Shown: piece after piece, positions 1 through 35,057 of the stretch
Layout of the letters: every line of letters starts with the position of its first letter
How positions within the stretch are numbered: position 1 is the stretch's first letter
Source: a virus
DNA: 35,057 nucleotides
Strand: one strand, 5' to 3'
IMG/VR virus record: IMGVR_UViG_3300035196_000195
Coordinates: 1 to 35,057 of that record
Notes under the pieces: generated by a model
Seen by the model: the letters and a program-made list of their open reading frames with translations, nothing else
What the model was told of the DNA's origin: nothing
The model's database searches: none
Position numbers and translations under genes: made by a program

Positions 1-123
1 AATATATGTAGGAGTGAACTTAGACGACCCATTATTTAAAACACCGTTTAATCTGTGGATTTGTTGGTGTAATCTCTTGATTTGGTCTAGAAGAGGTAAG
101 TTGTTGAATTTTCTATTTTGCAT
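1..123 (-). CDS. Partial protein, N-terminal 41 residues only
   Basis: A minus-strand frame opens with ATG at 123-121 and stays open to the left edge, so only the N-terminus is visible. It begins MQNRKFNNLPLLDQIKRL and is rich in Gln, Asn and Leu, helical in character, followed by a Gly/Ser turn. It lies 12 bases downstream of the stop of the preceding late gene and is therefore probably the next member of the virion operon. Too little is present to name a function; a tail or ring component would fit the position. Confidence 0.55.
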   Translation of the reverse strand, partial: MQNRKFNNLPLLDQIKRLHQQIHRLNGVLNNGSSKFTPTYI

Positions 124-135
124 GGCTTATTTATT

Positions 136-711
136 TTAATATTTTACAACTGCATCAGCAAAGATTGTATTTCCTGTAAGATTGTCTGTGTTTGTTGTAT
201 CAGTACAACCACAATCATTACAACACAATTTTTGTATGCAAGTTTCGATTTTTTGAATTGAGAGGAAATCTTGTTGCTCTAAGGCAAAACATAATCCCTC
301 TAAAAAAGTGTTTATTGTAGAGATAGTGGAAGGTTCTGATTCATTACAATCATTAACTTCTACAGGTGTACAATCAACTAAAGTAACCTTGAGTAATTTA
401 TCTAAAATACATTGATTGTAAATTGTCAAATTACTCACAGCTACAGTCCTAGTAGTTCCCAAATCTGTAGTGAACTCTAAAAAGAAAACTCCATTAAAAG
501 CTGTTTCTCCAATAGTAGCTACTGGAATAGAAAAAACCTCTAATAGTGTTCCACTCATTAAAGATGTTAGGTCAATCAAAGTCGTGAGGCTCTTGTAAGT
601 ACTTGAAGTCCAAATACTACCTGAGACAAAGACTTCACCGACAGGAGCAGCAATAGACACATCTAATGATGAGCTATCGCTGCTAATGTTTATGTCATTT
701 ACTGTAATCAT
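136..711 (-). CDS. Late-operon protein with C-terminal cysteine cluster
   Basis: This 191-residue protein is not recognised. The first 100 residues alternate hydrophobic and Ser/Thr residues like a beta-sandwich; the C-terminal third is helical and then carries a dense cysteine group (CIQKLCCNDCGC) before a Thr/Asn-rich tail. The same late operon has a second protein with a CC-x2-C-x2-C cluster (755-1972), so the two may share a metal-binding or disulfide feature of the particle. Its position downstream of capsid and connector genes argues for a virion or assembly role. No signal peptide or membrane segment is visible. Confidence 0.7.
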   Translation of the reverse strand: MITVNDINISSDSSSLDVSIAAPVGEVFVSGSIWTSSTYKSLTTLIDLTSLMSGTLLEVFSIPVATIGETAFNGVFFLEFTTDLGTTRTVAVSNLTIYNQCILDKLLKVTLVDCTPVEVNDCNESEPSTISTINTFLEGLCFALEQQDFLSIQKIETCIQKLCCNDCGCTDTTNTDNLTGNTIFADAVVKY

Positions 712-754
712 AAATGGTCTTTTCCAATGTTAAAAGATTGGAGAAGATACCTAA

Positions 755-1972
755 TTAGGCATCTCCATCCAATGTAACATCATCAATATCAGTCGTAGGT
801 ACAACAACTGCTGGATCAACATCTGCCGCAGCAGCATCGTCAGCTAAAGGGTCGAAACCTAATCCTGATGTAATCGCATCTAAAATTGTAGCAAAACTAT
901 CTCTTGTAACTGTACTAGTTGCAGGAATAGCAACAAGGGTTGCTAAGTTGTTAAGGTTCTCACCCCAACCTGCTACTGAGAACTGGTCATAAGTTAATGC
1001 AAATTGGTCATATTGCTCAGAAACAACTGCATCATAGTTGATAGCTCTCGCTAATCCTGTTGATACATTTACTCTGTATGGTCCTGGGTTGTTATCCCAT
1101 CCACCTGCATGGTATTCTTTTTGCTGTACATCATACCCATTACCTTCTTCATAAGCAAGGTCTTGAGTTGTACTTACTGCTCCACTACATCCAAATCCAT
1201 CAACTAAAGAGATGATTAATTTAGTTTGTCTTGGTTTGAAGTAAGCCACGTTAATAGCACAGAAAGCTTTGATAGCTAATTCAGTACTAGTTAACTCGAT
1301 GTCACTATATACTTTCAAAGTATCATCAGTCTGAACTGCATTGAATGCAATCATCACAGCTAAATCAGCTACGAGAATAACATCTCCAGCACTATAGTCT
1401 GCTGCTACTCCATGCGTTGCAATTGTCATATCTTGTCTTGCAATTGGGTTTGTAGTCAACAATCCATCTTCTTGAATTGCTATCTCAGCAATCAAAAGAC
1501 TAGTGATTTCGTTAGCATCTCCTGAAGGACATGTCGCACAATCTTCACAACAAGCAGTTCTTACTGAATATGCTTTTGTAAATTGGTTGTACCCTTGTCT
1601 TCGATAAATTTCTTGATTTCTAAACTCCACTCTAATAGTGTAGTCTGAATCACAATCAGCAGCATAGTCTGCTACTTTCACAATCATTGGTTGTGAAGCT
1701 GAGTGCTCTCTAAAGCTTAAAGCTCGAATGTTCTCCTTTTGGATTTTTTGCCCTGCTGAAGTTTTAATCTCATTTACCACAGCTCCACCAGTAGTATCTT
1801 TACCAATTGCGATAAAGAATTCTCTCGCTGGTGTAGTGATAGAGAGGTTTGTCTTAGCATCAAAGAACCCCATTTGGTTAACTGCTAAAGCAGAGATTGG
1901 ATTTCCTGCTGCAATAAGTGCAGCGTTTCCTGTTGATACAATTACTGTAAAAACATCATTGTTAATTGACAT
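755..1972 (-). CDS. crAss-like virion structural protein
   Basis: This 405-residue protein starts MSINNDVFTVIVSTGNAA and resembles a conserved crAss-like structural protein encoded downstream of the capsid gene. Visible features: beta-rich composition, the segments FRNQEIYRRQGYNQFTKAY and YDQFALTYDQFSVAGWGE, and a cysteine cluster TACCEDCATC near residue 140. The last 30 residues are Asp/Ala-rich and acidic. The gene sits 4 bases after the connector-type gene. Candidates are an auxiliary capsid, head-fibre or tail-hub protein; I recognise the family shape but cannot place it in the virion. No transmembrane segment is seen. Confidence 0.75.
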   Translation of the reverse strand: MSINNDVFTVIVSTGNAALIAAGNPISALAVNQMGFFDAKTNLSITTPAREFFIAIGKDTTGGAVVNEIKTSAGQKIQKENIRALSFREHSASQPMIVKVADYAADCDSDYTIRVEFRNQEIYRRQGYNQFTKAYSVRTACCEDCATCPSGDANEITSLLIAEIAIQEDGLLTTNPIARQDMTIATHGVAADYSAGDVILVADLAVMIAFNAVQTDDTLKVYSDIELTSTELAIKAFCAINVAYFKPRQTKLIISLVDGFGCSGAVSTTQDLAYEEGNGYDVQQKEYHAGGWDNNPGPYRVNVSTGLARAINYDAVVSEQYDQFALTYDQFSVAGWGENLNNLATLVAIPATSTVTRDSFATILDAITSGLGFDPLADDAAAADVDPAVVVPTTDIDDVTLDGDA

Positions 1973-1976
1973 AACG

Positions 1977-2684
1977 TTAGTTATTTAAGTTGTTAAAGTT
2001 GAGTTTACTGAATTTCAATTGGTAATCAGAAGTTTGAAGTTGTCCTGATAAAATTAAAACTGCAATATCCACAATCTCTCGGTGTGTCTCCATTGGCAAT
2101 TCGCAGTCTTGCGTACCAACTAAAGTTACACCAGATGGTAAATTATACGTCCCTCCTGCATAGTCTTCAGCATTATGTATATAGGCAGGTCGCCTCACAT
2201 ACTGAATTTCTGCATTTGTTATTGTAAATGTACCGTCGGTAAAAAAACTCAATCCGTCTGAATTAAAAACTGCATTCACAGTTCTCCACTCAAATGAGGA
2301 TTTATCAAAAGGACTAGACTCAAATTCATCATCGTGTTGTCTAATCTTTATTCTTGCTTGTGCTGTACAATTATCCTTTGTCATAGTGACATTTCCAGAG
2401 ATAAAGTGCCAGTAGTTCAGAGGACCTGTAATTGGAAAAACATCTCCAGTTATTGGTAAGACTCCAGATGAAACTACTAGAGTCCTAATATTATCTGTGT
2501 TCCTTTGTACATTTTCAAAACCTAGTCGAGTCTTAATCCTGGGAAAAGCTACCATTTTAATAAAGAGTTCTAAAGCTTCATTCAATGCCCAATCTATCTC
2601 AGGAACTTTTAGATTCCTGTAGCTTTGGCTATCCACTTTATTAAGCTTCATCTTTACGTCAAATTGCATTTCCTTTATAGTCAT
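1977..2684 (-). CDS. Head-tail connector / ring protein, crAss-like
   Basis: This 235-residue protein begins MTIKEMQFDVKMKLNKVDSQ, followed by a segment reading roughly YRNLKVPEIDWALNEALELFIK. That amphipathic N-terminal helix pair is typical of podovirus adaptor or tail-ring proteins (T7 gp11-like role) and is a conserved block in crAss-like phages. The middle is beta-rich and the C-terminus helical (HREIVDIAVLILSGQLQ). It would stack under the portal to extend the DNA channel. It is 2 bases from the upstream gene and 4 bases from the downstream one, consistent with co-translation of virion proteins. The ring assignment is inference from family shape and position. Confidence 0.72.
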   Translation of the reverse strand: MTIKEMQFDVKMKLNKVDSQSYRNLKVPEIDWALNEALELFIKMVAFPRIKTRLGFENVQRNTDNIRTLVVSSGVLPITGDVFPITGPLNYWHFISGNVTMTKDNCTAQARIKIRQHDDEFESSPFDKSSFEWRTVNAVFNSDGLSFFTDGTFTITNAEIQYVRRPAYIHNAEDYAGGTYNLPSGVTLVGTQDCELPMETHREIVDIAVLILSGQLQTSDYQLKFSKLNFNNLNN

Positions 2685-2686
2685 AA

Positions 2687-3484
2687 TTAATCGTTAACAG
2701 CAGCCATCAATCTTAATTTCAATTGTTGGTTATCTGGTTGTTTTAAGTAGGTTATCACATCTAATACGTCACCTCCTAAGAAGTTGTCATGGTAGAAAAT
2801 TTTGTGTCCTTGTTTCATAAGTACACTTTTCTGTAAACATTCTAAGACTAAAGCATGTGCTGATACATCTTCTGCATCCATATCAATATGTCTTAAAACT
2901 TCTCTTGCTTGTCCTTGAACAATTTTGTCCAATTCTACTTCAATGAAGTTATCTGATTTTCCTTTAAGGTTTTTACCTCCAAGTACCATAATCAAACTTA
3001 TCTTTCTTTCTTTTCCAAGTCCCGCAGATTTAATAACTGCGTTCTTTTTCATTTCAATTTTACTTGCTCTTGCATCCACTTCTTCTCTTTCGTCACTAAT
3101 CACATGCGTAGCATCTGGGAATAAACCTTGTTCGTATTCTCTCATGGAGTTTGCAACGAATCTACTTGCTTTCATGAATTTGATCTTCACGAATTCAATT
3201 GGTCTTTGGGGGTCGAGAAACAATGTACTGTTCTCTAAATTTATAGTAGCCATAGCTGAATCCCAAAATGGGTGAGGAGTATCTGGGTTGAAGATAGGAC
3301 TTAAATTCTGTCCTAAAATCTCTGAGTATTCTTTAATTTCTTCAGGACTCATTCCTGTTGCATACTCCATAGTATCTCCATCGACTAAAGCTTTCAACTT
3401 GACAGGTCTCTTAAAGGATTCATGTCCAGTTTTTCCATGCCATGTCTTTCTTTCTATTGGTCTTACTTCTACTTTTAAACTCAT
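2687..3484 (-). CDS. Conserved crAss-like late protein
   Basis: This 265-residue protein lies between the capsid gene and the ring-type gene, a position conserved in crAss-like genomes. It is Lys/Glu-rich, starts MSLKVEVRPIERKTWHGKTGHE, contains an Asp/Pro-rich stretch (IFNPDTPHPFWDSAMATINL) and a C-terminal helical half. No signal peptide, membrane segment or catalytic motif is evident. The first gene after the capsid terminator, it is probably a virion or assembly protein; the exact role is unknown. Confidence 0.7.
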   Translation of the reverse strand: MSLKVEVRPIERKTWHGKTGHESFKRPVKLKALVDGDTMEYATGMSPEEIKEYSEILGQNLSPIFNPDTPHPFWDSAMATINLENSTLFLDPQRPIEFVKIKFMKASRFVANSMREYEQGLFPDATHVISDEREEVDARASKIEMKKNAVIKSAGLGKERKISLIMVLGGKNLKGKSDNFIEVELDKIVQGQAREVLRHIDMDAEDVSAHALVLECLQKSVLMKQGHKIFYHDNFLGGDVLDVITYLKQPDNQQLKLRLMAAVND

Positions 3485-3510
3485 GATTTTTTTTATTTAT
3501 TGATGATGCT

Positions 3511-3550
3511 AAAAAAAAGAAGAAAGGAGGAGGTTTAAGTTCCTCCCTTC
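3511..3550 (-). terminator. Intrinsic terminator after the capsid gene
   Basis: On the minus strand a GC-rich stem (GAAGGGAGG against CCTCC-TTTC, loop about 8-10 bases, 3522-3550) is followed by eight T (3518-3511). It lies between the capsid stop at 3586 and the next start at 3484. It would cap or attenuate the capsid message, separating a highly expressed capsid from the genes below. Confidence 0.8.
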
Positions 3551-3585
3551 TCTTACAAAACTATTTGTTCACACTTAAAATTCGA

Positions 3586-5043
3586 TTAGTTTCTTGAAAG
3601 AATCAATTCACCACATCTTGTAACATCGTGAATGTGAAGTCCACAAGATTTCTCAACGTGCATTTCATAGTAAGAACCTGAGTGAGCAGAACTTCCACCT
3701 TTCTTAGGTCCGTAAGGTCCATAAAGTCCTTCAATATAAGTGAACGCAAATCCATCTTTTTTATTGATTAACTTCATATTAGACTTATTCCCTTCTCCAG
3801 AGAAGTCCATGAAAGTGATTCGTTGTGACTCTACAGGGAAACCTGTGATAGGGTCAATCTCGAAGTTGATTTCTCTGTCATCATACAATGGATTATGAAC
3901 TAATTCAAGACTAGTACCATTTGCCATGTTGTATTTCACAAATTGGAATCCACCTTCTAACGCATTAGTATGGTAAGGAGAGCCAACTTTGTTTGAGAAT
4001 ACCTCGAAATTCTTAATGAAACCAGATTTGTTCATCCAGTCTTGTACAGCTCTGTGGAATGCAAGCATACCATATTCACCTGTAAATCCTTTGATAGCAC
4101 GACCTTTACCTGGTTTAACTCGTGAGTAGAAAATGTCCATCAAGTACTCTTCAATTAACTTAGTAGTTAAGTGAGAATATCTGTGAATATGAGAATCTTC
4201 CAATTGTTGTTGGATTCCTGGACCTGACCTTACTGGTCTACCATTTGCTCCAATAACTGTATCAGTACTTCTTGAGTACCAGTACCCTCTTTCCAACTCT
4301 CTGTACCATTGTTGCCAGTATTCTACCTCTGCATAGCGAATCCATGAATCATGGTATTTCCCTTTGCTATCTGGTACTTTTACTGCAAGTACTTCTGTTG
4401 AAGCGTAATCAGTTACTTTGTACTTCTTTCTAAACTTACCCATCTTATTTCTAAGAGAAATAGGTAAGCTGTACTGAGTACTACCTGATTGTTCTGCTGC
4501 CTCTTCGTATTGAGAGTACAGTTTTGCCCATTGTGTCCCAGGAGCTAAGTACTTAACTGGGAGAGATAAAGCAGGGTCATCTGACATTAGACGAACTGTA
4601 TAAATCCATCCATCACCATGACGAGTTACCTCATCCATAATTCGACATTGGAATCTTTTATTAGATGTTCCAGGAGTGATTACATCACCAGGTACATACC
4701 AATTCTCATCCAATTTGATTCGGAAAGTTCTTCGGAACTTACCAGGAGTCGTATCTGAAGCAGGTAAAATATTTTCCAAGACAACTAATGGTCTTGTATT
4801 TGCACCTTTCAAATCCCACTCCCATTCTGTAGCAGCGATAGTTTCCTCTGTTTTCTTGTTGCCCATCAACATACTAGACATCGGATTATCCGAGTAGTAG
4901 TTTTGTGCAGAAAACAACTGGTCCATCTGGTCTATGAATTTATGAGGCTTTGCTAACAATGCTCTCCCTAAGTGAGATTGCTCTGTCATGTTCGCACTCC
5001 ATTCCATTTCTTTAGTAATTAGCTTACTACCAAGAGTTGCCAT
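3586..5043 (-). CDS. Major capsid protein (crAss-like, HK97 fold)
   Basis: At 485 residues this matches the usual length of crAss-like major capsid proteins. Recognisable features are the N-terminus MATLGSKLITKEMEWSANM, the segment SHLGRALLAKPHKFIDQMDQ, the central LPISLRNKMGKFRKKYKVTDY and the C-terminal CGLHIHDVTRCGELILS. The HK97 fold is inferred from family membership. The gene follows the acidic scaffold-like gene by 25 bases and is followed by a strong terminator, as expected for the most abundant virion protein. Coding sense is clear, with no truncation. Confidence 0.92.
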   Translation of the reverse strand: MATLGSKLITKEMEWSANMTEQSHLGRALLAKPHKFIDQMDQLFSAQNYYSDNPMSSMLMGNKKTEETIAATEWEWDLKGANTRPLVVLENILPASDTTPGKFRRTFRIKLDENWYVPGDVITPGTSNKRFQCRIMDEVTRHGDGWIYTVRLMSDDPALSLPVKYLAPGTQWAKLYSQYEEAAEQSGSTQYSLPISLRNKMGKFRKKYKVTDYASTEVLAVKVPDSKGKYHDSWIRYAEVEYWQQWYRELERGYWYSRSTDTVIGANGRPVRSGPGIQQQLEDSHIHRYSHLTTKLIEEYLMDIFYSRVKPGKGRAIKGFTGEYGMLAFHRAVQDWMNKSGFIKNFEVFSNKVGSPYHTNALEGGFQFVKYNMANGTSLELVHNPLYDDREINFEIDPITGFPVESQRITFMDFSGEGNKSNMKLINKKDGFAFTYIEGLYGPYGPKKGGSSAHSGSYYEMHVEKSCGLHIHDVTRCGELILSRN

Positions 5044-5068
5044 AAATAATTTGTTTTAAAATTTAAAA

Positions 5069-6268
5069 TTAATCGTTAAAATAATCCGCCAGAGACTTTT
5101 TAGGCTTAGTACTATTTCTAGAACTTGAGCTTTTGCCTCCCTTAACATCCTTGGTATTTCTTCGGATGCCATCCTTCACTTTCTTGGTAATTTTTTCCTC
5201 GACTTTTGATTGAATCTCAGAAAGGTCAAAATCAGTCCTTAAAAGTTTAGCAATGAACAGAGCTTTACCTTCATCTTGTAAAGCTTCCATTAAATCTTTC
5301 TGCATAGTAGTTATTGAACTTCCGTTTTGCAGCTTTATATTTCTATCAACCATATAGGTTGGTAATTCTTTCTTGTCTTGTTTAGATAATGTGATACCTC
5401 TTACATCCTCTAATTTTTTAATACTCCCTGAGAGGGCAGTCTTAGTTTGTTTTAGTTGGTTCTTTCTCGCTGTTGCAGCAGCTCTTTGAGACGTAGCTAA
5501 TTCTGCACTTGCAGTTTCATTTGCTTGGTCCTGTTTAGCTTTCTTATTCTCAGCAAAGACTTTCAACTTATTAGAATCTTTTAAGAAGTCTAATTGAGTA
5601 TCAACATAGTCTTTATCATATCCTTCAGCTTTTAAAGATTCCCTTACTAGAGACTCTTGGTCAGCTACTATACTCATATCTAAATCTCCTGTTGAAGGAA
5701 CTCCTTTAGCGAATGCAGCAAAGAATTTTCCAACATCTCCACCTGCCATTGCAAACTTATTCAAGTCTTTAACTGATTGTGGTAAGTCTTCTAACAATTC
5801 TCCAACTCTATCTTCAATACCAGTTTCCCAGTTATCTTCAATAATTGTTGCAGCTTTCTCTTCTGTCAACTCTTCTCCCTCTTCGAGTTCATAGTCCATA
5901 AGACCTTTCTCCTTCAAGTGAGCTAAAGTTCCAAGAGAACCAGTTTGAATTTCAGGTTCATCATCTAAATTAGCACCTCCTTCAGATTCTTCTTCTTCCG
6001 AATCATCTAAAAAATCTGCTACTGCGTCTTCTTCCTCATCCTCTTTTGGATTGGGAGCTGCTTCAGGTTCATCATCTTCTCCAAAGAAGTGAACACCTTC
6101 CTCTTCTTTTTTCTCTTCCTTTTCTGCTGGAGCTGATTTTCCATCTGCTTCATCTTCTTTTTTAGGTGCGTAGCTGACTACCTCCTCTGAACTTCCGAAA
6201 AAGTCCATTGCTTCTGTCTGTTGTTCCCAACCTCCGAAGTCATCTAAATTTTCTTCTTGTTTTGCCAT
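5069..6268 (-). CDS. Acidic scaffold-like protein
   Basis: This 399-residue protein has a very acidic, low-complexity N-terminal third (repeated Glu/Asp runs, EEEEDAVADFLDDSEEEESE type) followed by a predicted helical, Lys-rich C-terminal two thirds ending in a basic Ser/Asn/Lys tail (KGGKSSSSRNSTKPKKS). It lies between portal and major capsid genes, where tailed phages keep their internal scaffold. An acidic, coiled, bipolar protein in that slot is most likely the procapsid scaffold or an internal head protein. No protease motif is seen. Confidence 0.75.
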   Translation of the reverse strand: MAKQEENLDDFGGWEQQTEAMDFFGSSEEVVSYAPKKEDEADGKSAPAEKEEKKEEEGVHFFGEDDEPEAAPNPKEDEEEDAVADFLDDSEEEESEGGANLDDEPEIQTGSLGTLAHLKEKGLMDYELEEGEELTEEKAATIIEDNWETGIEDRVGELLEDLPQSVKDLNKFAMAGGDVGKFFAAFAKGVPSTGDLDMSIVADQESLVRESLKAEGYDKDYVDTQLDFLKDSNKLKVFAENKKAKQDQANETASAELATSQRAAATARKNQLKQTKTALSGSIKKLEDVRGITLSKQDKKELPTYMVDRNIKLQNGSSITTMQKDLMEALQDEGKALFIAKLLRTDFDLSEIQSKVEEKITKKVKDGIRRNTKDVKGGKSSSSRNSTKPKKSLADYFND

Positions 6269-6350
6269 TGTGATACAAATTTAATATTTTACTTTAAGAA
6301 TTTCAAGTATAAAACTTAATTTTTAATTTTACTAATGTAATAGCTTTTTT

Positions 6351-8759
6351 CTATTTTTGTGTTGCTTTAGCAGCATTAGCTTTCATTTTTTTATCTTCGT
6401 TATCCATTTTATCTTGATGGACTATCTTATCATGTTCAAATTTCTCTCTTGCTAGTTGCTGGGCAGATTGTTTAATGTCTGCATCAAGTCCATCTCTAGC
6501 TATTTCAATGAAATCATTTACTCCATCTTGATCTTTATCCATGTCAGGATTAAAGGATGCAGCCATGAGACCACCTTTAACAATCTCTGTTTCTCTTCTT
6601 TCTTCTTCTTTGAGTCTAATCATATTAGCTTCATGCTCCCATGTCTCTTTGATAAACTCTCTTGCTTTGTCAGCCTCTTCTGCATTTGCTTGTAGCTGCT
6701 CTTGTTGTGCTTTTTGTTCATGGTCTCTTCTTACTTGTTCAGCAGCTTTAAGAGTCTCTTCAGCTTCAACAATTCCAGTCTGTTTAACAACAGCTAGTAC
6801 ATCTGAGAACTCAACTTTCTGAGCCTGTAGTGCAGCGTGAGCTAGAGTTCTTACTAATTCTTGAGCTTCTTCAGCTTTGGCTGCATTAGATACAAATAAA
6901 CCTAGAGTAGAATTATCCAATAGAGCTATGTCTAAATCAATGATCTTTCTACTAAAGTCGTCCAAAATGTAAGTCAGCTTTTTCTTACCTGAATTAGCGT
7001 AAGCAATTTTGGCAGTCTCAAGTAATGCCTGTAGTACACTTTTCTTCAAGTGATTATGTAAATCAAAGTAAGGTTCTAATATATGTGATGATTGGATTAA
7101 GTTTTGTTGAGCATTACCTTTACCTTCATAAGCTCCAGTTTGTCCTTCAACTCCAGGAGTAATTCCTACAGAGAGTCCCGCTTGTTGCTTTAAGTATTCA
7201 GCAAGTTCAATATATTTTCCAATATCAGAAGCTAAAGACAAATCAATAGTCTTAGCCATAGTGTTTACATCATTGTATTCTACCCCTTCTTCATTAGGGT
7301 CATACCACATTACTGGTGATGCATCCATGTAGTATTTCCATTTCTCAATGTCGATACCAGCACTATCTGGGATAGCATTAATGTTCATCATCACTTTCTT
7401 CCCTTTGTCAGATGCTAAAAGCAACTCTAATCTGTACATTACAATGTTGTAGTAGTACTGGTAGACTTTCAATCTATCCATAAGAGCTGTCTCTTGAGAG
7501 TTCATGTTATCATAAATCACTCCATAGTAAGGAAGCTTACAGTAATATAAGTTTTCAATATCTTTAAATTGACCTGGGATAGGTCTCATGTGCTTGTAAA
7601 TGTCTGAACCAATCTTCCACGTTTCATATACTTCTGGAATCCATTTCCAATCTACAGAAATATCTCCTGAATCTACATCCATCTCATAGCTTTCGTCTAC
7701 TATAACTTCCTGCTCCTCACCCTGCTCATTGACAAAAGTAAGGAATCCAATCTTTCTTAAAGACTTCCAGGTACAATGTAATACTCTGACAGTTGCGTAA
7801 TCCTCTTCATCATCACTATCGTTAAAGCTAAAAATGCTATCTCGAAGTCTACTCTGAGTATAATTTGCAAAGTCACTATAGACTTTATCAATTTCTGTTT
7901 GATTCAACTCATCATTAAATCTAGCAATTACTTCTGAAGGAGTCATTCTGTATTCACAAGTTGCCCATTCACCATCTTGAGTAAAAGGAGTGTCAGTAGA
8001 CTTCTCACAATTAAACCTAATAGAATTTACATTCCAAGCTTCAGGCTCTCCATTCATAGTACCTACATACATAATACCTTTGGCAGATAATAAACCATGC
8101 TTAAAGGCATCATTAAATTTTCTTTTAAGGTCACATTTTTGTATTAGGTATTCTAGTAATTGGTGGGATAAAACTTCAGCAGGGTCTTGATGGTCTCTCT
8201 CCATGTACTTTCGTACACTATCTGGAGTCATTTGTTTTGTCTCCGCTTCTACTTGTTGTTGTATCTTTTCTACTTGTTGTTGACTTAATTCACCAGCACT
8301 CTTCATTTGTTGTTGAGCTTTCACTTCAACCTCTTGTCTAATTGGTTGCATGATAGAGCTAATGACAAATTCTCTAATCCTTTTAAACTCTTCATCTTCT
8401 CTTCGTGTAGTGGCTTCAGGATTAGTGGCAATAACTTTCCAGGAAAAAGACCTCTTCATTTCCATGCCTAGCATAGCTTTGATCTTCCCTGATACAATAT
8501 CTCTATTTACCATTGTTGCTGGCAATTCTCCTACATCTGCACCATAAGGTTGGCAAACATACTCGAAGTCAGCTAGATTAAGAATGTTATTAAAAAGATC
8601 GTAGTTTACTTTTTGTCTCTTGTAATCTACTATATCACCATACCCAGTACCTCCGTTCTGTTGAGTGTCCAATAAATCAGCCTGTTCTTTATACCAGCTA
8701 AAGTCACCTGCTTTTTTAGCAGAAGTACTTAGTCGTTGGTTCTGAGTAATTTTTTTCAT
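6351..8759 (-). CDS. Portal protein
   Basis: This 802-residue protein fits crAss-like portals in length, order and motifs. It forms the dodecameric DNA gate at one capsid vertex. Visible are the N-terminal conserved region with LADFEYVCQPYG and MVNRDIVSGKIKAMLGMEMKRSF, a long wing/stem region with aromatic-rich segments (YCKLPYYGVIYDNMNSQET), a region like QAGLSVGITPGVEGQTGAYEGKGN (tunnel-loop side), and a C-terminal Glu/Gln/Lys-rich coiled coil (about residues 640-802) that would form the barrel. It lies 20 bases after TerL. Confidence 0.92.
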   Translation of the reverse strand: MKKITQNQRLSTSAKKAGDFSWYKEQADLLDTQQNGGTGYGDIVDYKRQKVNYDLFNNILNLADFEYVCQPYGADVGELPATMVNRDIVSGKIKAMLGMEMKRSFSWKVIATNPEATTRREDEEFKRIREFVISSIMQPIRQEVEVKAQQQMKSAGELSQQQVEKIQQQVEAETKQMTPDSVRKYMERDHQDPAEVLSHQLLEYLIQKCDLKRKFNDAFKHGLLSAKGIMYVGTMNGEPEAWNVNSIRFNCEKSTDTPFTQDGEWATCEYRMTPSEVIARFNDELNQTEIDKVYSDFANYTQSRLRDSIFSFNDSDDEEDYATVRVLHCTWKSLRKIGFLTFVNEQGEEQEVIVDESYEMDVDSGDISVDWKWIPEVYETWKIGSDIYKHMRPIPGQFKDIENLYYCKLPYYGVIYDNMNSQETALMDRLKVYQYYYNIVMYRLELLLASDKGKKVMMNINAIPDSAGIDIEKWKYYMDASPVMWYDPNEEGVEYNDVNTMAKTIDLSLASDIGKYIELAEYLKQQAGLSVGITPGVEGQTGAYEGKGNAQQNLIQSSHILEPYFDLHNHLKKSVLQALLETAKIAYANSGKKKLTYILDDFSRKIIDLDIALLDNSTLGLFVSNAAKAEEAQELVRTLAHAALQAQKVEFSDVLAVVKQTGIVEAEETLKAAEQVRRDHEQKAQQEQLQANAEEADKAREFIKETWEHEANMIRLKEEERRETEIVKGGLMAASFNPDMDKDQDGVNDFIEIARDGLDADIKQSAQQLAREKFEHDKIVHQDKMDNEDKKMKANAAKATQK

Positions 8760-8779
8760 TAAGTCAAGTTTTATGCAAG

Positions 8780-11008
8780 TTAATTCTTTTTGTGCATTTT
8801 ATCCATCATTTGGAGAAGTTTTTTTGCATTTTTATTTTTCTTGTTTGTACTATGCTCCTTACCTAGTGTCTCTTCTTGCACTTGGAACATGCACATAAAG
8901 AACGCAGAAAGTAAATCAAAGTTACCTTTCCTATTATATGCAATAAGTTCTTCTAACATTCTTACAGAGTAGATTCTATCTATAACTGTAACTGGGTCTC
9001 CATTCTCGTCAAAGTCTAGTACTGTGAGTAACCATTCCTTCACATATCTTTCTCCTGCATCTTTAAGCATCTCATTCATGTGACACCCAAAAACCCTGGC
9101 TACCTTAGACTTCTTAATATTCTTACTAATAACTGCATCAGGTTGAGCAGCAAGTAGGTGTAATTGTTTTGTTCTTCTGAAATAATTCTTAACACCTGTC
9201 ACCTCATTCTCGTGCATGATTTGAGTGTTGTACAATTTTGCTAACATGGCAGCAATTCTGTCCATGTCTTCAGGAGATTCTCGTCTACCAATGTACTCAG
9301 CCACAATAATATTATGGTAGAGACTTCCTGTATGCACACTCTTATAAACTATGATAGCTGCCAATGATGGTCCAATATCTTGTCTAACAGGGTCATACCC
9401 AATTTTATATAATCCTTTTGGTGGGTCATAAATAGGCTGTTCATAAATCTGAACAACTCCTCTTTTATCTGTAGGTACATTATTGTAACTATCTATTGGC
9501 GTAGCCTTACCATCAAGTAACATCTTAGTTTTCACTTGACCTTTCTCCATGTACAGCTCAACTGGTGTAGCATGAGTCTTATGTAATTGCTTACCTTTTA
9601 CAAGTTGTAATCTCTTCTTCAATTCAACTACTGGGAAATTGTTCACGGAAACTGAAGCAAATGCTTCTCCTGGTCCACGAGGCTTCTCCTGCATTCTTGC
9701 TTGAATCTCAGTTGATGTTGCTCCATTCTTAACAAGTTCGGCTCTGTACTCCATCTCAAATCTATCCGCAGCAACTTTATCTGAGTTACCTTGCTTGTCA
9801 TAGAATGGTTTACCTGTGTGTAAATCCTGCCCCTCCATGTTCCATGTAATAGGGTGGAAGAATCCTGAGACAGTACTTTCCATATCTTCATCCCAAATAT
9901 TCTTAAATGGTAATAATCCAAAGGCTTTAGGTCTTGAGTGCATGTCTGCATAATCAGCAGTACCACCTTGCATATCTCCAGATGTACCAAATATTGTTAT
10001 CATCCCCGTTTTTATAGCTCCAGCCATGACACAATCCTCCGTTGCTTTATATGCTTTCTTTAATAGTCCAGGTGTACCAAAAGCTCCTGACTCCTCAAAG
10101 TAAACTTCTTCAGCATCTTTTCCCCTGGCAGCATCAGCATTATCTTTAAAGGTAAGTCCTTGAATCTCTGACATAAAACCTTTCTCAAGTTTGATACCAT
10201 TCTTATACTGAATATAAGATGCTCTAATATGGTCTTGCTTTTGGACAACATCAGAAGGCATTGCCCAACCTGTGTTACCATTCATAAAGTTAATATTGTT
10301 TACTGCCATCGTAAGAAGTCCCTTTGGGTAAAGATACTTTTTCTCATAGGCTGCAAAGATAGTGTAGGAGTTCGGCTTAGTAAAATAATTTCTTGATGCA
10401 GCAGCAGCAGATTTGTAAGAGTAACCTTTACGTCTCGACTTACCTACAATCAAATTCCAACCTCCACTAAGACAATCAGCTTCAAGGACAACTTCAAGTT
10501 TAAGACTTTCAAATCTTTTCTTCATCTCAACAGCTTGTCCCATAGTGTCCATTTTAAGAAAGGCGTGGTTATCATCATGCCCCTCTTCAGTAGCCTCGAA
10601 TACACCATACCTTGCAATCTCCCTAATCCAGAAGTAATTATAATCTCCATCCCAAAAATCTGGAAAGCCTTTAATCTTCTTTGTTCTTTTTGCTCCAGCA
10701 TCTTCAGCTTTCTGTATTGGACAAAAATTTAGATAAGAGTAATGGTCTCCAGTTACCTTGACACCACCAACAGTATATCCTATTATACATCTATTCCTTT
10801 GCTCCTCCCAATAGTCATACCATGCAGGAGAACCCCAAGGGTCTGCACAGTAATAACCATGTTTCATAAAGTGGTCTCCCTCTTCTCTAAACACAGAACT
10901 ATTAATCCAAATCCCTTCAGGGTTTCTGATGGAATTTAGTTTACCTTCCTTGTACTCTGAGTCTGCACCACTTGCAAACCATTCATCTAATATCTCTTTC
11001 TTTGCCAT
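8780..11008 (-). CDS. terL: Terminase large subunit, TerL
   Basis: This 742-residue protein is the packaging motor: an N-terminal ATPase driving DNA into the procapsid and a C-terminal RNase H-like nuclease cutting concatemers. Visible are a Walker-A-like segment in WNLIVGKSRRKGYSYKSA, a Walker B/catalytic carboxylate EEVYFEESGAFG, a coupling-type segment TIFGTSGDMQGGTADY and a nuclease aspartate in YKIGYDPVRQD. Length and motif style match crAss-like TerL. It is next to the portal and GIY-YIG-like genes, as usual. No small terminase subunit is recognised beside it. Confidence 0.93.
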   Translation of the reverse strand: MAKKEILDEWFASGADSEYKEGKLNSIRNPEGIWINSSVFREEGDHFMKHGYYCADPWGSPAWYDYWEEQRNRCIIGYTVGGVKVTGDHYSYLNFCPIQKAEDAGAKRTKKIKGFPDFWDGDYNYFWIREIARYGVFEATEEGHDDNHAFLKMDTMGQAVEMKKRFESLKLEVVLEADCLSGGWNLIVGKSRRKGYSYKSAAAASRNYFTKPNSYTIFAAYEKKYLYPKGLLTMAVNNINFMNGNTGWAMPSDVVQKQDHIRASYIQYKNGIKLEKGFMSEIQGLTFKDNADAARGKDAEEVYFEESGAFGTPGLLKKAYKATEDCVMAGAIKTGMITIFGTSGDMQGGTADYADMHSRPKAFGLLPFKNIWDEDMESTVSGFFHPITWNMEGQDLHTGKPFYDKQGNSDKVAADRFEMEYRAELVKNGATSTEIQARMQEKPRGPGEAFASVSVNNFPVVELKKRLQLVKGKQLHKTHATPVELYMEKGQVKTKMLLDGKATPIDSYNNVPTDKRGVVQIYEQPIYDPPKGLYKIGYDPVRQDIGPSLAAIIVYKSVHTGSLYHNIIVAEYIGRRESPEDMDRIAAMLAKLYNTQIMHENEVTGVKNYFRRTKQLHLLAAQPDAVISKNIKKSKVARVFGCHMNEMLKDAGERYVKEWLLTVLDFDENGDPVTVIDRIYSVRMLEELIAYNRKGNFDLLSAFFMCMFQVQEETLGKEHSTNKKNKNAKKLLQMMDKMHKKN

Positions 11009-11013
11009 ATTAT

Positions 11014-11391
11014 TTATTCAAAATCAAATGCTAAATCGAATCCTTTTGTTGGGTCTTTAATAAAAATTCCTCCCTGCCTACTAACAAATCTCCCCTCCTC
11101 TAAACTATCTAGATAAGCACGACGTGCTAGTTCTTCTTCTTTGTATTGCAGAAGTTCCCTCCTCTTATTGAAACTCAGGGTTAAGTTCTCTGCAATATCA
11201 GCGGATTTATGTAATTCCATTAAGGCTGTTGCCAGTCCAATTTTTTGTTCTTTAACAGGACTAATTTCTAAAAGTAATCCTGATTCTAAACACCAGCTAG
11301 TTTCTATACCATCTTCTGTATAAACTTCCTCTGTGTGTTTTTTAAATAGTGTGAACATATAGTTTTGTTTAATTGTTAAATCTATAGACAA
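11014..11391 (-). CDS. Small conserved-position protein before TerL
   Basis: This 125-residue protein is not recognised. It is rich in Glu, Lys and Leu with a central helical stretch (NLTLSFNKRRELLQYKEEELARRAYL) and ends in an acidic FDLAFDFE tail. It starts 23 bases inside the upstream gene and ends 5 bases before TerL, so it is translationally tied to both. The slot just before TerL would suit a small-terminase-like or TerL-accessory protein, but no DNA-binding motif is visible. Confidence 0.6.
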   Translation of the reverse strand: MSIDLTIKQNYMFTLFKKHTEEVYTEDGIETSWCLESGLLLEISPVKEQKIGLATALMELHKSADIAENLTLSFNKRRELLQYKEEELARRAYLDSLEEGRFVSRQGGIFIKDPTKGFDLAFDFE

Positions 11392-11860
11392 TCCCTACTC
11401 TTGATAAACTTGCATTCTTATAGAAGTACTGCGTAAGTTTTAGTTTTACAGGGGATTTTAAAAATTCTAAACTCCATCCCCAAGGCGTGTTGTAACCTGT
11501 ACCTTTAATACCATCCAAAGGTGCAGAAAGTCTAGGGATAATTAAACTTGCTTCAACTAAGTCTTTAAATAGTTTTTTCCTAAAGGCAACTCCAAGATGG
11601 AGTTTAAAGAAGTCTTCGTAAGTATTAAATCCAACTCCAAAGTCTGCTCCTATAAACTGGAGCTTTGGATTTTTGAATTCAAATTTTACATTAAGTTCCA
11701 TTCCTCCTTGATGTTTGAAAATATCTCCTGAGTCACCCTGGTACTGGACATTCTCATAGTAAGTTTCAAGACTGAGTATAAGGTTATGATCTTTCACTCC
11801 CACTTGAGCAAAGGTACTAAAAGTGAACAGAGTGAATAATAGGATGAATAAATTTCTCAT
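11369..11860 (-). CDS. Exported beta-rich protein, outer-membrane-barrel-like
   Basis: The 163-residue product opens with a signal peptide, MRNLFILLFTLFTFSTFAQ, cleavable after Ala18 or so. The mature part is a series of amphipathic alternating strands (LNVKFEFKNPKLQFIGADFGVGFNTY, VKLKLTQYFYKNASLSRVGIVYRF) ending near a terminal Phe, the pattern of small outer-membrane beta-barrels of Bacteroidota. It overlaps both neighbours by 4 and 23 bases, so it is an integral member of the late operon. A phage-made envelope protein could exclude superinfection or help lysis; that is inference. Confidence 0.68.
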   Translation of the reverse strand: MRNLFILLFTLFTFSTFAQVGVKDHNLILSLETYYENVQYQGDSGDIFKHQGGMELNVKFEFKNPKLQFIGADFGVGFNTYEDFFKLHLGVAFRKKLFKDLVEASLIIPRLSAPLDGIKGTGYNTPWGWSLEFLKSPVKLKLTQYFYKNASLSRVGIVYRFNN

Positions 11861-12288
11861 GATTCTTTTGGTCTGTAGAATTTCCCTAAGATGTTACTGT
11901 TATAATAACTATCTTGTAGTAGGGCATCCTGGATAAATAAAATTCTTGTTTCGTGATAAGTCATCTCCCAAGCTGTCTTGCAGAATCTAAGTATGGTACG
12001 AGCTATAGGAAAAATTTCTCCACTCTTCACACCCTCTTTAAATTCTTCATTCTTAATTGAGCCGCAGTATTTTAACCAATCAGATTCTACTACTTTCTTT
12101 CTCTTTCGTTTTGTCCCTTTCAATGGGGGGAGAGTTCTGTTGTGATACAAAGCTTTCCTTCCTAAGTACTTCATTCCATTGTTAAATTGAACCTCGTAGA
12201 TAAATCCTACGCAATCTACCATCTCTTCATTATCCAAAGTATCATAAATCTTTCCTTTTGTGTCCATCCAAGGTGTCATACTATTCAT
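11857..12288 (-). CDS. GIY-YIG-like endonuclease near TerL
   Basis: This 143-residue protein has the layout of phage GIY-YIG nucleases: GFIYEVQFNNGMKYLGRK (degenerate GIY...YLG core, with an Arg two residues later), then WLKYCGS in place of the usual WK-YYGSS, and a C-terminal conserved Glu in YHETRILFIQDALL with YNSNILGKFYR. Similar nucleases next to TerL help resolve or trim packaging substrates in other phages. It is separated by 2 bases from the upstream gene and overlaps the downstream one by 4 bases. The fold call is from motif spacing and is fairly secure. Confidence 0.72.
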   Translation of the reverse strand: MNSMTPWMDTKGKIYDTLDNEEMVDCVGFIYEVQFNNGMKYLGRKALYHNRTLPPLKGTKRKRKKVVESDWLKYCGSIKNEEFKEGVKSGEIFPIARTILRFCKTAWEMTYHETRILFIQDALLQDSYYNSNILGKFYRPKES

Positions 12289-12290
12289 AC

Positions 12291-12869
12291 TTATCTTTTT
12301 AAACTGTTAGGGTCTGCAAATGGAGAGATTTGTTTATCTGCTCTATTCTTAGTCTCTTCGTACAATTCTTCCTCAACCTTCTTCTCAAGTGCTTTTAAAT
12401 TTGATAAAACTTTCTCTGTGTCATTCAACGCAGATGTAATGTCTCTCGGCTTATAAATAGGGTTTAAACTTTTGGGGTTTGTCTGCAACAATAAACCTGG
12501 AGTCATAAAGAAGTCCTTCATACCCTCGGCAGCCATTTTAGCCGCAAGATAGTAAGAGTATGTGGTGGATGCATCGGTCTGAAACTTTCTAATAGCATTC
12601 ATACCATCTTCAATAAATCCATCAGGATTCCAATTCTCTTGTGTGATTACAGCCTCCCTTACTACTCGTTCTTTTCTCAACTCATCATACTGTCTGTAAG
12701 GATTAGACTTTTTCATTGAAGTCATAAACTCCATGTAAGCAAATTCTTCTAATGCGTAAGTTTTATTCTTACTTGCATCTCTCTCCCAAATTTCTTTAAA
12801 AGGTTGTACAAGTAATGTCTCTGCATTTGGATAAGCTACGTTCTCTGTTATTTCAAATAAGAATGCCAT
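12291..12869 (-). CDS. Conserved crAss-like late protein
   Basis: The start is taken at 12869, giving MAFLFEITENVAYPNAETLL and 192 residues, because this ATG overlaps the TAA of the preceding gene as TAATG. A longer open frame to 12956 would run inside that gene and has unrelated composition. The protein is mostly helical and charged, with a C-terminal heptad-like region (TEKVLSNLKALEKKVEEELYEE). It looks like a conserved small crAss-like late gene found upstream of TerL. Function is unknown; an assembly or internal-virion role is likely from context. Confidence 0.75.
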   Translation of the reverse strand: MAFLFEITENVAYPNAETLLVQPFKEIWERDASKNKTYALEEFAYMEFMTSMKKSNPYRQYDELRKERVVREAVITQENWNPDGFIEDGMNAIRKFQTDASTTYSYYLAAKMAAEGMKDFFMTPGLLLQTNPKSLNPIYKPRDITSALNDTEKVLSNLKALEKKVEEELYEETKNRADKQISPFADPNSLKR

Positions 12870-13168
12870 TAGTTTGTTACTTTTGCGATAAATGATAATA
12901 CATCTGTAGTCTTGTCGGTGTAGACAACAGTTACTTTCTTTCCAGCAAGATACCATCCTTGGTGTCTCAAATGTTTTGGAATACTTTCTGCTCTGTATTT
13001 AACTGTCAACTCCATTGTATCTTTATTATACTTAGCAGAGCTACAACTACATCCAGGTGTTATAGAAACAATTCCAGGAAGTGGTCCTTCAGCTTGAAAG
13101 ATAACACTTATTAACATCCCTACTTCAATAGGTCCAACATTCAATTTATAATTTCTCCATCTATTCAT
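12869..13168 (-). CDS. DUF1573-like Ig-fold protein
   Basis: The 99-residue product has the beta-strand order of DUF1573-type domains common in Bacteroidota: a G-type lead-in (LNVGPIEVGMLISVIFQAEG), a PLPGIVSITPGCSCSS cysteine motif, then paired strands (MELTVKYRA, GKKVTVVYTDK). There is no signal peptide, so unlike the host versions it would stay cytoplasmic or in the particle. It overlaps the upstream gene by 8 bases and the downstream one by a single base. A virion decoration or chaperone role is possible. Confidence 0.65.
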   Translation of the reverse strand: MNRWRNYKLNVGPIEVGMLISVIFQAEGPLPGIVSITPGCSCSSAKYNKDTMELTVKYRAESIPKHLRHQGWYLAGKKVTVVYTDKTTDVLSFIAKVTN

Positions 13169-13508
13169 GACAAGCTATTAATTCTCTATACAACTCTTTA
13201 TCTTCTATAAAAGCTTTCTTTAAGATTGGACCTAAAGTTCTCCAATCTTCTTCTGTCAACATTGGTGGGTAACAAGACCCTTCACACATTTTGTCAGCCA
13301 TTTGTAATGCTGTTGTTTTACAACCACACTTAACACAAGTTCCCCTGTTGTAACATTCTTGATCCATCACCAGAATCCGAAACTTAATCTGTTCCATAAT
13401 AAAATCTCTAATCAACCAACTGTAGGAGGAGTAGTAGACATGATACCTGCTGTTACCTTGGAGGTAATAGTATACATCATCTATAAATTTATTAGCTACC
13501 TTCTTCAT
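13161..13508 (-). CDS. Small zinc-binding protein
   Basis: This 115-residue protein has a central cysteine motif C-x5-C-x2-C-x-C followed by C-x3-C (residues about 52-79, containing TCVKCGCKTTALQ), which would bind zinc. The N-terminal half is Tyr-rich and helical, the C-terminal half is charged and helical. It overlaps both neighbours (8 and 17 bases). Small zinc proteins in this slot recur in crAss-like late blocks. Role unknown; DNA or protein binding during packaging is plausible. Confidence 0.65.
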   Translation of the reverse strand: MKKVANKFIDDVYYYLQGNSRYHVYYSSYSWLIRDFIMEQIKFRILVMDQECYNRGTCVKCGCKTTALQMADKMCEGSCYPPMLTEEDWRTLGPILKKAFIEDKELYRELIACHE

Positions 13509-13812
13509 CTTTTTTATTTAAGTAATCTTCTAACATAGTCTTGATTCTAAAATACTCATCTGGTTCTATACCATGTTCCTGAAACCTTTTCTTCAGTCTT
13601 TCAAGTAAGCCTCTTGCTCGTCCTTCATACACAGTAAATGTCCCGAAGTATTTGAATCTAACAGTTATCAAGCTTCCACTTTCCATCTGAGCTTTGAGGT
13701 ATTTCCAAGGTCCGTATGCTATCTCTCTTATCTGTTGGGTAGTCAGACCTGGGAAATCCTCATCTACTTCTTTATGAAATTCTTCGAGTAACTCTTTACT
13801 GTGTATCTTCAT
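13492..13812 (-). CDS. IHF/HU-like DNA-bending protein
   Basis: This 106-residue protein has the small alpha-plus-beta-arm layout of the IHF/HU family: N-terminal helices (LLEEFHKEVDEDFPGLTTQQIREIAYGPWKYLKAQMES), then the hallmark GSLITVRFKYFGTFTVYEGRA, where beta arms start (compare GxxxxxRFGxFxVxxRxxR). IHF-like genes close to TerL are a conserved trait of crAss-like phages. It probably bends DNA for packaging or replication, as homo- or heterodimer. It overlaps the downstream zinc gene by 17 bases. Confidence 0.82.
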   Translation of the reverse strand: MKIHSKELLEEFHKEVDEDFPGLTTQQIREIAYGPWKYLKAQMESGSLITVRFKYFGTFTVYEGRARGLLERLKKRFQEHGIEPDEYFRIKTMLEDYLNKKDEEGS

Positions 13813-13814
13813 CT

Positions 13815-14096
13815 TTAAGTGGTTGTATTATTTGCTTCAATAATCCTTTCATGTCTATGTGTTAAAAGTCTTTCCATCAAGTAAATTAATTCTGTCAGGG
13901 TAGCTGTAAATAAAGCATACTCCCAATTAATTTCACAAAGCTCAATTACATTTCCTTCTTTGTCTTGTTCACAGAACGAATCTAATATGTGAGGATTAAG
14001 TTCTTTAATATACTTTACATCAAACTTCCTCAACTCTTCTAGTATCAGATGTCTCTGTAGTATCGTGCTTGGGTCTCTCTTCTTTTGTTTCTTCAT
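13815..14096 (-). CDS. Small hypothetical late protein
   Basis: The 93-residue frame starts MKKQKKRDPSTILQRHLILE, basic at first and acidic and helical later. Its first 77 bases overlap the 3' end of the upstream gene in another frame; no later ATG keeps most of the protein, so the long overlap is accepted. It ends 2 bases before the IHF-like gene. Not recognised. The sequence is consistent with a small helical accessory protein. Confidence 0.55.
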   Translation of the reverse strand: MKKQKKRDPSTILQRHLILEELRKFDVKYIKELNPHILDSFCEQDKEGNVIELCEINWEYALFTATLTELIYLMERLLTHRHERIIEANNTTT

Positions 14097-14451
14097 TTTT
14101 AAGTATGATTTTAAATTGATACCCTTGTGCTATCGGGTCTGGAATTAAGTACTCTTTGATAGTTATTCTCTTAGTGATGTCGGATTTATTTACAAACCCT
14201 TTCTTTATTAATGCGTCCAGGTAATTAGACAATCCTCCTGCCGATAATTTCAAAGCCTTTTTAACTTTCTTTCTCGCAAGAGTATTGAATACATCATCCT
14301 CTGTAATTTCTTCTGACAAAGACATAAATGCTGCCAGTACTGAAATTTCTTTTACTGTGAGTTGGATAGGAAGTAGAGGATTGATAATGCTGAGATGCTT
14401 CTCATAATATTCCTTTCTATCCAAATATAATCCTCTTTGAATTTTCTCCAT
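14020..14451 (-). CDS. Winged-helix-like conserved late protein
   Basis: The 143-residue product has a helical N-terminal half with LTVKEISVLAAFMSLSEEITEDDVF followed by LSAGGLSNYLDALIKKGFVN and a charged KRITIKEYLIP hairpin. That is the order helix, recognition helix, wing of MarR-like winged helices. This suggests DNA binding, perhaps in late transcription or replication control. The last quarter is a Lys/Glu/Thr-rich tail that overlaps the next gene. The start shares its first base with the last base of the upstream stop codon. Confidence 0.6.
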   Translation of the reverse strand: MEKIQRGLYLDRKEYYEKHLSIINPLLPIQLTVKEISVLAAFMSLSEEITEDDVFNTLARKKVKKALKLSAGGLSNYLDALIKKGFVNKSDITKRITIKEYLIPDPIAQGYQFKIILKNEETKEERPKHDTTETSDTRRVEEV

Positions 14452-14792
14452 TAGTGTCCATTTAAGTAATCTAGTCCTGACTTGACTTCAATGTTGAAAA
14501 TCTTTTCATAGATTTTTCTAAAGTCGTCAATTGAAATAAGTATGGCACTAGTCATAAAACCTCCGTGGAGTCTTGCATAGACACAAGGAAGCTCTGTGTC
14601 ATTCAGCCATACTGTTCCTTCAGACCAGTCAATAACTGTGGTCATGTCTAAACTGGTAATAGCTTCCCAATCACTTTCATTGTAAAAGTCAGCTACATAC
14701 TCCATTCCCATTTCCTGAGATTTTTGGATTTCTTGTCCTCTCTCGAACATTTCGAGGTCATTGGTTCTTACTGTGTTGAATTCGATTATCAT
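14451..14792 (-). CDS. First gene of the late operon, hypothetical
   Basis: The 113-residue product begins MIIEFNTVRTNDLEMFERGQEIQ and is acidic and Trp-containing with mixed alpha/beta character. It is the first gene after the leftward promoter at 14815-14845 and its stop shares one base with the next start. It is not recognised. As the operon leader it may be made earlier than virion proteins, but nothing in the sequence shows its job. Confidence 0.65.
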   Translation of the reverse strand: MIIEFNTVRTNDLEMFERGQEIQKSQEMGMEYVADFYNESDWEAITSLDMTTVIDWSEGTVWLNDTELPCVYARLHGGFMTSAILISIDDFRKIYEKIFNIEVKSGLDYLNGH

Positions 14793-14814
14793 GATGTTAC
14801 ATTTTTATTTGAAA

Positions 14815-14845
14815 CAAAGTTAAGTATAATATTAATCCTAAACAA
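14815..14845 (-). promoter_or_regulatory. Leftward promoter, Bacteroidota type
   Basis: On the minus strand TTG (14845-14843) is followed by a 20-base spacer and TAACTTTG (14822-14815), matching the -33 TTG and -7 TAnnTTTG consensus of Bacteroidota housekeeping sigma. It lies 23 bases before the first start codon of the late operon. Two other sites in the window share the same 20-base spacer. Confidence 0.65.
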
Positions 14846-14920
14846 GCTTTCCTTTAAATTTTTTTCTGAAATATGTGATTTCCTATAATAAAATTATTTT
14901 GAAAATATATTGGTTATAAC

Positions 14921-14951
14921 TTGACTTGTATTGTAATTATGAGTAATTTTG
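14921..14951 (+). promoter_or_regulatory. Rightward promoter, Bacteroidota type
   Basis: TTG (14921-14923), a 20-base spacer and TAATTTTG (14944-14951) match the Bacteroidota -33/-7 consensus exactly. It faces away from the leftward promoter 76 bases to its left, forming a divergent control region. It would drive the small genes from 15099; the leader is about 140 bases. The rest of 14793-15098 is AT-rich with no gene. Confidence 0.65.
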
Positions 14952-15098
14952 GATAGAGAATCCAGTCAATACGTCAATTCTGAAAATTGTCCCCCTCCAC
15001 CTGGATTAATAATAATCAAAGGATTCTACTATGCTACTCTACATTATAATACTTCTAATCATAAGACTCGTAATCGAGTTTAATAAACAATAACAATC

Positions 15099-15275
15099 AT
15101 GAATAAATTATGGATGTCAAAGGAAGATGCTGAGTTTGAGAAAAAGTGGAGAGAGATGATGGATAAACGATTCTGGGACTTTGTACTATATGGAACAACA
15201 CCAGACCCAAGTGAATTAAAAGGATCAATAAAACAATTAATAGAAGATGAAGATAACTTGCGAGAACAATCATGA
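15099..15275 (+). CDS. Small charged protein, 58 residues
   Basis: An ATG at 15099 opens a 58-residue frame starting MNKLWMSKEDAEFEKKWREM, highly charged and helical with Trp residues. It is the first gene after the rightward promoter and its end overlaps the next gene by 29 bases. Not recognised; its position makes it a candidate early host-interaction peptide. Confidence 0.55.
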   Translation: MNKLWMSKEDAEFEKKWREMMDKRFWDFVLYGTTPDPSELKGSIKQLIEDEDNLREQS

Positions 15276-15468
15276 ATTTGAAGTGCAAAGATTAATCACT
15301 ATCAAAGGAGAACTTAGAGATCAATTTAAAAGACCTCTTAAATGCCCAACTTGTGAGAGTACAGAATGTACCAGAGTTGATGAAGAATCAGAAGGTCTAC
15401 CTAATATAGGAGGCTGGTCAGCAACTAATGCTGAGAATAGAAAACAAACAGGACATGCCTATGAGTAA
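15247..15468 (+). CDS. Small zinc-ribbon protein
   Basis: The 73-residue product has two cysteine groups: C5 with His9 near the N-terminus (KITCENNHEFEVQ) and CPTCESTEC in the middle, making a likely treble-cleft or zinc-ribbon fold similar to short rubredoxin-like ribbons. The tail is Gly/Asn-rich. It overlaps both neighbours, so the three genes form one translation unit. Function unknown. Confidence 0.6.
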   Translation: MKITCENNHEFEVQRLITIKGELRDQFKRPLKCPTCESTECTRVDEESEGLPNIGGWSATNAENRKQTGHAYE

Positions 15469-15655
15469 GCCAAGACAAATTACAATCATTACTTGGGAAG
15501 GAGGTTTAAAACTCTTCCATGAGTTAATAAAGAAAGAAGCAGAAAATTTCATTCTACAAGACATGGCAGAAGTAGCAAAGATTCCTTATGAATATGAAAT
15601 GCCAACTGAAGAAGATATAGAATCCTTTCTTACAGAAGCATTTAAAAAGTCCTAG
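15461..15655 (+). CDS. Small acidic protein
   Basis: The start is placed at 15461, where ATGAGTAA overlaps the previous stop, giving 64 residues beginning MSKPRQITIITWEGG. ATGs at 15455 and 15428 in the same frame are alternatives. The product is acidic and helical (ELIKKEAENFILQDMAEVAK). Its TAG stop lies inside the 3' end of the convergent tRNA-His gene, an unusually tight packing. Not recognised. Confidence 0.55.
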   Translation: MSKPRQITIITWEGGLKLFHELIKKEAENFILQDMAEVAKIPYEYEMPTEEDIESFLTEAFKKS

Positions 15656-15722
15656 ATAAGGGGATCGAACCCACTACCTCCAAGGTCACAGCTTGGCATA
15701 CTTCCAATTATACTAATCTAGG
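15651..15722 (-). tRNA. tRNA-His(GTG)
   Basis: On the minus strand a 7-bp acceptor (CCTAGAT with ATCTAGG) encloses a cloverleaf with anticodon stem CCAAG/CTTGG and loop CTGTGAC, anticodon GTG. The T-loop is TTCGATC. The base expected at -1 is A and the discriminator is A, instead of the usual G-1 and C73 of histidine tRNAs. CCA is not encoded. It shares 5 bases with the stop end of the plus-strand gene. Anticodon call is firm; histidine charging is less so. Confidence 0.82.
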
Positions 15723-15726
15723 TATG

Positions 15727-15800
15727 TGGGTCTCCTTAGACTCGAACTAAGAACCTTCTCATTATGAGTGAGGTGCTCTAACCAATTGAGCTAAAAACCC
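15727..15800 (-). tRNA. tRNA-Met(CAT)
   Basis: Minus-strand cloverleaf: acceptor GGGTTTT with GAGACCC, D-arm GCTC...GAGC, anticodon loop CTCATAA (anticodon CAT), T-arm CTTAG/CTAAG with loop TTCGAGT, discriminator A. The outermost anticodon-stem pair is C-A. It could be elongator Met or an Ile tRNA with modified C34; the sequence alone does not decide. It is 4 bases from tRNA-His. Confidence 0.85.
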
Positions 15801-15806
15801 ATGTTG

Positions 15807-15890
15807 TGGGGCAGATAGGATTTGCACCTATGAACTCGTGAGAGGATGGATTTACAATCCACCTGCTTTGACTAACTTGCATACTGACCC
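15807..15890 (-). tRNA. tRNA-Tyr(GTA)
   Basis: Minus-strand cloverleaf with acceptor GGGTCAG/CTGCCCC (one T-C mismatch), anticodon loop TTGTAAA (anticodon GTA) and a long variable arm (about 13 bases), as in bacterial type II tRNA-Tyr. T-arm ATAGG/CCTAT with loop TGCAAAT. First of the three-tRNA cluster in transcription order. Confidence 0.87.
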
Positions 15891-15891
15891 A

Positions 15892-15929
15892 AATAAAAAA
15901 AGACCCTTACTATTTTAAAGTAAGAGTCT
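15892..15929 (-). terminator. Intrinsic terminator upstream of tRNA cluster
   Basis: An 11-bp inverted repeat (15901-15911 with 15919-15929, one mismatch) is followed on the minus strand by six T and ATT. It would stop the transcript of the 16100-16318 gene. Because it sits directly before tRNA-Tyr, the tRNAs either have readthrough transcription or their own start nearby. Confidence 0.75.
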
Positions 15930-16099
15930 CCTAAATTTTTGTTTTGTTATAACAATATAGAAATGCTCTTACTCATGGTAGTGAGTCGATTTGCAAGTAT
16001 AAGTATATATGGTTATTAAAAACATTTTTTTATTTATTTATTAAAAATTAAAGGCAGGTAGCGAAACCCCTTTATGACTGCAAGATAATAATACTTATT

Positions 16100-16318
16100 T
16101 TAGTATGCAAGTTTTTCTTGAATAAAATATTCATCTTCTTCTCCCCATGAGGAAGTCCTCTTAAATCCTACTGTCTCCGTAGTCTCATTATCCCACACAA
16201 AGTCAATGTGTGTTTCTATCCAAGCCATGTCAGGAGCAGACTGTCTCCATGAGTATCTCTCTGTATCAATAAATAGTTCGTAAAATTCTGTCTGTGTTAT
16301 GTGTGCGAAGTCTTTCAT
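16100..16318 (-). CDS. Small acidic protein, own promoter
   Basis: A lone minus-strand gene of 72 residues (MKDFAHITQTEFYELFIDTE...), acidic and rich in aromatic residues, with strands like HIDFVWDNETTETVGFKRT. It has its own host-type promoter and a terminator at 15892-15929, so it is a monocistronic unit between opposing blocks. Not recognised. The region 15930-16099 below it holds only AT-rich sequence and weak hairpins. Confidence 0.6.
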   Translation of the reverse strand: MKDFAHITQTEFYELFIDTERYSWRQSAPDMAWIETHIDFVWDNETTETVGFKRTSSWGEEDEYFIQEKLAY

Positions 16319-16335
16319 AATATTTTAATTTGAAA

Positions 16336-16366
16336 CAAGGTACTGAGGATTATTTTAGTACGCAAA
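16336..16366 (-). promoter_or_regulatory. Leftward promoter for the 16318 gene
   Basis: On the minus strand TTTG (16366-16363), a 20-base spacer and TACCTTG (16342-16336) resemble the -33/-7 boxes. The following leader shares the string TTGTTTCAAAT with the leader after the other leftward promoter (14815), so the two units probably use the same start signal. Confidence 0.55.
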
Positions 16367-16449
16367 TTTTTTAAAGGTTTGTGAAAATTTTTTAGAAAAA
16401 TGTGAGTTTGTGAGCCACCCTAATTAAAACCCCCTCTCATTTTCCCAAC

Positions 16450-16470
16450 TTAAATACCCCCACCTATTTT
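16450..16470 (+). promoter_or_regulatory. Decayed copy of the C-tract motif
   Basis: The segment TTAAATACCCCCAC followed by CTATTTT and TAGCA is an imperfect relative of the repeated motif at 18128, 19478, 21858 and 26565, sharing the ACCCCCAC core and the downstream TAGCA of the 18128 copy. It lies 120 bases before the 16591 gene. Another pentaC run occurs nearby at about 16431. The remaining 16367-16590 has no gene. Confidence 0.45.
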
Positions 16471-16590
16471 TAGCAGAGTACATAAACTTGGGGCAGAATA
16501 ATCTACCTCTTGTTTCTCAAGGTTCTCTTCGAGACCCACTCTGATTCCTGGCAATATTGTCAACCACTTTCTATCTAAACAGTATGTATC

Positions 16591-16863
16591 ATGACTATCA
16601 ATGAAATCAAATCTGAACTCGGCTACTCAACTCTGAACCTAAACACAAGCAATGATTCTAATGGTGTTCCAACAGAATGGATGCGCCATTGGGATAATGA
16701 GGCTCGTGTAGCTGTGTCCTTACACAAGGAACTTATTGCTCAGTTACAGGCTGACCCAACCATTAGCGACTTAGCTATCCAATCTGAATTGCGTGATGCT
16801 CCTCAAGGACAATACACCGCTAAGAGGATTGTGAAGTACAAGGCTTCTGAAGTCACGTTGTAA
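16591..16863 (+). CDS. Small hypothetical protein, 90 residues
   Basis: The product begins MTINEIKSELGYSTLNLNTS and is mixed polar with a helical middle (NEARVAVSLHKELIAQLQ) and a basic C-terminus. A strong terminator follows 7 bases after the stop, so it forms its own unit. Codon use is slightly richer in GC than its neighbours. Composition suggests an expressed soluble protein; not recognised. Confidence 0.65.
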   Translation: MTINEIKSELGYSTLNLNTSNDSNGVPTEWMRHWDNEARVAVSLHKELIAQLQADPTISDLAIQSELRDAPQGQYTAKRIVKYKASEVTL

Positions 16864-16870
16864 TTACATT

Positions 16871-16908
16871 GGGATATACACTATAATAGGTGTATATCCC
16901 TTTTTTTT
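16871..16908 (+). terminator. Strong intrinsic terminator
   Basis: A perfect 11-bp stem (GGGATATACAC with GTGTATATCCC, 8-base loop) is followed at once by eight T. It ends the 16591 unit. Confidence 0.92.
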
Positions 16909-16933
16909 AATCTCTTGCTAAACAATTGCTCTT

Positions 16934-17089
16934 ATGATACACCTAATGATTGGTATTCTATTCTTTGGTATTGCTTTCTTTGTTTCATTACAATTGGAGT
17001 ATATGAAGAAGCTTGGTGAAACTGTTATAACTTGGTTGCTCATTGCAGCTTGCACCTTTTGTGGTGTCTATGTAATGTTTCTCGTATAA
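16934..17089 (+). CDS. Small membrane protein, two segments
   Basis: An ATG at 16934 gives 51 residues: MIHLMIGILFFGIAFFVSLQ, a short charged loop (EYMKKLGET), then VITWLLIAACTFCGVYVMFLV. Two membrane helices are evident. Small two-helix phage proteins can be holin-like or exclusion proteins, but it is far from the lysozyme gene. No other gene is convincing in 17090-17283, which contains a 9-bp inverted repeat (ACTACAAAG ... CTTTGTAGT). Confidence 0.55.
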   Translation: MIHLMIGILFFGIAFFVSLQLEYMKKLGETVITWLLIAACTFCGVYVMFLV

Positions 17090-17283
17090 TCAATACTACA
17101 AAGGGCATCATAACTGGTGTTCTTTGTAGTGTTTATTACATAATTGTAGTGTTTACTGTATTAAATTGCAGTTTAGTTTGCAGTTTAGTTGTAGTGGAAG
17201 TGCCTTTTAGTACTCCCAATAGCAATTCAAACCACTCACAATAAACCTTATTTACTAAACCTTTTTATTAATAGCCTTAACTT

Positions 17284-17466
17284 ATGTACAAGACAGAATT
17301 ACATTGCTTAGTATTTAGCAGTTTTGGAGAGCTTGAAACTGATGTTCAATACTATCTAAGCCAAATAACTGGCACTTTAGTCTCTCATAATCTTGTTGTA
17401 CATCCTGATAAGGTTTACAACGACACTATATATTTACTAACTATAATTACTCACATTACAAAATAA
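17284..17466 (+). CDS. Short hypothetical protein
   Basis: A 60-residue frame beginning MYKTELHCLVFSSFGELETD, with mixed hydrophobic strands and no clear signal. It ends 7 bases before the next gene and shares its orientation, which supports a real gene. Function unknown. Confidence 0.45.
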   Translation: MYKTELHCLVFSSFGELETDVQYYLSQITGTLVSHNLVVHPDKVYNDTIYLLTIITHITK

Positions 17467-17473
17467 TAACATC

Positions 17474-17809
17474 ATGCAAGATAAAATTACAACTATGTTC
17501 ATCTTATTCTTTACAGCATTCCTATTAGTTACTTCAGTAGAATACGTTGAAGTATCAAATAGTATGGAACAATCTGAAGCTATTATAAATCAACTGTTAG
17601 TTTCAACAACAATTGAAAGAATGGTGGAAGAAGAGGTTGATACTTTTGTTGGTGGTTACTTAGACTATGCATACATAGTTGATGATAGAGATTACCCTGA
17701 AGCTGACATGGAGATTTATGATAGCCAAGACCTACAGATAGGTATTGTGTACATAACTGAAGACTTAGAGATAGTGGTTGAAGACATGGAAGGAGTAATA
17801 TCCTATTAG
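17474..17809 (+). CDS. Membrane-anchored acidic protein
   Basis: The 111-residue product has an N-terminal hydrophobic segment (TTMFILFFTAFLLVTSVEYVEV) and a very acidic remainder with repeated Asp/Glu (YIVDDRDYPEADMEIYDSQD). It is either signal-anchored with the acidic domain outside, or an exported protein. A terminator follows at 17823. Acidic exported phage proteins often act in envelope takeover or as decoys; no specific family is recognised. Confidence 0.6.
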   Translation: MQDKITTMFILFFTAFLLVTSVEYVEVSNSMEQSEAIINQLLVSTTIERMVEEEVDTFVGGYLDYAYIVDDRDYPEADMEIYDSQDLQIGIVYITEDLEIVVEDMEGVISY

Positions 17810-17822
17810 TGTCCATACTAGC

Positions 17823-17863
17823 GGAGTAGTTGAGCAATTAAGCTTGGCTACTCCATTTTATTA
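17823..17863 (+). terminator. Intrinsic terminator
   Basis: GGAGTAG (17823-17829) pairs with CTACTCC (17848-17854), with an inner GAGC/GCTT helix, followed by ATTTTATT. Ends the 17474 gene. Confidence 0.8.
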
Positions 17864-17887
17864 ATCAAGGTAAAATAGGAAAGTATT

Positions 17888-18070
17888 ATGATTGACTTAA
17901 ATAATTACATACAACTTGCTTTAAATAAGCATTTTAATTCTGAAGTTAAAGTGTGGAGGACACAATTTTTAGCTGATGGTATAGTTTATAAGTATAAGAT
18001 TAAGAAAGGTGTGTTAACCTGGAAGCTTGCATCTTATGGCTTAGGACTTGATAAACTAGGACTAGAATAG
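17888..18070 (+). CDS. Short basic protein
   Basis: This 60-residue frame (MIDLNNYIQLALNKHFNSEVKVWRTQF...) is basic and amphipathic, with aromatic residues and a C-terminal LGLDKLGLE. A strong terminator begins 5 bases after the stop, supporting a genuine single-gene unit. Function unknown. Confidence 0.5.
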   Translation: MIDLNNYIQLALNKHFNSEVKVWRTQFLADGIVYKYKIKKGVLTWKLASYGLGLDKLGLE

Positions 18071-18074
18071 ACCC

Positions 18075-18113
18075 AAAGAATGTTAGCCAATTGAGGTTAG
18101 CATTCTTTATTTG
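18075..18113 (+). terminator. Intrinsic terminator
   Basis: A 14-bp stem (AAAGAATGTTAGCC with GGTTAGCATTCTTT, G-T pairs included) with a 6-base loop, followed by ATTTG. It lies 20 bases before the C-tract motif, a terminator-then-motif order repeated at 21805/21858. Confidence 0.82.
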
Positions 18114-18127
18114 TCCTTTAGCCTACC

Positions 18128-18148
18128 TTCAAAACCCCCACTAATTTG
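18128..18148 (+). promoter_or_regulatory. Repeated C-tract intergenic motif, copy 1
   Basis: TTCAAAACCCCC joined to ACTAATTTG. The same 21 bases recur at 19478, and with one A-to-G change at 21858 and 26565. It is always intergenic, always on the plus strand, after a gene or terminator and before the next gene (here 18205, 56 bases on). It does not match the host -33/-7 pair, so a phage-specific promoter or regulator site is inferred. Confidence 0.7.
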
Positions 18149-18204
18149 TAGCAACTATTTGTTTAGTTTAGCGAATTCATTTTACCTTTAAAACTACCAT
18201 TATT

Positions 18205-18483
18205 ATGAACATACAATTTGATTTAGTTGTTGAAACCTTTAAAAACAACATTAAGGAAAATAAGGTTACTTATGCGTACTGTTATCAGGATGTTCATATG
18301 GAAGATGATTACCATAAAGAAACAAAAGAGTTTGTGGCTGGTTATGTTTACAAAGTAAAAGAATATCATGAAGAGTCTAAAACATTGTTTTTAGAAAATG
18401 AAGATAAACAAGGACATGGTTGGTCTAAAGACTATAGTGAATTTGAAGACTTTTTTGAGTCTATTGTTGACCCACCATTTTAA
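18205..18483 (+). CDS. Small acidic protein, 92 residues
   Basis: The product starts MNIQFDLVVETFKNNIKENK and is rich in Glu, Asp, Lys and Tyr, with predicted strands in GYVYKVKEYHEESKTLFLENED. No signal or membrane segment. It is the first gene after the C-tract motif and carries the CCTTTAAAACTACCATTATT leader shared by several small genes here. Not recognised; SH3-like or ribosome-associated folds are only guesses. Confidence 0.6.
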   Translation: MNIQFDLVVETFKNNIKENKVTYAYCYQDVHMEDDYHKETKEFVAGYVYKVKEYHEESKTLFLENEDKQGHGWSKDYSEFEDFFESIVDPPF

Positions 18484-18553
18484 CTTTAAGAATAAGAGCA
18501 GTCTCGCTTTAGAGGACAGTTAGTGTTTTGTCGAATGACATATAAACCACTTC

Positions 18554-18583
18554 ATGTTAGATACTTTAAGTCTAACATTTTTT
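18554..18583 (+). terminator. Intrinsic terminator
   Basis: ATGTTAGA (18554-18561) pairs with TCTAACAT (18571-18578), followed by a run of T. It shows that the 62-residue open frame covering this spot does not start at 18523; the gene must begin downstream at 18610. Confidence 0.82.
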
Positions 18584-18609
18584 ATACACCATTCGCTAAA
18601 ACAAATATC

Positions 18610-18711
18610 ATGGGTTATCCAAAATGTGCAATTGCATTTCAATTAGCTTTTGTAGCACTCCTATTATGGGGAGCTTACAAAGAGTATCAGTTTAATAAAA
18701 AGAACTTTTAA
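18610..18711 (+). CDS. Single-span membrane peptide, 33 residues
   Basis: Start chosen at 18610 (context ATATCATG) because the upstream part of the frame is a terminator. The peptide reads MGYPKCAIAFQLAFVALLLW then GAYKEYQFNKKNF: one membrane helix and a basic tail. It is 1 base from the next gene. Candidate membrane effector or small lysis/exclusion peptide. Confidence 0.55.
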   Translation: MGYPKCAIAFQLAFVALLLWGAYKEYQFNKKNF

Positions 18712-18712
18712 T

Positions 18713-18946
18713 ATGTGCCATACTCCAAATAAATTAATCGTTAAGTCAACTGATGTTAGTCCCTTTATTAATAAATGTGATGATCCACATCATAGTCATA
18801 TTACTTGGGGATTACATCCAGATGGCACTATTTACATCAACTGTAATGGAGCTAAAACTTGGGTAAGAATGAATAAATGCCATCTTACCATTGATAGAAT
18901 CAAAGCATTACACAAATTAATATCAAGTCTTGAAATAGGACACTAA
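18713..18946 (+). CDS. Small His/Cys-containing protein
   Basis: The 77-residue product has a Cys/His-rich middle (KCDDPHHSHITWGLHPDGTIYINCNG) that could bind a metal, then a helical C-terminus (LTIDRIKALHKLISSLE). It follows the membrane peptide with TAATATG spacing. Not recognised. A hairpin (GGAAGC/GCTTCC near 19000) lies in the gap after it. Confidence 0.55.
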   Translation: MCHTPNKLIVKSTDVSPFINKCDDPHHSHITWGLHPDGTIYINCNGAKTWVRMNKCHLTIDRIKALHKLISSLEIGH

Positions 18947-19036
18947 AAGTTGACAGCCCTTTGTGGTTTCATGTAAATGTCACTTTGGAAGCTATGATGA
19001 TAAGGCTTCCACCTATTTCAATAAACAAACAACACT

Positions 19037-19261
19037 ATGAAAGACTATAACACAGATTATGAAATCTGGGAGTACAACATGATGCTCAATGAAGAAGAGT
19101 ATTCAAAAGAGGTTAGTTTAATGAGCATGGAAGATAGATACTTCCTAGATGTAACACACTCACACATGATGAGTGATTTTATAAGAGAAAAGCAGCAAGA
19201 ACTTGACGCTGTTAAAGATAAACTCTGGGATGAGTTTACAATATCTTCACTTGCAAGGTGA
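19037..19261 (+). CDS. Small acidic helical protein
   Basis: The 74-residue product (MKDYNTDYEIWEYNMMLNEE...) is acidic and Met-rich with long helices (HSHMMSDFIREKQQELDAVKDKLWDEF). It is bracketed by gaps of about 90 and 276 bases. The 19262-19477 stretch holds no gene; it has a CTTGG/CCAAG hairpin near 19445. Function unknown. Confidence 0.55.
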   Translation: MKDYNTDYEIWEYNMMLNEEEYSKEVSLMSMEDRYFLDVTHSHMMSDFIREKQQELDAVKDKLWDEFTISSLAR

Positions 19262-19477
19262 ACAGTAAATCTATGGTAATGTAGCTTATTTTCCTATTCA
19301 CAGAGTAATAGGCGTTTAAGTAATAGAGCCTTGCACATTTAATTAGCAATCTGTAAACATATGTGATATTATCTTAAAAACTAACCCATTAACAGGGAGT
19401 AGTATTTGATAACACAATGACTAATTAGATGTAACGTAGTAATTCTTGGGGCAGCACCAAGAGTGAAGACACATTCT

Positions 19478-19498
19478 TTCAAAACCCCCACTAATTTG
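19478..19498 (+). promoter_or_regulatory. Repeated C-tract intergenic motif, copy 2
   Basis: Identical over all 21 bases to the copy at 18128. It is 39 bases before the next start codon at 19538, the shortest leader among the copies. Confidence 0.7.
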
Positions 19499-19537
19499 GG
19501 ACACAATATTATTTAATTATTTATAGATACTACCCTC

Positions 19538-19774
19538 ATGTTAAAAAAAATCATTATGACTATCAGAGAAGAATACATTCAGTCTTTGGATAATCATTCA
19601 AAGCTGGAAACAAAGTATCTAAATTCTTTAGAGTTAGATGCAGGTACAGGTGCTTATTATATTAGTGAAAGAGGCTTTGAAAGAGGTGCGTTTGCATCTC
19701 GTGAAGATGCTCAAGCTTTCGCTAATATAGTATACGATAATAACGACGATCTCTTTGTTATATACAAAAGATAA
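19538..19774 (+). CDS. Small hypothetical protein, 78 residues
   Basis: Start at 19538 fits the TAGATACTACCCTCATG leader; an ATG at 19556 (MTIREEYIQSL) is the alternative. The protein is acidic and includes YYISERGFERGAFASREDAQAFANIVY, resembling small phage domains that read as a beta-alpha unit. No membrane segment. Bases 19775-19960 after it contain no gene, only hairpins (GGAAAAG/CTTTTCC). Confidence 0.55.
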   Translation: MLKKIIMTIREEYIQSLDNHSKLETKYLNSLELDAGTGAYYISERGFERGAFASREDAQAFANIVYDNNDDLFVIYKR

Positions 19775-19960
19775 ACTATTTAATTATCAGAAATGATGAG
19801 GATTTAGGCTGCACTAGTTGCATGTCCTGAAGATATTTGTGAGGGAAAAGACAGGCTTTAAAAACAGCACTTTTCCTAACGAGTATGAGAGAGACTAAAA
19901 GCTCTTAATAGTATTATAACATACACTTTATTTTTTAACCTTTTATAAAACTACAATATT

Positions 19961-20179
19961 ATGATTATTGCAGACCATATAATTAAACTATTAGTTGATT
20001 ATACAGCTACAGATAGTTTAGAATCTAGTATTGAAGCCTTAAAAGGTTGTGACATAGCAAATGTGGAGTATCATTTCACGTATGATAGTTATGAGAATTG
20101 TTTTGTGTATTTAGTTATCAATGTGGTAACAAGAGATACAATAATTACACTCTCATTCGATAGAGTGCCTTACATTTAA
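19961..20179 (+). CDS. Small hypothetical protein, 72 residues
   Basis: The product MIIADHIIKLLVDYTATDSL... alternates strands and helices and ends IITLSFDRVPYI. It has the leader CCTTTTATAAAACTACAATATT seen in variant form before 18205 and 20209. Function unknown; compact soluble domain. Confidence 0.55.
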   Translation: MIIADHIIKLLVDYTATDSLESSIEALKGCDIANVEYHFTYDSYENCFVYLVINVVTRDTIITLSFDRVPYI

Positions 20180-20208
20180 TTTTTTAATCCTTTATAAATA
20201 TTACCATC

Positions 20209-20598
20209 ATGAAAAAGCGACAAAATTTATTATCTCCAGAGATAAAAGAATCCTTTGATTTAGGAGTACCTGGAATAATTATTAACAACTGGTCAAGAAG
20301 TCACCAAGGAAGTAGAAACTATTGTCTTATAGAGCAAGAGGTGCAAATCCTTTACAATTATAAGCATGGTACAGCTTATAGTCATTTAGGAGGACTTAAA
20401 ATTCTTCAAGACTATCAAATTGATACGAATAGAGAGCCAAAAGCTGAAGACTATGATTACATTCGTGATACTATGTCTCCAAAAAACCAAGCTTGCAAGG
20501 ATTATACTTATTTTAGAGTAGTGCTTGCAAATGGGACTGATTTAATTTGTAGGTCTTGGGAAGAGTTCCTTAGTACAATTGGACAGCCTGAACAATAA
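20209..20598 (+). CDS. Hypothetical protein, 129 residues
   Basis: The product begins MKKRQNLLSPEIKESFDLGV and contains VQILYNYKHGTAYSHLGGLKILQDYQI and CRSWEEFLSTIGQPEQ. The helix pair around NYKHGTAYSHLGGLKIL resembles a helix-turn-helix, so a DNA-binding role is possible but unproven. The gene has the shared small-gene leader and is followed by a strong terminator at 20618. Confidence 0.6.
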   Translation: MKKRQNLLSPEIKESFDLGVPGIIINNWSRSHQGSRNYCLIEQEVQILYNYKHGTAYSHLGGLKILQDYQIDTNREPKAEDYDYIRDTMSPKNQACKDYTYFRVVLANGTDLICRSWEEFLSTIGQPEQ

Positions 20599-20617
20599 CA
20601 ACTAACCTATATTTCAT

Positions 20618-20646
20618 GGAGAGCCTTCATTAAGGTTCTCCTATTT
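20618..20646 (+). terminator. Intrinsic terminator
   Basis: GGAGAGCCTT pairs with AAGGTTCTCC around a 4-base loop, then TATTTT. Closes the 20209 gene. Confidence 0.85.
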
Positions 20647-20692
20647 TCTAACTGTTTTAGTTAATAGCTAAAACATCAAAAATCCTCCAAAT

Positions 20693-20842
20693 ATGGAAAT
20701 CTTCAAAAGAGTTAAAGCAACAGCACCAAAAGGTGTTAATAAGGCAACAGGTAAGCCAAAGAAAGTGCGATTGACTGCACATCATGTATTTAGCATCAAA
20801 GCTAGACATCTTCAAAATGTGGTAGCTAAGACCAACACATAA
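20693..20842 (+). CDS. Small basic protein, 49 residues
   Basis: An ATG at 20693 gives MEIFKRVKATAPKGVNKATG followed by KPKKVRLTAHHVFSIKARHLQ. It is strongly basic (Lys/Arg/His) and could bind nucleic acid or inhibit a host enzyme. The preceding bases AATCCTCCAAAT are a typical AT-rich leader. Not recognised. Confidence 0.55.
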   Translation: MEIFKRVKATAPKGVNKATGKPKKVRLTAHHVFSIKARHLQNVVAKTNT

Positions 20843-20876
20843 AATTATTCTTTAACAAATTCAATTCAATCAAGTT

Positions 20877-21224
20877 ATGAAGAACTTATTAATCTTTTTA
20901 GTATTGGCATTTAGCATCAACGCTAGTGCTCAAACATTCACAGCATCTAAAGGTGGTGGATTTGATGTAAATACAGGAACACCTGTTAGTAATATTGTTG
21001 TTGGAGACAAGACATTTGATACATTTACCACGACTGGTGGTTCAGAGTATATCAAATGTAATAGTCCTAAGACTGGCAATGATTACGCTGTTTGGGTTGG
21101 GAAACCAACTGAGCATGTATTTGAAGGTAATAATGTTAGAGTGAGCAAGAAAGGCACATTCTTTATTATCATTCTTAGTAAGAATACTGGGAATCCTTAT
21201 AACAAATACTTGAAAAGTAACTAA
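20877..21224 (+). CDS. Small exported protein
   Basis: The 115-residue product has a clear signal peptide, MKNLLIFLVLAFSINASAQ, with cleavage after ASA. The mature domain is Gly/Thr/Asn-rich and beta-like (FTASKGGGFDVNTGTPVSN, SEYIKCNSPKTGNDYAVWVG). It should act in the periplasm or at the surface. A terminator follows. Superinfection exclusion or protection of the infected cell is a reasonable guess, nothing more. Confidence 0.68.
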   Translation: MKNLLIFLVLAFSINASAQTFTASKGGGFDVNTGTPVSNIVVGDKTFDTFTTTGGSEYIKCNSPKTGNDYAVWVGKPTEHVFEGNNVRVSKKGTFFIIILSKNTGNPYNKYLKSN

Positions 21225-21237
21225 TGTTGTTCAATAT

Positions 21238-21275
21238 GAGAGTTGTGTATGCTAGTACATGACTCTCTCTTTTTA
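21238..21275 (+). terminator. Intrinsic terminator
   Basis: GAGAGT (21238-21243) pairs with ACTCTC (21262-21267), extended inward by G-T-rich pairs, followed by TCTTTTT. Confidence 0.85.
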
Positions 21276-21296
21276 ACCACTTAAATCTAATCACTC

Positions 21297-21749
21297 ATGA
21301 AATACTTAATTTTACTTATACTCCTGGTAGTTTCTTTTAATTTATCAGCTCAAAACCGAACTATTCCATCACCAAATTCTAGAAGTTTTATGTGGAATGG
21401 TGATAAGGGTGAATTCGTGGAAGTGGAGTTCTTTTTTTATCTAGAAGGAGACTCTTCAATTGTAGCACCAACTTATGGTAAGATGAAAAGACTAATCATG
21501 GAATCTATGGGATTTGCTAAGCACCATGTAGCTACGAAGTACACTCGACATGTTTCCCGTACTTTTACTCCTCTTACAATGACTGTTCTTGCTCATCCAG
21601 ATGGAAAGGGTATTTTGGTCCAAGTTGAATATACTTTTAGTAAGGGGGGGAGAATAATAAATGGTGTACCAGAAAGAAATCCAGTTCTAGGTCAAACAAA
21701 TATTCGATTTGCTTATGACTATAGATACGAGAAATTGTTAACACCTTAA
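21297..21749 (+). CDS. Exported protein, 150 residues
   Basis: The product begins with a signal peptide (MKYLILLILLVVSFNLSAQ) cleaved after SAQ or LSA. The mature part is mixed alpha/beta with many Arg/Lys (SMGFAKHHVATKYTRHVSRTFTPLTM, LVQVEYTFSKGGRI). It is the second consecutive small exported protein. Its TAA stop is inside the stem of the terminator at 21746, so translation and termination are tightly coupled. Confidence 0.65.
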   Translation: MKYLILLILLVVSFNLSAQNRTIPSPNSRSFMWNGDKGEFVEVEFFFYLEGDSSIVAPTYGKMKRLIMESMGFAKHHVATKYTRHVSRTFTPLTMTVLAHPDGKGILVQVEYTFSKGGRIINGVPERNPVLGQTNIRFAYDYRYEKLLTP

Positions 21750-21781
21750 TAAATAATTGTAATTGTATAATTATTTATTAA
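21746..21781 (+). terminator. Terminator overlapping a stop codon
   Basis: A perfect 13-bp inverted repeat (TTAATAAATAATT against AATTATTTATTAA). The first strand includes the stop codon of the 21297 gene. It is AT-only, so weaker than the next one; a second terminator follows 24 bases on. Confidence 0.65.
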
Positions 21782-21804
21782 GAATTTGAAATGGTAGTAT
21801 TATT

Positions 21805-21842
21805 GAAGTTAAGACATAAATTGTGTCTTGGCTTCTCTTTTT
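21805..21842 (+). terminator. Second intrinsic terminator
   Basis: GAAGTTAAGACA pairs with TGTCTTGGCTTC (two G-T pairs) around a short loop, then TCTTTTTT. It lies 16 bases before the C-tract motif, as at 18075/18128. Confidence 0.85.
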
Positions 21843-21857
21843 TCTTTCCTACCTATC

Positions 21858-21878
21858 TTCAAGACCCCCACTAATTTG
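21858..21878 (+). promoter_or_regulatory. Repeated C-tract intergenic motif, copy 3
   Basis: TTCAAGACCCCC joined to ACTAATTTG: one change (A to G) from copies 1 and 2, identical to copy 4. The next gene starts 340 bases on, so the transcript would carry a long leader or separate small RNA. Confidence 0.7.
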
Positions 21879-22122
21879 AAGCTTATACACCTTTAAATAA
21901 AAAAGTCATGTAATATCAAGAACTACTTTTTGTTTTTATGGTATTTTTGTTTTGATGGTTATTAAAACCAAAAATGCTGATACAGTTTCGACTGTAGTAT
22001 TTCACATCTAGTTTAAGGATCAGAGAGAGGGTTGTTGCGTGTGCATACTAATATTATACGCTGGTTAATCTACTCAAAGATTAATGCAGACATAGTGGGT
22101 ATGTGACCTCTTATTTGTAAAA
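21879..22122 (+). other. Gene-free 244-base stretch after motif copy 3
   Basis: No convincing gene. It holds a short hairpin ATACAG-TTTCGA-CTGTA (near 21980) and other local pairings, ended by the long inverted repeat at 22123. Motif at the front and hairpin at the end would bracket a roughly 280-base RNA; no known family is recognised. Confidence 0.4.
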
Positions 22123-22158
22123 TGGAATAGTTTGAGTGTGAGAACTTGAACTATTCCA
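22123..22158 (+). repeat. Inverted repeat, terminator-like hairpin
   Basis: TGGAATAGTT pairs exactly with AACTATTCCA across 16 bases (with an inner GAG/CTT). There is no T-run after it. It covers the in-frame ATG at 22146, so that codon is not the start of the next gene. Confidence 0.65.
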
Positions 22159-22217
22159 TGAAATATGTTAGCTTTACGCTTTATTTAAGAATTTTTAAAC
22201 ACTTTAAAATAAATATC

Positions 22218-22580
22218 ATGAAAAAGATGACAAAGGGATTATTAACAGATAGTAAAATAGCACGTAAAGTGTCTGCACTACAAAGACAGTATGCAAGAAA
22301 GCGAAGATTGAATCAATCAAATAAGTCTTTCTTTTTAGCTGATACTTATAGTGAGTCATATTTAAACAAAATCTTGGAGAATATCCGAAGATTGACAGCA
22401 TGTATGGGTAAACCATTGTATATCTCAACTATTCATGTCTATGAAAATGATAAAATGGGTATGCCTCAGTTTGCTGGAGTCATTGAACATGGACCAGTAA
22501 TTAAAGAAACAAATGCTTTAGGTGAAGTAAGATATACTGCAACATATGACCCACCAAGAGAGCGAAGAGTTAGAGGGTAG
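22218..22580 (+). CDS. Basic protein, 120 residues
   Basis: Start set at 22218 (ATATCATG), giving MKKMTKGLLTDSKIARKVSA; earlier in-frame ATGs fall in or just after a hairpin and add an unlikely leader. The N-terminal half is very basic and helical (ALQRQYARKRRLNQSNK), the C-terminal half acidic and strand-like (YISTIHVYENDKMGMPQFAG, VIEHGPVIKETN), ending in a basic tail. Nucleic-acid binding is possible. Not recognised. Confidence 0.6.
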   Translation: MKKMTKGLLTDSKIARKVSALQRQYARKRRLNQSNKSFFLADTYSESYLNKILENIRRLTACMGKPLYISTIHVYENDKMGMPQFAGVIEHGPVIKETNALGEVRYTATYDPPRERRVRG

Positions 22581-22629
22581 GTAGAATTTTCTAAAACATT
22601 TATTTAACGTAATTATAAATTCAATTAAT

Positions 22630-23445
22630 ATGAAAAACTTATACAGTATTTTATTAGTATTATTATTTGCAACTGCATGTGCAGCACATCCAGCATGTCC
22701 TACTAGTCATACTCTGACTACAAATGCGAACAACAAGACATTTATCAAGTTCAATCATATTCCTTGTAAAAGCGATAGCATTTACATTGATACGACTGGA
22801 ACTGGTGTGTACGATTTAGGAGGAGTAAGATCAGGGAAGAGAAGATACAAATTCTCTGAGATTACTGGAAATCCATTCTTACACTCAATTAAGTTTGTTG
22901 ACTGCAATGAGATTTGTCAGTACAATCAGTCTCTACCTATTGAGTTAATTGATTTTCAAGTTAATCTTGAAGGTGTGAGAACTAGGTTACAATGGAGGTT
23001 AGCCATGCAAGAGAATCTAGAAAATATAGTGGTAAGAAGAAATGGTAAGGTAATTGAAGTAATTCAAAATACAATTACTGACCAATTATCATGGACATTT
23101 TATGATGAAAACCCTACTGATGGGATGAATTATTACCAACTAGACTTTGTAGATTTTGATGGAGAAAATGAGTTGTCAAATATAGTAGCTGTTCGATATG
23201 ATGCAGTTTCTGATGTGACAGTCAACAAAACTATTGGAGAAGACACCTTTACATTTAAGACCTCGGAAGAGTTCTTTCATTATCAGGTAGTGGTCTTTGA
23301 TATGACAGGGAAATTAATATCCCAAAACGTTTGGGACTCGCAGGAGTCATCTAGCTTAGACATTGATTTGTCTTATCCAGGTTTATATATCGTGTCAATA
23401 TTTAATGGAGTCGAAAAGAATGCCTTTAAATTGACAAAATTATAA
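22630..23445 (+). CDS. Secreted protein with T9SS C-terminal sorting domain
   Basis: The 271-residue product has an N-terminal signal peptide (MKNLYSILLVLLFATACAA), a short Cys-containing N-terminal region (about 20-98), then SLPIELIDFQ at residues 101-110 followed by RLQWRLAMQENLENIVVRR and a fibronectin-like fold. This is the wording of Bacteroidota SPxELxxF-V-L-W-T-E-N domains that precede sorting signals. Residues about 195-271 match the type A C-terminal domain of type IX secretion: FHYQVVVFDMTGKLI and LSYPGLYIVSIFNG, ending KLTKL. It should be carried through the host T9SS to the cell surface and possibly anchored. A terminator follows. A surface masking or adhesion role is inference. 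Confidence 0.78.
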   Translation: MKNLYSILLVLLFATACAAHPACPTSHTLTTNANNKTFIKFNHIPCKSDSIYIDTTGTGVYDLGGVRSGKRRYKFSEITGNPFLHSIKFVDCNEICQYNQSLPIELIDFQVNLEGVRTRLQWRLAMQENLENIVVRRNGKVIEVIQNTITDQLSWTFYDENPTDGMNYYQLDFVDFDGENELSNIVAVRYDAVSDVTVNKTIGEDTFTFKTSEEFFHYQVVVFDMTGKLISQNVWDSQESSSLDIDLSYPGLYIVSIFNGVEKNAFKLTKL

Positions 23446-23465
23446 GAAGTAGATTATTAGTCAAG

Positions 23466-23500
23466 TGAGGAGTGTAACAAAGGTTATGCTCCTCATACTT
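23466..23500 (+). terminator. Intrinsic terminator before tRNA-Arg
   Basis: TGAGGAG (23466-23472) pairs with CTCCTCA (23489-23495), continued inward by TGTAAC/GTTATG, followed by TACTTTT. Separates the secreted-protein gene from tRNA-Arg. Confidence 0.8.
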
Positions 23501-23502
23501 TT

Positions 23503-23576
23503 GCCTTGGTAGCTCAACTGGATAGAGCAACACTCTTCTAAAGTGTAGGTTCTAGGTTCAAATCCTAGTCAGGGTA
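23503..23576 (+). tRNA. tRNA-Arg(TCT)
   Basis: Plus-strand cloverleaf: acceptor GCCTTGG/TCAGGGT (G-T pairs), D-arm GCTC...GAGC, anticodon arm ACACT/AGTGT with loop CTTCTAA (anticodon TCT), T-arm CTAGG/CCTAG with loop TTCAAAT, discriminator A. It reads AGA, the arginine codon favoured in this AT-rich genome. CCA is not encoded. Confidence 0.9.
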
Positions 23577-23617
23577 CTAAATTTATTCTTAATACTAAAT
23601 ACTAAAAAACACTCATA

Positions 23618-24355
23618 ATGAATTTTCAAACAATACAATCCAAAGTTCCCTCCTTTACAACTTTTTGTAATATGCTGGGGAAAATAACGTTGGTAATATT
23701 AATTATAATGTTATTCTTCGTTAAGAAAATAAACATTAACCTGGTCATTGATAAAGAAGTGATACAGTTAAAAGAAGAAGTTACACTACGAGACTTATCC
23801 ACAAGTGCTGTCAGAGTAAGTAATGTCTCTCCCTCTTTAGAAAAAGAAGAAGAGGTGATAAGCTCTGAAATGACAGACTATGAAATAACATTCTTATTGC
23901 TCAAGTCTTGTGAAAGTTTTAGACCTACAGCTTACTGGGATGTTAACCAATGGACAAATGGTTGGGGAACAAAGAGTAAGGAAGGAGAAGTTATCTCTTT
24001 AAAGGAAGCTAATAAAAGGGCATCTAAAGAGTTCAATAGAGTTTACTCCAGCCTTGACAAGAGGTTTCCTAAATTAGAACGTTGGACTAAGTTAGTCCTA
24101 ACCGTGACAGACTATAATGTAGGTCATTTTGGGGAGCAGTTGAATTCTGCTATTAACTCTGGAAATAAAGTTGAAATAGCTAGAGTTATGAAACTTTACT
24201 TTCGTGATGCTAATGGTAAAAAATTAGATGGTCTAGTGAAGAGGAGAAACAAAGAAGCAGCTCTATTACTAGCAAGTAGAAGAGATAAGCAGAAGATTGG
24301 AATCAAGATAAAGAAAAAGGTTCTAGATCAGATAAAGAAAAATAGACTAGGTTAG
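23618..24355 (+). CDS. Membrane-anchored GH24 lysozyme (endolysin)
   Basis: This 245-residue protein cleaves the glycan backbone of peptidoglycan. Residues 1-35 carry a hydrophobic signal-anchor (ITLVILIIMLFFV); residues about 36-80 form a linker; the catalytic domain starts near residue 88. The GH24 triad is visible as E99 (LLKSCESF), D108 (AYWDVNQ) and T113 (WTNGWGTK), with E-x8-D spacing as in T4 lysozyme. The N-terminal anchor suggests a SAR-type or membrane-tethered endolysin. The next gene is a small membrane protein, making a lysis cassette likely. Confidence 0.85.
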   Translation: MNFQTIQSKVPSFTTFCNMLGKITLVILIIMLFFVKKININLVIDKEVIQLKEEVTLRDLSTSAVRVSNVSPSLEKEEEVISSEMTDYEITFLLLKSCESFRPTAYWDVNQWTNGWGTKSKEGEVISLKEANKRASKEFNRVYSSLDKRFPKLERWTKLVLTVTDYNVGHFGEQLNSAINSGNKVEIARVMKLYFRDANGKKLDGLVKRRNKEAALLLASRRDKQKIGIKIKKKVLDQIKKNRLG

Positions 24356-24392
24356 AACTAAATTAAATAACGTACTCAAAACATTTTCAAAC

Positions 24393-24797
24393 ATGAAGAA
24401 TTTATTATTACTAATGTTCTTATTTATTACTATCTCTTTGAATGCACAATCATCAACAGATAAGTATGAAACTTTTAAGACTTCTTTGGAAGGAATGTCT
24501 TTGGTAGATTATGCTGTACAACAAGAGCGTAGATTTGAAAAGTCAGGAAAGACAAAATTATTGAAAGGGAGACTTCTTGTTTTGACTGGTGTTGCTTTAG
24601 GCGTAATGGGTGCGGTGGGATTATCAGAATTAAGTGGTGTCCCATCAGGAAAAGGGAAGGAGATTGATACTGGTGTTGCAATTGGTGCTATGGCTCTTGG
24701 TAGTATGGCATTTACTGTTGGACTAGCAAATATTACAATAGGCAAAAAGGATTATCGAGAATCTAAAAGAATGCTAAAGAACGGCTTTAAATTTTAA
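24393..24797 (+). CDS. Exported membrane protein, possible holin/spanin partner
   Basis: The 134-residue product has a signal peptide (MKNLLLLMFLFITISLNAQ) and, after a charged region, two Gly-rich hydrophobic segments (LLVLTGVALGVMGAVGLSEL and GVAIGAMALGSMAFTVGLAN) separated by a short loop, ending in a basic tail. Placed 37 bases after the lysozyme it may be a lysis membrane component, but the cleavable signal is unusual for a holin. Envelope protein of another kind is equally possible. Confidence 0.6.
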   Translation: MKNLLLLMFLFITISLNAQSSTDKYETFKTSLEGMSLVDYAVQQERRFEKSGKTKLLKGRLLVLTGVALGVMGAVGLSELSGVPSGKGKEIDTGVAIGAMALGSMAFTVGLANITIGKKDYRESKRMLKNGFKF

Positions 24798-24984
24798 AGC
24801 AACTGACTCAGTAATTTGAACTCTCTCAGTAGCAGAGGAAATTACAATGAGGGGAACAGACCAGATGTAAGGCGTAGGCTGGTCACTTTTAGTAACTGAC
24901 AAAGTAAAAAACTCTCAGAGCTTACTCTTATAGATACTCCGAAGTGATAACTAGAAAGCAGGTATAGTCCTGAAGTCAGTTGCT
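24798..24984 (+). ncRNA. Structured RNA closed by an 11-bp stem
   Basis: AGCAACTGACT (24798-24808) pairs perfectly with AGTCAGTTGCT (24974-24984), followed by TTTTT. Inside are a GTAATTT/AAATTAC stem with an inner CTCT/AGAG, a GACCAG/CTGGTC hairpin, an ACTTT/AAAGT hairpin and a CAGG/CCTG hairpin. This multibranch shape, 187 bases long, with no open frame, is a distinct RNA beginning 1-2 bases after a stop codon. No known family was recognised. Confidence 0.6.
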
Positions 24985-24996
24985 AATTTTTAATAT

Positions 24997-25385
24997 GGGG
25001 GCGACATGGAGAGACTGGGTTTTAAATTTATACGAACATGTAGTGGAAAGCTTATTAACCACTTAAATACTAATAAGTAAAACATAATTGCTAATACAAT
25101 TAACAAAGCAGAGGTAAGTAACGCTATTGCGAATAATTTACTGACTGCAACCTATGTATCTCCTAGAACGCAAGTTTTGGAAGCAGCATAGTAATTCTTT
25201 TTTCTCATTTTTGTTTGAAGTAAAAATGAGATGGTGGAAGTTAACTTCGGTTAGCCCTGGGGAATTGATAATCCCCACAATATGAGGTTGGAACACCTTG
25301 TTTAGCTAGTCACTTAATGACTAAACATGTATAATTTGTATTTTGGAAAATTGTCTGGACCTGGGTTCAAATCCCAGCACCTCCA
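24997..25385 (+). ncRNA. ssrA: tmRNA (transfer-messenger RNA)
   Basis: A 389-base RNA with tmRNA architecture. The tRNA-like ends pair GGGGGCG with CACCTCC, including the G3-U pair recognised by alanyl-tRNA synthetase. A T-arm CTGGG-TTCAAAT-CCCAG precedes the 3' end. Helix 2 is suggested by the segments near 25024 and 25328. A pseudoknot follows: AGTGG/CCACT (25042-46, 25059-63) interlocked with CTTATTA/TAATAAG (25051-57, 25071-77). Twelve bases later a GCT resume codon (25090) opens a 33-codon tag frame starting ANTINK and ending QVLEAA, stopped by TAG TAA. Downstream stems include CTCATTTTT/AAAAATGAG. It would rescue stalled ribosomes and tag the products. Confidence 0.82.
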
Positions 25386-25488
25386 CAAATCCCAAAAAAT
25401 CAGGTTAACCCACGCCTGAGTGAGGAGAAGTAATACATAGAAAATCTTCTCCTCACAATTTTATTAATTAATAATTCAATCTAAAGTC

Positions 25489-25680
25489 ATGCGAGAAAGT
25501 AAAATACCTAATAATAGAGATGTTCTTACTCCTGATGATGTAAGGGATATTAAAAAGAGATTACGATACCCTTATCACGGGATTAATAAGAAAATAGCTG
25601 AAGAGTACGGAGTAAATCCTGTTACTATATCAGATATTAGAACTAAGAAGAGGTGGTCTCACATTAGAATACCTTATTGA
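25489..25680 (+). CDS. Small helix-turn-helix protein
   Basis: The 63-residue product contains LTPDDVRDIKKRL then INKKIAEEYGVNPVTISDIRTKKRW, a textbook helix-turn-helix (helix, turn at YGVN, recognition helix PVTISDIRTKK) like those in phage regulators and in DNA-binding domains of homing nucleases. Here it stands alone inside the RNA island. It could regulate the surrounding units or be the remnant of a nuclease. Start context AAAGTCATG is typical here. Confidence 0.75.
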   Translation: MRESKIPNNRDVLTPDDVRDIKKRLRYPYHGINKKIAEEYGVNPVTISDIRTKKRWSHIRIPY

Positions 25681-25708
25681 TTTATCTTCTCCCCTAAGAA
25701 GTATTTAT

Positions 25709-25753
25709 GTCCACTTTAAAAGGCAACGATAACGGAGACGTTGTGTGGTGGAC
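25709..25753 (+). other. Two-tier hairpin, 45 bases
   Basis: GTCCAC (25709-25714) pairs with GTGGAC (25748-25753) and, inside, CAACG pairs with CGTTG, separated by an internal loop. No T-run follows. It sits between the HTH gene and the first tRNA-like element; processing signal or small RNA are both possible. Confidence 0.5.
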
Positions 25754-25781
25754 TTATTGATTGGTAGCATTTTAATATGCA

Positions 25782-25851
25782 ATCTTAGTAACTCAACAGG
25801 TAGAGTAGTCCCTAGCGGGATTAGTTATGGGTTCAACTCCCATCTAAGATA
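25782..25851 (+). tRNA. tRNA-like element with 4-base anticodon loop
   Basis: The acceptor (ATCTTAG/CTAAGAT), D-arm (ACTC...GAGT) and T-arm (ATGGG-TTCAACT-CCCAT) are perfect, discriminator A. The anticodon arm is three bases short: GTCCC-TAGC-GGGAT. No normal seven-base loop with T33 can be drawn, so no decoding assignment is made. A degenerate tRNA gene or a non-decoding tRNA mimic. Confidence 0.6.
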
Positions 25852-25854
25852 CAA

Positions 25855-25916
25855 TTGAGAGATTATGATAAAGTATATCATATCGTACTGAAAGCTAGCT
25901 AGTTAAAGTCTCTCAA
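25855..25916 (+). ncRNA. Small stem-closed RNA between tRNA-like elements
   Basis: TTGAGAGA (25855-25862) pairs with TCTCTCAA (25909-25916) and encloses an ATGATA/TATCAT hairpin and the palindrome CTAGCTAG. It begins three bases after one tRNA-like element and ends 12 before the next. tRNA-sized but lacking a T-loop. Confidence 0.45.
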
Positions 25917-25928
25917 GAATAAACTTTT

Positions 25929-26081
25929 GCGTAGAAGCATGAAGGACAGGAATATGTTTGAAATGGAATTTATAAAATAAGAAGTAGTTGCAACTAATTC
26001 TAATTGAAGTTTTCCTATTTAGTATTCCGTTATGCATCACCGTTAAGGTGAAGATTGTAGGTTCGACTCCTATCTACGCTA
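25929..26081 (+). tRNA. tRNA-like element interrupted in the D-loop
   Basis: Ends match a tRNA: GCGTAGA/TCTACGC acceptor, D-stem GCAT/ATGC (25937-40 and 26032-35), T-arm GTAGG-TTCGACT-CCTAT. Between the D-stem strands lie 91 bases instead of about 8. A stem GGAATA/TATTCC (25949-54, 26023-28) closes the extra segment; removing about 83 bases (25946-26028) would give a D-loop GAAGGGTT and a 70-base RNA. The anticodon arm TCACC-GTTAA-GGTGA has only five loop bases, so the codon read is unclear. Confidence 0.55.
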
Positions 26082-26090
26082 CAATAAAAA

Positions 26091-26162
26091 CCAGGTAGAT
26101 ACCCGTAACTCTTAGGAGTTGACAAGATGTTACGTTAGAGTATGGTGTCAGGGTCTATCTGG
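26091..26162 (+). ncRNA. Stem-closed RNA ending in a T-run
   Basis: CCAGGTAGA-TACCC pairs with GGGTCTATCTGG (one bulge, one G-T pair), followed by ATTTTTA. The interior can form GTAAC/GTTAC or the alternative hairpin AACTC-TTAG-GAGTT, so it may switch. It is tRNA-sized without a T-loop. May act as a terminator or as an independent RNA. Confidence 0.5.
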
Positions 26163-26174
26163 ATTTTTAAATAT

Positions 26175-26317
26175 GGGGGTATAGCTCAGTTGGTAGAGCA
26201 CCTGTCTTATAAGCAGGAGGTCGTAAAGGGTTTCTTAAACTTTATAACGTGAACGAAGTTGAGGTATATGCTGAAGTACAAAGTGTATACACCTGGGTTC
26301 GAGTCCCACTATCCCTA
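26175..26317 (+). tRNA. tRNA-Ile(TAT) with 70-base insertion in T-stem
   Basis: The 5' part is canonical: acceptor GGGGGTA, D-arm GCTC...GAGC, anticodon arm CCTGT-CTTATAA-GCAGG (anticodon TAT), variable loop AGGTC and one further G (to 26223). The 3' part TGGG-TTCGAGT-CCCAC-TATCCCT-A resumes at 26294. Removing 26224-26293 restores GTGGG/CCCAC exactly and a 73-base cloverleaf. The insert has hairpins (GTTT-CTT-AAAC) and an AGGTATA/TATACACCT stem at its 3' boundary. Confidence 0.72.
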
Positions 26318-26322
26318 CAAAA

Positions 26323-26403
26323 TGCGTGATTGTATAATATACTGGATAATTTGCTCTTAGTTCTAGGTGGAGAGAAAGTGGTTCGATTCCACTCAGTCAT
26401 GCA
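26323..26403 (+). tRNA. tRNA-like element, 10-bp acceptor
   Basis: TGCGTGATTG pairs with CAGTCATGCA over ten bases (7-bp acceptor plus three more). T-arm AGTGG-TTCGATT-CCACT is perfect. The D-arm has only AAT/ATT. The anticodon arm can be drawn as CTCTTAG-TTCTAGG-TGGAGAG, with T33 and a CTA anticodon, but the inner pairs are poor (A-G mismatch). Anticodon assignment is therefore tentative. Confidence 0.5.
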
Positions 26404-26435
26404 AAATAAAATAAATTAAATTAAATCAAATTAAA

Positions 26436-26558
26436 ATGAACAAACACAATTTAGACGACTTCCAAAAGAAAGAGCCAAACAGATTTTTAATTATCGTGGG
26501 TGTTTTATGGGTTATATGGCTAATTACTATAATTTTTGGGATATATATGGAGAAATAA
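26436..26558 (+). CDS. Single-span membrane peptide, 40 residues
   Basis: An ATG at 26436 gives a polar N-terminus (MNKHNLDDFQKKEPNRF), then LIIVGVLWVIWLITIIFGIY and MEK: one membrane helix, N-terminus in the cytoplasm. The stop lies 6 bases before C-tract motif copy 4. Function unknown. Confidence 0.55.
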   Translation: MNKHNLDDFQKKEPNRFLIIVGVLWVIWLITIIFGIYMEK

Positions 26559-26564
26559 CATCCC

Positions 26565-26585
26565 TTCAAGACCCCCACTAATTTG
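26565..26585 (+). promoter_or_regulatory. Repeated C-tract intergenic motif, copy 4
   Basis: Identical to copy 3. It precedes, by 130 bases, the gene at 26718, which opens the run of larger genes leading into the replication module. The leader contains the tandem repeat at 26599-26642. Confidence 0.7.
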
Positions 26586-26598
26586 GGAAGATAACTAG

Positions 26599-26642
26599 TT
26601 ATGACGTTGTTGACGTTATAGTTTGTTATGCTGTTGTTGACG
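26599..26642 (+). repeat. Two imperfect direct repeats in a leader
   Basis: TTATGACGTTGTTGACG (26599-26615) recurs as TTATGCTGTTGTTGACG (26626-26642), 15 of 17 bases equal, at a 27-base step. It lies between motif copy 4 and the 26718 gene. Regulator binding sites or leader RNA structure are candidates. Confidence 0.6.
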
Positions 26643-26717
26643 CAACAGGAAAAGATTGTAGTGTCTTCAATCTCCTTTTAAAATTTATTATTATTAATTT
26701 CATAAAAATAACTCAAG

Positions 26718-27008
26718 ATGAAAATTTTACAAATCCTAACTCAGGACAAAGCAACTGCTGACCAAAACAAAGCTATCCGAAAAGCTAAATCATTAGCTCG
26801 TAATCAAGAGAGATTGATTGATAAGCTAGAAGACAAGCGAGATGAATTGTTAATGAAAAAGGAGAATCTTCTTCAAGTCAATTTGGCTACTGTTGAGGAA
26901 ACTTGGAATGACCAATTTCAAAATTCAATTGTAGAACTTGCTTTAATCGAGAAACAAATCGAATTTGCTAATGCCACGATGCAAGAATTTTTCCTAGATG
27001 TTAAGTAG
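26718..27008 (+). CDS. Coiled-coil protein, 96 residues
   Basis: The product (MKILQILTQDKATADQNKAI...) is almost entirely helical, with heptads in LARNQERLIDKLEDKRDELLMKKENLL. It overlaps the next gene by 11 bases. Its features resemble small phage coiled-coil proteins; no enzyme motif. Possibly a partner of the downstream protein. Confidence 0.65.
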   Translation: MKILQILTQDKATADQNKAIRKAKSLARNQERLIDKLEDKRDELLMKKENLLQVNLATVEETWNDQFQNSIVELALIEKQIEFANATMQEFFLDVK

Positions 27009-27573
27009 ACCAATCAAGGTTTATGTAAGTAGGTCATTAAAATACCCTAAAGAAGCATTTAAGGAAGTTGTTCAACACCTTACAAATGAGGGTTTTTTAG
27101 TGACCTACCACGACGAGAAGGGTAAATATTCTTCTCAACCAATATTGGATGCTGATGTTTTCTTGTGTCTTACACCAAGTAAGATTTATTCACGGTATAC
27201 AGAGGGTAATAATGTAGTTGGTGAGTCTTTTATTGGTAAAGGGCAATACAATGAACTTAAAATTGCTTTGTGCAATGAGAAACTTATTACAATTAATAAT
27301 AGAATAAAATATCTGACTTACCCTGATACTACTATTTGTGTAAACCAATCTTTTATCACAGATATAAAAATTTATCTTTTTAGTTCTATGGGTCTTTATG
27401 ACATTACTTCTTGGAAGAAACAGTATGCTAAAGTTCAATCCACATCTTATGGAGAGGAGGGTGCAAGTTTTTACAATTTTGTAACAGGGAACTTACAGGT
27501 GGAAAATAAGGTCAACCATGTTGACAGCATTCAAATTACAAGCGATTTAAGAATCTTACTATTATCTAAATAA
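26998..27573 (+). CDS. Nucleoside deoxyribosyltransferase / TIR-like fold protein
   Basis: The 191-residue product begins IKVYVSRSLKYPKEAFKEVV, a Rossmann-like first strand and helix, then GFLVTYHDEKGKYSSQPILDADVFLCL and GKGQYNELKIALCNEKLI. The order strand, helix, DADV-strand, G-x3-E-x3-A helix is that of nucleoside 2-deoxyribosyltransferase-like and related TIR/SLOG folds, where the Glu (here in YNELKIAL) is catalytic. It could modify nucleotides or bind a defence signal nucleotide. The remainder is unassigned. Fold call is moderate, function open. Confidence 0.5.
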   Translation: MLSRPIKVYVSRSLKYPKEAFKEVVQHLTNEGFLVTYHDEKGKYSSQPILDADVFLCLTPSKIYSRYTEGNNVVGESFIGKGQYNELKIALCNEKLITINNRIKYLTYPDTTICVNQSFITDIKIYLFSSMGLYDITSWKKQYAKVQSTSYGEEGASFYNFVTGNLQVENKVNHVDSIQITSDLRILLLSK

Positions 27574-27610
27574 CAATTTTTTACAAACATTTTCTAAAAA
27601 GAATTTTATT

Positions 27611-28240
27611 ATGGCGAATTCAGAAATTATCAAAGAAGTAATTGCAGGTGCAGTTACAGTTTCAAGAGTGTATGTTAGTGACTTCCAAAAAGAAGGAACT
27701 CTTACTGCTGAGTTGAAACAAAAAATCACTACTAACACTACATACCCAAGTAAGAGAGTTACAAATTCTCTTGATGGAAATGTATTTAGTACTGAAGAGT
27801 TTGGGTTTGAGGCTTCAGAGCCTTTTGTTAATCATGAGACTAGAGTAGCTTGGATTGATGTTCCTGTAGGAACTTCAATTGAGGGAGTTGTTGCTAAATT
27901 GGCAGGAGCACCAGGAGCTTGCTTATATCGTATCATGGATAATAAACCTGTTATCTCTGACAATCAGCAGGATGCAATCAGCAATCCTGAAAGAAATGTC
28001 ACTCTTGACACATTTTCAAATAGACAAGCAGTACGTTACCCAATGGGGCATACTAATGAAGGAAAGTTAGCAATCCATTCAAGTGGCAAAGTTCAGTACA
28101 GAAGAATAGCCTTCTCTGCTACAGCTAAGAACGATGTTGATAATCGGAATGCTGATTTGGATTATGGTTATGTTTCGGCAGAATTACAAGCAGAAGTGGA
28201 TAACACAACTGTGACAGTAATTGCGGAACAACAGTTATAA
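27611..28240 (+). CDS. Conserved hypothetical protein of replication region
   Basis: The 209-residue product (MANSEIIKEVIAGAVTVSRV...) is soluble, beta-rich and slightly acidic, with KQKITTNTTYPSKRVTNSLDGNVFS and a terminal NTTVTVIAEQQL. It lies directly before the Dda-like helicase and is followed by a strong terminator, suggesting high expression. A single-strand-binding or replication accessory role fits the place, but no OB-fold signature is clear. Confidence 0.62.
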   Translation: MANSEIIKEVIAGAVTVSRVYVSDFQKEGTLTAELKQKITTNTTYPSKRVTNSLDGNVFSTEEFGFEASEPFVNHETRVAWIDVPVGTSIEGVVAKLAGAPGACLYRIMDNKPVISDNQQDAISNPERNVTLDTFSNRQAVRYPMGHTNEGKLAIHSSGKVQYRRIAFSATAKNDVDNRNADLDYGYVSAELQAEVDNTTVTVIAEQQL

Positions 28241-28282
28241 TCTGGAGTTTTATAATTTCTATATAATGTTTCACATGGCATC

Positions 28283-28321
28283 AACAGTCTAACCTATTAT
28301 GGGTTGGACTGTTGTTTTTTT
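28283..28321 (+). terminator. Strong intrinsic terminator
   Basis: AACAGTC (28283-28289) and the following TAACC pair with GGGTTG and GACTGTT (to 28313), followed by GTTTTTTT. It ends the 27611 gene and shows that the helicase frame does not start at 28299. Confidence 0.88.
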
Positions 28322-28352
28322 ATTTATTATCGAACTTTTAAAATTAAGACTC

Positions 28353-29639
28353 ATGGTTCTAACAGAACACCAAGACGACGTTAAAAAGGTAGGACTGATA
28401 TTACTTGAAGTCCATAAAAGACTATTAATTAAAGGGAGTGCTGGAGTAGGGAAAACTACACTAGCACAAACATTAATTCCTATGCTACTTAAAGGGAAGA
28501 AAATTAGTGTGTCTGCCCCAACACACAAAGCTCTTGCAGTATTAAGACTGAAGATTGATGAACACGAACTCATTGAGTTTAGGACTCTTCAATCTATACT
28601 TAAACTAAAGAGAAAGATTAATCCTAAGACAGGAGAGATAGATTTTAAGCCTGACTTTCATCCTAGTTATCCTCCATTAAAAGGAATGAGTTGTATTATC
28701 ATTGATGAAGCATCAATGGTAAGTGCGAATTTACTTCTATGGTTGGAAGAGTATGCTACTCTTGCAGGATGTAAAATTCTTTTCTTAGGAGATGATAAAC
28801 AAATCAATCCTATAAAAGAGTTAGATTCTCCAGTATTTTTAGCTGGTTATCCAACAGTAGAGTTGACTGAAATTATTAGACAAGCAAAGGGTAGTTCTAT
28901 CATTAGCTTGAGTAGGAACTTAGACTTACTTGATAGTAACATTGATGCTGTAGATGAGAATATGAATGGTTATCTCTTCAGTAATGATAGAGAAAAAGTT
29001 ATTGAATCTCTGGCAGCAGTTAATGGAACTGATGAAATTAAGTACTTGGCTTGGACAAACAAAGAAGTTGATGCAATCAATAGAGATGTGAGAAAAGCCA
29101 TTTATACTGACCCAAATAAGGTAGAGATTGGAGAGAGTTTAGTGTTTAATGCTCCTTATAGAGATACTCATTATACTAATGGTGAGATAAAAGTGAACAC
29201 TTTAGAAATAAAAACCATATCTTTAAAGTACCTCACCAGAAATACTAAAGTGAATGTAGACGTAGGAGAGGTAGATATGAAAGTGTACTGTATTAATCCA
29301 GAGGATTTATTAGTGAAGACAGACAGGACACTTCCACCTGGAGTAATAGTAATACATGAGGATTCTGAGCAAGACTATAAGAACATAGTTAATTTCATGA
29401 AACAGCAAGCTAAAGCCTACCAACTTAAATGGGTAGACTTTTATAACTTCCAAGAAAAGTTTGCAGACTTGAACCATAATCATGCTTTGACTGTTCACAA
29501 GAGCCAAGGTTCTACCTTTCAGAAGACTATCATGAATGTTAAAGATATTAGGAAGAACCGAAACAAAGTGGAAGTCGAGAGAATATCATATACTGGTGTT
29601 ACAAGAGCTTCTGAATTATTAATTCTTTATAACACCTAA
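28353..29639 (+). CDS. SF1 DNA helicase, Dda/RecD2-like
   Basis: Start at 28353 (MVLTEHQDDVKKVG), 428 residues; upstream in-frame ATGs overlap a terminator. Motif I is LIKGSAGVGKTTLAQTL (about residue 30), motif Ia SAPTHKALAVL, motif II CIIIDEASMVSA, motif III FLGDDKQINPI, then LAWTNKEVDAINRDV, motif V/VI LTVHKSQGSTFQ and YTGVTRASELL. This is the 5'-to-3' SF1B layout of T4 Dda. It should unwind DNA at early forks and displace bound proteins. It is separated by 2 bases from the next gene. Confidence 0.88.
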   Translation: MVLTEHQDDVKKVGLILLEVHKRLLIKGSAGVGKTTLAQTLIPMLLKGKKISVSAPTHKALAVLRLKIDEHELIEFRTLQSILKLKRKINPKTGEIDFKPDFHPSYPPLKGMSCIIIDEASMVSANLLLWLEEYATLAGCKILFLGDDKQINPIKELDSPVFLAGYPTVELTEIIRQAKGSSIISLSRNLDLLDSNIDAVDENMNGYLFSNDREKVIESLAAVNGTDEIKYLAWTNKEVDAINRDVRKAIYTDPNKVEIGESLVFNAPYRDTHYTNGEIKVNTLEIKTISLKYLTRNTKVNVDVGEVDMKVYCINPEDLLVKTDRTLPPGVIVIHEDSEQDYKNIVNFMKQQAKAYQLKWVDFYNFQEKFADLNHNHALTVHKSQGSTFQKTIMNVKDIRKNRNKVEVERISYTGVTRASELLILYNT

Positions 29640-29641
29640 TC

Positions 29642-30061
29642 ATGCAAGAACAACTAGTCTCATTTAAGACAGCTAAGTTAGCTAAAGAGAAAGGGTTTAA
29701 AGAGAAGTGTATTTTTGCTTATGGAGCAGAAGAAGAGGCTTCTCAGATTGTGGATGTTAAGGACTTTACTTGTTGGTTAGACTTTAATTCTTTAGAGTCT
29801 AGTGAATATTGGAACGTATCTGCACCAACTCAATCAAGGTTACAGAAATGGCTAAGAGATCATCGTAATATGCATATTGATATTATGGTCAGTAGAGTAA
29901 ACTATAGAAGTGATGTTGAATTCCACTACTCTCTTTCAGAGCATGGTAAAGGGTATTCTAAACAACATAGTTATAGGTCAGAATTTACAGGAACTTATGA
30001 AGAAGCTTTGGAAGTAGTATTAAAAGAAGCTTTAAGAATTATTAGAATAAGCATAGAGTAA
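29642..30061 (+). CDS. Conserved small phage protein
   Basis: The 139-residue product opens VSFKTAKLAKEKGFKEKC and has APTQSRLQKWLRDHRNMHIDIM and TYEEALEVVLKEALRII, the wording of a small protein common in Bacteroidota phages (sometimes duplicated). It is soluble and has no catalytic motif. Function is unknown. It follows the helicase by 2 bases. Confidence 0.75.
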   Translation: MQEQLVSFKTAKLAKEKGFKEKCIFAYGAEEEASQIVDVKDFTCWLDFNSLESSEYWNVSAPTQSRLQKWLRDHRNMHIDIMVSRVNYRSDVEFHYSLSEHGKGYSKQHSYRSEFTGTYEEALEVVLKEALRIIRISIE

Positions 30062-30063
30062 CT

Positions 30064-30114
30064 ATGCACGAGTTTTTTGACAAAGTAGAAAAAGATTTAG
30101 AACATTTAAAATAA
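30064..30114 (+). CDS. Possible 16-residue leader peptide
   Basis: ATG at 30064 opens MHEFFDKVEKDLEHLK and stops at 30114, between two tightly spaced genes. It may simply be spacer; if translated it would couple the neighbours. Confidence 0.25.
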   Translation: MHEFFDKVEKDLEHLK

Positions 30115-30123
30115 CTGAAAGAC

Positions 30124-30411
30124 ATGGCACAATCACAGCAGAAGAATTATTTGACAATAGCAGGAGAAATTACAGCAATTGGACCAGAGATTCATATTCC
30201 AAGACAAGGGAGAGACCTTTACAAGAGAGTTATTACTATTGTATCACCAGATGGACAAAAGTTATTTCCTGAAGTAAGGAATAACAAGATGAAATTATTA
30301 GAAGGTGTACAAGTGGGTGACTTTGCCACAATAGAGTTTTCTTTTGAGGGAAGTGAAAAGAATGATAAGATTTATAACAACATCTTTTTGTTCAGCTTAC
30401 GTGTAGTTTAA
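30124..30411 (+). CDS. OB-fold (DUF3127-like) ssDNA-binding protein
   Basis: The 95-residue product has the strand pattern of DUF3127/OB proteins: LTIAGEITAIGPEIHIPRQG, then YKRVITIVSPDGQKLFPEVR, VGDFATIEFSFEGSE and YNNIFLFSLRVV. This is common in Bacteroidota phages beside replication genes and is thought to coat single-stranded DNA. It overlaps the next gene by one base and lies one gene upstream of the polymerase. Confidence 0.72.
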   Translation: MAQSQQKNYLTIAGEITAIGPEIHIPRQGRDLYKRVITIVSPDGQKLFPEVRNNKMKLLEGVQVGDFATIEFSFEGSEKNDKIYNNIFLFSLRVV

Positions 30412-30770
30412 TGAGACATCCTACAATATCTGGTTTTTCTTATGATAGAAGAACTCAAAGACACTATCGTCCCTTAACCTTTTGGGAAGCTGTAGACGAA
30501 TGGGATTTTTCTTCTTATAGAAGGAAGATTGAATACGGAGTAACAGTATCTTTTTTAGTTGAAGGGGATGACATTCCTTATTTTAACTTAAATGATATTG
30601 TTATGGATGAGAATCTTCTTAGTTGGAGAGTGATTGAAGTTGGAAGTACTTTTGGTAAAAAAGTAAACTACAAATTAGTAGGGAAGGGTTTATTCTCTAA
30701 ACTCCCTTGGCATTTTAAGAACTTGGAACTAATCCCCTCAGTAGGAGGAGAAGAAGAAAGGAACAATTAA
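30411..30770 (+). CDS. Hypothetical replication-region protein
   Basis: The 119-residue product (MRHPTISGFSYDRRTQRHYR...) starts basic and ends acidic, with WEAVDEWDFSSYRRKIEYGVTVSFLVEGDD and paired beta strands. It sits between the OB-fold protein and DNA polymerase, 10 bases before the latter, so a replication accessory role is likely. Not recognised. Confidence 0.6.
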   Translation: MRHPTISGFSYDRRTQRHYRPLTFWEAVDEWDFSSYRRKIEYGVTVSFLVEGDDIPYFNLNDIVMDENLLSWRVIEVGSTFGKKVNYKLVGKGLFSKLPWHFKNLELIPSVGGEEERNN

Positions 30771-30780
30771 ATTAGCGTGT

Positions 30781-32700
30781 ATGTTATATACTATATGGGA
30801 TGTGGAGGCAGATGGGTTGCTTAATGTAGCAACAAAAATTCATTGTTTATCCTACCAGACTTATAAAGATGGTATTCTGATTAAGTCTGGTAGCTTAACG
30901 ACACCTGAATCTATTGTTAGATTCTTAGCACTACAGGAAGGCTACTTAGTGGCTCATAATTCTATTCGATATGACATACCTTTAATTGAGAAATTACTAG
31001 GCTATGTTATAACATGTGATATTATTGACACACTTGGTTTGTCTTGGTATTTGTACTGTTATAGAAAGAGACATGGACTAGCTTATTGGGGAGAAGAGTT
31101 TGGAATCCCTAAACCAGTCATTGATGATTGGGAGAACTTGACTGTTGAGGAGTATATTTTCAGATGTGAAGAGGATGTAAAGATTAATGCAGAGTTGTTT
31201 CATAAACAACTGGATTACTTACACTCTATTTACTCAGGGAATATCTCAGAGATGAAGAGAATCATTGGTTACATCAACTATAAGTTAAGATGTTTAAGAG
31301 ACCAAGAAGAGGTTGGTGTATTTTTAGACCAGGAATTGTGTGATAGGACTAAACTTGACTTAGATTTTATCTATGAAGAGAAAATTGATGCTTTAAGAGC
31401 ATCAATGCCACTACACATAGCTACAGTTCTGAAAGAGAAACCTAAGAAGCCTCATAAGCAAGATGGGACACTCTCAAGCTATGGACAAAAGTGGTTTGAC
31501 CTGTTAATATTGAAAGGCTTACCTGAAGACACAGAAGTTATCTATAATTTACCTAATCCAGGTTCAACATTGCAGTTGAAGAAATGGTTATTTGAATTAG
31601 GGTGGACTCCTGCAACTCACAAAGTATCTAAGAATACTGGTGAACCTGTTCCTCAAATAAGTTTACCATTTGGGCAAGGTATTTGTCCTTCAGTACAAGC
31701 TTTTTATAAGACTGTTGAAGGTCTTGATAACTTAGAAGGACTGTATGTTGCAAAACATAGAATAGGACTTCTCAAGTCATTTAAAGAGAATGTTGATGAA
31801 GAGGGTTTTATGCAAGCTAATGCTCATGGTTTCACAAACACCATGAGATTACAACATGCTAAACCTATTGTCAACTTACCTGGAACTCATAAACCTTATG
31901 GCAAAGAGATTAGAGGGTGCTTAACTGTACCTAATGACCAGTATATAATGTGTGGTAGTGATATTTCAGGACTTGAAGATAATACTAAACAACATTATAT
32001 CTACTTCTTTGACCCAGATTATGTTACAGAGATGAGAGTGCCAGGTTTTGACCCTCATTTAGATATAGGTTTGATTGCAGAGATGCTTACTCAAGATGAT
32101 GTAGACTTTTATCAGTCTATAAAAGAAGAAAGGGAAGATGAAAATTTTGTGTGGGAGTCAAGTGCAAGTAAAGCTAGATACTATACTATTAATGAAGTTA
32201 GAAGTGATGCTAAACAGGTGAACTTTAGTGCTACTTATGGAGCAGGTGCAGCTAAGATAGCTGAAACATTACAGAAACCTTTAGCTCAAGGTAAGAAGTT
32301 ACACACTACTTACTGGGAGAGAAATAGAGGTGTAAAACAAACTGCTGATGCTTGCTTAGTTAAAACTTTTGAAGGTCAGAAATGGCTTTATAATCCTTTA
32401 TCTGGATTTTGGATGTTCCTTAAAGAAGATAAAGATAAGTTCTCTACTTTGAATCAAAGTTCAGGTGTGTACTTTTTTGATACATGGTTAAGACATGTCA
32501 GGGAAGGACTCTCTGAGAGAGGAATTAAAGTAGCAATGCAATATCATGATGAACTCATGTTTGTCTGTAAGAAGACAGATAGGAGCTTCGCAACTAAAGT
32601 TATACAAGATAGTATAGCAGCAGCTAATGCTGAATGCAATCTTAATGTAGAGCTAGGTTGTAGTATAGACTGGGGCAGCAATTATGCTGACTGCCATTAA
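30781..32700 (+). CDS. DNA polymerase, family A, with 3'-5' exonuclease
   Basis: At 639 residues it resembles T7-type replicative polymerases. Exonuclease: Exo I DVEADG with D7 and E9, Exo II AHNSIRYDIPL, Exo III CEEDVKINAELF. Polymerase: motif A CGSDISGLED (canonical D-S-LE kept, later residues divergent), motif B KQVNFSATYGAGAAKIAE, motif C MQYHDELMF (H589, D590, E591). It copies the phage genome. The family A type separates this phage from crAss-like lineages with family B enzymes. Confidence 0.93.
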   Translation: MLYTIWDVEADGLLNVATKIHCLSYQTYKDGILIKSGSLTTPESIVRFLALQEGYLVAHNSIRYDIPLIEKLLGYVITCDIIDTLGLSWYLYCYRKRHGLAYWGEEFGIPKPVIDDWENLTVEEYIFRCEEDVKINAELFHKQLDYLHSIYSGNISEMKRIIGYINYKLRCLRDQEEVGVFLDQELCDRTKLDLDFIYEEKIDALRASMPLHIATVLKEKPKKPHKQDGTLSSYGQKWFDLLILKGLPEDTEVIYNLPNPGSTLQLKKWLFELGWTPATHKVSKNTGEPVPQISLPFGQGICPSVQAFYKTVEGLDNLEGLYVAKHRIGLLKSFKENVDEEGFMQANAHGFTNTMRLQHAKPIVNLPGTHKPYGKEIRGCLTVPNDQYIMCGSDISGLEDNTKQHYIYFFDPDYVTEMRVPGFDPHLDIGLIAEMLTQDDVDFYQSIKEEREDENFVWESSASKARYYTINEVRSDAKQVNFSATYGAGAAKIAETLQKPLAQGKKLHTTYWERNRGVKQTADACLVKTFEGQKWLYNPLSGFWMFLKEDKDKFSTLNQSSGVYFFDTWLRHVREGLSERGIKVAMQYHDELMFVCKKTDRSFATKVIQDSIAAANAECNLNVELGCSIDWGSNYADCH

Positions 32701-32736
32701 TAAACAAAATTTTTTAACCCATAAAAACCCCCGATT

Positions 32737-32904
32737 ATGAATGACAAACACCGTGAAAAAGTCTCCAAAGAGAGACGAGACAACTTACATAAGATGGATA
32801 GTGATAGAAAAAGATTCGCAGTCTTAGTCTATATATTTATAGGCATCCTTATTCCACTCTTATTTGCTATCTATTTTTTAATTGAACACTTTAAATTTGA
32901 ATGA
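32737..32904 (+). CDS. Single-span membrane protein, 55 residues
   Basis: An ATG at 32737 gives a very charged N-terminus (MNDKHREKVSKERRDN) and a membrane helix FAVLVYIFIGILIPLLFAIY. Upstream is ATAAAAACCCCCG, a weak echo of the C-tract motif. Stop and next start are separated by three bases. Function unknown. Confidence 0.6.
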   Translation: MNDKHREKVSKERRDNLHKMDSDRKRFAVLVYIFIGILIPLLFAIYFLIEHFKFE

Positions 32905-32907
32905 CTT

Positions 32908-33156
32908 ATGAATGAATTAGAAAAATACCAAGCTGTCAACTTTACAAAGAGTTTAAAAGAGCTTGCAGATGTTATTTTATCTTTTGCAGATAAAGAAGGT
33001 CTTATCGAAGGAAGGATGAGTACTTTTGATGCAAAGAGAATGGCAGATAGATGTCACATGTTTGATAGTTATTTACCCAATGTCTTAACAAGAAGGTGGG
33101 GAATTAGACAACAAGCAATGATGCTTTCATTTAATCAACGTAATAAAATATCGTAA
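32908..33156 (+). CDS. Small charged protein
   Basis: The 82-residue product (MNELEKYQAVNFTKSLKELA...) is helical, with ADRCHMFDSYLPNVLTRRWG, and no membrane segment. It lies three bases from each neighbour, so it is part of the same operon. Function unknown. Confidence 0.58.
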   Translation: MNELEKYQAVNFTKSLKELADVILSFADKEGLIEGRMSTFDAKRMADRCHMFDSYLPNVLTRRWGIRQQAMMLSFNQRNKIS

Positions 33157-33159
33157 CTT

Positions 33160-33423
33160 ATGTGGCTAATATCATCAACTATTAAAGATTGTATGACTGG
33201 AGAATTAACAGATTCTTGGTGTGTACATGAAACAGAAGAGGAAGCTAAAGAATACTATGATAATCTAATGACTTATGATGATATTTACTCAGCTAATATT
33301 TCTGTTATTACACAAAGTACTGAACCACATCATGTGGAAGGATTTTGGAATGATGCCGAACTTTCTTTTTGTAAAACAACATCTTATAAACCCAGTTTTA
33401 AAATTTTATTATTATGTGGATAA
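33160..33423 (+). CDS. Tandem paralogue A, 87 residues
   Basis: The product begins MWLISSTIKDCMTGELTDSW and ends SYKPSFKILLLCG. The next gene starts MWIIAYVIIMDGTGE and ends YIKPNLKILLLC, and both keep a DD-I-A pattern in the middle (YDDIYSANI, RDDVIFASL). It is therefore one half of a recent or conserved tandem duplication. The proteins overlap by 10 bases. Function unknown. Confidence 0.62.
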   Translation: MWLISSTIKDCMTGELTDSWCVHETEEEAKEYYDNLMTYDDIYSANISVITQSTEPHHVEGFWNDAELSFCKTTSYKPSFKILLLCG

Positions 33424-33659
33424 TTGCTTACGTTATAATAATGGATGGTACTGGAGAGAATAGAAGTCAGATTACTGGCTTTGATAAATATGTTGATGCT
33501 ATGGAGCATTACATAGAAATCAAGAATAGAGATGACGTAATTTTTGCTAGTCTTAATAGAAATATGGGGACAGCAGATAAGGATGGTTATACTAATAAAC
33601 ACATCATGGCTCATTACACTTACATTAAACCTAACCTTAAAATACTTTTATTATGCTAA
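33414..33659 (+). CDS. Tandem paralogue B, 81 residues
   Basis: Paired with the gene before it by matching start (MWIIAY), middle (DDVIFASLNRN) and end (KPNLKILLLC). It starts inside the last codons of its partner and overlaps the following membrane gene by 7 bases. Sequence identity is low overall, so the duplication is old or under relaxed selection. Not recognised. Confidence 0.62.
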   Translation: MWIIAYVIIMDGTGENRSQITGFDKYVDAMEHYIEIKNRDDVIFASLNRNMGTADKDGYTNKHIMAHYTYIKPNLKILLLC

Positions 33660-33871
33660 AGGGAATGAAAAAAATTTTTACTATTATAATCTTCGGACTT
33701 ATGACTGTTCTTGGCATCTGTTGTTCTCTCCATATTTGGGGAGAGGTTAAACAAGGTCAAGTTATTTTATCATACGATACCATAATAGGAATATTTGTAT
33801 TGCCAACTGCAATACTTTTACTCGTTACTCTATGGATCGTAAGTGTAATGTGGGAGGGAGATGACGAATAA
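33653..33871 (+). CDS. Two-span membrane protein, 72 residues
   Basis: The product has two membrane helices: KIFTIIIFGLMTVLGICCSL and IIGIFVLPTAILLLVTLWIV, with a short GEVKQGQV loop and a WEGDDE tail. It overlaps both neighbours by a few bases. Similar small proteins near replication genes may recruit replication to the membrane or alter the envelope; that is inference. Confidence 0.6.
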   Translation: MLKGMKKIFTIIIFGLMTVLGICCSLHIWGEVKQGQVILSYDTIIGIFVLPTAILLLVTLWIVSVMWEGDDE

Positions 33872-35057
33872 AGATAAAACTGCAATCCAGAAGAATGTAG
33901 TATCTCAAATTGAACAACTTCATGGTAGGTTGTTACTTGCTCCTAGAGTAGGTAAGACTAAGATTGCAATCATGGCTATAAAGAAATTTAAGCCTGAGTC
34001 AATCCTATGGGTAACACCTTCTGCTAAACTATCTAAGGTTGACATACCTGAAGAGTTTGAGAAGTGGGGAGCAAAAAGATACTTGAAAAAATTGACTACT
34101 GTTACATATAGTTCTTTAAGTAAAATAAAAGGCTATTTTGAATTGATAATACTCGATGAAGAACAAGCTTTAACTGAGTTAAATTCTATTGCTTTATTTG
34201 ATAGGTTATTAGATTATGAATCTATTTTATCCATGACAGGTACACCAACAAAACATAAGAATAAGTTGGAATTGTATAAACAATTGGAATTAGAGATTTT
34301 ATATGAGATGCCTATTAATGAAGCTGTTGATATGGGAATACTTGCAAACTATGAAGTTACTGTACTTATGATTAATCCTATTAAGGAATTACTGACTAAG
34401 TATAATAGGATTCAAGCTGCAATTAATTCTAAGACTATGGCAAAGGTTGTCTTTGATGGAGAAGGGATGCTAACTTTAACTGGAGGGTTAAATGGTACTC
34501 TAGGTCTAGCAGAGAAGACTAGTAAATATGGTGGAAGATTGTTTGCTATTATTGGAGCAAGTGGAAGTTCTCTTGGGTACTTTGTAATACAAGATGATGG
34601 TACATATACTGGTAAGGTAACACTTGAAGGAGTTCTGTATAGAATTACTAAAGACAAGTTACATACTCCATATCATGCCTCATTATTGATTGGAAGGAAG
34701 CAAGCCATTGGTAATTCAGAACTTAAAGAGGTTGTAACAAAAGCTCTTATTGAAGAACTAAAAGACACTAAGAAATTGATTTTCTGTAATAGTATAGCTC
34801 AAGCTGAAGCAATTCATCCTAATGCTACTTATCACAGTAAAACAGACAACACCAAGTTATTACAATTTCAGAAAGATGAGATTGATACAATAGCTATGGT
34901 GAATACAGGAGGGACAGGTTACACTTATAAGAACCTGGATAACTTAATACTAGTGCAATGTGATTCTGATAAGAATGGTTCAACATCTCAAAAGATTTGT
35001 AGGACTCTATTAAGTCAAAAGAATTACATAGCTAAGATTTGGCTGCTTTGTATAAAG
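33861..35057 (+). CDS. SF2 DNA helicase (partial, cut by window end)
   Basis: An open frame of 399 codons runs off the right edge. Motif I is LLLAPRVGKTK (residues 24-34), motif Ia LWVTPSA, motif II LIILDEEQAL (D99, E100), motif III SMTGTPT, a domain-2 segment KKLIFCNSIAQAEAIHPN and motif V AMVNTGGTGYTYKNLDN. The start overlaps the previous stop by 11 bases. A Gly-rich stretch (about residues 200-260, GGLNGTLGLAEK and IIGASGSSLGYFVIQDDG) interrupts the usual spacing between the two domains. SNF2/UvsW-like remodelling of replication or recombination intermediates is likely. Confidence 0.82.
   Translation, partial: MTNKDKTAIQKNVVSQIEQLHGRLLLAPRVGKTKIAIMAIKKFKPESILWVTPSAKLSKVDIPEEFEKWGAKRYLKKLTTVTYSSLSKIKGYFELIILDEEQALTELNSIALFDRLLDYESILSMTGTPTKHKNKLELYKQLELEILYEMPINEAVDMGILANYEVTVLMINPIKELLTKYNRIQAAINSKTMAKVVFDGEGMLTLTGGLNGTLGLAEKTSKYGGRLFAIIGASGSSLGYFVIQDDGTYTGKVTLEGVLYRITKDKLHTPYHASLLIGRKQAIGNSELKEVVTKALIEELKDTKKLIFCNSIAQAEAIHPNATYHSKTDNTKLLQFQKDEIDTIAMVNTGGTGYTYKNLDNLILVQCDSDKNGSTSQKICRTLLSQKNYIAKIWLLCIK

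Follow-up and report, generated by a model that had tools for sequence, protein, structure and literature searches.

Gene layout at the locus and the phage that carries it

The window, meaning the whole stretch of 35,057 nucleotides analysed here, carries on its plus strand a gene for a predicted cargo protein of the type IX secretion system (T9SS), which lies among small exported proteins, RNA genes and a phage lysozyme (Table 1). An earlier note on this DNA had proposed that the protein combines a signal peptide, an LPIEL domain and a C-terminal sorting domain. The ORF and all of these motifs were recovered: a hydrophobic N-terminal signal sequence is clearly present, LPIEL starts at residue 102, and the final 50 residues include VFDMTGKLI and GLYIVSIFNG.

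Table 1. Features of the cargo locus and its surroundings, in window coordinates
Feature	Position	Strand	Remarks
Small exported protein with signal peptide	20877-21224	+	52% identity in G074; phrog_16207
Small exported protein	21297-21749	+	G001 has a different gene here
22-nt repeated motif CTTCAARACCCCCACTAATTTG, upstream of the cargo cluster	21857-21878	+	
Conserved partner ORF, 120 aa, directly upstream of cargo	22218-22580	+	G074 counterpart in the same place, 33% identity over 105 aa
Predicted T9SS type A cargo protein, phage-encoded, 271 aa (whole ORF)	22630-23445	+	ATG start, TAA stop
Cargo signal sequence, residues 1-17	22630-22680	+	Signal peptidase I site (ATA/C) and lipobox (ILLVLLFATAC) both fit
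Cargo N-terminal module, residues 18-100	22681-22929	+	Variable part; four conserved Cys; predicted beta
Cargo LPIEL Fn3-like domain, residues 101-190	22930-23199	+	Typical of Bacteroidota T9SS proteins
Cargo T9SS type A C-terminal sorting domain, residues 195-271	23212-23442	+	Seven predicted strands
tRNA-Arg (tct), between cargo and lysozyme genes	23503-23577	+	
Phage lysozyme, N-terminal membrane segment; next protein gene downstream of cargo	23618-24355	+	PF00959 47.3 bits; phrog_7
Small exported protein with signal peptide	24393-24797	+	
Phage-borne tmRNA gene, clustered with tRNAs	24997-25388	+	RF00023 83 bits; predicted tag ends LEAA
tRNA match of 143 nt	26175-26317	+	
ARAGORN tRNA, CTA anticodon	26326-26402		Not supported by Rfam at its cut-off

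The window comes from a crAss-like phage of about 93 kb, of which it is a fragment. Matches over nearly full length to phrog_6681, phrog_6547 and phrog_11589 correspond to the crAss-like terminase, portal and major head protein, all encoded on the minus strand. The terminase is 58% identical to that of Flavobacterium phage Fpv2, and its matches comprise the Fpv2 group, Bacteroides phages and records named crAssphage. Contig G001 (93,330 bases) has a backbone about 97.5% identical to the window, against which the region from about 18.9 to 26.4 kb stands out as a variable island containing several small exported proteins, tRNAs, the tmRNA, the lysozyme and the cargo gene. Its cargo ortholog shares 80% protein identity with the window copy. 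In a second contig, G074 (74 kb, with a terminase that shares 78% identity with that of the window), a TIGR04183 match lies in the matching gene order of repeated motif, small conserved ORF and cargo gene. The position of the cargo gene is kept in both contigs, and by this synteny and the surrounding crAss-like genes the cargo gene is judged to be truly phage-borne, as the earlier note had supposed.

The alternative that misassembly or contamination placed a host gene in a viral contig was rejected on the same synteny. The tail half of the protein is clearly related to host proteins; however, three phage contigs share the gene order, the upstream ORF and the phage motif, which makes contamination with host DNA very unlikely, and searches of bacterial genomes found no close relative of the whole protein.

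The host is predicted to be a member of the Bacteroidota, probably of the order Flavobacteriales; relatives of the phage infect Flavobacterium. Each of the four candidate-host genomes searched contains 108-150 TIGR04183-type domains. Among phages, a TIGR04183 match was found in one of 50 terminase-based crAss-like relatives (G074), many of the 50 being fragments, and none was found in Fpv2, the closest isolate found. Queries of phage records with the window's sorting domain alone, or with its DNA, returned no relatives, and generic queries (LPxEL plus domain, or domain only) returned seven distinct records, all uncultured phages. The genes mostly end in TAA, with no sign of a need for stop-codon recoding. 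The 143-nt tRNA match is about 70 nt over the normal length, which marks it as a phage tRNA gene holding an inserted segment or an intron; ARAGORN instead places a CTA-anticodon tRNA at a separate position (Table 1).

The cargo gene is on the strand of the replication genes, and the structural genes are on the opposite strand. Copies of CTTCAARACCCCCACTAATTTG occur on the plus strand at window positions 16449, 18127, 19477, 21857 and 26564, and in all three phages (window, G001 and G074) the motif precedes several gene clusters of the plus strand, including the helicase/DNA polymerase and cargo clusters. The sequence CCCCCACTAATTT has four plus-strand copies, whereas the minus strand and 200 shuffles contain no copy. 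CTTCAARACCCCCACTAATTTG is likely a promoter or control element of crAss-like phages, and its sharing points to expression of the cargo gene with the replication genes rather than the structural genes. No match to the Bacteroidota promoter consensus was found near the cargo gene.

Sequence and structural evidence for the sorting domain

A search with the profiles TIGR04183 and PF18962 had been suggested as a check on the sorting domain. TIGR04183 matched residues 207-268 of 271 with 26.1 bits (E=6.3e-6), above its curated cut-off of 23 bits, and PF18962 was borderline around its gathering cut-off of 27 bits, scoring 23.4 bits by hmmscan and 27.1 bits in a frame search. A host-only HMM, built from the C-termini of 74 bacterial homologs of the tail half with phage sequences left out, scored 42.3 bits (E=1.4e-11) on the cargo protein, compared with 12.7 bits for the highest-scoring of 5000 shuffled versions of its tail and 2.9 bits for the best of 116 other window ORFs. 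Since TIGR04183 is over its cut-off and the host-only HMM scores far above both controls, the sorting-domain observation is confirmed. The ortholog L001 scored 39.1 bits with the host-only HMM and 24.6 bits with TIGR04183; the G074 copy scored 26.5 bits with the former, and with the latter 21.2 bits alone, which is under the cut-off, and 24.8 bits in a frame search.

The start of a T9SS sorting domain usually carries a PNP motif. In the cargo protein the TIGR04183 match begins at profile position 10 and this motif is absent, as it is in one host protein (L192). The LPIEL domain and sorting tail together (residues 101-271) are homologous to hundreds of Bacteroidota proteins, and Bacteroidota account for the bacterial matches without exception. 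The ORFs of these homologs stop at a similar distance past the LPxEL domain.

An AlphaFold2 prediction built on a 20-sequence alignment gave the two C-terminal domains a mean pLDDT per 10-residue block of 62-93, mostly at least 79. The stretch of residues 195-271, for which structure prediction had also been proposed, was modelled as an all-beta Ig-like domain with seven strands over residues 199-270 (block pLDDT 72-93). Unlike these domains, the N-terminal module stays at low confidence, with a pLDDT of 62.6 when predicted alone from two sequences and 38-46 in other models. No known enzyme domain was found in this module, and a sequence search found no solved structure for the cargo protein.

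Structure searches with the model returned many Fn3 proteins, with the T9SS protein PorU at rank 10, and the top match in a viral fold library was a phage protein that already carries the label 'Secretion system C-terminal sorting domain'. The Foldseek and VIA-align tables are dominated by Fn3 domains and carry little information on function. Because the fold is common, the match to PorU is weak and the case is carried by the sequence evidence. The common fold also raises the alternative of a virion or tail protein with Fn3/Ig-like domains, in which the resemblance to a sorting domain would be a by-product. Such domains are common in phage virions, and T5 pb3 is among the fold matches, along with other tail proteins. 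However, a virion protein would not account for the signal sequence, for the strand opposite the structural genes, or for a match at the sequence level to both the sorting domain and the LPxEL domain of exported host proteins, and we regard this alternative as quite improbable.

Signal sequence, modularity and selection

Cargo proteins of the T9SS type A normally have a Sec signal peptide of the signal peptidase I type. The hydrophobic signal claimed in the earlier note is present, but the note had overlooked a lipobox at Cys17: ILLVLLFATAC in the window and ILFLFLFVTAC in G001/L001 satisfy the PROSITE lipobox pattern, which was met by one of 30 bacterial LPxEL/T9SS proteins with a recognizable signal sequence. 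The main rival, which is live with or without T9SS export, is therefore a lipoprotein processed by signal peptidase II and lipidated at Cys17, residing in the outer membrane in the style of phage superinfection exclusion lipoproteins, with the C-terminal Ig-like domain serving as a structural element or second anchor. Lipidation of Cys17 is plausible because this Cys is aligned in all three phages (window, G001 and G074), even though they differ in the remainder of the module. Five Cys are present in the window protein and five in that of G001, so that four would be left if Cys17 is lipidated. In addition, G074 encodes a candidate lipoprotein (L182, TSC/SPDSS; coding strand 7708-8115) immediately before the motif and cargo gene. 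On the other hand, ATA/C and VTA/C obey the AXA rule as well as the lipobox, and the G074 copy has VWA/C, which by inspection does not fit the lipobox and suits signal peptidase I better. The C-terminal domain is also more conserved than the front half, and a spare domain would need no such conservation. Taken on its own terms the lipoprotein explanation seems unlikely, although it is the lipobox-like signal sequence that mainly holds down confidence in a plain T9SS cargo.

Between the window and G001, dN is 0.11 and dS 0.27 over the whole gene; residues 23-100 are 71% identical (dN 0.23, dS 0.52) and residues 101-271 are 89.5% identical (dN 0.052, dS 0.187), making the N-terminal module the most diverged part of the gene. 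The G074 protein aligns with residues 77-268 of the window copy at 42% identity over 192 aa (E=3.5e-41), and blastp detected no similarity between the N-terminal modules of the two. From these alignments, the tail half is conserved across the three phages, and the N-terminal module is either diverged or replaced. The cargo gene is under purifying selection: dN/dS is about 0.23-0.33 in the two C-terminal domains, and no domain of the mature protein reaches 1, which indicates that both parts are maintained as protein.

For comparison, dS between the window and G001 is 0.06 in the helicase and 0.25 in the lysozyme, and this raised dS suggests that the cargo and lysozyme genes form a block that looks to have been exchanged by recombination. 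The lysozyme, being the next protein gene downstream and part of the same divergent block, might imply that the cargo protein is made with it and acts late at the outer membrane, aiding rupture or virion release. However, the gene tested at the matching place in G074 has no detectable similarity to lysozyme, while the cargo gene and its upstream ORF are kept there; features of known spanins are absent; and CTTCAARACCCCCACTAATTTG also precedes the replication genes. A role in lysis is thus improbable, if slightly less so than a place in the virion.

A model for surface display and its relation to known systems

The reading we favor, at a probability of roughly 60%, is that the cargo is a non-virion protein that uses the host T9SS and is displayed on the surface of the infected cell. 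In this model, a crAss-like phage that infects a member of the Bacteroidota would have an accessory gene for a protein brought into the periplasm by its signal sequence, where the host T9SS would recognize it via the C-terminal Ig-like sorting domain. Passage through the T9SS would then place it on the outside of the outer membrane, with the Fn3-like domain as a stalk from which the N-terminal module, small and Cys-containing, may be presented on the infected cell. T9SS-dependent display would follow from the sorting domain, and is clouded by the Cys17 lipobox; the reading is further weakened by the missing PNP motif, the borderline PF18962 score and the low TIGR04183 score of the G074 copy. 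The purpose is only a guess. An altered cell surface directed against competing phages, by superinfection exclusion or receptor masking, is the most plausible candidate, since it is in the exposed module that close phages differ. The interpretation of the earlier note is therefore partly supported, its sorting domain and phage origin being backed by profile, structure, synteny and selection.

Similar proteins were found in other phages. Scans of IMG/VR gave 39 loci with an alignment of the LPxEL domain and tail, and 30 stretches with YYRLKQVD. Among 50 contigs from these scans, 10 passed TIGR04183 and 14 had a large-terminase match, with both in G009, G012 and G046; the IMG/VR viral label alone is no proof, and further support applies only to the terminase-bearing contigs. 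Most of the proteins consist of a signal sequence, a variable front, LPxEL and a C-terminal tail. In many the tail is shorter and undetected by TIGR04183, and chromosomal proteins of Flavobacteriales end in the same short tail. A viral protein of about 690 aa with an LPVEL domain recurs (L056, L075, L076, L077, L079, L082 and others), and in L075 it includes a GEVED domain. Its short tail at the C-terminus, KKVVKYINLxGQEV...YEDGTxKxIR, is missed by TIGR04183 but shared with host proteins of Flavobacteriales, and may be an abbreviated sorting domain.

The huge phages LR756500 and LR756504 also encode proteins with LPxEL and a sorting tail. Like the window cargo, these and the proteins of G006, G012 and G019 have a signal peptide, a variable front, LPxEL and a C-terminal sorting domain, but they differ in their front modules and have an LPxEL nearer the host consensus, and the comparisons made revealed no relation of these phages to that of the window. 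More speculatively, Bacteroidota phages from crAss-like to huge may share a host-derived LPxEL domain and sorting tail with exchangeable fronts for rewriting the cell surface before lysis, the protein of the present clade perhaps being held by both an N-terminal lipid and T9SS attachment; we consider this broader scheme doubtful. If the route is real, phages decorate infected cells through the T9SS of their hosts, providing a counterpart of the phage surface-exclusion proteins of other bacteria that is testable in Flavobacterium. A conserved tail with exchangeable fronts also offers an easy way to search for further proteins of this kind.

Use of the T9SS by phages is not a new idea. Cryophage has three T9SS-labelled genes, for which secretion by the host system and superinfection exclusion were proposed (Bellas et al. 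2020, PMC7468147), and gut phages with BACON repeats (cluster 2) have ORFs with T9SS sorting domains (2019, PMC6949934). No bench test of a phage-encoded T9SS cargo was found in the literature searched. Cryophage resembles the present case in its phage-encoded T9SS type A domains and in allelic variation between closely related phages, but it is another phage and its cargo has endoglucanase, GH39 or PA14 domains (PMC7468147), in contrast to the small Cys-containing module, LPIEL domain and crAss-like carrier described here. The BACON phages likewise have a T9SS sorting domain on phage ORFs, but these adjoin the head module and one is fused to a BACON ORF (PMC6949934), whereas the window cargo is on the replication strand, adjoins a lysozyme gene and has no BACON match. 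Chromosomal LPxEL and T9SS type A proteins of Bacteroidota share the signal peptide, variable front, Fn3-like LPxEL domain and sorting domain at the extreme C-terminus; the window cargo differs from them in being phage-borne, with a lipobox-like signal, a short front and no PNP motif. What is new is a crAss-like clade with a conserved cargo locus in which the front module is swapped and the sorting tail stays fixed, a lipobox-like signal on a T9SS-tailed phage protein, and the presence of similar proteins in several other phage contigs.

What the first reader, a model, noticed from the sequence alone, without database searches (positions are those of the whole stretch)
24798..26410. A 1.6-kb island devoted mostly to RNA
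Within 1.6 kb there is one 63-residue gene; the rest is one tmRNA, four tRNA-like elements and at least three other stem-closed RNAs laid end to end with short spacers. Such density implies one long precursor cut into many RNAs, or a system built around them with the HTH protein as its only protein part.
Basis: partly seen in the sequence, partly recalled or inferred. Interest (0 to 1): 0.72.

Follow-up and report, generated by a model that had tools for sequence, protein, structure and literature searches.

The report
Phage tmRNA with altered tRNA-like RNAs
A crAss-like phage of the Flavobacterium-phage lineage carries, in 1.6 kb, a ribosome-rescue RNA (tmRNA) followed by four tRNA-like RNAs that look unable to decode; the tmRNA is a conserved but unannotated feature of this lineage, while the role of the tRNA-like RNAs is untested.

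Summary
On the + strand, 24798-26410 holds one tmRNA, four tRNA-like elements and one 63-aa gene, nearly end to end. The window is a crAss-like phage close to Flavobacterium phage Fpv1. A tmRNA just upstream of the same gene (phrog_16309) was found in about half of 46 related IMG/VR records, and tmRNA 3'-end matches lie in all 29 cultured Flavobacterium phages; none is annotated in the records inspected. Its long tag is conserved and ends in AA/VA. The four tRNA-like elements are aberrant: a 4-nt anticodon loop; a ~100-nt insert; a 71-nt variable-loop insert; a 10-bp acceptor without a clear D arm. Similar aberrant elements lie near tmRNA, or at its site, in several relatives. One such family shows compensatory changes at 8 of 21 pairs (0/500 shuffles). 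The 'other stem-closed RNAs' are weak: helix number is near chance, the outer stem of the first loses pairs in the only close relative, and one hairpin is replaced there. The HTH protein looks like a leftover homing-endonuclease DNA-binding domain, absent from the other relatives, so it is not the system's protein. A single processed precursor is plausible but untested.

The parts
24889..24986 (+).
   Evidence: TTAGTAACTGAC/GTCAGTTGCTAA; z -2.5, same fold in the close relative; the wider 24798/24984 stem loses pairs there
24997..25388 (+). tmRNA (one-piece)
   Evidence: RF00023 83 bits; ARAGORN; G3:U70 kept as in relatives; C6xA67 acceptor mismatch, absent from L003
25090..25194 (+). tmRNA tag reading frame ANTINKAEVSNAIANNLLTATYVSPRTQVLEAA, then TAG TAA
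   Evidence: ARAGORN; same peptide in the close relative although the frame's DNA differs at three positions
25405..25460 (+). E2: strong hairpin (11 bp) behind the tmRNA
   Evidence: z -5.6; one substitution in 72 nt against the relative
25489..25680 (+). 63-aa HTH protein, resembling an HNH homing-endonuclease C-terminal domain
   Evidence: phrog_517, phrog_59, phrog_20467; 50% identical to the end of an ORF holding an HNH-like motif in L083; 98% identical in L003
25706..25757 (+). E3: hairpin that is exchanged for an unrelated larger hairpin in the close relative
   Evidence: z -3.3; 50% divergence block with conserved flanks
25782..25853 (+). T1: cloverleaf with normal acceptor, D and T arms but a 4-nt anticodon loop
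   Evidence: Rfam tRNA 50.7 bits; ARAGORN tRNA-???; fold
25855..25916 (+). E5: possible stem-closed RNA between T1 and T2
   Evidence: 10-bp closing stem; z -1.9; identical in L003
25928..26081 (+). T2: acceptor and T arm with about 100 nt of long stem in place of a D arm, and a small hairpin in place of the anticodon arm
   Evidence: T-arm scan and fold; z -2.9; identical in L003
26086..26166 (+). E6: stem-closed hairpin RNA between T2 and T3
   Evidence: z -3.1 to -3.6; one substitution in L003
26175..26317 (+). T3: tRNA-like (anticodon TAT by position) with about 71 nt inserted in the variable region
   Evidence: Rfam tRNA 50.8 bits with a 70+ nt insertion
26323..26403 (+). T4: 10-bp acceptor and T arm, no convincing D or anticodon arm (ARAGORN calls it Pyl-like, CTA)

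Best explanation
This is the tmRNA locus of a crAss-like phage lineage, in which RNA cassettes gather around a phage tmRNA gene. Mechanism I think most likely: the locus is transcribed with the neighbouring genes as one + strand RNA; host RNase P and RNase Z recognise the tmRNA and the acceptor/T-arm units T1-T4 and cut at them, releasing the tmRNA, T1-T4 and the short hairpin RNAs between them. The tmRNA is charged with alanine by the host enzyme (G3:U70), uses host SmpB (none was found in the phages) and tags proteins on stalled ribosomes with a phage-specific tag ending in AA/VA. T1-T4 come from tRNA genes by loss or insertion in the anticodon and variable regions; they are kept as non-decoding tRNA mimics, most likely to occupy or absorb host factors that bind the acceptor/T-arm half (SmpB, EF-Tu, processing or tRNA-cutting enzymes). 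Shown: presence, conservation of the tmRNA and its tag, aberrant tRNA-like elements in several relatives, covariation in one such family. Inferred: single transcript, cutting, charging, and every statement about the function of T1-T4.
For: tmRNA; RF00023 in 21 of 46 related records over the cut-off and in 2 more at E about 5e-16; 3'-end match in all 29 cultured Flavobacterium phages, with no feature annotated under the matches listed. Tags of relatives share ...AQVQANMxVVxNIL... and end in AA or VA. No SmpB in 21 phage records, control rings in 10 of 14. T-arms 38 against 0.6 expected. Aberrant tRNA-like elements in L039, L045, L046, L054, L055, L063, L069. The L039/L054/L055 family changes both sides of 8 of 21 pairs, 100% paired, 0/500 shuffles, slid controls at most 2. 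T1-T4 block 5 differences in 609 nt against 16 in 628 fourfold sites of downstream genes between window and L030. No + strand terminator inside.
Against: No expression or processing data. T1-T4 themselves have only one homologue, 99% identical, so covariation cannot be tested on them; in T1 one of two differences turns a G:U pair into a mismatch. Free decay of tRNA genes after insertions would look similar. The window tmRNA carries an acceptor mismatch and scores below L003 (83 against 98.8 bits).
Confidence: 0.5

Rival explanations
1. Only the tmRNA is functional; T1-T4 are decaying phage tRNA genes disrupted by insertions and deletions, and the stem-closed pieces are chance hairpins in AT-rich intergenic DNA.
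For: Helix number near chance and folding z like the rest of the window; E1 outer stem and T1 anticodon stem lose pairs in L003 and E3 is replaced; canonical tRNAs exist elsewhere in the window, so the odd ones could be wrecks.
Against: Four wrecks in a row would all have to keep T arm and acceptor pairing; similar non-standard elements recur in relatives, one family under compensatory change; the block is less diverged than fourfold sites nearby.
Confidence: 0.3
2. T1-T4 are anti-defence tRNAs: altered anticodon and variable loops make them uncuttable substitutes or decoys for host tRNA-cutting defences, as T5 tRNA-Tyr with its distinctive variable loop is against retron-Eco7.
For: The alterations sit in the anticodon loop (T1) and variable loop (T3), the sites cut by PrrC-like and PtuAB/Septu nucleases (PMC11555353, PMC13096335); a homing-endonuclease relic lies in the cluster, as SegB does beside T4/T6 tRNA genes.
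Against: Known evading tRNAs still decode; T1 cannot carry a standard anticodon loop and T2/T4 lack normal arms. No defence system tested against this phage.
Confidence: 0.12
3. Part of the RNAs are spliced: T3 and T2 are tRNAs interrupted by introns and become normal after removal.
For: Removing about 71 nt from T3 would leave a normal-looking tRNA (sequence); a group I intron endonuclease is annotated in FpV4.
Against: Rfam group I and group II models do not match even at E 5; the insert is far too small for known group I introns and lies in the variable region.
Confidence: 0.05

Closest known systems
Phage-encoded tmRNA (for example phage Melnitz; 402 of 18,146 phage genomes surveyed, PMC9004378)
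   Same: A lytic phage carries its own ssrA; same RNA type with a proteolysis-type tag
   Different: One-piece, crAss-like phages of Bacteroidota, long conserved tag, fixed place upstream of phrog_16309, flanked by altered tRNA-like RNAs
Phage tRNA clusters and tRNA-rich regions (T4, T5)
   Same: Several tRNA-type units in one direction, homing-endonuclease DNA nearby
   Different: T1, T2 and T4 cannot decode in any standard way and T3 carries a large insert; normal tRNAs lie elsewhere in the window
GOLLD and ROOL RNAs near phage tRNA genes (PMC12286853)
   Same: Structured RNA of unknown role beside tRNA-type genes in phages
   Different: No Rfam match; units are 50-160 nt, not one RNA of several hundred nt
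HNH homing endonucleases (phrog_59, phrog_20467)
   Same: The 63-aa protein matches their C-terminal DNA-binding part
   Different: No HNH catalytic part in the window protein

Membership tests
tmRNA (RF00023) | Covariance-model match over the whole length | tested here: met
   1-374 of 374, 83 bits, cut-off 47
tmRNA (RF00023) | Tag reading frame ending in a protease signal with stop | tested here: met
   ...QVLEAA then TAG TAA
tmRNA (RF00023) | Alanine identity pair G3:U70 | tested here: met
   GGGGGCG/CACCTCC gives G3:U70; kept in the relatives listed whose acceptor sequences differ
tmRNA (RF00023) | SmpB partner available | not testable with these tools
   No phage copy in 21 records; a host copy is expected, as for other phage tmRNAs, but the host genome is not held
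Decoding tRNA (T1) | 7-nt anticodon loop | tested here: not met
   Loop TAGC, 4 nt, in window and L003
Decoding tRNA (T2, T4) | D arm and 5-bp/7-nt anticodon arm | tested here: not met
   Folds
Decoding tRNA (T3) | Variable region of 4-24 nt | tested here: not met
   Insert of about 71 nt; the anticodon arm itself is normal
tRNA-type acceptor/T-arm unit (T1-T4) | T stem with TTCRANY loop joined to an acceptor stem | tested here: met
   T2 acceptor is 6 bp or 7 bp with a U:U end, T3 has a C:C at one end of its T stem
Group I or group II intron | Rfam intron model match | tested here: not met
   None at E 5
GOLLD / ROOL | Rfam model match | tested here: not met
   None
HNH homing endonuclease (63-aa protein) | HNH catalytic motif | tested here: not met
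   63 aa, aligns only to the C-terminal part
Single processed precursor | Discrete mature 5' and 3' ends | not testable with these tools
   no RNA data

The most novel reading that the evidence does not exclude
The lineage has a new class of phage RNA: non-decoding tRNA mimics made beside a phage tmRNA and acting with or against trans-translation (for example holding SmpB or EF-Tu, or steering ribosome rescue to the phage tag), with cassettes swapped between phages at the tmRNA locus.
Probability: 0.22. Interest if true: 0.82.

Novelty: new variant of a known kind. Interest (0 to 1): 0.55.

Why it matters
It adds a conserved, unannotated tmRNA to a crAss-like lineage with cultured members (Flavobacterium psychrophilum phages), so phage-encoded ribosome rescue can be tested directly. 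It also shows tRNA-like RNAs under pairing constraint that lack normal anticodon parts, a kind of phage RNA that ordinary tRNA finders miss or mislabel, and whose role (processing marks, decoys, rescue factors) is open.

Tried and rejected
Sequence homologues of E1-E6 and T1-T4 beyond L003: none (blastn, nhmmer; two exact-pattern scans of IMG/VR; phages and plasmids gave only short tRNA-type matches). A scan of GTDB genomes for the flanking gene gave nothing. Intron reading: no Rfam match. Outer E1 stem: loses pairs in L003. General excess of structure: rejected. Amber-suppressor reading of T4 (CTA): not pursued, as the arm is poor and TAG is an ordinary stop in this phage (4 of 29 genes). A Bacteroidota-type promoter match at 25927 inside T2 has a long spacer and such matches occur by chance. 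A shared flank of tmRNA and T3 (15 of 18) with 74% identical 3' ends suggests exchange between them but is AT-rich and may be chance. The literature searches listed no paper on tmRNA function in crAss-like or Fpv phages.

Full report
What the window is. The 35-kb window is a virus record. Its major head protein is 72% identical to that of Flavobacterium phage Fpv1 over the full length, and also matches phages of Bacteroides, Cellulophaga and uncultured crAss-like records. The close relative IMGVR_UViG_3300030105_002498 (93 kb; loci L003/L030) holds the same island.

Check of the observation. A tmRNA (24997-25388), four units with a T arm and acceptor stem, and a 63-aa gene lie on the + strand within the given span. 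T arms with a paired stem and standard loop number 38 in 33 related sequences against 0.6 in Markov simulations, and nearly all lie on the + strand and belong to tmRNAs, normal tRNAs or the units discussed here. The further 'stem-closed RNAs' are less secure: the island has 9 strong helices against 6.2 in shuffles and folds no better than the rest of the window. Singly, 25405-25460, 25706-25757 and 26086-26166 are stable, with boundaries chosen after seeing the stems.

The tRNA-like units. T1 is a normal cloverleaf but for a 4-nt anticodon loop. T2 has acceptor and T arm with a long stem of about 100 nt in place of the D arm and a small hairpin for the anticodon arm. T3 is a normal tRNA with about 71 nt inserted in the variable region. 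T4 has a 10-bp acceptor stem and T arm and no clear D arm; ARAGORN's Pyl label is not convincing. The other tRNAs of the window (Arg, His, Met, Tyr) are normal.

Relatives. A search with the flanking gene phrog_16309 (27611-28240) gave 46 records. RF00023 matches over the cut-off in 21, and in two more at E about 5e-16. In the ten relatives read in detail, the tmRNA ends 278-2118 nt before this gene. The 29 cultured Flavobacterium phages match the tmRNA 3' end, with no feature annotated under the matches listed; Fpv1, FPSV-S29 and FpV4 show gaps without annotated RNA there, and the full tmRNA was confirmed by covariance model in Fpv1. The tags of the relatives share a core (A-Q-V-Q-A-N-M..V..N-I-L) and end in AA or VA; the window's tag is more divergent, but three DNA differences from L003 within the frame leave its peptide unchanged. 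G3:U70 is kept while other acceptor pairs change. None of 21 records tested encodes SmpB, so host SmpB must serve.

Aberrant tRNA-like units near tmRNA, or at its place, occur in L039, L046, L054, L055, L063 and, without a tmRNA match in the record, L045 and L069. Those of L039, L054 and L055 are one family: an almost invariant core of about 60 nt with a hairpin and no anticodon arm, while the acceptor stem sequence has been exchanged with pairing kept: 8 of 21 pairs change on both sides, 100% paired, no shuffle of 500 reaches this, slid controls give at most 2. In L054 and L055 the unit starts within about 3 nt of the tmRNA's 3' end. Three sequences are few, but the signal is strong.

Modularity. 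Between window and L003 three blocks differ at 34-50% (tmRNA 5' end, a 3' pseudoknot region, hairpin E3) amid DNA that is mostly 96-100% identical. The window's tmRNA 5' block leaves a C6xA67 mismatch with its own 3' strand that L003 lacks, a possible mark of recombination. Fpv1 and L039 differ by an insertion before and a replacement behind the tmRNA. In L033 the gene of 96 aa lies before the tmRNA, in the window behind it, and the DNA match of the 191-aa gene agrees. So the locus appears to exchange RNA cassettes and has moved relative to its neighbours.

The protein. The 63-aa protein matches the end of HNH endonucleases and is 50% identical to the end of an ORF with an HNH-like motif in an unrelated phage contig. 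It is missing from all other relatives. It is best read as a homing-endonuclease relic kept as a small DNA-binding protein.

Mechanism. Best reading: one transcript, cut by host RNase P and Z at tRNA-type units, yields a working phage tmRNA, non-decoding tRNA mimics and small hairpin RNAs. Steps shown: sequence, conservation of tmRNA and tag, pairing constraint in one relative family. Steps inferred: transcription unit, cutting, charging, function of the mimics. Main rival: decaying tRNA genes beside a functional tmRNA. Five differences in 609 nt of the T1-T4 block against 16 in 628 fourfold sites of downstream genes lean against free decay, weakly. Evading tRNA-cutting defences is possible: such enzymes cut the anticodon or variable loop, and a phage tRNA with a distinctive variable loop resists (PMC13096335, PMC11555353).

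Known context. Phage tmRNAs are known but uncommon, 402 of 18,146 genomes in one survey (PMC9004378). GOLLD and ROOL are structured phage RNAs near tRNA genes (PMC12286853); nothing here matches them. Verdict: a new variant of a known kind, with an open and testable question about the tRNA mimics.

Noticed in passing
L007 39382-39796 (Fpv1, minus strand), L084, L086: Cultured Flavobacterium phages have a tmRNA that is not annotated in the records inspected, inside CDS-poor gaps of about 1-2 kb with further stable stems and a possible pseudoknot (Fpv1 locus near 40480-40350).
   Followed up: partly
L069 8690-9870 (L025 7700-8870): A second RNA-rich stretch behind phrog_16309 in a relative: a tRNA with about 95 nt inserted near the anticodon, a normal tRNA-Pro and long-stem pieces, no tmRNA.
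   Followed up: partly
L042 6598-6960, L046 2907-3240: About 300 nt between tmRNA and phrog_16309 share blocks among several relatives (such as GTTCTGGRATAGTG), perhaps another structured RNA or leader.
   Followed up: no
L022 411-479: RAGATH-1 hammerhead ribozyme match above cut-off in a related phage.
   Followed up: no
window 24393-24797: The 134-aa gene before the island is missing at that place in L003; only its first 33 residues (a signal-peptide-like start) resemble another L003 gene.
   Followed up: no
window 24984-25001 and 26162-26179: tmRNA and T3 share the sequence before and at their 5' ends (15 of 18) and 74% of their last 42 nt, a hint of exchange between them.
   Followed up: partly

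Follow-up and report, generated by a model that had tools for sequence, protein, structure and literature searches.

A complete tmRNA gene in a crAss-like phage genome

Analysis of the window, the whole 35,057-nt stretch of viral DNA considered here, revealed a genuine and complete phage-encoded tmRNA gene on the plus strand at positions 24997–25388. ARAGORN called a single tmRNA in the window (24997–25386), with the tag ANTINKAEVSNAIANNLLTATYVSPRTQVLEAA followed by two stops, and the Rfam model RF00023 matched end to end (24997–25388) with 83 bits against a cut-off of 47 (E 5.8e-31), bearing out the tmRNA call of a preliminary description made from the sequence. The minimum free energy of the RNA was −106.8 kcal/mol compared with a shuffle mean of −84.8 (z −4.0), and none of 100 shuffles was equally stable. 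The 3′ end reads ACAA and CCA is therefore not encoded; the mature 3′ end probably lies at 25385, CCA being attached later. Neither a promoter nor a terminator could be identified convincingly for the gene.

The gene combines tRNA-like ends with an mRNA-like part. The 5′ acceptor strand, GGGGGCG (24997–25003), forms six of seven pairs, including G3-U, the remaining position (C6-A70) being mismatched, and the Rfam alignment places the T-arm and the 3′ acceptor strand, ending CACCTCC, at 25359–25384. An H-type pseudoknot, PK1, occupies 25042–25077: in S1, AGTGG (25042–25046) pairs with CCACT (25059–25063), and in S2, CTTATTA (25051–25057) pairs with TAATAAG (25071–25077). The resume codon, GCT at 25090, follows 12 nt past PK1 and opens a tag reading frame of 33 codons (25090–25188), which is closed by the tandem stops TAG TAA (25189–25194). 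The pseudoknot, spacing and stops noted in the preliminary description were thus all confirmed and could be mapped. The tag ends EAA, that is, with the small residues AA before the stop. Because a frame beginning at a fixed point stays open for 33 or more codons by chance in about 6% of cases, openness alone is little proof, and the real support for the tag is the retention of both the frame and the AA end in relatives.

The source of the window is a crAss-like phage, as previously proposed: its capsid protein matches Crass_capsid (PF23898) with E 1e-151, identifying a crAss-type major capsid protein. The nearest cultured relatives are phages of Flavobacterium psychrophilum, with a capsid identity of 72%. 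This phage reads TAG as a stop: its main genes are closed when translated with the standard code, and recoding of TAG was rejected despite a tRNA with anticodon CTA called at 26326. A protein encoded at 22630–23445 has a sub-threshold match to Por_Secre_tail, a Bacteroidota secretion sorting domain, giving a weak hint of the host.

Conservation of the gene in close relatives

A sister phage (L003/L085), whose DNA polymerase is 98% identical to that of the window, carries a tmRNA scoring 98.8 bits with an identical tag; three codons of the tag differ between the two phages and all three differences are synonymous. In a more distant relative (L005/L088, polymerase identity 61%) the tag, GKSINTAEVKNAYEHNMLTAIYVSPKVNSLVAA, likewise has 33 residues; dN/dS between this tag and that of the window was 0.69 over the 33 codons, a value that alone is not significant. 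L088, L091 and L205 preserve the form of PK1 through alternative pairs, with letters that differ from those of the window. The distance from PK1 to the resume codon ranges from 11 to 13 nt in the PK1-bearing (type A) relatives L085, L088, L091 and L205, and all seven acceptor pairs are present in the type A relatives with aligned ends. Homologues therefore keep both the pseudoknot and an open tag frame, features whose loss in related phages the preliminary description had said would speak against a tmRNA.

RF00023 exceeded its cut-off in 6 of 50 relatives collected by DNA polymerase, with weaker matches besides, and its application to 80 polymerase relatives found tmRNAs in further crAss-like records and none in the more distant groups among them. 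In all eight relatives checked, the tmRNA lies 1.8–6.9 kb upstream of the DNA polymerase gene on the same strand.

A second architecture across a wider phage family

Among 47 records collected by capsid similarity, RF00023 exceeded its cut-off in 15, including all four F. psychrophilum phages tested, and blastn located the tmRNA in 29 records of F. psychrophilum phages. The Flavobacterium phage records that carry annotation have no feature at the tmRNA site, and ARAGORN missed the tmRNA in these phages. The gene of the Flavobacterium phage FpV21 (KT876726.1, 84348–84762), for example, is unannotated in the published genome, and likewise in its relatives. The Cellulophaga phages phi14:2 and phi38:1 also contain unannotated tmRNAs; that of phi14:2, a member of the Crassvirales, specifies the tag GNDTDNTQLKANMTVVHNILNGSDALIGSSVQKLAMVA and scores 46 bits with RF00023, one below the cut-off of 47. 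Because most records are unannotated and ARAGORN misses or shortens several of the tags, surveys will have undercounted phage tmRNA.

In most members of the set the architecture is different, an invariant motif taking the place of PK1. This motif, termed motif B, consists of a 3–4-bp stem closing AGAGAYAA(C), followed by ACTAAGGTGAA, and stands where PK1 would be. The stem varies compensatorily (CAG:CTG, ACCG:CGGT, AGGG:CCCT), and inspection by eye found no S2 that would make motif B a PK1. An exact scan found motif B in at least 120 viral contigs, a scan that itself selects for conservation of the motif, so that the support free of this bias is that of the members initially detected via polymerase or capsid. 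The exact scan of 84,980 prokaryote genomes gave one match, a chance occurrence that is not a tmRNA, and capture of motif B from a host was rejected on this ground.

When 50 motif-B records were searched whole, RF00023 matched at E ≤ 0.001 in 44 and over the cut-off in 36, and a crAss-type capsid was found in 34. Every one of the 78 motif-B genes whose ends were recognised had seven acceptor pairs and G3-U, the G3-U partly by construction because the end-finder favoured it. Alignment of 54 genes showed covariation in the acceptor, about 25 H2 pairs and the T-stem, with as many as six kinds of base pair at a given pair of columns. The motif-B tmRNA is common to phages phi38:1, phi40:1 and Calle, and since the phi38:1 and Calle records gave no crAss capsid match, it either moved between lineages or is old. 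These tmRNAs are a conserved set in aquatic and flavobacterial crAss-like phages and in some other Bacteroidota phages.

The tag is long and conserved as a peptide

The 54 distinct motif-B tags range from 24 to 49 residues (median 35), and they end in AA (49 tags), VA (four) or GV (one). They share a near-fixed stretch, Q-[VI]-x-A-N-M-x-x-V-x-x-[LI]-[LI], within which codons vary freely: the asparagine is encoded by AAC in 30 tags and AAT in 24, the valine by GTA in 30 and GTT in 24, and leucine by four codons. Because the stretch is near-fixed while its codons vary, and because pooled dN/dS for the tag was 0.42 (15 independent pairs), selection acts, moderately, on the peptide itself. A cause at the RNA level alone was considered for the ANM motif, whose codons alifold pairs with the end of the tag, but was rejected because synonymous codons vary elsewhere in the motif. 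No long conserved tag of the motif-B type was found in the bacterial genomes scanned.

The preliminary description took the EAA ending as unusual and as a possible sign of steering. It proved to be ordinary variation, occurring in 3 of the 54 motif-B tags alongside VAA, LAA, IAA and MAA, and therefore gives no reason to infer steering away from the usual protease. The end of the FpV21 tag reads ...AQVEANMNMAFSLIREDVAVAA. Other tag types in the set are that of the window, a LEISNP type (L091, L205) and an 18-residue tag (L092).

Two further properties of the tag were tried and set aside: the hydrophobic moment of the motif was not above that of shuffles (median p 0.13), arguing against an amphipathic helix, and the single PHROG family matched was hit by 2 of 20 tags (E 0.004), which was not convincing as membership of a known protein family. 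The helix that AlphaFold modelled for the tag reached a pLDDT of about 80 at most, indicating only moderate confidence. The tags of L217–L296 look mosaic, with the same front joined to REEVAVAA, GGTEVKSNDIIEFELAA or GDDTQEEASYEVELAVAA, as if modules had been exchanged.

Comparison with known tmRNAs

Phage tmRNAs are established but uncommon. They were reported in 402 of 18,146 phage genomes (about 2.3%; PMC9004378), 79 unique phage tmRNA sequences have been counted (PMC11915505), and huge phages with both tmRNA and SmpB are known (PMC7162821), so that the occurrence in a few mycobacteriophages given in the preliminary description was too narrow. The phage genes resemble the standard one-piece bacterial tmRNA (RF00023) in the tRNA-like domain with G3-U, the long H2, the T-arm, the resume codon about 12 nt past PK1, the AA-ending tag and the stops. 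They differ in being phage-encoded, in the use by most members of AGAGAYAAC...ACTAAGGTGAA for PK1, and in the length of the tag, 24–49 residues compared with a modal 10 (PMC11915505), the comparison with host tags resting on that survey and on cr106_1. With 33 codons, the tag of the window is indeed unusually long, as first described.

The preliminary description knew of no tmRNA in crAss-like phages; however, the gut crAss-like phage cr106_1 (NC_055871, Steigviridae) has a complete tmRNA beside tRNA genes that is annotated in its record. Its tag, DNTYRVAA, has only 8 residues. Eight other gut or Bacteroides crAss-like genomes had nothing over the RF00023 cut-off, giving short tRNA-sized matches or none. 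The Cellulophaga phage Calle_1 (MT732432, Pervagoviridae) has a motif-B tmRNA with a tag of the same family, GNNTNAVNAQIEANMEAVNAILNLEVAVGV, which is annotated in GenBank and counted in PMC8776804. Unlike the window, Calle_1 is not crAss-like; its tag ends GV, and ARAGORN reads a shorter one. Phage tmRNAs, including those of cr106_1 and Calle_1, are known already, and what appears to be new is the long conserved tags and motif B.

Phage-encoded ssrA is also described for Bacillus phage G, mycobacteriophages and Melnitz in the available parts of PMC4131195 and PMC9004378, which contain no description of a conserved long tag for any of them. The tmRNA of Bacillus phage G likewise lies beside tRNA genes but has a 13-residue tag (ARAGORN), and that of Melnitz is in two pieces. 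The closest likeness in tag length is the 27-residue tag of Mesoplasma florum (PMC9097571), which is bacterial, ends AFA and is a substrate of Lon in an organism lacking ClpXP; this tag shows that a long tag may be paired with a different protease (PMC8138137, PMC9097571). The literature searched, which mostly excluded subscription journals, yielded no account of long conserved tags or of motif B.

Proposed function and alternative explanations

A long tag whose peptide is conserved among divergent phages, together with an RNA motif in place of PK1, provides a clear handle on the purpose of phage tmRNAs. SmpB was found in none of 15 and none of 39 phage records, many of them fragments, with bacterial control genomes positive; the set thus lacks, in the records searched, the phage-encoded SmpB of a self-sufficient trans-translation system, and host SmpB is probably used. 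We consider it likely that this is a genuine, conserved phage tmRNA that rescues ribosomes via host SmpB and adds a long phage-specific degradation tag. Alanyl-tRNA synthetase would charge the phage tmRNA through its G3-U acceptor, and host SmpB would carry it to stalled ribosomes, where translation would switch to the phage frame and append a tag of 24–49 residues (33 in the window). The -xAA end would most likely still deliver the tagged product to a host ClpXP-type protease, and the long conserved stretch before it could serve as a flexible or unfolded start site or as an extra recognition element. The phage may benefit by keeping ribosomes available when stalling results from infection or from host defences that cleave mRNA or tRNA.

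The same lack of SmpB in the records searched would also suit a decoy, in which the phage tmRNA takes SmpB and ribosome access from the host tmRNA and blunts host rescue and tagging, a role already put forward for the tag-less form of mycobacteriophage DS6A; a form containing only the tRNA-like domain, like that of DS6A, is reported to inhibit tmRNA (PMC11915505, PMC4131195). A tag would be superfluous in a pure decoy, whereas the frame, the peptide motif and the AA end are kept under selection, and we regard this explanation as improbable. More weight can be given to a destination other than ClpXP, in which the long tag sends rescued products to another protease or partner, as its conserved internal motif and the precedent of M. 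florum would allow; with the AA end kept in nearly all motif-B tags and no partner identified, this is nevertheless rather unlikely. We lean against, while tentatively entertaining, the broader proposal of a phage-only Bacteroidota tmRNA class in which a new RNA motif for PK1 and a two-part tag signal (Q[V/I]xANMxxVxxLL plus -xAA) would do more than mark products for ordinary degradation, for example by directing rescued chains to a selected host protease or phage partner. It is highly improbable that the gene is a functionless attachment-site relic, a piece of host ssrA captured during integration or through inexact excision. Integration into tmRNA genes is common (PMC11590407, PMC9004378), but the gene is complete, syntenic across divergent phages and strongly covarying, and motif B is missing from the scanned prokaryote genomes apart from its chance match.

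A further alternative accepts ribosome rescue by the family and concerns the window copy alone, which would be a decaying allele or carry assembly errors. The C6-A70 mismatch is absent from relatives, the D-loop, which in its conserved form is the SmpB-binding element of tmRNA, is 1 nt shorter than that of the sister phage, and the first 45 or so nucleotides diverge strongly from the sister, while the tags are identical and the flanking element is near identical. These lesions mean that the window copy may be impaired, a recombinant or the product of misassembly, though they cast no doubt on the family. The RF00023 score of the window copy is lower than that of the sister (83 compared with 98.8 bits) but far over the cut-off, PK1 is intact and the tag changes are synonymous only, and we think decay or misassembly doubtful, though not negligible.

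The family offers candidates for long natural degradation tags in Bacteroidota, and cultured systems that carry the tmRNA exist in the F. psychrophilum phages FpV4 and FpV21 and the Cellulophaga phages phi14:2 and phi38:1.

Neighbouring elements

In the window, L008 and L009, the tmRNA has tRNA genes or tRNA-like elements next to it; in FpV21, ARAGORN found no tRNA genes beside it. Directly before the window tmRNA, at 24797–24992, lies a structured element (ends gcaactgac...gtcagttgc, z −2.0) for which Rfam gave no match. The sister phage and L005 also contain its motif CAGATGTNAGGCGTAGGCTG, which in L005 follows the tmRNA. Downstream, a tRNA at 25782–25852 has a shortened anticodon loop, could not be assigned by ARAGORN and is also found in the sister. 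At 25925–26083, a tRNA-like element recognised by eye (acceptor GCGTAGA/TCTACGC, T-arm) contains a long insert and was called by no tool. The tRNA at 26175–26317, whose anticodon was read by eye as TAT and whose variable region holds about 70 additional bases, is kept in the sister, and the tRNA with anticodon CTA (amber), called at 26326–26402 though TAG is a stop, has an odd anticodon arm. In L008, a tmRNA with a 49-residue tag heads a run of 24 tRNA genes (2761–8860).
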